From: Spirochaetales bacterium
GTDB lineage: Bacteria; Spirochaetota; Spirochaetia; DSM-27196; SLAA01
Direction of reading: 5' to 3'
NCBI GenBank assembly: GCA_007127105.1
Contig: SLAA01000112.1
Coordinates: 1 to 45,932 of the forward strand
DNA length: 45,932 nucleotides
Shown here: positions 1 through 45,932 of the stretch, piece by piece
Numbering within the stretch: position 1 is the stretch's first letter
How the letters are laid out: every line of letters starts with the position of its first letter
Notes under the pieces: generated by a model
Told to the model about the DNA's origin: nothing
What the model saw: the letters and a program-made list of their open reading frames with translations, nothing else
Database searches by the model: none
Translations under genes and position numbers: made by a program

Positions 1-91
1 GCGGCCAGTGGTCGGCGGTGGCCGCTGGTGGCCGCTGATGCCGCCGCTGCTTGGCGGCCAGCCGCCGCCGGTGCCAGTTTCAAAGCCAGGC
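1..91. repeat. GC-rich imperfect repeats downstream of parC
   Basis: This stretch is far richer in G and C than its surroundings. It carries a perfect 10-base tandem duplication (GGTGGCCGCT at 17-26 and 27-36) and several GCGGCC/GCCGCC words. One of these forms a short dyad (GGCGGC at 53-58, GCCGCC at 61-66). It follows the parC stop codon, so it could help end the parC transcript, but there is no T-run. It is cut by the window edge and its full extent is unknown. No convincing gene is visible in it. Confidence 0.45.
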
Positions 92-2119
92 CTACTTCTT
101 GTCAGGCTTCTGCTTTGGTGCTGGCTTCTTGCTCGCCTTCCCAGATGAATTTTTTCCATTAGCAGCGGCTGCACCGTCTGCGTCCGCAGCCGCGCTCATG
201 GCCTCGGCAGTCTTGTTTGTCACCAGCTTGACCGACTTAAGCGCCTTGGTAGACAAACGAACTCCCGCCGCACGCACGCCTTTAATGAGGTAGTCCTCAA
301 TCCGGAAACCCTCTTCCAACACGCGCAACTGCGGCTTGGGTTTGTAACTCAATACCACACTCAAGTCTTCACGCACCGTCAGCTTGAGAATCTCCGCGCC
401 GTCAGGAACCAAGTCGTAGGTCTTGGCCAGAATATACTGCTCAATCCGACATCGCTTTATGTAACTCGAACCATCCTTGTTCCGGTACACTACCGAGAAC
501 ACGAGCTGGGACAGTTCGTCTTTATCGGCTGGCCCGCAGTACAGCATTCCCTTGCCCACAAACAGTTTCTCCGGGACATCAATGACGTTGTAGGTACCAC
601 CAGCACGGATGACGAGCACACGGTCGTACGGGGATGCCTCAAAAAGCACCTTGCCTCCGCTGATTCCGTGCCCCAAATAACCCGTTTCTTCGTCATAGCG
701 CAAGCCGAGGTTTCGCTGAGCAGCCTCCCGGGCATCGACTTTATCAAACCGGGTAATCTCAGACTTACGGGTGAAGGACTCTGCAAAGCCCTGGCTCAAG
801 GTGTCAAGATAGGCAAGGGTATACGCTCTCAGATTTGAAAGATGCTCCTTGATCTCGGCAAGCCGGTCCTTAATCTCACGCATCTCGCGTTTAGCCTTGT
901 TAATGTCGTAAAGCGATATACGCCTAATAGCAATCTTCAATAGCCGCTCGATATCCTCCTCGGTTACGGTGCGCTTAATCTGAGACTGAAAAGGCTTGAG
1001 TCCGTCGAACACGGCCTGCGTGACCGCATCACTGGTCGTCTGCTCCTCAATATCCTTGTAGATGCGCTCCTCAATGAAGATCTGCTCCAGGGTGCGCGCG
1101 TGGAGTCGGTCACGCAATCTACCTTGCTCAATTTCAAGTTCACGCTTAAGGATCTCGGTCAGTCGCCCAGCCTGATACTGAATGACTTCAGTGACGGTGA
1201 GCGAGACCGGAGCTCGATCACGAATGACGAGCAGGTTCACCGAGATTGCATACTCACAGTCAGTGAAGGCATAGAGTGCATCCACGACCTCTTGAGTATG
1301 AACGCCACGCGCAAGCTTTATCTCAATCTCTACGTTCTCAGTTGTAAAGTCCGAAATCGAGGCAATCTTAATCTTGTTCTTGCGAGCCGCCGCCTCAATG
1401 GACGCAATCAGGCTCTCGGTAGTGGAACCAAAAGGCAGTTCCCGGATTACTAATCGTTTCGCGTCCGAGGTATCCAGGCGCGCTCGCACCAATACCTTTC
1501 CCTGCCCATCCTCGTATCCGGAAACATCAAGCAGACCACCACCGGGGAAGTCCGGATACAAGGTGAAAGAATCACCACGAACTGCGGCCTTCATGGCCTG
1601 AATCGTTTCCAGCAGGTTGTGCGGCAGGATCTTGGTGGACATTCCAACCGCAATACCCTCGGCCCCGAGCAGCAGCACATAGGGCAGCTTGGAGGGGAAC
1701 ACCACCGGCTCCTTGTTGCGGCCGTCGTAAGATGGCTCAAACTCGGTAAGCTCGGGGTTGTACAGAGTCTCTTTGGCGAAGGGAAGCACCCGGCACTCAA
1801 TGTAGCGCGCTGCCGAGGCATCGTCCCCGGTTGCTATGTTGCCAAAGTTCCCCTGCTTATCAATAAGCAGCTCTTTGTTCGCAAGCACAACCAGGGCAGA
1901 GTAGATGGAGGCATCTCCGTGGGGGTGATACTTCATGCAGTGGCCAACGACATTGGCTACCTTATGAAACTTGCCATCATCCATGTCAAAAAGCGAATGC
2001 AGAATACGCCGTTGGACCGGCTTGAGGCCGTCGCCGAGGTCGGGTATCGCCCGGTCCTTAATGACGTAGGAGGCGTACTCCAGAAAGTTGGTTTCAAAGA
2101 GTGAAGTTACATAAGCCAC
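92..2119 (-). CDS. parC: DNA topoisomerase IV subunit A (ParC-like)
   Basis: Type IIA topoisomerase breakage-reunion subunit, expected to pair with the ParE encoded just upstream and decatenate or relax DNA. The N-terminal core starts at once (NFLEYASYVIKDRAIPD near residue 11) and holds the GDGLKPVQRRIL motif. The catalytic tyrosine is Tyr106 in SAARYIE. At 675 residues it is closer to ParC than to GyrA (usually over 800), and I see no GyrA-box. The C-terminus ends in an Ala/Lys-rich low-complexity tail. The start is GTG at 2119, preceded by ACGGAGATAGAATTC, which supplies a Shine-Dalgarno. The gene begins 24 bases after the parE stop, so the two are probably co-transcribed. Assignment to topoisomerase IV rather than a second gyrase rests on length and the partner gene. 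Confidence 0.93.
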   Translation of the reverse strand: MAYVTSLFETNFLEYASYVIKDRAIPDLGDGLKPVQRRILHSLFDMDDGKFHKVANVVGHCMKYHPHGDASIYSALVVLANKELLIDKQGNFGNIATGDDASAARYIECRVLPFAKETLYNPELTEFEPSYDGRNKEPVVFPSKLPYVLLLGAEGIAVGMSTKILPHNLLETIQAMKAAVRGDSFTLYPDFPGGGLLDVSGYEDGQGKVLVRARLDTSDAKRLVIRELPFGSTTESLIASIEAAARKNKIKIASISDFTTENVEIEIKLARGVHTQEVVDALYAFTDCEYAISVNLLVIRDRAPVSLTVTEVIQYQAGRLTEILKRELEIEQGRLRDRLHARTLEQIFIEERIYKDIEEQTTSDAVTQAVFDGLKPFQSQIKRTVTEEDIERLLKIAIRRISLYDINKAKREMREIKDRLAEIKEHLSNLRAYTLAYLDTLSQGFAESFTRKSEITRFDKVDAREAAQRNLGLRYDEETGYLGHGISGGKVLFEASPYDRVLVIRAGGTYNVIDVPEKLFVGKGMLYCGPADKDELSQLVFSVVYRNKDGSSYIKRCRIEQYILAKTYDLVPDGAEILKLTVREDLSVVLSYKPKPQLRVLEEGFRIEDYLIKGVRAAGVRLSTKALKSVKLVTNKTAEAMSAAADADGAAAANGKNSSGKASKKPAPKQKPDKK

Positions 2120-2143
2120 GAATTCTATCTCCGTTAGCGGCCG

Positions 2144-3988
2144 CTAGATCAAGTTGTCCATGATGAAGTTGCGCCGGTCGGGGGTGTTCTTTCCCATAAA
2201 AAAGGTAAGCGTATCGTGAATACCCTTAAGCGCCTTGATACTCACCCGAACCAGTCTGATATCGTCCCCAATGAACTGGCCAAACTCTTTTGGCGATATC
2301 TCGCCCAGCCCCTTAAAGCGGGTGATCTCAGGGTTGGAAATCTGTTCCAACGCTTCGTCACGCTCCTTAGGAGAGTAGCAGTAGCGTGTCACCTGCTTGT
2401 TCCGAACGCGAAACAAAGGCGTTTCCAGAATGTAAACCCGGTTTGCCACCACCAGATCCTCAAAGTAGTTCAGAAAAAAGGTTAAGAGCAGGTTTCGAAT
2501 ATGGAAACCGTCGTGATCGGCGTCGGTAGCAATAACTATGCGACCGTAGCGCAAGCCTTCTACATCGTCCTCAATCCCAAGGGCCATCATCATGTTGTAG
2601 AGCTCTTCGTTCTTGTAGATCTCGGCCCTCTTCTTGCCATACACATTCTGCGGTTTACCGCGCAATGAGAAAATTGCCTGCGTATACACGTCGCGCGCCG
2701 AAACCATAGAACCAGAAGCAGACTGGCCCTCGGTAATAAAAATGGTGCTGTTCTCACCCTTAGGCCCGTCGTCCAAATGGAACTTGCAGTCACGCAGATT
2801 AGGAATCTTCAGCGCAATCTTCTTGGCAGCCTCGCGTGCCTCTTTTCTGACAGCCGTCAGCTCCTTGCGCAACCTCTCGTTATGCGCAATCTTGGTTGAC
2901 AAACGCGTTGCCGCGGTCTTGTTCTTGTGCAGAAAATCTACAATTGCGGTCCGCACCTCGTTCACAATGGGCGTACGCACCTCGGTATTACCAAGCTTGT
3001 TCTTTGTCTGGCTTTCAAAGACCGGATTCTGCAGCTTCACCGCAATTGCACCCGCCATGCCTTCTCGCACATCAAGCCCGGAATAGTTCTTCTGGAAGAA
3101 CTCATTCACGCCCTTGAGTATGCCTTCGCGGAAGGCGCTCTGATGGGTGCCACCATCACTGGTGAACTGCCCATTCACAAATGAGAAATAGGTCTCACCG
3201 TAGTTCTCGGTGTGAGTAAACGAGAACTCAAGGTGCTTGCCTTTGTAGTGTGCAATGTCATACATGCGCTCAGTACCGATCTCGGCCTCAAGCAGATCAT
3301 AAAGGCCGCGCTCAGACTTGTAGATGGATCCGTCAAACTTTATGGTCAGTCCTGCATTCAGGTAGGCGTAGTTCCAGAGCCGTTGCTCAATGAACTCACG
3401 GTTGAACTCAAACTCACCGAAAATCTCGGGGTCTGGCCAGAACTCGACATAGGTTCCATTCTTATGCTTTGAGGAGGCTCCCTGCTTCTGCGAGACGAGG
3501 TTACCCCGCTGAAACACCGCCTCGCTGAACTTGCCGTCTCTAAAAGCTACAACCCGGAAGTGTTCCGAAAGGGCGTTAACTGCCTTGGTACCCACCCCGT
3601 TCAGGCCGACGCTGAACTGAAAGACCTCGTCGTTATACTTGGCCCCGGTATTAATGACCGAGACACACTCAACCACTTTGCCAAGCGGAATGCCTCGTCC
3701 GTAATCACGCACCGTAACCAGGTTATCCTTGAACTTCACCTCGACGTTCGATCCGTAGCCCATGATGAACTCGTCGATACTGTTGTCCAGCACCTCTTTC
3801 AACAGAATGTATATTCCATCGTCTAGATTGCTGCCATCGCCGAGTCGCCCAATGTACATGCCGGTGCGCAGCCGGATGTGCTCCAGTGAACTGAGTGTCT
3901 TGATCTTACTTTCGTCGTATTCATTGCCGCCTGCAGCAGCGCCGGAGCGCTTGGCGCGGGGGGTCGATTTTGTTGGTGTTTTCGCCAT
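2144..3988 (-). CDS. parE: DNA topoisomerase IV subunit B (ParE-like)
   Basis: ATPase subunit of topoisomerase IV, partner of the downstream ParC. A GHKL ATPase domain comes first (EVLDNSIDEF near residue 66, DYGRGIPLG, VGLNGVGTKAVNAL), then a transducer domain. The TOPRIM domain follows, with FITEGQSASGSM and the metal-binding TDADHDG motif. About 614 residues is normal for ParE and shorter than most GyrB. Two in-frame ATGs exist, at 3997 and 3988, and neither has a Shine-Dalgarno. A good -10 hexamer (TATAGT at 4005-4000) would start transcription near 3993, so the second ATG (MAKTPTK) is favoured; the alternative adds three residues. The N-terminal 25 residues are basic and low in complexity. 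Confidence 0.93.
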   Translation of the reverse strand: MAKTPTKSTPRAKRSGAAAGGNEYDESKIKTLSSLEHIRLRTGMYIGRLGDGSNLDDGIYILLKEVLDNSIDEFIMGYGSNVEVKFKDNLVTVRDYGRGIPLGKVVECVSVINTGAKYNDEVFQFSVGLNGVGTKAVNALSEHFRVVAFRDGKFSEAVFQRGNLVSQKQGASSKHKNGTYVEFWPDPEIFGEFEFNREFIEQRLWNYAYLNAGLTIKFDGSIYKSERGLYDLLEAEIGTERMYDIAHYKGKHLEFSFTHTENYGETYFSFVNGQFTSDGGTHQSAFREGILKGVNEFFQKNYSGLDVREGMAGAIAVKLQNPVFESQTKNKLGNTEVRTPIVNEVRTAIVDFLHKNKTAATRLSTKIAHNERLRKELTAVRKEAREAAKKIALKIPNLRDCKFHLDDGPKGENSTIFITEGQSASGSMVSARDVYTQAIFSLRGKPQNVYGKKRAEIYKNEELYNMMMALGIEDDVEGLRYGRIVIATDADHDGFHIRNLLLTFFLNYFEDLVVANRVYILETPLFRVRNKQVTRYCYSPKERDEALEQISNPEITRFKGLGEISPKEFGQFIGDDIRLVRVSIKALKGIHDTLTFFMGKNTPDRRNFIMDNLI

Positions 3989-3999
3989 AGGTGTCATGT

Positions 4000-4005
4000 A
4001 CTATA
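4000..4005 (-). promoter_or_regulatory. candidate -10 element for parE-parC
   Basis: TATAGT on the minus strand matches the sigma70 -10 consensus at five of six positions. Its expected transcript start, near 3993, is only about four bases before the ATG at 3988. No convincing -35 hexamer is visible 16-18 bases upstream, so this is tentative. Confidence 0.35.
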
Positions 4006-4049
4006 TATCGAAGTATTCCACAGAAAGTAAAGGGGCATAATACGAGGAA

Positions 4050-4073
4050 GGTGCCAGCCTTTCAGCTGGCACC
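4050..4073 (-). terminator. hairpin after clpC
   Basis: Perfect 9-base stem (GGTGCCAGC at 4050-4058, GCTGGCACC at 4065-4073) with a six-base loop, beginning six bases after the clpC stop. The minus-strand tail is TTCCTCG, so there is no real T-run. It may act as a weak or factor-assisted terminator and separates clpC from parE. Confidence 0.55.
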
Positions 4074-4078
4074 GTATA

Positions 4079-6604
4079 CTAGTTGGTTGGGACCGGAAGC
4101 TCTTCCTGTTTAGGCTTGCTCGCCTTGCCTTGAAAGTGGATCTTGCCTTTGCGCATAGTTACCACAATCTTGTTGCCTTCATCAAAGCGTCCGCGCAGGA
4201 GTTCGGTAGAAAGCGGATCCTCAATCTCACGTTGAATTACGCGTCGCAGTGGCCGTGCTCCATACTTCACGTCGTAGCCGGTCTCTATCAGGTAGTCCTT
4301 GACCGACTTCTTGACCTCAAGCGTAATGTCCTTGTCGGCGAGCCGCTTTTGAACATCACCCAGAAGGATCTCAAGAATACTTGCAATTTGGGCCATTCCA
4401 AGACTGTGGAACACCACGATCTCATCAATTCGGTTAATAAACTCCGGGCGGAACATGCGCTTAAGCTCATTCATAGCCGAGCTCTTAATCTCGTTGTACT
4501 CAAGCAACTCTCGTCCGGTCTGAAAACCTACCATGGACTCGCGTGAAATTTCACGAGCACCAGCGTTCGAGGTCATAATAAGGATGGTGTTGCGGAAGCT
4601 GACTGTATGGCCAAGGTTGTCCTGCAACTCACCTTCCTCCAACACCTGGAGCAGGATATTGAACACATCCGGGTGTGCCTTCTCTATTTCGTCGAGCAGG
4701 ATAACGCTGTAAGGCTTACGCCGAATCTTCTCCGTAAGCAGGCCACCTTCGTCGTAACCGACATATCCAGGAGGCGCACCTACGAGTCGGGACACGTTGT
4801 GTTTCTCCATGAAGTCAGACATGTCCAGGCGCACGAGGTTCTGGGCGCTTCCGAACATGAACTCTGCCAGCGTCTTGGCCAGCAGCGTTTTTCCAACGCC
4901 GGTTGGTCCCAGGAATATGAAGGACCCAAGCGGCCGTTCCGGTGCGCTCAGACCGGTACGAGACCTGCGAATAGCCGAGGCTACCGCTGCAATTGCCTCA
5001 TCCTGGCTAATGACGGTTCGGTGCAGTTCATCCTCAATCTGCAGCAGCTTGTCACTTTCACTCTGTGCCAAACGAGCCAGAGGAATTCCGGTAATGTCCG
5101 ACAGCACATACTGTATGTCCTCACCGTCTACTACGTTCTGCTCGGTCTTCAGCGTGACTTTCCACTGACTCTTGACCTCTTCCATCTTCTCCTTGAGCTG
5201 GTTCACCTCGTCACGGATTGCCGCGGCGCGTTCATAGTTCTGGGAGTTAACCAGGGCCAGTTTCTCTGCGTTGAGCTTCTCTATCTGAGATTCAATGTCT
5301 GCTAACTCGGTAGGACGCACGCTGTTGTTTATACGCTTTCGCGCACCTGCCTCGTCTAGTAAGTCTATTGCCTTGTCTGGCAGAAAGCGGTCGGCAACAT
5401 AGCGCCTGGAAAGCATAGCCGAAAGCTCAAGAGCGCCCGGAGTGTAGGAAACATTGTGGTAATCCTCGTAGCGGGTCTTGATTCCGCGCAGAATCTCCAG
5501 CGTTTCCTCCACCGAGGGTTCCTCTACATAAATGCTCTGAAAGCGTCGCTCAAGTGCGGCGTCTTTTTCCACGTATTTTTTGTACTCGTTCAGAGTGGTG
5601 GCACCTATGCACTGCATCTCACCCCGTGACAGAGCAGGCTTGAGCATGTTCGAGGCATCAACCGCGCCTTCTGCACCACCGGCACCAATAATGGTATGGA
5701 GCTCATCAATGAAGATAATGACGTTTCCAGCCGCAACAATCTCCTTCATTACCCGCTTGAGCCGTTCCTCAAACTCACCGCGGTACTTGGTACCGGCAAT
5801 AAGGGAGGCCAAGTCGAGCGTCATTACACGTTTGCCCAGCAGAACATCTGGCGCAGTGTTGTCTACAATACTCTGTGCAAGACCCTCCACAATGGCGGTC
5901 TTACCCACTCCTGGTTCACCAATGAGCACCGGGTTGTTCTTTGTGCGGCGAGCGAGGATCTGAATCACCCGCGCAATCTCGCGATCACGGCCCACAACTG
6001 GGTCGAGCTTGCCGTCACGAGCGTACTGAGTAAGATCGCGCGAAAACTCGTCGAGAGTCGGGGTTGTTTTCTTCTGTTGCTGACTTTGACCGGGCTTTCG
6101 TTTGGCTCCGGCAGGCGGCGCGCCAGCCGTCTGCGCTTGCGGTTCTGCACCTTGCGAGCTGGCGGTACTTCCCGAGAGCTCGGCGATGACGTCACGCAAC
6201 ATTTCAATAGTTATGTCCAACTTGCCAATGTACTTGGCCGTCTCACCGTCGCTCTCCCTTCCACAAGCAAGAAGCAGGTGTTCTGTTCCAATGTACTCAT
6301 GGCCAAGGTTTCGCGCTTCCTCAGCCGAGTCCTCAAGCACTTTACGTCCTCTTGGAGATGGCGGAACGTCGCCCAGAATGAACCCACCACGCTTGCGAGG
6401 GATTGAGTTCTCAATCTCAACAATCATTTTCTGTGGATCAATGCTCATCTTTTCGAGTGCCTTGAAGCCAAGTCCACCGCCCTCTTTGAGGAGCGCCAGA
6501 ATGATATGTTCAGGCAGAAGCTGGTCCGAATGAAACCGCTTAGCCTCATCTTGCGCGAGGATTGTCAGTACCTTTTGCGCCCGTTGTGTTAAACCCTTAA
6601 ACAT
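4079..6604 (-). CDS. clpC: ClpC-type AAA+ unfoldase
   Basis: Hsp100 ATPase that unfolds substrates for the ClpP protease (ClpP is not in this window). The Clp N-domain repeats occupy about residues 1-145, followed by a Pro/Gln/Ala-rich linker. The first AAA+ module has Walker A GEPGVGKT and the Walker B region [19 protein letters not shown]-type middle segment ([20 protein letters not shown]) follows, then the second AAA+ module with GPTGVGKT and [16 protein letters not shown]. The 841-residue length and the UVR insert point to ClpC rather than ClpA or ClpB. The ATG at 6604 has a strong Shine-Dalgarno (GAGGAGG, about ten bases away). It lies 28 bases after mcsB. All ATPase motifs are intact, unlike the neighbouring McsB. 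Confidence 0.95.
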
Positions 6605-6632
6605 CGATCAATCCTCCTCGGCAAAGTTAAAC

Positions 6633-7682
6633 TCAATCCAGTGTTTCTCTGACAAGTTCAGCTCGCCGCTTGTTTACCTCTTCTTCATCTATGTCCGATG
6701 TATCGGCCTCGGAAATCAACCTTATTACATGTGACCGTTGTCCAATAAAGAACAGCTTAGTCACATCCTTTAGCGAAATCCGTGACGACAGACCAGAGGC
6801 TACCCCAAACCGTATCAAGGAGAGCAGCTCAAAGAGCTCTTCATCGGAAAGCTCCTTAACACCGGATAGCCGTGCGAAAGCAGCCTTAACGGCCCTGTTT
6901 ACCTCCTCGGAGCGTTCCCCAAGCAGGCGTTCTCTTGCTTTCCTCTCATAATGTACCAACATGACTAGGCAATCTTCAAGCCGATCGATCAAGGATCGTT
7001 CGGAAAGTCCCAAAGTTACCCTGTTTGATAATAAAAACATGGCTGCTCGTGATCTTCCGTCGGCATCGGGGAAGCGTTTGAGCCCCACCTCGGGCGGAAA
7101 GTTCGCCTCCACTACCTCTGCAAGCTCCCCTAGTTCGGTCAGTGCCGGAAGGTGTAACATAGCCGAAACGCGCATGGCGGTGCCGCTATTTGCTATTTCA
7201 CTACTGAGATAGCCCCAACGGAGCGACACAGCATACCCAAGCTGATCTTCCAGTTCACCGTCCAGTCGATCCGCCGCTTCATAGGCCGCTTCAAGTCTGT
7301 TCCCGGACTGGAACGAAACAATTCTGACGTGGTCTTGTTCGTTCAGCACAAGCGCCAGGCCTTCATCACTACTTATGTAGACCGAGGAGTCTGGGAACGC
7401 GGCGGGTGGACTCGACAGCAGATTCCGCTCTACGAAAACTCGCCTTTCGAGAGTTGCACCGCCACCAAGACGTGGTGCCCGAAAGACTGTGGGCGAAGCT
7501 TCAACAGCCCTCTCAACTTTGCGACGCACCTCGGCCGACTCTTCCGGAGTTAAGGACGCAGGAAACGGGTAACCGTCAATATTGCGTGACAATCGGACGC
7601 GCGAGGACACCACGACATCCTCGTCTGGGCCGGAACCGCTGAACCAACTGTCTACGCGGGGTTCGTCACTGGGAATAATCAC
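6633..7682 (-). CDS. mcsB: McsB-family guanidino phosphotransferase homologue, probably inactive
   Basis: Homologue of the McsB protein-arginine kinase, which in Firmicutes marks proteins for ClpCP. The family is clear from VVSSRVRLSRN (residues 24-34), ERNLLSSP and AMRVSAMLHLPAL (169-181), and from its place between mcsA and clpC. Catalytic motifs are eroded. The family NEEDH reads NEQDH at 114-118, putting Gln where phosphagen kinases have their catalytic base. The CPTNxGT signature reads EIANSGT (162-168). The GEGSE loop carrying the second glutamate aligns with DADGR (206-210). The C-terminal RDxxRA phosphoarginine-binding motif reads VNKRRA (336-341). I infer a pseudokinase or adaptor; no alignment was run. 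The start is GTG at 7682, overlapping the mcsA stop (GTGA). At 349 residues it is full length, with no frameshift. Confidence 0.85.
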   Translation of the reverse strand: MIIPSDEPRVDSWFSGSGPDEDVVVSSRVRLSRNIDGYPFPASLTPEESAEVRRKVERAVEASPTVFRAPRLGGGATLERRVFVERNLLSSPPAAFPDSSVYISSDEGLALVLNEQDHVRIVSFQSGNRLEAAYEAADRLDGELEDQLGYAVSLRWGYLSSEIANSGTAMRVSAMLHLPALTELGELAEVVEANFPPEVGLKRFPDADGRSRAAMFLLSNRVTLGLSERSLIDRLEDCLVMLVHYERKARERLLGERSEEVNRAVKAAFARLSGVKELSDEELFELLSLIRFGVASGLSSRISLKDVTKLFFIGQRSHVIRLISEADTSDIDEEEVNKRRAELVRETLD

Positions 7683-8203
7683 TCTTGTGGCTCCTCAGAA
7701 GGCTCCTTCATTGAGCCAACCTCGTCAAATCGCCTGAGGCGGTCACGAAGAAATGCCGCTTCTTCATAGTCCTCGTCCGCGAGCGCGGCATCAAGCTCGC
7801 CCTGTATTCTAGGCTTGTCAAAGAATATTGACTTATAGGGAGCGAGCCGGCGAGGTATACGCCCCTGGTGTGCCGGAACGGGGATGAGCCGTGACAAGGC
7901 TCCTGCAATTTGGCGTTCAAAAACCTCGTAACACTCGGGACAGCCAGCACGTCCGGTACGCCGCAGGTCGTCATAGCTTCGCATGCAACCTGGGCAGATC
8001 AAGCGCGTCTCGGTGTCGTCTCCGACTGCGGTTCCACGCAGAAGTACCGAGTACAACTCTCCGGGTGTATAGGCAGCATCACGGCGTGAGATTCCTAGTT
8101 CGGCGGCACAACTCTTGCACAGATGTATTTCTTGAGCTTCCGATCCGGCGCTCAGGTGAACCTTAACATCGGCACGCGCTGCACCACAGCTACGACATTT
8201 CAT
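7679..8203 (-). CDS. mcsA: McsA-like zinc-finger protein with UVR domain
   Basis: Homologue of McsA, the zinc-binding activator of McsB. Four CxxC pairs are visible: CRSC at residues 3-6, CKSC about 25 residues later, CPGC and CPEC in the middle. This is the usual two-site zinc arrangement. The C-terminus is a UVR domain (LDAALADEDYEEAAFLRDRL), thought to contact ClpC or McsB. The ATG at 8203 (MKCRSCG) is chosen because GGGAGGAG lies just upstream; an ORF opening at 8251 would add 16 residues without a ribosome site. It is the first gene of mcsA-mcsB-clpC. No ctsR gene precedes it and I see no CtsR heptad repeat, so its heat control must differ from Firmicutes. Confidence 0.9.
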   Translation of the reverse strand: MKCRSCGAARADVKVHLSAGSEAQEIHLCKSCAAELGISRRDAAYTPGELYSVLLRGTAVGDDTETRLICPGCMRSYDDLRRTGRAGCPECYEVFERQIAGALSRLIPVPAHQGRIPRRLAPYKSIFFDKPRIQGELDAALADEDYEEAAFLRDRLRRFDEVGSMKEPSEEPQE

Positions 8204-8222
8204 GAACTCCTCCCATTGGGAT

Positions 8223-8228
8223 ATTGTA
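8223..8228 (-). promoter_or_regulatory. candidate -10 for mcsA-mcsB-clpC
   Basis: TACAAT on the minus strand (five of six matches) lies 19 bases before the mcsA ATG. The predicted leader of roughly 12 bases contains the GGGAGGAG ribosome site. The -35 at the right spacing is poor (ATGAAT). Confidence 0.4.
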
Positions 8229-8254
8229 GCGGGTTTTGCAAAAGAATTCATTCC

Positions 8255-8279
8255 TTCGGCGGCGCCTAATGCCGCCGAA
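8255..8279 (-). terminator. hairpin spanning the lolE stop codon
   Basis: Perfect 9-base stem (TTCGGCGGC at 8255-8263, GCCGCCGAA at 8271-8279) around a seven-base loop that includes the lolE stop. On the minus strand it is followed by GGAATGAATTCTTTTG, so a short T-run sits about ten bases away. It probably ends the prfB-to-lolE operon before mcsA. Confidence 0.5.
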
Positions 8280-9645
8280 TGACCTCAATCGGACGAATAG
8301 CACCAGCGCGACGTGCCGGAAAGTACGAGGCAAGCGTGGAAAGGAGAACCGTCAGCACGGCGGCCAGAATCAGCTCAGCCGGCTGCAGAACTATGGGTAT
8401 TTCCTCAAGGTAGAACTCCGCCGTCAGGAGCTCAATCGAAGCAAAACTCCGTCCGACGAATGGCGCAGCCAAAAGTCCGGTCAAGTACAGGACGCCGTTG
8501 ACCGCCTGTTCAATGAGGCGGAGCACTGCGTTAATGTTGACAGCGGCCAGAATTCCAACCGCCATCCCGAGCACCGCTCCAAATACGCCGGATACAAACC
8601 CTGCAAACAAGAATATCAATACAATACCGCGTGGTGATGCGCCGGTGCTCTTGAGGATTGCGATCTCGTGCTCTTTTTCCAGCACCATGAGAACGAGTGC
8701 CGACGAAACATTCACCGCCGCCACGCAGACAATGAGAAACATAATAAATATCAACAAGTTTTTCGTCGTTTGAAAAGAGACGTAGCGTGACTGCTCAAGC
8801 TGGTACCAACTAAACACCCGCACACCGCTACCAAGACGGCTTCTGATCTCGCTCAGGGCGGTGCTGCTTGGGATTTCTGTTTCGAGTCCCATTAACGAGG
8901 CGACCCCCCGGAAGACCGCGTTTGGACTATACAGGGGATTCTGTATAGCAAAGGGCTCCTCAACTTTCACACCCAGGATCTGGTTTGCTACCCCCTCGGA
9001 CAGCAGTGTGAGTCCACGTTCAAAGGGTATGAAAACCCACAACCGATCAAGCTCTTGATACCCTGTTGCAACAACTCCCTTTACTACAAAGCTTGCCGGA
9101 CGAGGCAGAAAGCCGCCCGAGGGACTTGGCCGAACGGTTACAATACGAACACTGTCCCCTACCGACAAACCAAAGCGCGAAGCCAGGTCAACCCCAATGA
9201 CAATTGAGTTGGCCTCTTCCAGATCAAAGGCTCCCTCACGCACCTCGACATACTCGGCAAATCCAAGGTCCTCACGATACAACTCTGGCGAAACCGCGCG
9301 TACAGTGACCCCCGAGCGCCCTGCAGGAGTCTGCAATAGGCCCAATCCCTGCCGCTCCACCGCAACCGTCGTCACCCCCGGGACATCCTTGGCAACACGC
9401 CGCAGTTCGTGAATCTCGTCGCTGCTCAGGCGCGAGGACAAGAGAACCTGCCCGTGGTAGGTGCCGGTTTCAATGAACCGCGCAGTTATCCCTGCAATCA
9501 TGCCGTCGGCAACCTGAAGCACCACAATCAGCGGCACCAAACTAAGAGCCACAATCAGAACGGCAGATCGAATCCGAGCTCCCTTGCCGAGGCCCACGCC
9601 AAAGAGATAGCGCATTGCAATGAGCAGAGAAGCTGCAACTCTCAT
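8266..9645 (-). CDS. lolE: LolC/LolE-type lipoprotein-releasing permease (second copy)
   Basis: FtsX-superfamily permease. With the adjacent LolD ATPase and the second permease it should form the inner-membrane complex that releases lipoproteins for transfer to the outer membrane. The sequence shows an N-terminal membrane segment (residues 25-45), a large periplasmic MacB-type domain, and three C-terminal membrane helices near residues 300-455 with the usual VLEKEHEIAILKSTGA coupling motif. At 459 residues it is typical. The start ATG overlaps the lolD stop (ATGA), giving translational coupling. Which permease is C-like and which E-like cannot be decided by sight, so the symbol reflects order only. 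It is the last gene of the operon. Confidence 0.85.
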   Translation of the reverse strand: MRVAASLLIAMRYLFGVGLGKGARIRSAVLIVALSLVPLIVVLQVADGMIAGITARFIETGTYHGQVLLSSRLSSDEIHELRRVAKDVPGVTTVAVERQGLGLLQTPAGRSGVTVRAVSPELYREDLGFAEYVEVREGAFDLEEANSIVIGVDLASRFGLSVGDSVRIVTVRPSPSGGFLPRPASFVVKGVVATGYQELDRLWVFIPFERGLTLLSEGVANQILGVKVEEPFAIQNPLYSPNAVFRGVASLMGLETEIPSSTALSEIRSRLGSGVRVFSWYQLEQSRYVSFQTTKNLLIFIMFLIVCVAAVNVSSALVLMVLEKEHEIAILKSTGASPRGIVLIFLFAGFVSGVFGAVLGMAVGILAAVNINAVLRLIEQAVNGVLYLTGLLAAPFVGRSFASIELLTAEFYLEEIPIVLQPAELILAAVLTVLLSTLASYFPARRAGAIRPIEVIRRH

Positions 9646-10358
9646 GCGGTGTACAAACTACCTTGCTCAAGATGAAAGCGCCGGTCGCCCGACGCAGCAA
9701 TGCCCGCATCATGAGTAACCATAATGAGAGTTTTTCCGAAACCGCGCACCAGCTCAAAAAGGGTGTCCTGCACGGCGCGACTGTTGCGCTCATCTAAATT
9801 GCCGGTAGGTTCATCTGCAAGTACGATATCGGGGTCATTCATGAGAGCACGAGCCAAGGCAATGCGTTGTCGTTCGCCACCCGAAAGCTGGGTCGGATAG
9901 TGTTCGGCGCGTGCGCTCAGGCCAACCTGATCCAGTAGATGTGCCGCTCGTTCCCGCGCTGCGGCGCGAGTGAGGCCAGCCATATAGCCCGGCAACAGGA
10001 TATTTTCCAGTGCGTTGAAGTCCTTAAGCAGATAATGGAACTGAAAGACTAGACCCACCACACGCCGTCTATACTCGGTGAGCCCTTCCTCGTCGAGGGC
10101 TTGCACCGCATAGCCTGCAACATCAACCGAGCCTGAACTGGGTGTCTCAAGACCTCCAATGATGTTCAGCAACGTAGTTTTGCCGCAGCCACTCTCCCCA
10201 GTTATTACGGTCACCAGTTTCTCGGGTAGTTTGAGATCTATGGAGTTGAGAATGACCAGTTCTTCACTTCCTGAGAGAAAGCGCTTAGCTACTCCCTTGA
10301 GCTCAACCAGGCTCTCGTTTCGCTTGGTTGATTCTTGTTCCTGTGAGTTGTGAACCAT
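9642..10358 (-). CDS. lolD: LolD-type ABC transporter ATPase
   Basis: ATP-binding subunit of the lipoprotein export complex. All ABC motifs are present: Walker A GESGCGKTT near residue 54, Q-loop VFQFHYLL, signature LSGGERQRIA, Walker B DIVLADEPTGNLD and the switch histidine in MVTHD. The 238 residues include a short hydrophilic N-terminal extension. It sits between the two FtsX-type permeases, overlapping the downstream one by four bases and lying 66 bases after the upstream one. A weak Shine-Dalgarno (AAGGA) is about 12 bases before the ATG. The family also includes MacB and FtsE relatives, but pairing with two long permeases favours Lol. Confidence 0.92.
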   Translation of the reverse strand: MVHNSQEQESTKRNESLVELKGVAKRFLSGSEELVILNSIDLKLPEKLVTVITGESGCGKTTLLNIIGGLETPSSGSVDVAGYAVQALDEEGLTEYRRRVVGLVFQFHYLLKDFNALENILLPGYMAGLTRAAARERAAHLLDQVGLSARAEHYPTQLSGGERQRIALARALMNDPDIVLADEPTGNLDERNSRAVQDTLFELVRGFGKTLIMVTHDAGIAASGDRRFHLEQGSLYTA

Positions 10359-10424
10359 AGCTAATCAACCGTCCTTACACTATGCTGGTGCCCGCAGCCT
10401 GCTGTGAATCTGTACCCCTGTCTA

Positions 10425-11759
10425 TTACTCATCTCGAAGCACCTCGGCTGGCTTGATCCAGGCTGCGCGAAGCGAGGCAAAATACCCAGCCGAAGCAGCT
10501 GAGGCCACTGCTGCAAGAAAGACACCAAGAACCTCGCCAAACAGCATGTGACTCGGCACCTCCATGATATAGAAGTGCTCCGGTGAGAAAAAGGGAACCG
10601 GCGAAGCTCCGCCACCTCCCACAAGAGATACTACCACGGCGAGCCCACCGAGAGCGAGTTCAGCCGCCGCAAACACACCGTTGATGTTCTGCGAAACAAA
10701 TAGGCCCAGGGCGGTTCCAATGAATGCGCCCAGCACTCCAATCATAACGCCCTCAACAACGAAAACCAGTTGCACCGCCTGGGGCGGCGCGCCCAAGGCC
10801 TTGAGCACCGCAATCTCTTCCGAACGTTCCACAACACTGCGTCGTAGCGCCTGATAAATATTGACTGCAACCACCAGAAAAATGAGTCCAATAAGAAACA
10901 TGAGCACCGTCTTCTCTACCCGCAAGGCTCCAAAAATGGCCCGGTTAAAGTCGCGCCAGGACAACACCTGATCAGCGTGAATTCCGAGCTCGCCAGCAAT
11001 CTGCTCACGCATCCGAATATCATTAAAGCGATCATTGAGCTTTATACCCCAGGTTAGCTCATCTCCCGCGCCGAACATCGACTCGGCCTCCTGCAGCGAG
11101 ATGAACCCCCATGAGCGGTCATACTCCAGGAAGCCACTGTAGAAAACTCCACGCACCTGAAACTGCACCTCTCGTGGATTGCGCAGTGCAGCATCACCAG
11201 AACCCAGGTCCAGAAAGGTAACGGTGTCTCCTACACGAACCCCAAGATGGCGAGCGAGCTGTGATCCTATTACCAACGACCCGTGCGAGGTGAGAGAGAA
11301 CTCACCTGATACCATCTCTATACGCTCTGCAATGCCGGGATCAAGATCCATCACGTCTACCGGGACACCCCGAAGAACAACAGCCTGGGGCTGCTCGAAG
11401 AAACCACGTGCTATGGTCTGCAGCTCGATAAAGGGAAGCACGGTGCGAACTCCAGCCCGACGGCTGAGATCCAGCGGCGATGCATCGCTTTGCAGTTCGG
11501 CGCCCGATATACGCAGGTGATAGGAGTTGATCTCAAGAATGTCCTCAATGGTGTCCAGTTGAAAGCCGTTCATGACGGCCAGCACTGCGGTTAAGGTCAT
11601 GACGCCAACCGCAATGCCGCTCACCGAAAGGATTGAGGCGGTGTATCCCTTTTCTCGCCGTCGAGTGCGGAAGTGCCGCTGGGCAACAAAGAACATCCAG
11701 GCCCCGCGTGGTGCCCGCCCCTGAGAGGGGGAACCTTGTCTACTGCCGAATATACTCAC
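10425..11759 (-). CDS. lolC: LolC/LolE-type lipoprotein-releasing permease (first copy)
   Basis: FtsX-superfamily permease, partner of LolD and of the second permease. After a basic cytoplasmic stretch there is a membrane helix (about residues 42-65, containing VSGIAVGVMTLTAVLAVMNG), a periplasmic domain, and three C-terminal helices with the motif VVERSEEIAVLKALGA. At 444 residues it matches the family. Translation starts at GTG 11759, which overlaps the upstream stop (GTGA), so it is coupled to the YwqK-like gene. The N-terminal SVSGIAVGV resembles LolC/E more closely than MacB. Confidence 0.85.
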   Translation of the reverse strand: MSIFGSRQGSPSQGRAPRGAWMFFVAQRHFRTRRREKGYTASILSVSGIAVGVMTLTAVLAVMNGFQLDTIEDILEINSYHLRISGAELQSDASPLDLSRRAGVRTVLPFIELQTIARGFFEQPQAVVLRGVPVDVMDLDPGIAERIEMVSGEFSLTSHGSLVIGSQLARHLGVRVGDTVTFLDLGSGDAALRNPREVQFQVRGVFYSGFLEYDRSWGFISLQEAESMFGAGDELTWGIKLNDRFNDIRMREQIAGELGIHADQVLSWRDFNRAIFGALRVEKTVLMFLIGLIFLVVAVNIYQALRRSVVERSEEIAVLKALGAPPQAVQLVFVVEGVMIGVLGAFIGTALGLFVSQNINGVFAAAELALGGLAVVVSLVGGGGASPVPFFSPEHFYIMEVPSHMLFGEVLGVFLAAVASAASAGYFASLRAAWIKPAEVLRDE

Positions 11760-12895
11760 TCAAACTCCCGGGTCCGAACAACCTGTCCATTCTGGAGAAC
11801 TTCCTCCCGTAGACGTCGGTCGTCACGATAATAGGAACGCAAAACCTCGGCACCGCCACGAAAGAGCACATCGACATATTCATGTGTGTCCGTGTACTGT
11901 CGCTCTCTTTGAAGTTGACCGTTGCGCAGATACTGTACTCTCTGCAACTCACCGTCTTCATTGTAGGTAAATAGTTCCTGCAATCCGGCCGAACGCCCAC
12001 GACCCCTGCGCTCAAGCAGTAGACCATCGGCATAGCTGTAGGCGAAGCCACGCTCGAAAACTCCAGCATGATACTCCGCTTCTTCAAGGATATCGCCGCC
12101 CGCCGTGTATTTCCGAACGATCTCTCGGTCACGCTCGTGATCAATCTCACGAATGGTAGACGCAAAGCTATCTGATGGGGAGTCATACACATAGAAGGTA
12201 CTCACCACACGCGCACCTTCAAGGTACTCCACTTCATCCACGGTGCGCCCATACTCATCATAGCGCACTCGGATATCTCTATGGAGGCCTTCGTGATACT
12301 CCTCCAGCAAGCGCCCTTCCAGGACTGCATAGTGCGCGTTGCGCTTTATCCCGGCCCCGTCAACCGTCCGTACCGTCCTGAGTTCTCCCCTTGGACCATA
12401 CTGAAACTCATCCCTGCGTGCCAACTCACCGGCGGCGTCAAAGATCAGCATCTCAAGAAGCACCCTTCCACGATACCGATACTCTCTTCTCTCTGTCAGC
12501 TCAGCTTCCGAAAAGAACTCCTCTGAAATAGGCCGTTGCTCCGAGTCAAGGAGACGCACCACCGCCAGCTCACCGTTGCTGAACTCTTCTTCCCTTAGAG
12601 TGCCAGCCGGTCCGGGTACCCGCCGAGTTTCCCGAACAAGTTCACCATGCTCAAAGAGCTGCTCGGCCTCGGCCTCACCGTTCCTGAGGAGCCGAATCAC
12701 AAAACGGTGTTGGTCACCTTCACCCTGAGTAATGGGCTCAAGCCGCATTCCAGCAGCATTGCTCCGGAATAGCTCCTGCGCGGTGATCACAGAAGGGAAG
12801 AACAGGCCAGGAAGAAGCCAGAACGCAAACAAGCTGATATGGCAGCATCTCATTTGGCCGGGTAGAGCGCGGCGTCGTGTTGCCAGGTCAGACAT
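11756..12895 (-). CDS. Secreted YwqK-like repeat protein of unknown function
   Basis: An exported protein built of short beta-rich repeats rich in Tyr, Arg and Glu (such as YRYRGRVLLEMLIFD and FTYNEDGELQRVQYLRNG), like the YwqK/MORN-type repeats often labelled antitoxin YwqK. I see no toxin and do not infer a toxin-antitoxin role. The start ATG at 12895 (MSDLATRRR) lies two bases after the ftsY stop. It gives a basic n-region and a hydrophobic stretch (SLFAFWLLPGLFFPSVITAQ) ending in a signal-peptidase-like site. A longer ORF from 12988 would overlap ftsY by 91 bases and spoil the signal peptide. Position between ftsY and lolC suggests an envelope role. The length is 379 residues; the C-terminus ends on a repeat. 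Confidence 0.7.
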   Translation of the reverse strand: MSDLATRRRALPGQMRCCHISLFAFWLLPGLFFPSVITAQELFRSNAAGMRLEPITQGEGDQHRFVIRLLRNGEAEAEQLFEHGELVRETRRVPGPAGTLREEEFSNGELAVVRLLDSEQRPISEEFFSEAELTERREYRYRGRVLLEMLIFDAAGELARRDEFQYGPRGELRTVRTVDGAGIKRNAHYAVLEGRLLEEYHEGLHRDIRVRYDEYGRTVDEVEYLEGARVVSTFYVYDSPSDSFASTIREIDHERDREIVRKYTAGGDILEEAEYHAGVFERGFAYSYADGLLLERRGRGRSAGLQELFTYNEDGELQRVQYLRNGQLQRERQYTDTHEYVDVLFRGGAEVLRSYYRDDRRLREEVLQNGQVVRTREFE

Positions 12896-12897
12896 CT

Positions 12898-13779
12898 TCA
12901 CCGCAGCTCCAGGAGGTCGGCCACGTAGCGTTCGGAGTTGAACGGAACAAGGTCTCGGTAGCCCTCGCCATTCCCAAGAAAGGCGCACGGGATTCCAAGC
13001 TCTCGAGCAATAGGCACCAGCACACCACCACGCGAGCTTGAGTCGTACTTGGCCAACACAACCGCGTCGAGTCCAACCGCCTCATGAAAGGTTTCGGCTT
13101 GTCTAAGTCCATTCTGACCCGTGGTGCCGTCAATGACAAGAATCTTCCGGTATCGCGACTCGTCACATGCCCGGCGAATAACTTTGTCAATTTTCCCGAG
13201 CTCCGCCACGAGATTTGCCCGGTTATGCATGCGCCCAGCTGTATCGGCAATTACAAGGTCGTCACCACGTGCCGAGGCGCTCGTAATGGCATCGTACACA
13301 ACGGCGGCCGGGTCGGCACCACTGCCCTGCTTAACCACACGGAGGCCAAGTCGCTCTCCATGCAGCGATAGCTGTTCGACAGCCGCCGCACGGAAGGTGT
13401 CGGCGGCTGCCAGCACAACCCCAGAAAGGTCATAGTGGGAGGCGTAGTATGAAGCCAGCTTGGCAATGGTTGTGGTCTTGCCCACACCATTAACTCCGAG
13501 TACCAGGCGCACATTGAGTTCACCAGGAACCGGCTCCAGGGTGGTCTCTTTGAGCACCGGCAGCAACTGTTCGTTGAGGGCCTCGAGCAATGTCGCCGGT
13601 TCTCTCAGTCGCTTTCCATAGGGCCCGCTTCGCAAGCTATCAACCAGCTCCATGGCTGTTCGTGCACCGATATCCGAAGCCGTGAGCCGGTCTTCCAGCT
13701 CCTCAAAGAACTCCTCGTTGTCACCCTTAAATCCAAGCAGCTCTGTGAGCCGCGTACCCAAGCTTTTCTTTACCGCCAT
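12898..13779 (-). CDS. ftsY: Signal recognition particle receptor FtsY
   Basis: SRP-family GTPase that receives ribosome-nascent chain complexes at the inner membrane. An N domain (about residues 1-85) is followed by the G domain with P-loop GVNGVGKTTT, DTAGR, the TTGQNG insertion-box neighbour and a guanine-specificity motif that reads AKYD instead of the usual TKLD. About 293 residues means a bare NG core without the acidic A domain of E. coli FtsY. The ATG at 13779 has GGAG six bases upstream. Another ATG at 13800 overlaps the preceding stop (ATGA) but has no ribosome site; it would add seven residues. The gene sits with lol and prfB genes in one operon. Confidence 0.93.
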   Translation of the reverse strand: MAVKKSLGTRLTELLGFKGDNEEFFEELEDRLTASDIGARTAMELVDSLRSGPYGKRLREPATLLEALNEQLLPVLKETTLEPVPGELNVRLVLGVNGVGKTTTIAKLASYYASHYDLSGVVLAAADTFRAAAVEQLSLHGERLGLRVVKQGSGADPAAVVYDAITSASARGDDLVIADTAGRMHNRANLVAELGKIDKVIRRACDESRYRKILVIDGTTGQNGLRQAETFHEAVGLDAVVLAKYDSSSRGGVLVPIARELGIPCAFLGNGEGYRDLVPFNSERYVADLLELR

Positions 13780-13796
13780 CGTTGCTCCGTTGTTCG

Positions 13797-15290
13797 TCAT
13801 CGTGTGTGGGAGGCCTGCGCTGCGCGAACGTACCGGCCTAGTTGTATCGCCGAGGTCACGAACAGACCAGTCGATACAGCAACTCCGCCCCAGGTTGCAT
13901 AATACGCTAAGTCTCGCTGGCGTCGCAAACGGTCGGCCTCGGAATCTCTCAGTCCTGGAGCCTGGCTCCCATCGGGCGGAACCATGGTAGAAAGGTTCTC
14001 ATAGATGCCGTTGCTCAGAAGGGCAACCGGAACAGAGAGTACGAAAAGCCCAAAGGCCGTGTAGAAGGAGTTACGCCGCCGTTCAATAAGTCCACCCTCA
14101 CCACCACGGTCAAGCTCCAGATCACGTTGCACCTCATGCGGAGTTGCACCACCAAGAATGAGTTGGGATCGGTAGAACCCGTCGCGCAGTAAGACAATGT
14201 GCTCGTTGCTTGCACCCAGTTCCACCCGTAGCGGGGTGCGGCCAATCCAGACCGAGTCACTGTAGACATCGGCCCCAGAGGGAACGGACTCCACAATGAT
14301 GCCTCGGGTTTCGACCGGCTCAAGCTCAAAAGCCAGCTCGGCCCGCGCCCGCGGCTCCAAGCTCAGTTCCCTTGTCTGGGTAGAGAGGTTTCGCCCCTCA
14401 ATCCGGACCTCGTAACTCCCTGGCGGCAGGAACCTCTGCTCCACCTCGCCATAGCCAAGAAGCTCGTCATTAAGAAACACTGCCACATCTCCACGGCCTG
14501 GCGACACCCGTACCCGAGCTACCTCACGGCCCAGAAGAAGAGCTGCCAAATCATCCTCCAGTTCGTGAAGGAGCGAAGCCAGCTCCTCCGGAAGCGCGGT
14601 TAAGCTCACCCGCCCAAGATCATGCCCCAGTGCCTCGGAGAACAGGGCAACTTCCAGATGCAGATACTCCCCTATGGCCGCAAGCGAACCGTGTACAAGA
14701 GCGTCCAACCCTTCCTCACGCACAATGCTCGCAGGGCGAGCAGTAGCCGCAAGAACACCAGCATCGTTGTTCGCAAAGCGAATACTGGCCTCGTAAGGGA
14801 AGTCGAGCTGGCCGGGGTCGTAGCGCATGATGCGCGCCAACTCCATCTCGGCTGTTCGCACCTGCTCGGCGAGCGAGGCCTGACGCTCCTCCCGCTCGCG
14901 TCGGTTCAAGCGTGTGAATACTACCGCATCACGCCGATCTCGCAGTTCCTTCAGCCGACGGCCCGCATCACGTTGCGCCGCTTTCACGGTTTTCTCCGAC
15001 AATGCCGCGCGCTCCCCCTCCTGGTACACGCGCCGCTCAAGCTCCGAAAAGTTATCCTTAAGCAGAAGAGGAATACCGGTGGCAAGATGTCGGTGCTCGC
15101 TGCCGAGCTCCTCATCATCAAACACCAGGATTGCAAACCCGAGCCGCCAAAGCTCGCCCGCATCCTCTGGCAGCAGTGCCTCAACCTCTCGCGCGGCCTT
15201 GTCCGCCGCTGTGAGCGGAGCAACACACATAGTGAGAAGTGCTGCAATGAATATGAGCCGTTGAAGACTGTGGCTCTTAGGAGACCTCAT
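13797..15290 (-). CDS. Exported PEGA-domain membrane protein
   Basis: A signal-peptide-like N-terminus (RLIFIAALLTMCVAPLTAAD) is followed by a long Glu/Arg-rich, probably coiled-coil region (about residues 85-150). Two consecutive PEGA-type surface domains follow: one near 258-320 (VRVSPGRGDVAVFLND, LPPGSYEVRI), one near 330-385 (IIVESVPSGADVYSDS, WIGRTPLRVEL). The C-terminus has two membrane helices (FYTAFGLFVLSVPVALLSNG and YYATWGGVAVSTGLFVTSAI). PEGA domains are common in envelope proteins; the specific function is unknown. The start ATG at 15290 overlaps the 3' end of the cheY-like gene by 14 bases, and its stop overlaps the ftsY region, so it is coupled on both sides. A lipobox is not convincing because the residue before Cys is Met. 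Confidence 0.75.
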   Translation of the reverse strand: MRSPKSHSLQRLIFIAALLTMCVAPLTAADKAAREVEALLPEDAGELWRLGFAILVFDDEELGSEHRHLATGIPLLLKDNFSELERRVYQEGERAALSEKTVKAAQRDAGRRLKELRDRRDAVVFTRLNRREREERQASLAEQVRTAEMELARIMRYDPGQLDFPYEASIRFANNDAGVLAATARPASIVREEGLDALVHGSLAAIGEYLHLEVALFSEALGHDLGRVSLTALPEELASLLHELEDDLAALLLGREVARVRVSPGRGDVAVFLNDELLGYGEVEQRFLPPGSYEVRIEGRNLSTQTRELSLEPRARAELAFELEPVETRGIIVESVPSGADVYSDSVWIGRTPLRVELGASNEHIVLLRDGFYRSQLILGGATPHEVQRDLELDRGGEGGLIERRRNSFYTAFGLFVLSVPVALLSNGIYENLSTMVPPDGSQAPGLRDSEADRLRRQRDLAYYATWGGVAVSTGLFVTSAIQLGRYVRAAQASHTR

Positions 15291-15651
15291 ACTTCATTGC
15301 CTTCTCTACCGCAGAGGTTACTCGCTCGGAATGAAAGGGTTTCACTATGAAGTCACGGGCACCAAGCTGAATAGCACGAAGAATCATGTCCTGCTCACCC
15401 ATTGAGCTACACATAATCACCCGAGCGCGCGGGTCGAACCGTATAATTCGCTCGAGCGCAGAGATTCCGTCCATGACCGGCATGGCAATATCAAGCAGCA
15501 CAATATCCGGTTTTCGCACAACGTACTGAATAAGGCCGTCTCGACCGTCATGAGCCTCACCGACAACCGTATGACCGCCCGCCTCAAGTACCTCGCGAAG
15601 GAGCGCGCGCATAAACGGGAGGTCGTCGACGACGAGCACCTGTATAGACAT
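15277..15651 (-). CDS. Single-domain CheY-like response regulator
   Basis: A stand-alone receiver domain of 124 residues with every expected residue: acidic pair Asp9-Asp10, phosphoacceptor Asp54 in LLDIAMP, Ser82/Ser83 in the Thr/Ser position, and Lys104 in VKPF. There is no output domain, so it should act by protein-protein contact as CheY does. No histidine kinase is in the window. The ATG at 15651 is chosen because AAGGAG precedes it by about nine bases; the longer ORF from 15675 would overlap prfB further. It follows prfB and overlaps the PEGA gene. The text MPVMDGISAL resembles chemotaxis or flagellar-type CheY, but linkage to motility is not shown. Confidence 0.88.
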   Translation of the reverse strand: MSIQVLVVDDLPFMRALLREVLEAGGHTVVGEAHDGRDGLIQYVVRKPDIVLLDIAMPVMDGISALERIIRFDPRARVIMCSSMGEQDMILRAIQLGARDFIVKPFHSERVTSAVEKAMKYEVS

Positions 15652-15664
15652 ACCTACACGCTCC

Positions 15665-16766
15665 TTACATAGCATCCCGATTATTTCGCAGATACGCCGT
15701 TATGAACTCATCAATCTCACCGTCCATCACGGCTTGCACGTTGCCGGTTTCCACCTTGGTGCGATGATCCTTGACCATAGTATAGGGTTGAAAGACGTAG
15801 GAGCGTATTTGGTTACCCCACCCGATATCGCGTTTTTCATCTGCCTTTGCGGCGTTCTCTTTGTCTCGCTCAGCACGGTAGTGATCGTAGAGTCGGGAAC
15901 GCAGCATCTTCATGGCCGTGTCACGGTTTTTGTGCTGACTGCGCTCGTTCTGGCACTGAACCACAATTCCGGTTGCAAGGTGCGTCAGCCGAATTGCGGA
16001 GTCGGTCTTATTGACGTGCTGCCCGCCCGCGCCGCTTGCGCGGTAGGTGTCTACACGAAGATCCTCCGGACGAATTTCTACATCGATGTCGTCTTCTATA
16101 ACTGGAGACGCATACACAGACGCAAACGAGGTATGTCGCCTGCCCCCGGAATCAAAGGGCGATATTCGAACTAAACGGTGTATCCCGGTTTCGCAGCGCA
16201 AGTACCCGTAGGCGTTCTCACCCTTGACCTCGATCGTGACCGACTTAATGCCGCCTTCGGCCTCCTGGAGATCAAGAATCGTCGTGGAAAACCTATTACG
16301 TTCCATCCAGCGGCTGTACATGCGAAGCAACATGCTGACCCAGTCACATGCCTCGGTTCCGCCAGCACCGGAGTGTATCGTAAGAAAGGCCGGTGCTACG
16401 TCAAGTTCATCTTGAAAGTACTCGCGCACCATGAGTTTATCAAAGCGTTCCCGAATATCCTTGAGCCCATCCTCAATCTCACGCGCAACACTCTCGTCAC
16501 CTTCCTCGGTGCCGAGGGTCTGGAGGGCCACCAGATCCTCAATCTCATCCTTGAGTTGCGTCCAAGGTTCAATTCGATTCTTGTATCTGGTGAGTTCGCT
16601 GAGAGTCTTTTCGGCCGCGTTGCGGTCGTTCCAGAACTCAGGTTCACCGGTTTTTGTTTCTAAATCCTTAATGAGGGCAGCTACGCGTTCGGGGTCAAAG
16701 CCCCCTCCAGATATCAAGAATTTCCGACTTCAGTTCTGCAATTTTGTCACCAAGATCCGCAAGCAT
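15665..16766 (-). CDS. prfB: Peptide chain release factor 2, with programmed +1 frameshift
   Basis: Class I release factor that reads UGA and UAA and triggers peptide release. The GGQ loop (SGAGGQHVNKT) and the SPF stop-recognition motif (ISPFDSGG) are both present, identifying RF2 rather than RF1. The gene is in two frames. Translation begins at ATG 16766 (MLADLGDKIAEL) with GTGGAGGCAGC upstream, and the first frame ends after 23 codons at CTT TGA. A +1 shift continues at GAC CCC GAA, giving 366 residues, almost the E. coli length. An annotation starting inside the second frame (for example at 16717) would lose the real N-terminus. It is the first gene of the operon running to lolE. Confidence 0.95.
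16694..16709 (-). promoter_or_regulatory. RF2 autoregulatory frameshift site
   Basis: On the minus strand the site reads TGGAGGGGGCTTTGAC. An internal Shine-Dalgarno GGAGG (16708-16704) lies three bases before the slippery CTT (16700-16698), which is followed by the in-frame stop TGA and C. This is the canonical RF2 arrangement: low RF2 lets the ribosome pause at UGAC and slip forward one base, raising RF2 synthesis. Confidence 0.95.
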
Positions 16767-16823
16767 GCTGCCTCCACACAATCTTTACAAGCGCACCTAA
16801 GAGGTAGCGCATCCCAAAGGCCG

Positions 16824-16852
16824 AGTATAACCGATCGTCCTAACTATTTCCA
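16824..16852 (-). promoter_or_regulatory. candidate promoter for prfB operon
   Basis: Minus-strand TGGAAA, 17-base spacer, TATACT. Four and five matches to the sigma70 consensus. The predicted start near 16817 gives a leader of about 50 bases containing the prfB ribosome site. The rest of the 186-base gap to the divergent gene holds nothing else recognisable. Confidence 0.5.
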
Positions 16853-16915
16853 GGCGAACACTGAGGGGAGGTACCACCGCTTCGATGTGTGAGTATTTCC
16901 AAGAAATGGGCATTA

Positions 16916-16945
16916 TAGACAGAGGCGCCGAACGCCGATTATAGT
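16916..16945 (+). promoter_or_regulatory. candidate promoter for the FN3/TPR-like gene, leaderless
   Basis: TAGACA, 18-base spacer, TATAGT. Only seven bases separate the -10 from the ATG at 16953, so transcription should start at or next to the start codon. No Shine-Dalgarno is present. A second -10-like word, TATAAT at 16949-16954, overlaps the ATG but has no -35. Confidence 0.5.
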
Positions 16946-16952
16946 ACGTATA

Positions 16953-18245
16953 ATGAGAAGCCGAAGCACACATGACCGGTCGAGCAGCGGGACGGCAGCG
17001 TGGCTGCCAGTTCTGTTTGGCACTATTCTGATCCTTGCCCCCTTTCCAGGAGCGCTTCCCTTTCTGGATGCGCAGGTTGCAGGTGCCGAGAGTTCAACCG
17101 TCCGCACACCTTCACGGGTTCGAGCAGCAGAGCTTGACGGTGAAGTGCTCGTCACCTGGCGAGATGCCGCCGGATATGAAGGTGCCTACCAGGTTTGGCG
17201 TTCCTCAACGGCCTTTGCCCCCGGAGTATTTGAGGAGTCGTCCGACCTCTTTCTTGCAGGAACCGTGTCGTCGGGTATCGAGTCACTTATTGATCGACCA
17301 GCAGCACCGGGTGCCTACTACTATGCCGTCACGAGTGCCCTTGGAACTCCTCATCTCATAGAGCAACGCAATTTTCTTCCTCGACCAGTACGTGTGGTCA
17401 TGACCGCCGAGCAGGCCGAGGAGCCTGCAACCGTTCGATCACTCTCGGTAGAGGCCCGCAACAGCGAGGTCATACTGCGCTTTGAACCCTCCCGACATGG
17501 GCGCCGTCTGGCCGCCTACGCCTCGACCGAAGCCATTGAGAGCATTGAGGATCTTCAACGAGCAGTGCGTCTTGCGGTGTTTGACAGCAACCAGATGGAG
17601 TATCGCGACTACCCAGTGCCAGGCATACCCACATACTACGCTGTGCTTGACGCCGAACAGGCATTGGCCGCTGAAGGTGAGCTTATTCCGCAGCAGAACA
17701 CAACGATACAGCCCATCCGCATTGCACTTGGTTCGGTTCGTCGTGGCACAGGAGCCCCCCAGGTAGGAGCGCGGCGCGAGGCCCCAATCCCGCTCCTGCG
17801 CATGCCTTGGCTTCCAGTTACCGGTGCTTATGCAGTTGATCTCACGAGAGCGCCGGAAGACCTTGACCCAGAGACTCAGGCGGCCTTGGATACAATCCTC
17901 AAACATTTCGGTACGCCTGGAAGAACGTCGCCGGAACCCAGAATTCTACCTGGAGACAGAGATTCACCCGGTACAGGACTGCGGAGCAGTCTCACAACCG
18001 TGCTCAACGGGCCTTTTGCACGCACCGAATGGGCCGAGGCAGAGATGCAGCTAAGCAACTTACTTACCGTTGCTTCCTCACCTGCTCAACGTGCACGAGT
18101 TCAGTTCTACAGGGGACAGTGTTTGTTCTTTCTTGGACGCTTTAACGAAGCCTCGTTGGCCTTTGTTGATGCACGAGACCAACTGTTTTCAGAGTCGCAG
18201 CCATGGTTGGATGCGGCGCTGCGTGCCGGGGATACCACCCGCTAA
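16953..18245 (+). CDS. Exported FN3-like/TPR-like protein, unknown function
   Basis: A signal-peptide-like N-terminus (basic start, then AAWLPVLFGTILILAPFPGALPF split by few polar residues) precedes a fibronectin type III-like domain at about residues 54-130 (VRAAELDGEVLVTWRD, YQVWRSS, YYYAVTS). A second, weaker beta-domain lies near 150-240 and also ends in YYAVLD. The C-terminal 100 residues look helical and TPR-like (ARVQFYRGQCLFFLGRFNEASLAF). This combination suits a periplasmic or surface scaffold protein; no enzyme motif is visible. It stands alone, divergent from prfB and convergent with the GH57 gene. ATG 16953 is the only in-frame start before the signal sequence; the mRNA is probably leaderless. 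Confidence 0.7.
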   Translation: MRSRSTHDRSSSGTAAWLPVLFGTILILAPFPGALPFLDAQVAGAESSTVRTPSRVRAAELDGEVLVTWRDAAGYEGAYQVWRSSTAFAPGVFEESSDLFLAGTVSSGIESLIDRPAAPGAYYYAVTSALGTPHLIEQRNFLPRPVRVVMTAEQAEEPATVRSLSVEARNSEVILRFEPSRHGRRLAAYASTEAIESIEDLQRAVRLAVFDSNQMEYRDYPVPGIPTYYAVLDAEQALAAEGELIPQQNTTIQPIRIALGSVRRGTGAPQVGARREAPIPLLRMPWLPVTGAYAVDLTRAPEDLDPETQAALDTILKHFGTPGRTSPEPRILPGDRDSPGTGLRSSLTTVLNGPFARTEWAEAEMQLSNLLTVASSPAQRARVQFYRGQCLFFLGRFNEASLAFVDARDQLFSESQPWLDAALRAGDTTR

Positions 18246-18246
18246 G

Positions 18247-18288
18247 GCCTTCAGTCGGATCATATGTGCCTTCAGTCGGACCAGATGT
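18247..18288. repeat. 21-base tandem duplication
   Basis: Two adjacent 21-base copies (18247-18267 and 18268-18288), each beginning GCCTTCAGTCGGA and ending ATGT, differing at two positions. They begin one base after the stop codon of the upstream gene, in the convergent gap before the GH57 gene. No coding or structural role is evident. Confidence 0.7.
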
Positions 18289-18300
18289 GCGGAGGCCAAG

Positions 18301-18328
18301 CTCAGCTTTCCATCTCCAGCCAGCTGAG
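18301..18328. terminator. weak dyad between convergent genes
   Basis: CTCAGCT (18301-18307) and AGCTGAG (18322-18328) form a 7-base stem with a 14-base loop, between the stops of two convergent genes. On the plus strand a TTTTT run follows 12 bases later. It could terminate both transcripts, but it is short. Confidence 0.3.
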
Positions 18329-18331
18329 GCG

Positions 18332-20356
18332 CTACTCCGTTTTTAAAGATAACTCAATAAGCAGCTGCTCATCCTCGCCGGGCTTCAACTCAAGCGGAAT
18401 GCGAAAGACCGAACAGCACTGCTGAAAACCCTCAACATAGCCAACCACATCGCGTGAAACCGAGTAGACAGGGTGGCTCCACAGCTCAACCGGAGCGGAC
18501 AACGCTAAACGCACGACCGCACCGTTGAGCAGATCCCTGTAGCGCAACTCCCGAACCTTCTGCACAACCATTTCCTGAGGCCCAATCTCCTGTTTGCTTC
18601 CATCTTCGTGGGCAACATGCACCTCAAGCGCGCGCACAGCATCTGAGGCGAAGGAGAAGTTGTTCTCGCAACCGTAAACACAACTTAGGGCTTCGGTACC
18701 GGTGTTGGAGAAACGGTACTGCACGCGAAGCGTCGCCCCCGAGAAAACGAAACTCTTCTCAACTCGGATAACCACTCCGGGTCGCAGCTCCTGCTCCGCT
18801 ACAAAGGAGAGAGCATGATGTTCCCGGTCTAAATCCTGGACACGATACAGACTGTGTCCTACATCGCAGTACTCCGGCACATCCCCACGGAAGAAACGCT
18901 CAGGGCCGTAGTCCGGCTCCCAGAAATGGTCAACAAAAGTACGCTTCTCGTAGCTATCGTAAATGAACTCTCGTTGTTCAGGATCATGGTACGACTCTTC
19001 CTGCCGACTCAACGTATCAAGATAGTTCATGGAAACCGGCAGGTAATCGAGCTCGAATAATCGCCCGCCACGTTGATGCAGGTAAGCATTAATGCTCTGA
19101 CCCTGGAAGATGTACTCGGCTAGGCCATCCATGTCAAAGTCCACCGAGACAATGGACGAGATAAACACGCCTCGTTCACGAGTGACCTTCTCCGCCTCGA
19201 TAAGAGCAGAGTAAACCTGTTTCCGTAAGTTGTTCCGGTAAATTCCGCCGGGAGGCCCATGCCAGTAGGCACTATGGCACTGTCCGCGCCACAGTTCCTC
19301 ACGCGCCGCTTGCTTTCGGTACTTGTCTCCGCGGATCTGATTCACCAGGATGTGGGTATACTGCATTTTTGCATACATCAGGTTGCTTTCTGGATAGCGA
19401 GCAAGAAACTGCCGGAAGAAGCCTCCGAAGAGATAACCGTTACGTCCTATCCCGTTTTCGACGCTCTCGCTGAGACCTCGAAAACCCTTTTGTTTTGCTG
19501 CAGGCAGAGCCCACAGCATCATGTCCTCGTAAGACGTTGAGGGGAAATATGCACGCTCCCGAGCTTGATCATTCTTCAAATAGCGCCACGGATGTATAGG
19601 CTCAAGCCAGTCCCGATTCTTCTTCACCAGATTGAGAAACCTCGAGAGCCACTCTTCTTCATAGGCAACTCGGTAGCTGTCCGCCGTACCACCCAGCCGC
19701 TCACCCTCATCAAGAATGACCACTACCTTGTTCTCATCCTCACAGGCAAGATCCCGCAGGTGCTGGATCATGTCCTCTGGCGAGTCTTTCAGAAGTTTCC
19801 AGCGTGATGTCTTGCAGATAGGGAAGACGACGACCGTCTTCCCTTGATCCTCGGTGATACAGGGTCGATACAGGTCATCTCCCGAGAGACCAGCCGTAAT
19901 GAAGTGATAGTCAGCGAGAAAGGTGTACTCCATTCCGCTATTACGAAGAGCCGAAGGCAGGGAGGGTTCCCACACAAGTTCAGTTAGCCATGCCCCGCGC
20001 GGCCGCCGCCCAAACTGCTTACGCAGGAAGGTAGTCATGCGTTCAATTTGCCCAAGTCGGTCGGTGTGGGGGATGAGTGGAAGGACCGGATCGTAGAACC
20101 CTCCACCGAGAAACTCTAGCTGCTTACGCGAGGCCATTTCCGAGAGTACATCAATGAATTCCGAATGGTGCTTCTCTAACCACTGGAAAAGCGAACCCGA
20201 ATAGTGAAGGGTTACGGGTATCTCGGGATGATTGTAGAGAGTCCGCACAAAAGGCTTGTATGCCCGCTGATAAATACTCTCAAAGCTTTCATCATCGCTA
20301 CCGAGCGGTTGCGTATTGCTGGTTCCAAATACAAATTTTAAACTCTGCATACTCAT
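18332..20356 (-). CDS. GH57 4-alpha-glucanotransferase-like protein with altered active site
   Basis: Member of glycoside hydrolase family 57, closest by eye to the Thermococcus 4-alpha-glucanotransferase group with its C-terminal beta-sandwich domain. Supporting stretches are FYDPVLPLIPHTDRLGQIE, GAWLTELVWEPSLP with the putative nucleophile Glu126, and AYWHGPPGGIYRNNLRK. Its 674 residues match the family. Two conserved positions differ. The N-terminal HNHQPLG motif reads SNTQPLG (residues 13-19). The HDDGEKFG motif with the acid/base Asp reads LDEGERLG (215-222), with Glu217 in that place. The substrate may not be ordinary maltodextrin. The ATG at 20356 has only a weak Shine-Dalgarno; Met3 is an alternative. 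It has its own promoter and follows the rnf operon on the same strand. Confidence 0.82.
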   Translation of the reverse strand: MSMQSLKFVFGTSNTQPLGSDDESFESIYQRAYKPFVRTLYNHPEIPVTLHYSGSLFQWLEKHHSEFIDVLSEMASRKQLEFLGGGFYDPVLPLIPHTDRLGQIERMTTFLRKQFGRRPRGAWLTELVWEPSLPSALRNSGMEYTFLADYHFITAGLSGDDLYRPCITEDQGKTVVVFPICKTSRWKLLKDSPEDMIQHLRDLACEDENKVVVILDEGERLGGTADSYRVAYEEEWLSRFLNLVKKNRDWLEPIHPWRYLKNDQARERAYFPSTSYEDMMLWALPAAKQKGFRGLSESVENGIGRNGYLFGGFFRQFLARYPESNLMYAKMQYTHILVNQIRGDKYRKQAAREELWRGQCHSAYWHGPPGGIYRNNLRKQVYSALIEAEKVTRERGVFISSIVSVDFDMDGLAEYIFQGQSINAYLHQRGGRLFELDYLPVSMNYLDTLSRQEESYHDPEQREFIYDSYEKRTFVDHFWEPDYGPERFFRGDVPEYCDVGHSLYRVQDLDREHHALSFVAEQELRPGVVIRVEKSFVFSGATLRVQYRFSNTGTEALSCVYGCENNFSFASDAVRALEVHVAHEDGSKQEIGPQEMVVQKVRELRYRDLLNGAVVRLALSAPVELWSHPVYSVSRDVVGYVEGFQQCCSVFRIPLELKPGEDEQLLIELSLKTE

Positions 20357-20409
20357 CTCGCTCGGAAAACTAAAGGGGCTCCACGGATGTCGCCGACTGC
20401 GGAAACGAA

Positions 20410-20438
20410 ATTGTAGACCCCGGCACGGCCTTTGTAAA
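20410..20438 (-). promoter_or_regulatory. promoter for the GH57 gene
   Basis: Minus-strand TTTACA, 17-base spacer, TACAAT: five of six matches in both hexamers. The predicted start near 20403 gives a leader of about 46 bases. It separates the GH57 gene from the rnf transcript. Confidence 0.6.
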
Positions 20439-20452
20439 GCTACCGAATGCCG

Positions 20453-21040
20453 CTAAAACAACGCAGACAGAAAAAAACTATCAAAAGCATGAAAGGCCAT
20501 AGCCATAAGACCGGCACTAATAATGACAATAGGCGTACCACGGAAAGCAGGATGAACCCATTCAGACTCCATATGTTCGCGTATCGCCGAAAGCAACACA
20601 AGTACCAGCATTACCCCGAAACCGGCCCCGAGTGCCGCAGCCATCACCTCGCCAAGGCCAAGGTCAAGGTCTATCACGATCAGGGATAGACCAAAGACGG
20701 CGCAGTTCGCGGCAAAGAGCGGCAGATACTCGTTCATGAGTGCTGCAAACGCCCCTCCTATTCGTTCAGCGCCCACAGCAAAACCTTGTACAACACCTGC
20801 GATGAGCAACAAGAGCACAAAGGTGCGAATCATCGTGAGTCCCAAGGGTTGTAGCACCAGTGAGTCCAGAAACCAGGCCAGCATTGCGGTCAGCACCAAG
20901 ACGAAGCTCAAAACGGCCCCAAAACTCAAGGCGGCGCGGCGATCACGCGAATACTCGAGTGCCGGGCATATGCCGACAAAGTAATACAACACCAGGTTAT
21001 TAACCAATAGAAACTGAAAAACAAGTCCCACAGCACTCAT
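20453..21040 (-). CDS. rnfA: Rnf complex membrane subunit RnfA
   Basis: Small integral membrane subunit (195 residues, six predicted helices) of the Rnf ion-translocating electron-transport complex, homologous to NqrE. The two half-repeat motifs are present: NNLVLYYFVGICPAL with Cys25 and FAANCAVFG with Cys113, the pair that holds a membrane-embedded [2Fe-2S] cluster with the RnfE cysteines. The typical FRGTPIVIISAGLMAMAF C-terminus is also present. The ATG overlaps the rnfE stop (ATGA). It is the last gene of the cluster; in most rnf operons rnfB is adjacent, but here the GH57 gene follows after 96 bases. Confidence 0.93.
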   Translation of the reverse strand: MSAVGLVFQFLLVNNLVLYYFVGICPALEYSRDRRAALSFGAVLSFVLVLTAMLAWFLDSLVLQPLGLTMIRTFVLLLLIAGVVQGFAVGAERIGGAFAALMNEYLPLFAANCAVFGLSLIVIDLDLGLGEVMAAALGAGFGVMLVLVLLSAIREHMESEWVHPAFRGTPIVIISAGLMAMAFHAFDSFFLSALF

Positions 21041-21648
21041 TGACCTGTTTCCTCCGACTCGCTGTTCAGGCGCAGATACGCAACCAGAGCTCGGATATAC
21101 CCAAGAACCAGCAGTGCACCGGCCGCCGTACCAAATATCCGTATTGGCGCCAGTAAGGGCACCTGAACCGAGACCTGGCCCCAGCTCAATCCGCCGGTGC
21201 CAAATATCTCACGAATACCTGCGATGAGGCTCAAGGCCACCAGAAAGGAGAGTCCAGTATACGCTGCCGACAGGGTTGCTTCTCCCGGCCCTTTCCCCGC
21301 CTGTGAGCGGCCCATAAGCCGCAATACTAGACAGTTAACTGCAATGAGGGGTACGAAAACTCCCAGTCGAGCGCGCATTTCCGGATAGGCGATCTCCAGA
21401 AGAATTTCTACAACGGTGGTGAGCGCGGCAATAACCGCCAGCGAGGTTAAGAACGCAGCACGGCCAGAGAGATGCGGGTCAATGATACCCAGCAAGGGTG
21501 CTGCTGCCACAAGCACAAACAAGGTACACAACCCAAGAACCACGCTCTGAGACAGCTGTGTTGTCACAAACAAGGCCGGGCAGAGACCAACAAGCCCAAC
21601 GAAGACTGGATTCTCGCGTAAAGGTGTATCCACTGCAGGACTATCCAT
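21037..21648 (-). CDS. rnfE: Rnf complex membrane subunit RnfE
   Basis: Integral membrane subunit of Rnf, homologous to NqrD and to RnfA. Family motifs are NPVFVGLVGLCPALFVTT with Cys23 and FVPLIAVNCLVL with Cys106, matching the two cysteines that complete the [2Fe-2S] site with RnfA. Six hydrophobic segments are seen across 203 residues. The ATG at 21648 overlaps the end of rnfD by eight bases. In canonical operons rnfG lies between rnfD and rnfE; here they overlap, so there is no room for it. Confidence 0.92.
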   Translation of the reverse strand: MDSPAVDTPLRENPVFVGLVGLCPALFVTTQLSQSVVLGLCTLFVLVAAAPLLGIIDPHLSGRAAFLTSLAVIAALTTVVEILLEIAYPEMRARLGVFVPLIAVNCLVLRLMGRSQAGKGPGEATLSAAYTGLSFLVALSLIAGIREIFGTGGLSWGQVSVQVPLLAPIRIFGTAAGALLVLGYIRALVAYLRLNSESEETGQ

Positions 21649-22738
21649 GCATCTCCCCTTTCACTCGCCGCATGCCAAAAATTCGGGGTGCGGTCAGCCG
21701 GTTAATCAACGGCACACACACGTTCATGACCAGCACCGCGGTAGCGCAGCCCCCGGTATCCATCCCAAAATGGCGAAACAGATACGCCAACACCCCGGCT
21801 CCAACTCCGTACACCCACATACCAAGCCCGGTGTTGGGTGAGGAGGCTGGGTCTGTTGCAAAATAGAACGCTGTCAGGAGAAAGCCTCCGGACAGAACTG
21901 CGAACAGGACATCACCCTCAAATAGACCTAAGCCGTACGGGATGCCCCCAAAGGCACGCGCCATGAAGGCAAATGCAACAAAGAAAGAGGTGGGAATTTG
22001 CCACGCCGCGGTCCCTGAGGCAAGGAGGTACACACTTCCAAGCAGCAGGAGTACGGCCGAAACCTCCCCAATTGCGCCAAGGGTATTTCCGAAGAACAAG
22101 TCCAAATAGCCATGGGGAAGATCTACCCCAATGCGAGAGAACAGCTGCTGATTTACGAAGTCAGTCACCTCTATGTCCAGGGCAGATGTTGGATATCCCG
22201 ATGCACGCAATGCTCCAATAGGGCCAGCACCAGCCGAGCCTGCCTCTACCGTGTCGCGGACAATCCTGAGCGGAGTAGCACCACTCCAGCCTTCGGGAAA
22301 GCCTACCGGCGCAACCCAACGAGACATCTGCTCCGGCCAGCTAATCTGCGCAAACACTCGTGCTCCAAGCGCCGGATTCATCCAGTTGCTGCCGAGGCCA
22401 CCAAAGGTCATTTTTATGACAGCAATGGCAAACACAGCCGCCAGAAAAGGAATAAACACGGGGACACCCGGAGGCATGGAGAGCCCCAGCAGCAGACCTG
22501 TGAGAACCGCGCTTCCGTCCTGCAGCGTTGTTCGCTCTTTATGGATAGTTAGCGCAAACTCAGTAACGCATGCCCCAACAATGGCGGACAGAACTGGGAA
22601 GAGCGCCCCCAGTCCAAAAAGAAAGAGTCCCCAGAAGACTACCGGAAGAAGGCAGATCGACACGCTCCACATCATGCCGTGTGTGGTTAATGCGGAGAAA
22701 AAGAGTGGCCCCTTGTTTGGAACAGCGGTAGAACTCAT
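21641..22738 (-). CDS. rnfD: Rnf complex membrane subunit RnfD
   Basis: Polytopic membrane subunit of Rnf, homologous to NqrB, which normally carries a covalent FMN. The flavin attachment motif is intact as SGATPL (residues 152-157, acceptor Thr155), and GGLGSNWMNPALGARVF is also typical of the family. About ten hydrophobic segments are seen in 365 residues. The start is ATG 22738, overlapping the rnfC stop (ATGA). An upstream in-frame extension to 22864 would overlap rnfC by 130 bases and is not family-like. Attachment of FMN needs an ApbE-type flavin transferase, which is not in this window. Confidence 0.92.
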   Translation of the reverse strand: MSSTAVPNKGPLFFSALTTHGMMWSVSICLLPVVFWGLFLFGLGALFPVLSAIVGACVTEFALTIHKERTTLQDGSAVLTGLLLGLSMPPGVPVFIPFLAAVFAIAVIKMTFGGLGSNWMNPALGARVFAQISWPEQMSRWVAPVGFPEGWSGATPLRIVRDTVEAGSAGAGPIGALRASGYPTSALDIEVTDFVNQQLFSRIGVDLPHGYLDLFFGNTLGAIGEVSAVLLLLGSVYLLASGTAAWQIPTSFFVAFAFMARAFGGIPYGLGLFEGDVLFAVLSGGFLLTAFYFATDPASSPNTGLGMWVYGVGAGVLAYLFRHFGMDTGGCATAVLVMNVCVPLINRLTAPRIFGMRRVKGEMHG

Positions 22739-24093
22739 GCTTGATTCCCGAACTGCGGGTTCTGAGGCTCGGCCCCATAGTCCAGAAGGTGCTCGGACTT
22801 TGCCTCCGCTATGCTTTGCATGAGAGGTATTCGGGAAGGGCAGACATGGGAGCAACACCCGCATTCGGTACAGGCATTCAGCCCTTCAGCCTCGGCCTTT
22901 GATTGCTGGGCATGTTCAATAAGCTTATAGAGGCGTTGCGGTTCGAGCCCCATAGGACAGGCTCGCACGCATCGGCCACAACTAATGCAGCTGCGACGCT
23001 CAGCAGCACGAATCTCGGAGCGAGTGAGTACGAGAATTCCCCTTGTTGTCTTGGTGACAGGAGTCTCAAGGTCGGTCACCTCAAATCCGGTCAGAGGATC
23101 TCCAGACACAATCCGCACCGACGGGGCCACTATCCCGCCACATTCATCTATGACCTCGCGGAAGGTGGTACCAAGACGCACCTTGACGTTCCCCGGCCGG
23201 GCAATACCGCCGCCAGCAACCGTCACAACACGCTCTACGCACGGTTTACCAAACAACACGGCCTCTGCCGTCGCATATGCGGTTGCCGCACCAAGTACAA
23301 AACAGGACAGCTCACGCTCATCCTTGCCGTAGGGAATCTCTTTGCGCTGCACCGACCTGAGCAGTTGAGGCACTGCAGACTGCGGGTATTTGGTTCCAAC
23401 CTCAAGGACTCGGGCCAGAGACTCCCGCTTGCTGAGTTCGCGGCGCAAACTGCGGACAGCCGCCTTTTTGTCGGCACCAATAGCAAAAACCACGTCGTCG
23501 GTATGAAGCAAATGGGCAACAATCTCAGCGCCGGTGACGAGCTCTGCACAGTGCTCCTGTAGCAGCCTATCCTCGGAACTGAGGTAAGGGCCAGACTCAG
23601 CACCGTTTACAACAACGCGGCTGACACCCGCTCTTCGCGCAAACTGTAGGCTGCGATGCAGCGGATGCGGATTCCCGCTGAGCTCCACAACACCAAGATC
23701 ACGAAGCAGAGTAACCACGTCTTTGCGCGGCATACTCCGCCAATCACGCGCCTCAAGATCCTTGCCCAGTTTGGAAAAGGCGCCCGAGAGCTCAATGACT
23801 ACCGCCTCACACTCACCGCACTCCGGTACCGTGATTGTACGAATTCTCCTGACAATGCCGGGAACGGGCGCATGAACATGAGCCCCATCAGATGGCGCCC
23901 GACCAATGAGCATTCCCTCGGTAACCCGACTGCCTGGTTCAACTAACCGTTCGCAGCCTGGCCCCAGATGCTGGCGCAAAGGCACAATACAGATAGGTGG
24001 AATTGCGGAGTTCCAAATTGCTCCGTCTCGCGTGCGGTCTTTATCGTCATGTGGATGTATGCCACCCTTGGGGAAGCTTCGGACTATGGTCAT
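22735..24093 (-). CDS. rnfC: RnfC-like iron-sulfur subunit with degenerate flavin/NADH motifs
   Basis: Peripheral subunit of Rnf, usually the NADH-oxidising entry point. The N-terminal FPKGGIHPHDDK and the barrel-like domain (GMLIGRAP, VHAPVPGIVRRI) are typical. Two complete ferredoxin motifs are present: Cys369/372/375/379 and Cys408/411/414/418. The nucleotide-binding half is eroded. The glycine-rich GLGGAxFPT loop reads ELSGNPHPL (137-145), GAECEPY reads GAESGPY (164-170), and TKYPQGGEKQL reads TKYPQSAVPQL (234-244). NADH or FMN binding is therefore doubtful. The 452-residue length is normal. The ATG at 24093 overlaps the stop of the 521-residue membrane protein (ATGA), so the two are translationally coupled. 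Confidence 0.88.
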   Translation of the reverse strand: MTIVRSFPKGGIHPHDDKDRTRDGAIWNSAIPPICIVPLRQHLGPGCERLVEPGSRVTEGMLIGRAPSDGAHVHAPVPGIVRRIRTITVPECGECEAVVIELSGAFSKLGKDLEARDWRSMPRKDVVTLLRDLGVVELSGNPHPLHRSLQFARRAGVSRVVVNGAESGPYLSSEDRLLQEHCAELVTGAEIVAHLLHTDDVVFAIGADKKAAVRSLRRELSKRESLARVLEVGTKYPQSAVPQLLRSVQRKEIPYGKDERELSCFVLGAATAYATAEAVLFGKPCVERVVTVAGGGIARPGNVKVRLGTTFREVIDECGGIVAPSVRIVSGDPLTGFEVTDLETPVTKTTRGILVLTRSEIRAAERRSCISCGRCVRACPMGLEPQRLYKLIEHAQQSKAEAEGLNACTECGCCSHVCPSRIPLMQSIAEAKSEHLLDYGAEPQNPQFGNQA

Positions 24094-25655
24094 ACTACTT
24101 CGACGTTCCTTCGTTTGTAGAACAGTTGGGTGACTCGGTCACCTTTCTCGAGTGTCGGGAATAGTGCCCCAATGCGGAGCACTGCGGGCACGAGCAAAAG
24201 TAACACGGCAGGAACTACGCTGCGAATCAGTTCCGACCGCGCCCAGTATACGTGTCGAACCGGGCGGTACTCAACCCCGTTTGGCAAACCTGCCGCCAGC
24301 AACAACGACTCTATACCCAGATGCTGGTTCTCGCGTATCGCGTCAAGCTCGCCAGCAATCCAATCCTCGTCAAAGCTGAAAGCCACCCGGTCCCGCCGCT
24401 CAATTCGACCGTTGTTTCGCTCAAACTCCGGAATGCGCAGGTCTTCTCCTCGTTCCGGCAGCCGGAACTCCCAGCCGTACATGAAGGCCTGTTGGAAGGC
24501 CCGATGCGCAAGAAAATCCTCAATTGTAGGAAGCTGCTTCTCGTCCACGGAGTTCACCATCATGTCACTGTCCTCGGTTGTTCGCACCGGTTGAGGCAAG
24601 GATGGAAGGCTCAGCTCACTTTCGGAGCTGGCCGCCGGAATAAGCAGCACGACCAACAGGGCTCCCAATGGGGCCATATAGAGCTCGCGTGGAAGCCTGC
24701 GCGGCCGGAGCCGTCGTGGCAGTATGGCTATCGGCTCAAACACGCCGTGTTCGCGAATGGCTCTGCGGCGGCGCTCGACCGCAATCCCGGCAGTAGTCGC
24801 GGCACCGACGCCTACCAGTGTCAGAAGCAGACCCAGGAGGGCTCGCGGTGAGTACCACAGAACTATGCCTGAGGCCACCATCCCTGCAACCGCCAGATAT
24901 GGAGTCAGGAATCGAGGCCGAACACCGACTCCTGAAGCGGAACTGAACGCCGTGCCTCGGCTGCCGCCAGCACCATAGGCGCCCAGAATACCCGGATAGG
25001 ACATCACCCACGCCAGGTACACCAGCATCCCGGCAGCCGCACCAAAGGGGTCACCAGTTCGTAGTGTTGCCAGAATGAGGGGGAGTCCGGCGGCAAGCAC
25101 AAAGGGCGAGCGACTCCGTGAGCAGAGGATTGACCCGACTACGGCACACAGTACCAAGATAGGCAACAGCACGCTGTCCGGGACCCCTGTGTCGGCACTC
25201 AGGAGCGGCACTCCCCGCTCCTGCATAGTCGGGCCAATGCGTTCCATGAGCGTCGCGGCGTCACCTGGAACGTAGATGACGTGGTAGGTCTCACCTTCCT
25301 GCTGAACCTGGAAGTAGTTCACCACACTCTGCATGTAGGGATCTAGACGAGGATCTCGTCTATCGAACCGGGACTCGAGATCGGAAAGCTTAACGGTTGC
25401 CAGGGGGCCGAAATCATTGTACCAAAAGCGCGTCGTCTCCGCGCCAACATAGGAATGCACTCCAGCCGAGTTCAGGGCGGAACTCAGCTCGGCGAGGTCG
25501 TAGGAGCCATGCACCACAAAGGTCGCATATCCCGGCCAGATACTGTCGCCCCCCCCTGCCGGGCTGAGCGCTCTTGTTCCAACCAGTACGAGCAGCAAGA
25601 CCACCATGGACAGGACGAAAAGTTGTTGAGGGCCTCGGCTTTCTACGTTTTTCAT
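24090..25655 (-). CDS. Unrecognised multi-pass membrane protein coupled to rnfC
   Basis: I do not recognise a family. The 521 residues hold an N-terminal helix (about 11-29), then a hydrophilic domain to about 160 (YATFVVHGSYDLAELSSALN, a ferredoxin-like beta-alpha rhythm). A cluster of helices follows at about 161-178, 184-200, 203-220, 252-268, 273-292 and 327-341. A second hydrophilic domain spans 345-475, and a last helix 477-497 leads to a basic tail. There are no CxxC pairs, no SGAT flavinylation motif and no heme CxxCH, so it is not a disguised RnfG or RnfB. It lies 44 bases after the DUF212 gene and overlaps rnfC by four bases. A role as an Rnf partner is inference from this coupling. 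ATG 25655 has only a weak ribosome site. Confidence 0.72.
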   Translation of the reverse strand: MKNVESRGPQQLFVLSMVVLLLVLVGTRALSPAGGGDSIWPGYATFVVHGSYDLAELSSALNSAGVHSYVGAETTRFWYNDFGPLATVKLSDLESRFDRRDPRLDPYMQSVVNYFQVQQEGETYHVIYVPGDAATLMERIGPTMQERGVPLLSADTGVPDSVLLPILVLCAVVGSILCSRSRSPFVLAAGLPLILATLRTGDPFGAAAGMLVYLAWVMSYPGILGAYGAGGSRGTAFSSASGVGVRPRFLTPYLAVAGMVASGIVLWYSPRALLGLLLTLVGVGAATTAGIAVERRRRAIREHGVFEPIAILPRRLRPRRLPRELYMAPLGALLVVLLIPAASSESELSLPSLPQPVRTTEDSDMMVNSVDEKQLPTIEDFLAHRAFQQAFMYGWEFRLPERGEDLRIPEFERNNGRIERRDRVAFSFDEDWIAGELDAIRENQHLGIESLLLAAGLPNGVEYRPVRHVYWARSELIRSVVPAVLLLLVPAVLRIGALFPTLEKGDRVTQLFYKRRNVEVV

Positions 25656-25699
25656 AAGCTGTTGATATCCGAAGCCGCATCGGACGCCTCGCGGCAGAG

Positions 25700-26179
25700 T
25701 TAGAGAATACTAAACGCAACCGCGATAAAGAACCCAAGGAGCATCCCTACCGAAACCTCAGCGACGGTATGCCCGTTAACTTCGCGAACCGGACTGAACT
25801 CAATTCCGTAGCGCCTGTTCAGCTCAGTTCCCAGCTTGTTGAGACTTTGCGCCTGCACCCCGGCGGCACGCCGAACTCCAAGTGCATCCCGAATCACCAG
25901 CAAACTGAATACCAGCGAGATGCTGAACAGCGGGTCGCCCACTCCGTACTCAAAACCAACCGCCGTCGCCATTGCCGTTACGGTTGATGAATGACTGGAC
26001 GGCATTCCTCCCGTCTTCCAAAACAGTGTGACCATAAGATCACGAGAGTTCCGCGAACGTTGCTTAACGGCCTCGATCAGAGCCTTCAGAATCTGTGCAA
26101 CGAACCAACTGAAGAACGCTGACAGGAACAGCGGGCTTCTAAAGAGTTCGTACAAGTAGTCAACAGCAGGCGGTCGCAT
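25700..26179 (-). CDS. Divergent PAP2-family (DUF212, YuiD-like) membrane protein
   Basis: Small membrane protein of the DUF212 group, distantly related to PAP2 phosphatases and vanadium haloperoxidases. The core motif KTGGMPSSHSSTVTAM is intact, as are RDALGVRRAAGVQ and the C-terminal NGHTVAEVSVG with its histidine. At 159 residues it has the usual length and four or five helices. Possible substrates are lipid or isoprenoid phosphates; none is proven for the family. It is the first gene of the unit leading into the 521-residue protein and rnfCDEA. The ATG at 26179 has no Shine-Dalgarno, and a promoter is placed so that the mRNA would be leaderless. Confidence 0.85.
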   Translation of the reverse strand: MRPPAVDYLYELFRSPLFLSAFFSWFVAQILKALIEAVKQRSRNSRDLMVTLFWKTGGMPSSHSSTVTAMATAVGFEYGVGDPLFSISLVFSLLVIRDALGVRRAAGVQAQSLNKLGTELNRRYGIEFSPVREVNGHTVAEVSVGMLLGFFIAVAFSIL

Positions 26180-26187
26180 GGAGTTGT

Positions 26188-26216
26188 AGTTTGTCTTTGC
26201 CCTCGTGCTTTGTCAA
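26188..26216 (-). promoter_or_regulatory. promoter for the DUF212-rnf unit, leaderless
   Basis: Minus-strand TTGACA (perfect -35, at 26216-26211), 17-base spacer, CAAACT (three matches, including the key A2 and T6). Eight bases then lead to the ATG at 26179, so the predicted leader is about two bases. It stands back to back with the plus-strand promoter of the pseudouridine synthase gene. Confidence 0.5.
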
Positions 26217-26258
26217 GTAGAGTTGTCGGCATCGAACCTGACGCATAGCCTGGCGCCG

Positions 26259-26298
26259 AGCTGTACAGCTTGACCTCGTCGAGCAGCGGCCGTAGAGT
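26259..26298 (+). promoter_or_regulatory. promoter for the pseudouridine synthase gene with adjoining palindrome
   Basis: TTGACC (26270-26275), 17-base spacer, TAGAGT (26293-26298), then six bases to the ATG at 26305. The expected transcript start falls on the start codon. A perfect 12-base palindrome, AGCTGTACAGCT (26259-26270), ends on the first base of the -35 and could be an operator. Confidence 0.5.
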
Positions 26299-26304
26299 GA
26301 ACGA

Positions 26305-27270
26305 ATGCCACAGTCTTATGAGCTTGGAGCCGACGACGACGGGCGGCGGCTTGACCGCATCCTCCGAAAACTCCTCAGTGATCACTCCCTCGGCGACATC
26401 CATGCACTGTTCCGCAAACGACGAGTGAAGCTTAACGGGAAACGGGTCTCGGCCAAGGACCGTGGCTACGCTGGCGACCAACTGCAGATCTACACTACCA
26501 ACCAGGCTCAGGATCTTGAGCCCATGGCTCCCCCACACACAAAGCACCATGAGAGCGAGCTTGATCGCCTTGTGGTGTTCGAAAGCCCGGATCTGCTCAT
26601 TCTCAACAAACCGCGCGGAGTTACCGCCCATGGTGAGCACTCATTGTTACCCCAGATACTCGACTACCTGCACAGCCAGCGTGCTGCATCCCTGAGTTTC
26701 ACTCCCGGGCCGGTACATCGTCTTGATAGAAATACAACGGGCCTCATCGTCTATGCAAAAACACTCCAGGGCGCACGCACATTCTCACAGCTTCTGCATT
26801 CACGCAGCCTGCACAAGCGGTACCTGGCGCTCCTGAGCGGCAACGTAGAACAGGATGTGACATGGAGTGATGTTCTGCGCCGCGACTATCGTACCCATAC
26901 GACCCAGGCGACGGAACATGAACCACAGACGCCGCACGCAGCCGCCGAGTACGGATTGGCAGCGGAAACCAGAGTGCTCCCCTTGTGTGGGCGCGGATCT
27001 GCAACCCTTGCAGTCCTGGAGCCGAAAACCGGAAGAACACACCAAATTCGCGCCCAGGCAGCCCTGCATGGCCACCCGCTGGTGGGTGACAGCAAGTACG
27101 GGGCCCCGGCGACCCATCAACCGTACATCCTGCATGCCTTTCAGTTGGCCTGGGAAGACCCCACTCCGGAGCGAGTCCTGGCACCACTGCCGCAGGAGAG
27201 CGCTGCCCAGCTCACAAGACTCTTTGGAGCCCAACGCCTGGACAGCCTGCTGCGCGAGCTTGGATTGTAG
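26305..27270 (+). CDS. RluA-family RNA pseudouridine synthase
   Basis: Converts specific uridines in rRNA or tRNA to pseudouridine. An S4 RNA-binding domain occupies about residues 13-63 (RRLDRILRKLL, KRRVKLNGKRV). The catalytic domain follows, with VHRLDRNTTGLIVYAK and catalytic Asp141. The family C-terminal motifs LEPKTGRTHQIRAQ and HPLVGDSKYG are intact. At 321 residues it fits RluC/RluD-like enzymes; the exact target cannot be told. The ATG at 26305 begins MPQSYELGADDDGRRLD, with no Shine-Dalgarno and a promoter placed for a leaderless message. It diverges from the DUF212 gene. The large antisense ORFs over it are not credible genes. Confidence 0.92.
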   Translation: MPQSYELGADDDGRRLDRILRKLLSDHSLGDIHALFRKRRVKLNGKRVSAKDRGYAGDQLQIYTTNQAQDLEPMAPPHTKHHESELDRLVVFESPDLLILNKPRGVTAHGEHSLLPQILDYLHSQRAASLSFTPGPVHRLDRNTTGLIVYAKTLQGARTFSQLLHSRSLHKRYLALLSGNVEQDVTWSDVLRRDYRTHTTQATEHEPQTPHAAAEYGLAAETRVLPLCGRGSATLAVLEPKTGRTHQIRAQAALHGHPLVGDSKYGAPATHQPYILHAFQLAWEDPTPERVLAPLPQESAAQLTRLFGAQRLDSLLRELGL

Positions 27271-27287
27271 TCGAGTACAGGTGCGAT

Positions 27288-27314
27288 ATCGGTGTCTATG
27301 GCATAGAAACCGAT
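27288..27314. promoter_or_regulatory. 27-base near-perfect palindrome, candidate operator
   Basis: Left arm ATCGGTGTCTATG (27288-27300), central G, right arm CATAGAAACCGAT (27302-27314). Twelve of thirteen pairs match; only G27294/A27308 fails. The last base is the first base of the -35 of the next gene. There is no T-run, so a terminator for the upstream gene is unlikely. The layout suits the binding site of a dimeric regulator. Confidence 0.6.
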
Positions 27315-27342
27315 TGTACCGCCAGCCATCGACCGTTACAAT
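27314..27342 (+). promoter_or_regulatory. promoter for the P-loop/Asp23 gene, leaderless
   Basis: TTGTAC, 17-base spacer, TACAAT, then nine bases to the ATG at 27352. The -10 matches at five of six positions. The predicted leader is about three bases and there is no Shine-Dalgarno. The upstream edge is fused to the palindrome at 27288-27314. Confidence 0.6.
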
Positions 27343-27351
27343 GCAGACAGC

Positions 27352-28218
27352 ATGAAGAAAATGATCTATAGAGTTTTGTGGCCCTTTCGCCGCATTCGCG
27401 TGTATGCGCTCGTAGGGCGCAGCGGTACCGGAAAGAGCTTTCGCGCCCGACTCGTTATGGAAAAGCACAGTATCGAACTCATGATCGATGACGGCCTCCT
27501 GATCCGTGAGCAGAAAATTGTTGCTGGCAAGTCCGCAAAGCGCGAAAAGGTGTACTTCAGTGCCGTCAAAACCGCATTGTTTAACGACAAAGAACACCGA
27601 CGTCAGGTTATCGATGCACTTGAGCGCGAGAAGTTCAAGCGCATTCTGATAATCGGAACCTCGGAGCGAATGGTTGCCAAGATTGCCGAGTCGCTAAAAC
27701 TGCCCGCTCCTCACAAGGTCATTAATATTGAAGACATTGCAACGGCCGAGGAAATCAATACCGCAATCAACTACCGTAAGTTTCAGGGCAAACACGTCAT
27801 TCCGGTTCCCTCAATTGAGGTTAAGAGCAACTATCCTCGTATCATGGCCGACTCAATCAAGGTCTTTCTTAAGCAGGGAGTAGGTCTCTTTCGACGTCAG
27901 GAGGTGTACGAAAAGACGGTGGTTCGGCCGGAGTTCAGCCGGAAGGGCAGCATCAGCATTGCCCAGAATGCCTTGAGCCAAATGATTCTGCACTGTGTTG
28001 ATGAGTACGCCCCAGGCCTGCGAATTCGTAAGGTTGTCGTCAAGAACGAGAGCCGCGGATACAGGATTGATTTGTTTATTGAGGTCCCGTTCGGCCTCCA
28101 ACTTTCGGGACAGGTGCACGACCTGCAGAACTACATCATTGACAGTATTGAGAAGTACACCGGCATCATCATAGATGAACTCAACATCACGGTCGATAAC
28201 GTATCCGACAAGAAATAG
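27352..28218 (+). CDS. P-loop ATPase-like protein fused to an Asp23/Gls24 domain
   Basis: Two-part protein of 288 residues. The N-terminal part holds a Walker A motif GRSGTGKS (residues 22-29) after a strand (IRVYALV), then a region with MIDDGLLI and RILIIGTSERM resembling a nucleotide-kinase fold; the nucleotide and substrate are unknown. The C-terminal part (about 190-285) looks like an Asp23/Gls24 envelope-stress domain: GSISIAQNALSQMI, VVVKNESRGYRIDLFIEV, and LQNYIIDSIEKYTGI followed by DELNITVDNV. In Firmicutes Asp23 domains stand alone as membrane-associated envelope-stress proteins. The fusion suggests a nucleotide-gated envelope function, which is inference. The ATG at 27352 is favoured by the promoter position. 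The next gene starts about 100 bases downstream. Confidence 0.8.
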   Translation: MKKMIYRVLWPFRRIRVYALVGRSGTGKSFRARLVMEKHSIELMIDDGLLIREQKIVAGKSAKREKVYFSAVKTALFNDKEHRRQVIDALEREKFKRILIIGTSERMVAKIAESLKLPAPHKVINIEDIATAEEINTAINYRKFQGKHVIPVPSIEVKSNYPRIMADSIKVFLKQGVGLFRRQEVYEKTVVRPEFSRKGSISIAQNALSQMILHCVDEYAPGLRIRKVVVKNESRGYRIDLFIEVPFGLQLSGQVHDLQNYIIDSIEKYTGIIIDELNITVDNVSDKK

Positions 28219-28222
28219 CCAC

Positions 28223-28263
28223 GTTTCGTTACGCAGCCCCTTTGCCGTATGAATGAACGAAAC
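28223..28263 (+). other. inverted repeat in the gap after the P-loop/Asp23 gene
   Basis: GTTTCGTT (28223-28230) and AACGAAAC (28256-28263) form an 8-base stem with a 25-base loop, five bases after the stop. No T-run follows. It may be a weak attenuator or RNA-processing hairpin before the downstream gene. Confidence 0.3.
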
Positions 28264-28321
28264 TTCAAAGCTTGCGCCATCGATAGGAGCTGCCGATAAT
28301 GACTGTGCAGGGGGATTGTTC

Positions 28322-29506
28322 ATGAAACGCGTATTTTTTGGCCTTTTGGCACTGGCTCTCTTCACTCCGGCCTTACATGCGGAGGACCTCGCCGAGGCTC
28401 GCAGTAGACATTACCGAGTTCAGTCGCAACTTGGTGTTGAACACGCCGAGGCTACCGCAGCTCGCCTTGAGGCGTACCTACGCTACTTCAACAGCTACTT
28501 TCATCTCGATGTTGAGGAGCTTGCGAATCCCATGGAGGTGCGCATCTACGCCGAGCGCGATGCCTACCTGAGCTTCCTCGAACCAATTACTCAAGATGTT
28601 CGGGGGGAGTTCGTGTACCTCCATTACAACAATCCGCTACGAAGTGTCCTCGTCGGTCACCACAACGACACCGAGAGTTACGAGCGCACCCTGGCTCACC
28701 AAGCCTTTGTTCAGTATCTGCGCAGTTTCATTCCGAACCCTCCACCTTGGCTGCGAGAGGGTTTTGCGGTGTACTTTGAGCGGCTCAGCTATGACGCAGA
28801 CAACGACCATGCGATCTATACCGAAAATCTCGACTGGCTTGACGAACTGCGGTCAATCCTTGATGAAGACCAGGATCCCCAGCCCATTCCGCTTGGTGCA
28901 ATTCTTGCAATGGATACCGAGGCTGCGCGTGCGAACATTGAGGTTTTCTATCCTCAGGCATGGGGAATGGTGGCATTCTTCCTCGGCAGTTCAGACCGCG
29001 CGGTGAACAGGCTGATGTGGGATACCATTAGTGCTCTAGAGCCAGACGCGGATCTTGAGGACAACATTCGGCGGGTGCGACAGCAGTCTTTTCGTTGGTA
29101 CGATACCGAGCTCCTGGTTGAGGGCTTCATAGCGCATGTGAACTCAATGCGCTCCTACAGAGACTTGGTAGAAGATGGGATGCGGGCCTACAGCAGCGGA
29201 GATCTGGGTCGTGCCGAACGGTACTTTGTTGAAGCTTCGAACATAGATGACTCTGCGTATCTACCCTACTACTATCTTGGTTTGATTAACTTTGACAACG
29301 CGAGTTTTGAGCTGGCCGAGTACTACTACAATGCAGCTTTGGCAGCTGGCGCCAATGAAGCTTTGGTCAGCTATGCCTTGGGGGTCAACGCCTTTGCCGA
29401 CAGTCGCTACGCCACAGCTCGCCAGCAACTCGAGCGCTCCATTGAACTGGGCGGAGATACCTATAGAGCCCAGGCGATGGACCTCATTGGCCGGATTCGG
29501 GAGTAG
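28322..29506 (+). CDS. Exported TPR protein with degenerate peptidase-MA-like domain
   Basis: A signal peptide (MKRVFFGLLALALFTPALHA) is followed by a domain resembling the peptidase MA (gluzincin) fold. The HExxH zinc motif reads HQAFV at residues 126-130, so both the catalytic Glu and the second His ligand are gone. The downstream WLREGFAVYFE (143-153), which normally supplies the third ligand, is retained. The C-terminal 120 residues form TPR-like repeats (YYLGLINFDNASFELAEYYYNAAL). It is probably a periplasmic binding protein, not a protease. ATG 28322 is chosen because AGGGGG lies seven bases upstream and the signal peptide starts exactly there; the ORF itself opens 69 bases earlier. It converges with pcnB, with four bases between the stops. 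Confidence 0.75.
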   Translation: MKRVFFGLLALALFTPALHAEDLAEARSRHYRVQSQLGVEHAEATAARLEAYLRYFNSYFHLDVEELANPMEVRIYAERDAYLSFLEPITQDVRGEFVYLHYNNPLRSVLVGHHNDTESYERTLAHQAFVQYLRSFIPNPPPWLREGFAVYFERLSYDADNDHAIYTENLDWLDELRSILDEDQDPQPIPLGAILAMDTEAARANIEVFYPQAWGMVAFFLGSSDRAVNRLMWDTISALEPDADLEDNIRRVRQQSFRWYDTELLVEGFIAHVNSMRSYRDLVEDGMRAYSSGDLGRAERYFVEASNIDDSAYLPYYYLGLINFDNASFELAEYYYNAALAAGANEALVSYALGVNAFADSRYATARQQLERSIELGGDTYRAQAMDLIGRIRE

Positions 29507-29510
29507 CTGC

Positions 29511-30689
29511 CTACTCCTTTGCCTCGGGTTTTCGTCTGCGTCGGCGCCGACGGCCGGAGCCGGAACTCCGAGGCGCCGACTGAGCTTGAGTGTGCTCGGC
29601 TGGCTCAACTGTGTCTTTCTTGAGCCGCAGGGCTGACGGGCCTTCTTTGAGATACCGTTTTCTGCGCCTCAGAAGGTGCTGAAGCGCCTTTTCTACCTCA
29701 ATATTCGCGGGAGTTATTGGCTTTAGCTGATCCTTCAGCGACTGATATGCGTCCTTGAAGGGAATTGTGTCGACATCGGCATAGGGGCCGGTACGAAACA
29801 GATAGTCTGCGCATAAGAACGCCAAGGCAAGCGCCCGGTCGGCGCCACGCTCCGATTGAACCTGGGCATCTAACTCCTCTAACAACGCAAAAAACCTCTG
29901 CTCAGCGGCGCCGCCGCCATGTCGCAACGACTCCGCAAAACTCGGTAGCATATGCTCAAGCAGATGATACTGCCGACAGTCGCGTAGAACACTCTGACTC
30001 CGTCCCGAAAGCAGAATTTTGAATGCTTCTTCCGAGAGCCGCGATGCAGGGCAGTCGGCAAGTAGTTTGGACTGTCGCCGAATTCGCATTCGCAAGGAAA
30101 GCACAATACGGAACCCAGTGCCTACCGAGTATTTTACGGCGCGGAGCATCCGCACTGGATCCTCGGAAAAAATGCGTTCGACCGGAATGATCGGCCGAAT
30201 GCGCTTAGCCTTGAAGTCCTTAAAGCCATGTACGAAGTCCAGAATTTCGTGTTCTAAGGGGCAGTAGTACAGTGCATTTACCCCGAAGTCTCTCCGTAAG
30301 GCATCTTCCTCAATGCTCCCGTAGACGTTGTTGAAGCCCTCGGCCTCGGCAGATCGGAATGTGGAGACCTCAATTATCTTGTCGCCATAGAAGATATGCA
30401 CCAGTCGAAAACGCTTTCCTATTATTCGCGAGTTACGGAACAGCTTCCGAATACGATTAGGTTGGGCATTGGTTACTATGTCAAAGTCCTTGGGAGCTTT
30501 GCCGAGCAGAAGGTCGCGCACTGCCCCGCCCACAATGTATGCCGGGTGACCGTGCTGATGGAGGCGGCGCACAATTTTTATGGCGTCATCATCAATGAGT
30601 TCGGGCTGTATTCCGTGTTCATGAGCTTCATGGATAACGGCGTGTTTCCGGGCTTTACCGTCTTCTCCGGTGGTGTATCGGACTCGCAA
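29511..30689 (-). CDS. pcnB: PcnB/CCA-type nucleotidyltransferase (poly(A) polymerase-like)
   Basis: Class II polymerase-beta-type nucleotidyltransferase acting on RNA 3' ends. The head domain has YIVGGAVRDLLLGKAPKDFDIVTNA with the metal-binding DFD, followed by RRDFGVNALYY and a KRIRPI segment. The N-terminal HEHGIQPELIDDDA and basic C-terminal tail (RRRRRRKPEAKE) are typical of PcnB, but a tRNA CCA-adding role cannot be excluded by sight. I place the start at TTG 30689 (MRVRYTTGEDG), preceded by GGAG at nine bases and lying inside a leader of about 27 bases from a good promoter. The ORF opens upstream to 30815, but that part would lie before the transcript start. Length 392 residues. Confidence 0.85.
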   Translation of the reverse strand: MRVRYTTGEDGKARKHAVIHEAHEHGIQPELIDDDAIKIVRRLHQHGHPAYIVGGAVRDLLLGKAPKDFDIVTNAQPNRIRKLFRNSRIIGKRFRLVHIFYGDKIIEVSTFRSAEAEGFNNVYGSIEEDALRRDFGVNALYYCPLEHEILDFVHGFKDFKAKRIRPIIPVERIFSEDPVRMLRAVKYSVGTGFRIVLSLRMRIRRQSKLLADCPASRLSEEAFKILLSGRSQSVLRDCRQYHLLEHMLPSFAESLRHGGGAAEQRFFALLEELDAQVQSERGADRALALAFLCADYLFRTGPYADVDTIPFKDAYQSLKDQLKPITPANIEVEKALQHLLRRRKRYLKEGPSALRLKKDTVEPAEHTQAQSAPRSSGSGRRRRRRRKPEAKE

Positions 30690-30722
30690 GCGTAAGATCT
30701 CCAGTGAGGATAAGCTGTCTCC

Positions 30723-30751
30723 ATTATGCGTTGCCTCCCAGACTGGGTCAA
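30723..30751 (-). promoter_or_regulatory. promoter for pcnB
   Basis: Minus-strand TTGACC, 17-base spacer, CATAAT: five matches in each hexamer. The predicted start near 30716 lies downstream of the long ORF opening, which supports the TTG start at 30689. Its -35 sits in TCAAGCC (30748-30754), inverted relative to GGCTTGA (30774-30780) beside the divergent promoter. Confidence 0.65.
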
Positions 30752-30780
30752 GCCCGTAGGACAACTCACAGCAGGCTTGA

Positions 30781-30809
30781 TTGACAACCACGGCTACCTG
30801 CCCTACAGT
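30781..30809 (+). promoter_or_regulatory. promoter for the CDP-alcohol phosphatidyltransferase gene, leaderless
   Basis: TTGACA (perfect -35), 17-base spacer, TACAGT, then eight bases to the ATG at 30818. The predicted leader is two or three bases and there is no Shine-Dalgarno. This is the clearest of the leaderless-type promoters here. Confidence 0.65.
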
Positions 30810-30817
30810 ACACAAGC

Positions 30818-31660
30818 ATGAAGCGGCGCCGAAACATCGTCATTAGCATCATTAGCTCGATGTTGGGACTTCTTGTATTTCACACCGGTTTTTTTCTGTT
30901 CATCGTCCGTAGCTACGGTATATCCGGACCAGTTCTCCCTCGTTTCTTGCTATCCACGGTGATAATTCATATCTCTCTTCTTGTATTTCTCTTGTGCATG
31001 CGCCGGAAGTTCTACATCATTCCGTCCTCACACCGGTTAGTGCATGTCAATATCGCGAACCTCCTCACGATGTACCGGCTCACCGCAACTCCCACGATTC
31101 TCTTCCTGCTGATTCTCAATCAGCGATACCCACTTGTCGGTATCTTGCTCATTTTCACGAGCGCAGCCTTTCTCACTGACCTGCTTGACGGACTCATCTC
31201 AAGAAAGACCGGCCAAACAACCATGATCGGCCAGTACCTTGACAGCATGGCCGACTACGCGGTGCTGACGGTGGTTTCAATTGCATTCGTCTATTACGGA
31301 CTAATTTCTCGCTGGTTCTTTGCCCTGGTGCTGGCACGGCTGCTGACACAGTTCGCGTCTCAGGGTTTTCTGTTGCTCTATCAGGGTCACGTCAGACCCA
31401 TTGCCTCACCCCTGGGAAAGGCCTCAATATTTGTGACCATGACCTTGTATGCCCTGGCCATACTCAGTCTACTTGAGCGAGCCCGGAGCTTCTCTTTGGT
31501 TGTTACACGAGTCTTTGAGCTTGGTGCGGCCGGAGTCATTATTGCGTCAATCGTGGAAAAGGGCTTCATTCTCCACGGAGAGATACAGCGCGCGCGAAGG
31601 AGAAAGATGTTTGCGCGTCGCGCACAGCAAGCCGAAGCTCCACCGAGTGCGGGGCAATGA
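30818..31660 (+). CDS. CDP-alcohol phosphatidyltransferase family protein
   Basis: Membrane enzyme that transfers a phosphatidyl group from CDP-diacylglycerol to an alcohol. The family signature is complete: Asp121, Asp124-Gly125, Arg129, Gly138, Asp142 and Asp146 in DLLDGLISR through GQYLDSMAD. Six or more helices are seen, including two before the catalytic domain (residues 8-30 and 44-60) that lengthen it beyond PgsA. The alcohol (glycerol phosphate, inositol, serine, choline) cannot be inferred. The C-terminus is basic. At 280 residues it is longer than most single-domain members. The ATG lies immediately after the promoter. Its last 95 bases overlap the 3' end of the convergent membrane-protein gene. 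Confidence 0.85.
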   Translation: MKRRRNIVISIISSMLGLLVFHTGFFLFIVRSYGISGPVLPRFLLSTVIIHISLLVFLLCMRRKFYIIPSSHRLVHVNIANLLTMYRLTATPTILFLLILNQRYPLVGILLIFTSAAFLTDLLDGLISRKTGQTTMIGQYLDSMADYAVLTVVSIAFVYYGLISRWFFALVLARLLTQFASQGFLLLYQGHVRPIASPLGKASIFVTMTLYALAILSLLERARSFSLVVTRVFELGAAGVIIASIVEKGFILHGEIQRARRRKMFARRAQQAEAPPSAGQ

Positions 31661-32420
31661 TTACCCTATGCAGATTCAGTGCATGGGCCTCGGTCGTTCC
31701 GCTGAAGGCCGTGTGCAGGCTCATCCCCGGAAAAGTCCCCGCTCGCAAGGATCGTCGGAAAAAGTTCTCTGCTGATGGGAAGGAATATGCCTCACCGGTT
31801 GAACGGAATACCGCGCCGGTAGACTCTGGATCATAACGGTAGGCGTCGATTGCCACCGGTCGGTAGGCCACCTCAAAGCCCAGCAGGAAAAGCTCCGGCC
31901 GCAGCGCCAGCCGTTCCATTCGTACACCAAACGCGTTGCCTGGAAGCTCAACGACATCGACCCCTTCCTCGTCAATGAGTAACTCCAGACGCTGCCCTTC
32001 CGTGGTCACCGAGAGAACCCGAATAGAGAAGAGCTGACCAGGTTCCGAAACTGGCGTCCATGGTCGGACTGCCGCGCTCAGGAGCGAGAATCCGGCAATG
32101 GACAGCAAGAGCAGTGGTACTCCAACCGCCCGTGGAAACCGAGCTGCGGCAAAGGCAGTTGCCACCAGGACTCCAGCAAAAGGCAAAAGTGCCGGATCCA
32201 GGAGGCTCGCCCTATCGGTGAGGAACACAAGTGCCGGCGCGCACATAACCAGAAACGTGAGGAGCAGGTAGATCCGTGTCCAGATCCTCGACGCGGCCCA
32301 ACGCCCCTGCTTCCGGCGTGCGGACAAGCGTGTGAGATCCGCCACCACACATCCAAACAGCACCGCTGCCAATCCTACCCAGCTATAGGGAGTTGAAATG
32401 AGAAAATCAGGATAACTCAT
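31566..32420 (-). CDS. Conserved-looking membrane protein, unknown
   Basis: Not recognised. About 284 residues: four hydrophobic helices in the first 120 residues (WVGLAAVLFGCVVADL, IYLLLTFLVMCAPALVFL, LLPFAGVLVATAFAA, VGVPLLLLSIAGFSLL), then a soluble, beta-rich domain of about 165 residues (ELFLLGFEVAYRPVAIDAY, EVA- and FRS-rich strands). No catalytic motif is visible. The start ATG at 32420 overlaps the end of the M32 peptidase gene; an alternative TTG at 32444 would add eight polar residues without a ribosome site. Its 3' end runs 95 bases into the convergent CDP-alcohol phosphatidyltransferase gene. It is probably the last gene of the thrS transcript. Confidence 0.65.
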   Translation of the reverse strand: MSYPDFLISTPYSWVGLAAVLFGCVVADLTRLSARRKQGRWAASRIWTRIYLLLTFLVMCAPALVFLTDRASLLDPALLPFAGVLVATAFAAARFPRAVGVPLLLLSIAGFSLLSAAVRPWTPVSEPGQLFSIRVLSVTTEGQRLELLIDEEGVDVVELPGNAFGVRMERLALRPELFLLGFEVAYRPVAIDAYRYDPESTGAVFRSTGEAYSFPSAENFFRRSLRAGTFPGMSLHTAFSGTTEAHALNLHRVIIAPHSVELRLAVRDAQTSFSFARAVSLRGE

Positions 32421-33933
32421 AGATAGGTGTGTATTTTGCCTCAAGATAGTTGAGGAAAGGCTCTGCCCGGAGAGGATGCCCCGTCAGCTGAGAGCACAGT
32501 TCCTGCGGAGCGAGACTCCGCCCCATTGAATGAATGTTCCTTCGCAGCCAATCGAGAATGGTGGCGAAATCGCCCCGCTCAGAAAGAGCATCGAGTGGGC
32601 CTATGTCGCGTTGCATTGCCTCGGTAAAACAAGCTGCGTAGAGATTGCCGAGCGCGTAGGTTGGGAAGTAGCCAAAGGCACCCATGGACCAGTGAATATC
32701 CTGCAGCACACCCTCAGCGTCATTGGAAGGCTCAATCCCAAGGAGCCGCTTGCAGGACGCAGTCCAGGCCTCCGGAAGATCCGCTGCCGCAAGGTCGCCC
32801 TCAATCAATGCCTTCTCCAACTCAAATCGGAGGATAACGTGGAGTCCATAGGTAACCTCGTCGGCCTCGACACGAATGAGCGAAGGCTGGACGAGGTTGA
32901 TCGCGCGGTAGAAATCGTCCAAGGGGAACTCAGACAGCTGTGCCGGAAAACACCTCTGCAGCGCAGGATAGAAATGTTTCCAGAAAGCGAGACTCCGCCC
33001 AACAACATTCTCCCAGAACCGGGACTGCGACTCATGGATACCCAGTGAAGCGCCCTCGGCAAGACTGCTACCACGGACGCTCTCGCCAAAGCCAAGTTCA
33101 TACAACGCATGCCCGGCTTCATGTATGGTTCCGAAGATACCACTGGAAAGAAAGCGCGCGTTGTAGCGCGTGGTTATTCGTACATCGTCCCCACCAATGG
33201 AGGTGCTGAACGGATGGGTAGAGGTATCCAACCGCCCTCGTTCAAACTCAAAGCCAATTGACTTGAGCACCTGGCGGCCAAAGCGCTCCTGCGCCTCAAC
33301 CGGGTAGTCGCGACAGAGTATTTCATTGTGAACCGGACTACCGGACTCGGCAATTCTCCTGGACAGCTCGGTTAAACGAGGCTGGAGTGCAGTAAACACT
33401 CCTTGTACCTCAGCGGTGCTGGTAAAAGGTTCGTACTCATCGAGCAATGCATCGTAAGGGCTGCCCTCCCACCCTATTGCCTCGGCATACTCCCGGCGCA
33501 GGCCAAGGAGCCGCTCAAGTGAGGGAAGAAAGGTGCCAAAATGCGCTTGCTCGCGGGCGCGCCGCCACGCGGTCTGAGCAGAGCTCGCGGTTCGGGCGAG
33601 TTCTTCTACAAGGCGAGTGGGCACTCGGGCGGCGCGTTTATGTGCGCGCTGCAACTCCCGAAGCAGTGCCTCGTCGACTCCCCCTGGTTTGCCAGCATCA
33701 GCGGTGGCACCGGCTTGCTCAAGCAACTCGCCGAGTACCGGCGAGGACAACTCCTCATGAGCCAGGCTCTCCAGTAGGGCAATCTGTTCTGATCTGCCAT
33801 CGTCACCTGCGCCGGGCATGTAGGTTTCCTGATCCCAGTGCAAGAGTGCTGCGGACTGGCGCAGCACAACCATACGCCTGTCGTATTCGCGAATGCGCTC
33901 CAAGACAGGTTGGGCACTAGCGTCCGATGCCAT
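32407..33933 (-). CDS. M32-family metallocarboxypeptidase (carboxypeptidase Taq)
   Basis: Zinc carboxypeptidase that trims C-terminal residues from peptides in the cytoplasm. The zinc motif HEAGH sits in GTIHEAGHALYELGFGE, and the third-ligand region HESQSRFWENVVGRS follows 20-30 residues later. N-terminal LLHWDQETYMP is also family-typical, as is the DDFYRAINLVQPSLIRVEAD segment. The 508 residues match the family. The ATG at 33933 (MASDASAQP) has GAGGAGAAACT directly upstream; the ORF opening at 33957 would add eight residues. It lies 26 bases after thrS and overlaps the downstream membrane-protein gene by 14 bases. Confidence 0.93.
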   Translation of the reverse strand: MASDASAQPVLERIREYDRRMVVLRQSAALLHWDQETYMPGAGDDGRSEQIALLESLAHEELSSPVLGELLEQAGATADAGKPGGVDEALLRELQRAHKRAARVPTRLVEELARTASSAQTAWRRAREQAHFGTFLPSLERLLGLRREYAEAIGWEGSPYDALLDEYEPFTSTAEVQGVFTALQPRLTELSRRIAESGSPVHNEILCRDYPVEAQERFGRQVLKSIGFEFERGRLDTSTHPFSTSIGGDDVRITTRYNARFLSSGIFGTIHEAGHALYELGFGESVRGSSLAEGASLGIHESQSRFWENVVGRSLAFWKHFYPALQRCFPAQLSEFPLDDFYRAINLVQPSLIRVEADEVTYGLHVILRFELEKALIEGDLAAADLPEAWTASCKRLLGIEPSNDAEGVLQDIHWSMGAFGYFPTYALGNLYAACFTEAMQRDIGPLDALSERGDFATILDWLRRNIHSMGRSLAPQELCSQLTGHPLRAEPFLNYLEAKYTPIYELS

Positions 33934-33959
33934 AGTTTCTCCTCGTCTGCCGCTCAAGG

Positions 33960-35735
33960 CTAAGCTCCGCCAAGACCAAGCGCCCGCGTACTGTTCTCTT
34001 CAGCTACACGCTCAGCGAACGCGACAGCAGTCATGAGCGGTAGTTGCCCACCACCACGAACACGCACCGCAACTCCCTCACTCTCCAGTTCCTTCTCACC
34101 CACAATGGCTATATAGGGGACCTTTGCAGTGCCAGCATTGCGGATTTTTGCATTCATGCGCGCATCGCTCAGATCAACCTCGACCCGGCACCCCTTCTCG
34201 CGCAGCTCCTTCGCAACCTTTTCTGCGTACTCAAAAAAAGCCGGTGCAACCGGAACCACGACAACCTGTACCGGAGCTAACCACACCGGAAAGGCACCGC
34301 CAAAATGCTCTATAAGCACACCAAAAAAGCGCTCGATACTGCCCAACAGCGCGCGGTGTACCATGTATGGGCGCTTTTCCTTGCCGTCGGCATCGACAAA
34401 ACTCATGTCGAATCGCTCTGGAAGGTTGAAATCAAACTGGATGGTTGACATCTGCCACTCACGGCCAAGCGCGTCCTTTATTTTGAGGTCGATCTTGGGG
34501 CCGTAAAAAGCGCCTCCGCCCTCATCCATCTCATAACTCAGTCCTTCGGCTTCAATGGCCTTTCGGAGTGACTCGGCAGCCTTGCTCCAACTCTCGTCGT
34601 CGCCGACGCTCTTTTCAGGCCGGGTTGCAAGGTAAGCCTTGATATCCTTAAAGCCAAAGTCGCGCCATACCTGCAGGCTGAAACGAAGCACAGTAAGAAT
34701 CTCATCCTCGACCTGGTCAGGAGTACAGAAAATGTGCGCATCGTCCTGAGTGAAGCCCCGCACCCGCAGCAACCCATGGAGTACCCCGGAGCGCTCATAC
34801 CGGTATACCGTACCAAGCTCCGCCCAGCGCAACGGTAGGTCACGGTAGCTCCGGGTCTGGGTCTTGTAAATCATGATATGGAAGGGGCAGTTCATTGGCT
34901 TGGCGTAGTACTCTGCGTTATCAATCTCCATGGGAGCGTACATGTTCTCTTTGTAGAAGTCGAGATGCCCCGATTTTTCCCACAACCAGCTTTTTCCTAC
35001 GTGGGGCGTGAACAGCATGTCGTAGCCTGAGTTAAGGTGCGCATCTCGCCAGTAGTCCTCTACAGCCAGACGGATTCGTGAACCCTTAGGATGCCAGTAG
35101 ATAAGTCCGGGGCCAGCTTCCTCATGGGTAGAAAAAAGGTCCAACTCACGACCAACTTTCCGGTGATCTCGCTTCTCTACCTCGGCGAGGTGATCAAGAT
35201 GCGCACGTAACTCTTTAGGTGTTTTCCAGGCAGTTCCGTAAATTCGCTGAAGCATGGGCTGCTTCTCATCGCCTCGCCAGTAGGCACCCGCAACCGAGAG
35301 CAGCTTAAAGGCCTTGGCTGAGAGATGTTTTGTACTTTCTACATGTGGGCCGCGGCAGAGATCAGTAAACTCGCCTTGGGTATACAGCGAAACCTCGTCG
35401 CCCTCAGGGATTGTATCAACAAGCTCAATCTTAAAAGGCTGATTCGCAAAGATCTGTTTTGCCTCGTCGCGACTGACTACCTGACGTTCAAATGCAAAGT
35501 CACCGGAAATGATTTCCCGCATGTGATTCTCAATGACCTCAAGATCCTCAGGCGTGAGACTGCGCGGTAGACGAAAATCGTAATAGAAGCCGTTCTCAAT
35601 TGGTGGGCCAATTGCAAACTCCGCATCTGGAAATACGCGGAGCACTGCCTCCGCCATGACATGCGCGGTTGAGTGGCGTATACGATAAAGCTCATCCTCG
35701 CGGGCGGTTTGCGGACGTGAATCGGTGGTTGCCAT
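33960..35735 (-). CDS. thrS: Threonyl-tRNA synthetase lacking the TGS domain
   Basis: Charges tRNA-Thr. The editing domain begins almost at once: RHSTAHVMAEAV (His21, His25), then LCRGPHVEST. The class II catalytic domain has the zinc ligands Cys in MNCPFHI, His in TQDDAHIFC and His in MVHRALLGSIERFFG. The anticodon-binding domain closes the protein. The usual N-terminal TGS (N1) domain of about 60 residues is absent, giving 591 residues. The start is ATG 35735 with TTGGAGGAACTC upstream; the ORF opening at 35789 would add only 18 residues and not a TGS domain. It has its own promoter with a 50-base leader; I see no T-box features. Confidence 0.95.
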   Translation of the reverse strand: MATTDSRPQTAREDELYRIRHSTAHVMAEAVLRVFPDAEFAIGPPIENGFYYDFRLPRSLTPEDLEVIENHMREIISGDFAFERQVVSRDEAKQIFANQPFKIELVDTIPEGDEVSLYTQGEFTDLCRGPHVESTKHLSAKAFKLLSVAGAYWRGDEKQPMLQRIYGTAWKTPKELRAHLDHLAEVEKRDHRKVGRELDLFSTHEEAGPGLIYWHPKGSRIRLAVEDYWRDAHLNSGYDMLFTPHVGKSWLWEKSGHLDFYKENMYAPMEIDNAEYYAKPMNCPFHIMIYKTQTRSYRDLPLRWAELGTVYRYERSGVLHGLLRVRGFTQDDAHIFCTPDQVEDEILTVLRFSLQVWRDFGFKDIKAYLATRPEKSVGDDESWSKAAESLRKAIEAEGLSYEMDEGGGAFYGPKIDLKIKDALGREWQMSTIQFDFNLPERFDMSFVDADGKEKRPYMVHRALLGSIERFFGVLIEHFGGAFPVWLAPVQVVVVPVAPAFFEYAEKVAKELREKGCRVEVDLSDARMNAKIRNAGTAKVPYIAIVGEKELESEGVAVRVRGGGQLPLMTAVAFAERVAEENSTRALGLGGA

Positions 35736-35793
35736 GAGTTCCTCCAAGGAAGTTCGTGTGTCGATGTGTACTCGCCAAAGCACCGTCACGCTG

Positions 35794-35823
35794 AGAGTAG
35801 TGAGCAGGGGGGCGCCTTGTCAA
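35794..35823 (-). promoter_or_regulatory. promoter for thrS
   Basis: Minus-strand TTGACA (perfect -35, 35823-35818), 18-base spacer, TACTCT (35799-35794). The predicted start near 35787 gives a leader of about 50 bases with a good Shine-Dalgarno, in contrast to the leaderless-type promoters elsewhere in the window. Confidence 0.6.
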
Positions 35824-35831
35824 GCTCGGGC

Positions 35832-38021
35832 TCAAGTATTGAACTGTGCGTCGGAGATAAGAAGCACCAAGGATCGCCCCGCACAGCGATATCGACCGGG
35901 ACTCAAGAGCGCTGCGGCATCTTCCTCTGGAAGAAAGTCCTGTGGAAAGGGCAAAGAGGTATCTATGACCCTTTTCCAGCGTCCTTTTCGGCGTGCCGGC
36001 GCCAGAGCAAACTCAATCTCCGCTCGGTTAGCGTTGATCATCAGGTAGAAGTCATTGTCGTCGTCAGGAGCGCCAGTCTCTATACGACTGCCGTCCATCC
36101 GCGCCCCCAGCCGACCTCCCGACTGAGTCCAGTTGACCGGACGGCCAAAGGAGTCAAACCAGGCAATGTCCGGATAGTCGTTGCGGTCTCGGTCTTCGCC
36201 GGTATAAAAGTCCGTCCGCCGCAATGCAGGGTGGCGTAGCCGGAATTGAATCAGGTGTCGCGTGAAGACAAACAACTCCTGGTAGGTCTCAATTAACCCG
36301 TAGTCGAGCCAGCTGACCTCGTTGTTCTGGCAGTAGGCGTTGTTGTTTCCCTTCTGCGTGCGCCCGAACTCATCACCAGCGGTAATCATGGGGGTGCCGA
36401 TCGCAAGCAGAAGGGTTGCCATGAAGTTCTTCATGTGACGGACACGCCCCTGCTCTACCCCATAGTTCTCGCTCTCTCCCTCTATGCCAAAATTGTAGCT
36501 TAGATTGCGATCATGACCGTCACGGTTGTCCTCACCGTTCATGCGGTTGTGTTTTCTGTTGTAGCTCACCACATCGCGGAGGGTGAATCCATCATGGGAA
36601 GTTATGAAGTTAATGCTGTGAAAAGGCTTGCGATTGTTATGAGCATACAGATCAGCACTGCCGGACAAACGAGTGGCGAAGTCTCCAACCGCGCCGACAT
36701 CACGGTTCCAGAAACGCCGCACATCATCTCGGAACCGATCGTTCCACTCGGCCCACCTCGTACCTGGGAATGACCCGACTTGATACGCACCACCGGCATC
36801 CCATGGCTCGGCTATAAGCTTTGTGTCCTTCAGAACAGGGTCGTTTAGAATATGCTCCAGCACCGGGGGCTTGTTCATCATTCTTCCGCGTGCGTCCCGG
36901 CTCAGCACCGAGGCCAGGTCAAAGCGAAACCCGTCAACATGCATTTCCGATACCCAGTAGCGCAGCGAGTCAAGAATGAGATCTGCCATAACCGGAGTGT
37001 TGCAACTCATTGTGTTGCCACAACCCGAGTAGTTGCGATAATGCCGTTTGTTGTCTTCCAACATGTAGTACATGCTGTTATCCAGACCTCGGAAGTTGTA
37101 GGTTGGGCCGAACTGATTGCCCTCGCCACTGTGGTTAAACACCACATCAAGAATGACTTCAATGCCGGCCGCGTGCAGTTCGCGCACCATGAGCTTGAAC
37201 TCAGACACCGCAGCCGCGGCGGCAGCGGAGTGCGCGTAGGAACTCTTGGGTGCGAAAAAGCTCAGCGTATTGTAGCCCCAGTAGTTCTGCACCATCTCGC
37301 CTGTCTCAGGATTCACCCGACGCGTATCAAAGCTGTTGAAGTCATGCACCGGGAGGAGTTCAAGGCTTGTCACGCCCAGCGCCTTGAGATAGGGGATTTT
37401 CTCAATGACGCCAAGGTAGGTCCCGGGATGTTCCACATCTGAGCTTTTGTGTTTCGTGAGTCCGCCCAGGTGGGCTTCATACAAAATGCAGTCCCGTAAA
37501 GGATAGTTGAGGGGGTGGTCACCCTGCCAGTCAAACTCTTCGTGCACTACAATGCACTTGGGAATGAACCCGGCATTGCTCAGACTGGAAAAAGACAGGT
37601 CACCATCCATACTTTCGGGGTCATAACCATACAGTTCAGCCCTCTCGGGCTTCCAGGTGTTCGTTAACGCCCGCGCATACGGGTCAATCAGCAACTTATT
37701 TCGGTTGAATCGATGTCCATCCTCGGGTTTGTAAGGGCCGTCAGCTCGCCAAAGGTACAACTGCCCGTGTCCCACCTCCGCAACCTTGATAAACCACACA
37801 TCATCGCCAGCCTTGTTTCGTTCTGGATCGAGCGCTATCTCCCGGCTGGGGGTCACATCGTCTTGATGGTCGAACAACACAAGGCTCATAGCGGAGGCAT
37901 GGCGACTGAACACGGCGAACACAACCCCATCCTCGACCTTGTGTGCGCCAAGCGACGGTGCAATTCTCTTGCTTGCTGAAATGTTCGAAACAGAACTGCC
38001 GGTCAAACTAATCCCACGCAT
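35832..38021 (-). CDS. glgX: GlgX-type glycogen debranching enzyme (GH13)
   Basis: Hydrolyses alpha-1,6 branches of glycogen or limit dextrin. The N-terminal carbohydrate-binding (CBM48) region starts at APSLGAHKVEDGVVFAVFS. The GH13 catalytic residues are in place: VDGFRFDLAS (nucleophile Asp), LIAEPWDAGG (acid/base Glu) and FITSHDGFTLRD. The family's VVFNHSGEGNQFGP and ITAGDEFGRTQKGNNNAYCQ are also present. At 729 residues it is normal. The ATG at 38021 overlaps the hydrolase stop by 14 bases; a weak GGAT precedes it. Other glg genes are absent from the window, although a GH57 gene lies about 15 kb away. Confidence 0.94.
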   Translation of the reverse strand: MRGISLTGSSVSNISASKRIAPSLGAHKVEDGVVFAVFSRHASAMSLVLFDHQDDVTPSREIALDPERNKAGDDVWFIKVAEVGHGQLYLWRADGPYKPEDGHRFNRNKLLIDPYARALTNTWKPERAELYGYDPESMDGDLSFSSLSNAGFIPKCIVVHEEFDWQGDHPLNYPLRDCILYEAHLGGLTKHKSSDVEHPGTYLGVIEKIPYLKALGVTSLELLPVHDFNSFDTRRVNPETGEMVQNYWGYNTLSFFAPKSSYAHSAAAAAAVSEFKLMVRELHAAGIEVILDVVFNHSGEGNQFGPTYNFRGLDNSMYYMLEDNKRHYRNYSGCGNTMSCNTPVMADLILDSLRYWVSEMHVDGFRFDLASVLSRDARGRMMNKPPVLEHILNDPVLKDTKLIAEPWDAGGAYQVGSFPGTRWAEWNDRFRDDVRRFWNRDVGAVGDFATRLSGSADLYAHNNRKPFHSINFITSHDGFTLRDVVSYNRKHNRMNGEDNRDGHDRNLSYNFGIEGESENYGVEQGRVRHMKNFMATLLLAIGTPMITAGDEFGRTQKGNNNAYCQNNEVSWLDYGLIETYQELFVFTRHLIQFRLRHPALRRTDFYTGEDRDRNDYPDIAWFDSFGRPVNWTQSGGRLGARMDGSRIETGAPDDDNDFYLMINANRAEIEFALAPARRKGRWKRVIDTSLPFPQDFLPEEDAAALLSPGRYRCAGRSLVLLISDAQFNT

Positions 38022-38787
38022 GTCGAAATCCGTCTATCAATTTGAGAAAGCGCTCCGGCTGCTCGGCGTGCACCCAGTGACCTGCATCTGCAATAGTCTC
38101 CACCTCCGCCTTTGGGAAGAGCTGGCGAATTCGCTCCTGATCTTCCACCTGAAGGTAGTCGGACAACTCACCCCCAATAAATAGAGTTGGCCCATAATAA
38201 CAGGCATCGCCAAGGCCCTCACTCAGCCCGCCTCGGATATGCTCGTATTCATGTTCCACTGCATCTATGTTAATGCGCCACCCATGCCCACCCTGGGACG
38301 AGGTATCATAACTCTTGAGAAGGAAAGCCCGCACACGCGCCTCATTTACATACTGAGCAAGAACCGAGTCCGCTTCTCTCCGAGATCCGGGCTCTGCTCC
38401 AGCAACGGCGCGCATTCCTTGAATGATCTCAAGGTGCCGAACGGGGTAGCTTCTGGGGGCGATGTCCACCACAACCATTCCAGAATAAGCGGAAGGATTT
38501 CGGAGAACACACTCCATTGCTACCTTTCCACCCAGGGAATGGCCCAGGATACCAACCCGCTCAAGCCCAAGCGACTGCACGGTATCCTCAACATCGCACG
38601 CCATTGCCTGCATAGACATCTCCGACCGGTGCGGCGACCTTCCATGATTGCGCAGGTCTACGAGAACGACATGATTGTACTTGCTCAAATGTTTAGCCTG
38701 TGGACGCCAGTTGTCACCCGATCCGAATAGGCCGTGAAGAATTACTACAGGGTGGCCATCGCCCAGCTCTTCTACATGCAGTCGCAT
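38008..38787 (-). CDS. Alpha/beta-hydrolase (YbfF-like esterase)
   Basis: Soluble serine hydrolase of the alpha/beta fold. The oxyanion stretch VILHGLFGSGDNW, the nucleophile elbow GHSLGGK and the catalytic histidine in ADAGHWVHAEQP are visible, as is VDLRNHGRSP. This pattern resembles YbfF-type acyl-CoA/ester hydrolases; the substrate is unknown. The start ATG at 38787 (MRLHVEELG) is supported by GAGGT about 11 bases upstream and by family alignment; the ORF continues to 38859 but into the nitroreductase gene. Length about 259 residues. It lies 41 bases after the nitroreductase and overlaps glgX. Confidence 0.85.
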   Translation of the reverse strand: MRLHVEELGDGHPVVILHGLFGSGDNWRPQAKHLSKYNHVVLVDLRNHGRSPHRSEMSMQAMACDVEDTVQSLGLERVGILGHSLGGKVAMECVLRNPSAYSGMVVVDIAPRSYPVRHLEIIQGMRAVAGAEPGSRREADSVLAQYVNEARVRAFLLKSYDTSSQGGHGWRINIDAVEHEYEHIRGGLSEGLGDACYYGPTLFIGGELSDYLQVEDQERIRQLFPKAEVETIADAGHWVHAEQPERFLKLIDGFRHAWD

Positions 38788-38828
38788 ACGTATGTTGTAC
38801 CTCGTTTCAGCCTTATGTAAACTGCTTG

Positions 38829-39404
38829 CTACTCTGCGGAACGGGTCTGAGCTGGCCACGCTCCGGAGAAAACCACCTCGTCGAAGTCCTTTCTCACTCG
38901 TTCGGAACTCTCAAGCTCCTGGTGCTTGTCGTTAAGTTCATTATCGGTGCCCGGGAAGCCAATCACAACCAAGGTTATCAGTATGTGGTCGGCAGGTATA
39001 CCTAAATCTTCCTTTAGCTCCGCCGCCTTAAACCCCGCAATTGGATGAGCAAGCAGGCCCTCATGTTGGGCTTGAATCTGGAGGTTCTGCACCGCCATCC
39101 CACAGTCGAACAATGCGTACTGTCGTCCATCATCGAGATCACAGTCGTAATCCGGGCGGGTGGCCACTCCAATTATGACCGGTGCGGTCTCTGCCCAGTA
39201 GTTGCCCTGGGATAGCCGTGCACGCGCACGTTCAATCCCGTAACCTTTCTTAAGCACCACAAAGCGCCACGGCTGATTGTTGAAACATGACGCTGACAAG
39301 GTCGCGGCGTGCAGCAGCCGCTCCAGCACATCGTTCGGAACTTCCTCTGCAGATAATGCTCGTCGAGCGCGACGATGTTGGATCTCAGGTAGTATCTTTT
39401 CCAT
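38829..39404 (-). CDS. Nitroreductase-family flavoprotein
   Basis: FMN-dependent oxidoreductase of the nitroreductase superfamily. The N-terminal RRARRALSAEEVPNDVLERLLHAA is the usual flavin-phosphate-binding start, and ASCFNNQPWRFVVL is the family's SxxNxQPWxF motif. Middle and C-terminal stretches (YALFDCGMAVQNLQIQAQHEGL, VVIGFPG) fit too. At 191 residues it is a single-domain member; electron donor and substrate are unknown. The ATG at 39404 (MEKILPE) is preferred; upstream codons to 39515 would overlap the divergent methyltransferase gene. There is no Shine-Dalgarno, and a possible -10 lies seven bases before the ATG. Confidence 0.85.
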   Translation of the reverse strand: MEKILPEIQHRRARRALSAEEVPNDVLERLLHAATLSASCFNNQPWRFVVLKKGYGIERARARLSQGNYWAETAPVIIGVATRPDYDCDLDDGRQYALFDCGMAVQNLQIQAQHEGLLAHPIAGFKAAELKEDLGIPADHILITLVVIGFPGTDNELNDKHQELESSERVRKDFDEVVFSGAWPAQTRSAE

Positions 39405-39411
39405 GTCAGTC

Positions 39412-39440
39412 AAAATAACCGAAAAGAGGACGGGCGTCCA
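39412..39440 (-). promoter_or_regulatory. possible leaderless promoter for the nitroreductase gene
   Basis: Minus-strand TGGACG, 17-base spacer, TATTTT, then seven bases to the ATG at 39404. Each hexamer matches at four positions only. It fits the spacing of the other leaderless-type promoters in this window. Confidence 0.35.
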
Positions 39441-39505
39441 ACCAAAGAATGTGGAAGGCCCCTTGGATATTTCCTCGAACCAATAATCTACGCCGGAGTA
39501 CGAGC

Positions 39506-40144
39506 ATGGCCCCAATTCTAAGCACCGATATTGAACAGTACCTGCACCAGCTGAACCTCACGCAATCCGCCAATGATAGCGTAGGGCGCCTGATGGAGGA
39601 ACGCGCCGAACACGATAACTTTCCCATCATTGGGCCGGTTGTCGGCACCCTCCTTGAGCTGCTGACTCGTAGCGCTCAGGCGACCCGCGTTTTGGAGCTT
39701 GGTTCGGGCTTCGGATACTCAGCCTTGTTCTTCGGTCGCGGTGTCGGGAAGGGAGGATCGGTAACTCTCACCGATACGAGCTCTTCACTGCTTGAAGAAG
39801 CGCGACAGTTCCTTGCTCAGGAGCAGAACGACTGTTTGTTTGAGTATCTTCAAGGTGATGCTCTTGAACTTGCAGGCGCTATCGACGGGCCATTTGACAT
39901 TATCTTCAACGACATCGACAAAGAGTTCTATCCGGATGTTCCAGAACGGGCAGTCTCACTCCTCCGTCCTGGAGGCCTCCTCATCACCGACAACGCCCTC
40001 TGGAACGGTGACGTACTTGACCCACAAGATGCTGCTGCTCGCGGAGTCGCCGAGTACAACAACATGATGTATAGCCACTCGAGCTTTCGGACGAGTATAA
40101 TTCCCGTGCGGGACGGTCTAACCATTTCACTCAGAGTTCAATAG
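39506..40144 (+). CDS. Class I SAM-dependent O-methyltransferase (COMT-like)
   Basis: O-methyltransferase of the caffeoyl-CoA/catechol type. SAM-binding motif I VLELGSGFGYSALFF and the acidic end of strand beta-2 (TLTDTSSSLLEEA) are clear. The metal-binding region reads DIIFNDIDKEFYPD, followed by LRPGGLLITDNALWNGDV. At 212 residues it has the family's length. The substrate is not inferable. The ATG at 39506 is preceded by GGAG at seven bases; the ORF upstream to 39449 lacks a ribosome site. It diverges from the nitroreductase gene with a gap of about 100 bases, and the HD-domain gene follows 52 bases downstream. Confidence 0.88.
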   Translation: MAPILSTDIEQYLHQLNLTQSANDSVGRLMEERAEHDNFPIIGPVVGTLLELLTRSAQATRVLELGSGFGYSALFFGRGVGKGGSVTLTDTSSSLLEEARQFLAQEQNDCLFEYLQGDALELAGAIDGPFDIIFNDIDKEFYPDVPERAVSLLRPGGLLITDNALWNGDVLDPQDAAARGVAEYNNMMYSHSSFRTSIIPVRDGLTISLRVQ

Positions 40145-40196
40145 CCGCTCCGAGCCTTACTTTGGCTTCACACCACAACACCTACGGAGGTCCAGA

Positions 40197-40793
40197 TTGA
40201 TTCCGACACGAGAAAGCGCCTGGCAACTGCTGAATACCTACACAAAAACCGAAAGTCTAAAAAGACATGCCCTCGCCGTCGAAGCGGTCATGCGGTATAG
40301 CGCCACAAAACGTGGACACGATCCCGAACAGTGGGGAGTTATTGGTCTGATACATGACCTTGACTGGGAAATGTACCCGGAACAACACTGTAGCAAAACC
40401 GAGGAGATTCTTCGCGAAGCAGACTGGCCGGAAGACTACATCCGAGCGGTGCTTTCGCACGCATGGGGCATGTTCACCGAGATTGAACCGCAGCACGAAA
40501 TGGAGAAGGTGCTCTACACAATTGACGAGCTCACCGGGCTTGTCAGTAGCACAGCCTTGGTACGACCAAGCAAGAGTATTTTGGACATGAAGGTAAAGTC
40601 GGTCAAGAAGAAATGGAACGAAAAAAGTTTTGCGGCGGGAGTAGACCGTTCGGTTATTGAGAAAGGCGCGGCGATGCTTGGTCTAGAGGTTGCAGATGTT
40701 ATAGAAGAAACAATAATGGGAATGCGGCCTGTTGCCGCGGAGCTAGGCCTTGCAGGTAACCTGGAAAGCGCCAAGGACGAAGGGCAGGTCTGA
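40197..40793 (+). CDS. HD-domain phosphohydrolase-like protein
   Basis: Metal-dependent phosphohydrolase-like protein of 198 residues. The HD residues are visible as His24 (LKRHALAVEA), His53-Asp54 (GLIHDLDWEMYP) and a later Asp in LYTIDELTGLV, with additional histidines (PEQH, VLSHAWG) typical of the HDIG/YqeK-like subgroup. The substrate is unknown. Translation begins at TTG 40197, supported by a strong GGAGG seven bases upstream; there is no better ATG. It follows the O-methyltransferase gene and is probably co-transcribed. Its stop codon lies inside the hairpin at 40782-40803. Confidence 0.8.
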   Translation: MIPTRESAWQLLNTYTKTESLKRHALAVEAVMRYSATKRGHDPEQWGVIGLIHDLDWEMYPEQHCSKTEEILREADWPEDYIRAVLSHAWGMFTEIEPQHEMEKVLYTIDELTGLVSSTALVRPSKSILDMKVKSVKKKWNEKSFAAGVDRSVIEKGAAMLGLEVADVIEETIMGMRPVAAELGLAGNLESAKDEGQV

Positions 40794-40803
40794 CGACCTG
40801 CCC
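40782..40803. terminator. bidirectional terminator-like hairpin
   Basis: Perfect 9-base stem GGGCAGGTC (40782-40790) and GACCTGCCC (40795-40803) with a four-base loop, between the convergent HD-domain and secF genes and including the stop of the former. The plus-strand tail is TCGGGGTATTTT, the minus-strand tail TTCGTCCTT. It probably separates both transcripts. Confidence 0.65.
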
Positions 40804-40813
40804 TCGGGGTATT

Positions 40814-41959
40814 TTACTTCTTGCCTTTGCGCTTGGCCCGTGACACATGCTTGGCACCAGCTGCAGCTTGTCGCTTCCGTGCGGCCAGTTCCTTTTTCAT
40901 TGCCTCGACGTCCGACTCGGAATGAGGCGAGGCCCCTTCACCGGTTGAACTTCCGTTGTCATCGGCACCCGGGGAAACTGACAAGCCACTCACCACCGGT
41001 TTGCCAACCGCCGCCGACTTCGACCCAACAGCAACTCCCTTCGCCTGCTTCTTCTTGTCCCGCCGGGGCTGAACCTTGTTCTGCCATCCCAACAGCGCTG
41101 GCGAGGCCACAAACAGTGAACTGTAGGTACCCACCAGCACACCTACCATAAGGTTCAGTGCAAAGTCCTGAATTGCGCCTACCGCAAAGAAGTAAATGGC
41201 GGAGACTGCAAGGAGCGTCGTTATTGATGTGATCAAGGTACGGCTCAGACTCTGAGTGATGCTCACATTCAAGGTGTTTGCGAAATTTGAGTCACGAAGC
41301 AGGTCTTCGTTTTCCCGCACACGATCAAAGATTACAATGGTGTCGTTGAGTGAGTAACCGATAATGGTGAGCACCGCTGCTATGGTAGCGGTTGAGACCT
41401 CTAGTTGTGCCGCCCCGATAAAGGCCAGCATGAACGCGACGTCATGAACAACCGCAGCGATAGCGCTGACAGCGTACCCGAGCCTGAATCGGAACCACAC
41501 GTAGAGCAGAATGAGTCCCATAGCAAAACCAACCAGAAGGAAGGCGTTACGGGTAAGATCCGCCGAGAAGCGTGGGCCCACGAAACTGCGTTCGACCTCA
41601 TTGACGCTGCCCGCACCAAACTGCTCTTCAATGAGCTCTATAACACGCGCACCCATAACTTCCGAGAAGTTGCTCATAGTGCCGTCATCCCGCACCCGAA
41701 CCGTGAAGGCAGGCTGCTCGTTCAGGCTTACTTCCTGCACCTGTAGGCCGTCAATTTCTATCAGCAGCTCCCGCAGATCGTCGGCGCTCGGCGCCTGCTG
41801 TGTCTCTATCTCCAGCTGCTGACTGAGTCCGGCCTGGAAGTCTATACCCAGGTTAAATCCACCTCGGGTGTAGGTCAGAGCAAAACCTGCAATTATCAAT
41901 ACTGCCGAAAGCGCAAGCGCCGGAAACCGGAGTTTAGTTACGTTGAGTACTGTTTTCAT
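40814..41959 (-). CDS. secF: Protein translocase subunit SecF with long basic tail
   Basis: Accessory subunit that, with SecD, uses proton motive force to pull proteins through SecYEG. The first helix (LALSAVLIIAGFALTY) precedes the family motif GGFNLGIDFQAGL. A periplasmic P4-type domain follows, then five helices with VGFAMGLILLYVWFRF and TIIGYSLNDTIVIFDRVREN. The core ends near residue 297. The last 85 residues are unusual: a Lys/Ala/Ser-rich extension (QPRRDKKKQAKG onward, ending SRAKRKGKK) that would lie in the cytoplasm and could bind ribosomes or membrane lipid. The ATG overlaps the secD stop (ATGA). Confidence 0.95.
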   Translation of the reverse strand: MKTVLNVTKLRFPALALSAVLIIAGFALTYTRGGFNLGIDFQAGLSQQLEIETQQAPSADDLRELLIEIDGLQVQEVSLNEQPAFTVRVRDDGTMSNFSEVMGARVIELIEEQFGAGSVNEVERSFVGPRFSADLTRNAFLLVGFAMGLILLYVWFRFRLGYAVSAIAAVVHDVAFMLAFIGAAQLEVSTATIAAVLTIIGYSLNDTIVIFDRVRENEDLLRDSNFANTLNVSITQSLSRTLITSITTLLAVSAIYFFAVGAIQDFALNLMVGVLVGTYSSLFVASPALLGWQNKVQPRRDKKKQAKGVAVGSKSAAVGKPVVSGLSVSPGADDNGSSTGEGASPHSESDVEAMKKELAARKRQAAAGAKHVSRAKRKGKK

Positions 41960-43689
41960 GCTGAAACTCCCCAGCCGATGCTCAGCTTTGAACTCTTCAA
42001 AACATCAATCACAAAATCGAAAGCCAGTCGCGATACAAACAAGGCCGAGAACATTGAACACACGATTCCAACCGCCAGGGTCACCGCGAAACCTTGAATA
42101 GGCCCGGTTCCCAGTTGCGAAAGGAAAACTGCTGCAATGAAGGTAGTGATGTTGGCATCCATAATGGTCCAAAACGCCTTGTCGTAGCCAGCCTTCACAG
42201 CTGCCTTCGCGCTTTTGCCTAACCTGTACTCCTCTTTAATGCGCTCAAAGATAATGACGTTGGCGTCAACCGCCATACCGACCGTTAGAATAATACCTGC
42301 AATACTGGTAAGGGTCAGCGTGAGATTAAAGGCCGAGAGCACCGCCACCAGGAAGAACAGGTTCAGAATGAGTACGATGTTGGCGATAACCCCTGCACCT
42401 TGGTAGTAGAGCAACATAAAGACAAGCACCAGACCAAGACCAATCATGACAGCCTTGAGTCCAGCCTCTATCGTAGCCTCACCCAGAGAGGCGCCAACTA
42501 CCTGCTGATTCAAAACAACAAGATCTATAGGCAGTGCTGCAGTGCGGAGCACCGTGGCTATATCGCGCGCCTGCTCCTGGTCAAAACCGGAAATGCGTAC
42601 CTGTCCGGTTGGAATCTCTTCCTGTATGGTTGCGTAGGCACGGACACGTCCGTCCATGACAATGGCCATGCTGCGGCCCACATTGTCTCGTGTCAGCCTG
42701 GCAAACAGGTCGGCACCCTGGCGGTCAAGTACGAAGTTGACGGTGGGCCGGTTTGTCAGCTGGTCGCGACCAACCTGCGCCTCGGTAATGTACTGACCGG
42801 GTAGACCATGCTCACGGACATCCTCGCGAATGGCAATATAACGAACCAGTTGATCAATACCGTAGGCGTCGCGCGTCATATAGGGCACAACCTCAACGCC
42901 AGCTGGTACAAACTCGGGAATACCGTCAATATCCGGATCCCAGCCGGGAGTCCGTTGTTGCTCCTGGATGAGCTGCTCAGTCACCTCGTCAGCTACAATG
43001 TGGAAATTGAGGCTGCCACTTCCCATGAGAAAGGCGTTCACCCTCTCACGGTCGTCGTCACCCGGAATCTCAATGCCAATGCGTCCGCCTTCCTGACGCC
43101 GTATAACCGGCTCAGTCACACCGAAGCGGTCAATCCGGTTGCGGAGAACCTCGACGGCAAGGTCTACAGCTTCGTCCAGCTGCGTCGCGCTGGGCGTTTG
43201 CCCCAGCCGCTCGGCGAGGCTGTCGGCATCGGCCTCAAGGGTAACGCTAATTCCCCCCGAAAGATCCAGTCCAAGCTCGACAATACGAGTCTTCATATTT
43301 TTGAGGGCCGTGACTCGGTCACGATGATGGGTCTCAATGACCCCAAAAGCCTCTCGCTCACTCCGAAAGGCAGCAAGAAAGCCGACCACGGTCCAGTCGC
43401 TCGGCACTTCTTCACCCGACAAACGCAGGTTCTCTCGAGCGTAAGGCAGAAGATACCTGTACTCCTCGGGGAGCGGCATGGTTCCGTTTTGGGCAACCAG
43501 TTCTCGCAGTTCTAAAAGAACCTCACGCGCCTCGCCCTGTGCATGCTCACGGATCTGTTGCCGTGATGCTGCTGCAAGTTCCTTATCGGATTCCGAGATG
43601 AAAAAGTACCAGTTGATGGTAGGATACAGAAAAAATCCGCCGATGATGATCAGCGTTAGTGTGAACAGAAAACGAAATCTCTTACTCAT
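41956..43689 (-). CDS. secD: Protein translocase subunit SecD
   Basis: RND-superfamily partner of SecF in preprotein export. An N-terminal helix (FLFTLTLIIIGGFFLYPTI) is followed by the large periplasmic domain with LGLDLSGGISVTLEAD, LRNRIDRFGVTEPVI and the P1-head region. Five C-terminal helices follow, including the catalytic-helix motifs VGMAVDANVIIFERIKEE and GYDKAFWTIMDANITTFIAA. At 577 residues it is normal in length and somewhat extended near residues 45-125. The ATG at 43689 has GGAG ten bases upstream. It lies 48 bases after yajC and overlaps secF by four bases. Confidence 0.96.
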   Translation of the reverse strand: MSKRFRFLFTLTLIIIGGFFLYPTINWYFFISESDKELAAASRQQIREHAQGEAREVLLELRELVAQNGTMPLPEEYRYLLPYARENLRLSGEEVPSDWTVVGFLAAFRSEREAFGVIETHHRDRVTALKNMKTRIVELGLDLSGGISVTLEADADSLAERLGQTPSATQLDEAVDLAVEVLRNRIDRFGVTEPVIRRQEGGRIGIEIPGDDDRERVNAFLMGSGSLNFHIVADEVTEQLIQEQQRTPGWDPDIDGIPEFVPAGVEVVPYMTRDAYGIDQLVRYIAIREDVREHGLPGQYITEAQVGRDQLTNRPTVNFVLDRQGADLFARLTRDNVGRSMAIVMDGRVRAYATIQEEIPTGQVRISGFDQEQARDIATVLRTAALPIDLVVLNQQVVGASLGEATIEAGLKAVMIGLGLVLVFMLLYYQGAGVIANIVLILNLFFLVAVLSAFNLTLTLTSIAGIILTVGMAVDANVIIFERIKEEYRLGKSAKAAVKAGYDKAFWTIMDANITTFIAAVFLSQLGTGPIQGFAVTLAVGIVCSMFSALFVSRLAFDFVIDVLKSSKLSIGWGVSA

Positions 43690-43737
43690 GCTTTAGACTC
43701 CGGCGCCGGATGCCTCCAACCCTGTGTTGAATTAGTA

Positions 43738-44145
43738 TTATTTGTTGTCGTCGGTTGCTTCAGAGTCCGACTCCGTCTCGGTCGGTGCTGCGACCTCTGC
43801 TTTCTCTTTGTTCTTTCCGCCACCGACGTTCTTCTTCTTGTCGAGTACCGTCGAGACCGCACTCTTGTTGAATTCCAACTTGGTCTCTCCGTCCACTCGC
43901 ACAATAATGACGTCGTCCTTCACGGTATGAACGATGCCCCGGATTCCCCCAATGGTAACTACCCGGTCTCCCTTGCTGAGAGACTCAAGCATTGCCTTGG
44001 TTTCCTTTTGCTTCTTGTTCTGCGGTCGAATAATAAGAAAGTAAAAGATCAAGAATACAAGACCGAAGGTGATAAGGGTTGGCGTCATAGACGCGGCCCC
44101 ACCGGCCTGAAGCATGGCCATATTTTCTAATATCGAATCAATCAT
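43738..44145 (-). CDS. yajC: Preprotein translocase subunit YajC
   Basis: Small membrane partner of SecDF. A single helix (LITFGLVFLIFYFLIIRPQNKK) carries the invariant RPQ, followed by the cytoplasmic KGDRVVTIGGIRGIV segment. The C-terminus is a Lys/Glu/Asp-rich low-complexity tail (EKAEVAAPTETESDSEATDD). Its 135 residues are slightly longer than in E. coli (110). The ATG at 44145 is preceded by GCGAGGATG. It is the first gene of yajC-secD-secF. Confidence 0.95.
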   Translation of the reverse strand: MIDSILENMAMLQAGGAASMTPTLITFGLVFLIFYFLIIRPQNKKQKETKAMLESLSKGDRVVTIGGIRGIVHTVKDDVIIVRVDGETKLEFNKSAVSTVLDKKKNVGGGKNKEKAEVAAPTETESDSEATDDNK

Positions 44146-44177
44146 AGTCTACATCCTCGCTTGTTCGGATTTGCGCC

Positions 44178-44207
44178 ACGGTAGCACAATGGCCATCGGC
44201 TGGTCAA
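44178..44207 (-). promoter_or_regulatory. possible promoter for yajC-secDF
   Basis: Minus-strand TTGACC (44207-44202), 18-base spacer, TACCGT. The -35 is good (five of six) but the -10 matches at only three positions. The predicted leader of about 25 bases contains the yajC ribosome site. Confidence 0.35.
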
Positions 44208-44247
44208 CCTAAGTGAATTCTAGGCGGGCCGGTCCACGGAAGTCGCT

Positions 44248-44538
44248 CTATATGAGCAGGGTCTTGTTTACGCCTTCGGTAGGATAAACTCCAAACAGTC
44301 GCTTCAGGTCATCCGCAGTGTCGGACTTAATCCCGGTTTTGTCGGAAAAGGCTTGCAGAAAACCGGCCATCTCATCGTCATTTGCCGCGTACAGTGCAGA
44401 ACAGAAGGCAGCCCTGTAGAGGCCAAGTTCAAGCAACTCCATGGTGCCAAGCTGAGCATACTTTTTCATTGCCGTACGGTCGACAATCGCCGCATCACCC
44501 TGATATCCAATTGTAAAAACAAACTCTTCTCTACGCAT
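44248..44538 (-). CDS. Small unrecognised protein downstream of groEL
   Basis: A 96-residue soluble protein, mostly helical, with no motif I recognise. The first part reads EEFVFTIGYQGDAAIVDR (a possible beta-hairpin), then KKYAQLGTMELLELGLYRAAFC and a helical C-terminus (ADDLKRLFGVYP). The ATG at 44538 has a G-run (GGGGGGACA) just upstream. The gene starts 12 bases after the T-run of the groEL terminator, so it is either expressed by read-through from groEL or from its own promoter. Base composition and the reading frame look like a real gene rather than a shadow. Confidence 0.6.
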   Translation of the reverse strand: MRREEFVFTIGYQGDAAIVDRTAMKKYAQLGTMELLELGLYRAAFCSALYAANDDEMAGFLQAFSDKTGIKSDTADDLKRLFGVYPTEGVNKTLLI

Positions 44539-44550
44539 TGTCCCCCCGGG

Positions 44551-44582
44551 AACAAAACAGGGGAAGCCGGCGGCTTCCCCTG
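44551..44582 (-). terminator. intrinsic terminator of groEL
   Basis: An 11-base perfect stem (CAGGGGAAGCC at 44558-44568, GGCTTCCCCTG at 44572-44582), three-base loop, followed on the minus strand by TTTTGTT (44557-44551). This is a classical rho-independent terminator, 43 bases after the groEL stop. It is the strongest terminator in the window. Confidence 0.88.
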
Positions 44583-44625
44583 AAACTCTTATGCCAAACT
44601 GTCTGCGAAACCGAAGCAGGCCGGC

Positions 44626-45932
44626 TTACATCATGCCGCCCATGCCTCCCATTCCGCCCATGCCGCCCATTCCACCGCCAGCACCGGCACCGCCGTCATC
44701 CTTCTCCGGAAGATCGGTGACAATACACTCAGTGGTAAGCAGAAGTCCAGAGATGGATACTGCGTTCTGTAGCGCAGATCGTGCAACCTTGGCCGGATCA
44801 ATGATCCCGGCCTTAACCATGTTGACCCACTCCATCTTGGCTGCGTCGTAACCAATGCCTTTCTTTTCGTTCTTGGCCCGCTCGGCAATGATAGATCCGT
44901 CCAGCCCGGCGTTGGTAGCGATCTGCCGAATTGGTTCTTCCAGAGCACGGGTAACAATCTTGAAACCAACCAGCTCGTCCTGGCTCATACTGGAAAGATC
45001 AGCCTTTTCGAGGGCTTCAATAATCTGCACCAGGGTTACACCACCACCCGGGATGATGCCTTCTTCGATAGCAGCACGAGTAGCCGAAAGCGCATCCTCA
45101 ACTCGATGCTTCTTCTCTTTGAGTTCAACCTCGGTAGCAGCGCCCACGTTAATGACCGCAACACCACCAGCAAGCTTTGCGAGTCGCTCCTGAAGCTTCT
45201 CTGCGTCGTAGTCGGAGGTGGTGTCCTCAATCTGAGCCTTGATCTGCCCGATGCGTTCCTTGATGTCCTGTTGCTTTCCTGCGCCGTTGATGATGGTGGT
45301 GTTTTCTTTGTTCACCTTCACTGACTGTGCAGTACCGAGCTGGCTGATGTCGGTCGTCTCGAGTTTAAGCCCAAGCTCTTCCGAGATCACCTGTCCTCCG
45401 GTGAGGATTGCAATATCTTCCAGCATTGCCTTGCGACGATCGCCAAAACCAGGAGCCTTAACGGCACAGGCGTTGAGCGTTCCGCGCAGCGCGTTCACAA
45501 CCAGTGTTGCAAGGGCTTCGCCCTCAATATCCTCTGCAATAATCAAGATTGGCTTCGATGCCTGTGCAACCTTTTCAAGAATGGGGAGGAGATCCTTCAT
45601 GCTTGAGATCTTCTTGTCATGGATCAGGATGTAAGGATTCTCCATCAGGGTCGTCATGTTGTCACGGTTAGTAGCAAAGTAGGGTGACACATATCCGCGA
45701 TCAAACTGCATACCCTCGACAAAGTCGGTGGTGGTCTCAATGGTCTTGGACTCTTCAACGGTTATAACACCGTCCTTACCCACTTTCTCCATGGCAGAGG
45801 CAATCTCGTTACCAATTTCCATGTCGTTGTTGGCCGAAATAGAAGCAACCTGGGCAATCTCTTCCTTGTCCTTAATGGTCTTTGCCATCTTGGCAATTTC
45901 ATCTACCGAGATCGCAACAGCCTTGTCCATAC
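44626..45932 (-). CDS. groEL: Chaperonin GroEL, 5' end beyond the window
   Basis: Large subunit of the GroEL/GroES folding machine. The 435 residues present match the equatorial, intermediate and apical domains from about residue 115 of the usual numbering: [52 protein letters not shown] and [15 protein letters not shown]-like [16 protein letters not shown] are family hallmarks. The C-terminus carries the characteristic Gly-Met repeats ([13 protein letters not shown]). The Met near 45930 is internal, not the start; about 110 residues lie beyond the window, as would any groES gene or CIRCE operator. The intrinsic terminator follows directly. Confidence 0.98.

Follow-up and report, generated by a model that had tools for sequence, protein, structure and literature searches.

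An eroded rnf gene cluster with an unfamiliar membrane protein in a Spirochaetales genome

The DNA analyzed here (the window; 45,932 nucleotides, contig C237) belongs to a Spirochaetales genome assembly (G000) of 3.08 Mb that is 90% complete; among named genomes, the Spirochaetaceae MAG PLM2.Bin37 (L090) was the closest relative found. On its minus strand, the window holds a five-gene cluster that encodes a 521-residue membrane protein, U521 (positions 24090..25655), followed by homologues of RnfC (22735..24093), RnfD (21641..22738), RnfE (21037..21648) and RnfA (20453..21040). Successive genes overlap by 4, 4, 8 and 4 bases; the RnfD start at 22738 was set by an ATGA overlap with the rnfC stop, and the mechanical ORF begins earlier, at 22864. 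Upstream lies a DUF212 (divergent PAP2) gene (25700..26179, minus strand), a conserved flank that adjoins U at nearly all loci, and downstream a GH57 glucanotransferase-like gene (18332..20356, minus strand), also conserved. A prfB-like gene is found nearby (15665-16717). Neither rnfG nor rnfB is present in the cluster, in which RnfD and RnfE overlap and GH57 comes after RnfA; the ORF coordinates thus bear out an earlier note on this DNA as to the gene order, the overlaps of 4–8 bases and the lack of room for either gene. Two congeneric genomes carry this cluster with the same changes (L021, and L022, which ends at a contig edge), and the cluster is therefore not a chance arrangement.

Profile searches place the four Rnf-like proteins with differing firmness. 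The RnfC homologue has a barrel-sandwich, Nuo51-like and SLBB composition with two 4Fe-4S motifs (Pfam Complex1_51K, RnfC_N, SLBB and 4Fe-4S) and scores 361 bits in NCBIfam, above the rnfC subfamily cut-off. RnfD, matched by Pfam NQR2_RnfD_RnfE, is likewise above its cut-off at 228 bits. RnfE and RnfA are both matched by Pfam Rnf-Nqr but stay below the NCBIfam cut-offs (106 bits versus 213 for rnfE and 138 versus 229 for rnfA).

The cofactor sites of these proteins, called from automatic alignments on which the motif assignments depend, are unevenly preserved. In RnfC, the GLGGAxFPT loop has become ELSGNPHPL, ECEP has become ESGP and YPQGxEKQ has become YPQSAVPQ. These three changes, described previously, are real, and the alignment adds a fourth in the FMN site, where NNVGT (NNxGT) is replaced by LGAAT; displaced copies of the four RnfC FMN/NAD motifs were not found elsewhere in the aligned protein. 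All eight Fe–S cysteines of RnfC are present, as are the SGAT sequence for covalent FMN and the riboflavin-site N and D residues of RnfD, and all four [2Fe-2S] cysteines, two each in RnfA and RnfE. The earlier description of the two 4Fe-4S motifs, the RnfD SGAT and the RnfA/RnfE cysteines is therefore confirmed, and the retained RnfA/E cysteines and RnfD SGAT argue that some redox chemistry persists in the window lineage. In Acetobacterium woodii, electrons pass from ferredoxin to RnfB, the RnfA/E [2Fe-2S] cluster, the RnfG FMN, the RnfD FMN and riboflavin, the RnfC 4Fe-4S clusters, the RnfC FMN and finally NAD+, and mutants affected in any one of three sites, the flavin of RnfG, the A/E cluster and the riboflavin site, are inactive (PMC11889175). 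Because three steps of this chain are absent from the window cluster, namely the RnfB entry, the RnfG bridge from A/E to RnfD and the RnfC FMN/NAD site, it has no ferredoxin-to-NAD+ route of its own, and ferredoxin:NAD+ reduction by it is excluded unless subunits are borrowed.

The first protein of the cluster, U521, is modeled with ~8 TM helices and two periplasmic α/β domains in the order TM1-domain-TM2..6-TM7-domain-TM8. Searches of Pfam, NCBIfam, PDB sequences and phage sequences returned no family or match over cut-off, and no RND profile in Pfam or NCBIfam was matched in a scan of 46 members. No FMN_bind domain was found with the same two libraries, and SGAT is absent from all 108 U sequences. 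Judged by these sequences, U is a new family, and the earlier picture of an undescribed, divergent Rnf-like system with an unfamiliar membrane protein is right. Models were obtained for U521 (pLDDT 73) and, with AlphaFold2, for an orthologue at locus L136 (pLDDT 88). With foldseek, nearly all top PDB fold matches of the orthologue model belong to the RND superfamily (MtrD, with the best E value of 9e-5, MmpL3, CmeB and SecDF), and the model of U521 itself gives a weaker version of this result. U thus resembles the RND superfamily, including SecDF and MmpL, in fold matches and in the order of helices and domains, but differs in having only ~8 TM helices, no sequence match and low global TM-scores of 0.2–0.3 (below 0.3). 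The RND-like fold of U is accordingly offered as a lead from the models, not as membership.

Of 46 genomes of the order, 40 carry U, and it adjoins rnfG at every locus with an intact RnfC FMN site (19/19). At L070 and L082-L087, U stands between DUF212 and GH57, or by DUF212, without any rnf gene; its retention there indicates that U does something that does not depend on this rnf remnant. The proposal that the new protein replaces RnfG does not survive these observations: U was rejected as a substitute since it sits beside RnfG in intact operons, carries no flavin motif and looks RND-like in its modeled fold.

The window cluster is not the only Rnf of its cell. Contig C157 (L020) of the same assembly carries a full RseC-rnfB-C-D-G-E-A operon with every motif intact; rnfG, rnfB and a second, normal rnfC thus occur elsewhere in the genome, a situation that the earlier note had itself named as one that would refute it. 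The window cluster is consequently a second system in a cell with an ordinary Rnf, and the earlier note's conclusion that electron entry must differ, which takes the cluster for the cell's Rnf, falls away. The membrane core subunits of the two systems are only 32–34% identical. No ApbE flavin transferase was found in the assembly, although it may lie in the missing 10%; this absence contrasts with the RnfG and SGAT-bearing FMN_bind proteins that the genome encodes. A third Rnf-like system is located at contig ends (C92, L028:2-2253; C22, L030:3-1361, minus strand) and comprises an RnfD-FMN_bind fusion, RnfE/RnfA-like proteins that have no cluster cysteines and a further protein in which FMN_bind/SGAT is repeated four times. 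Related sets with an intact RnfC are found at L206, L208, L210 and L213 (and L201). This third system is possibly a flavin-only extracellular electron-transfer complex.

To place the window cluster in context, the U-bearing loci of the order were read together with 80 named loci for which the neighboring GH57 gene served as anchor, since the broad U alignment has no stretch conserved enough to scan with. The ancestral arrangement is DUF212-U-rnfC-D-G-E-A-B-GH57, which 17 of the sampled loci hold in full. Complete loci with both the RnfC motifs and the A/E cysteines include L059, L060, L069, L109, L112, L114, L118, L121, L125, L132, L136, L139, L140, L145, L147 and others. With synteny unchanged, B is lost and G diverged at L061, L064 and L065; the window and L021 are reduced in place to U-C-D-E-A; a neighboring genus (L023-L027) keeps U-C-D and has lost E, A and the RnfD SGAT; and at L070, L085 and L087 only U is left. 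Among 88 non-redundant loci, many of them from draft MAGs, the RnfC Fe–S cysteines are retained wherever scored (84/84), in contrast to the RnfC FMN site (19/84), the RnfD SGAT (38/88) and the RnfA/E cysteines (27/69); the riboflavin-site residues of RnfD are widely kept (N in 77/88 and D in 79/88). An rnfB-like polyferredoxin is retained at L131, L133, L152-L154, L227, L231 and L233 despite cofactor-site losses in C, D, E and A. On the tree of the GH57 flank, the intact/lost state takes 5 changes, of which at least 2 are forced by supported branches. As this comparison of loci indicates, the window cluster is one stage in a spirochaete-wide erosion of the organisms' own rnf operon.

This erosion accompanies the presence of another Rnf. 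Within the order, a strong second RnfC was detected in all 34 U-bearing genomes with an eroded or rnf-less locus, fragmentary cases being left out, and in none of the 3 genomes with an intact locus. Outside the order, a second strong RnfC occurs in 10/14 genomes with an eroded locus, compared with 2/14 with an intact one; the remaining 4/14 eroded genomes are draft MAGs. The 16 unlinked second operons that were examined all proved complete, and in the RnfD tree the unlinked copies form one clade with the third type, apart from the U-linked copies (100). Reading this tree as one old divergence of intact from eroded copies is disfavored, because the eroded rows are long-branched and the flank tree needs several losses. 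The second-copy counts together with the changes on the flank tree point to recurrent loss that goes with having a second Rnf. When the window is compared with L021, at synonymous distances of 0.5–1.2, dN/dS is 0.08 for C, 0.05 for D, 0.09 for E, 0.06 for A and 0.18 for U, and 0.02 for the flanks. By this measure, the proteins of the window cluster look functional and under purifying selection rather than decaying.

The loss of cofactor sites has gone further in Treponema and Borrelia-like relatives. All 20 Treponemataceae loci sampled have lost the RnfC FMN motifs and the RnfD SGAT but keep the RnfC cysteines; none has an RnfA/E pair with its four cysteines, and the gene that takes the place of rnfG was not recognized as RnfG. 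ORFs filling the rnfG gap at other Treponema loci are devoid of SGAT. Apart from the 4Fe-4S cysteines of RnfC and some of the riboflavin site of RnfD, these 20 loci and genome G329 keep little. A family-wide search with a Treponema-type RnfC profile gave matches in 194 of 200 genomes, most with E below 1e-100. Of 26 Treponema-type loci, 5 hold the stripped rnf set with no U detected; some of these 5 are fragments of contigs. In genome G329 (1,139,633 bases), only one RnfC locus was found (L228), with the order pseudouridine synthase-DUF212-RnfC-RnfD-(G-like)-E-A-GH57. By inspection, its RnfC cysteine motifs are present, RnfD, E and A are without flavin or [2Fe-2S] sites, no RnfG flavin motif is recognizable and U is absent. 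From a gene order like that reported for Treponema pallidum, G329 would be T. pallidum or a very close relative. In three Borrelia-like genomes (L218-L220; main chromosomes of 0.91–0.93 Mb), by size and neighbors presumably Borreliaceae, U accompanies an RnfC-RnfD fusion of 768–772 residues in which no CxxCxxC motif was found, and an RnfA-like protein was detected in two of the three. At L218, U is followed by the fusion and then by prfB.

An origin of the window cluster from the spirochaetes' own rnf operon, with loss of the ferredoxin:NAD function, is very probable from these comparisons. What the cluster became is less certain. We give slightly better than an even chance to a redox-stripped, repurposed Rnf membrane scaffold that is kept by selection beside a separate, complete Rnf. 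The membrane scaffold of RnfD, E and A would remain, with RnfC docked on its cytoplasmic side, as a module that conducts ions, or is coupled to them, through conformational change. The RnfC 4Fe-4S pair and the RnfD flavins of the window lineage may gate it, either by sensing redox state reversibly or by carrying electrons a short way; the scaffold may also couple to the RND-like U, whose periplasmic domains would do the outside work. These particulars, from assembly and ion movement to the coupling of U with the Rnf proteins, are tentative, and we hold this specific mechanism to be less likely than not. Since relatives dispense with the cofactors, and the Borrelia-like ones even with Fe–S, the simplest view is that the RnfD/E/A scaffold with RnfC, and possibly U, has been conserved for an ion-coupled task outside redox chemistry; such relatives suggest that the retained role needs no redox. 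Three observations sit less easily with a repurposed scaffold: U and the rnf remnant can occur apart (L070, L082-L087 and the 5 of 26 Treponema-type loci), a strong second RnfC was not detected in 4/14 eroded genomes outside the order, all draft MAGs, and the window lineage has held on to its RnfA/E cysteines and the SGAT of RnfD.

An alternative for this lineage is a short transmembrane conduit, in which ferredoxin or flavodoxin as cytoplasmic donor passes electrons through the RnfC 4Fe-4S clusters and the RnfD riboflavin and FMN to the periplasmic side and an external flavoprotein. The window lineage retains all of these RnfC and RnfD sites, the corresponding cofactors line up in the A. woodii and Clostridium tetanomorphum complexes (PMC11889175, PMC9588780), and the four-FMN_bind-repeat protein is a possible acceptor. 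We nevertheless regard a conduit as unlikely: the neighboring genus kept U-C-D after losing the RnfD SGAT, E and A, the Treponema and Borrelia-like relatives lost more sites, and no ApbE to flavinylate RnfD was found in the 90% complete assembly. Because relatives at the same locus lose the remaining cofactors successively, direct transfer from ferredoxin to RnfC, as once suggested for this cluster, cannot be the general role. A hybrid complex, in which the window subunits would join RnfB, RnfG and perhaps RnfC of the canonical Rnf as an alternative isoform, is less probable still. A full canonical set does exist in every examined genome of the order with an eroded locus, but the window RnfC would remain without FMN, the divergence of the membrane core subunits from the canonical ones is large and some relatives keep the eroded set with no strong second RnfC found.

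A functionless, decaying relic, redundant beside the second Rnf, would account for the loss of subunits and motifs in many lineages, within the order always alongside a second Rnf. It is disfavored, and improbable, in view of the low dN/dS values at appreciable synonymous distances, the eight Fe–S cysteines intact at 84/84 loci and the retention of the locus in small Treponema- and Borrelia-type genomes as the sole Rnf-like locus found there. Least probable of all is an energy-conserving Rnf with a new electron entry and with U in place of RnfG. Although U is contiguous with rnfC and G and B are absent, U stands beside RnfG wherever the RnfC FMN site is intact, shows no flavin motif and resembles RND proteins in its modeled fold.

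A repurposed scaffold bears on the energy metabolism of T. pallidum, for which a flavin-dependent Rnf pump is part of the current answer to how energy is conserved beyond glycolysis (PMC7512555). The gene tp0151 has been assigned to an Rnf complex that oxidizes flavodoxin and builds an ion gradient (PMC11371664, PMC7512555). In T. pallidum, TPASS_0154 is a pseudouridine synthase, 0153 an acid-phosphatase/PAP2-like protein and 0151 RnfD (PMC4403809), an order that matches that of the window and the synteny of L228. L228 is stripped further than the window cluster, having no RnfD SGAT, A/E cysteines, recognizable RnfG flavin motif or U. The proposed T. pallidum Rnf pump appears to belong to this eroded locus type, which the literature treats as a working flavodoxin-driven pump. 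On sequence evidence, the T. pallidum-type locus lacks nearly every electron-transfer site, which argues against a flavodoxin-oxidizing ion-gradient pump, and the energy pump assumed in the stripped relatives is probably not one. The broader proposition, that spirochaetes including Treponema and Borrelia carry a redox-dead Rnf descendant that has turned into membrane machinery without a redox role, in most cases alongside an RND-like protein, and that the one in T. pallidum has been mistaken for a flavodoxin-driven pump, has in our estimate an even chance. The sequence comparison also points to testable genes of unassigned function in Borrelia.

Compared with canonical Rnf (A. woodii, C. tetanomorphum and C157), the window cluster shares homologous RnfC, D, E and A with the 4Fe-4S motifs, SGAT, riboflavin residues and A/E cysteines; it differs in lacking RnfB, RnfG and the RnfC FMN/NAD site, in its extra U gene and in RnfE and RnfA that fall under the family cut-offs. 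Na+-NQR offers a parallel. NqrA has been proposed to originate from RnfC once rnfB and the cofactor sites of RnfC had been lost (PMC4014512), and the window cluster has likewise lost rnfB and the RnfC FMN/NAD site. In contrast to NqrA, which lost them, the window RnfC keeps its eight 4Fe-4S cysteines; the cluster also has no homologue of NqrC/RnfG and no NqrF-like ORF within it. By these differences, the window cluster is a separate remodeling parallel to Nqr, and it would be a second natural case, besides Nqr, of an Rnf rebuilt after the loss of RnfB, with many intermediates preserved in living genomes.
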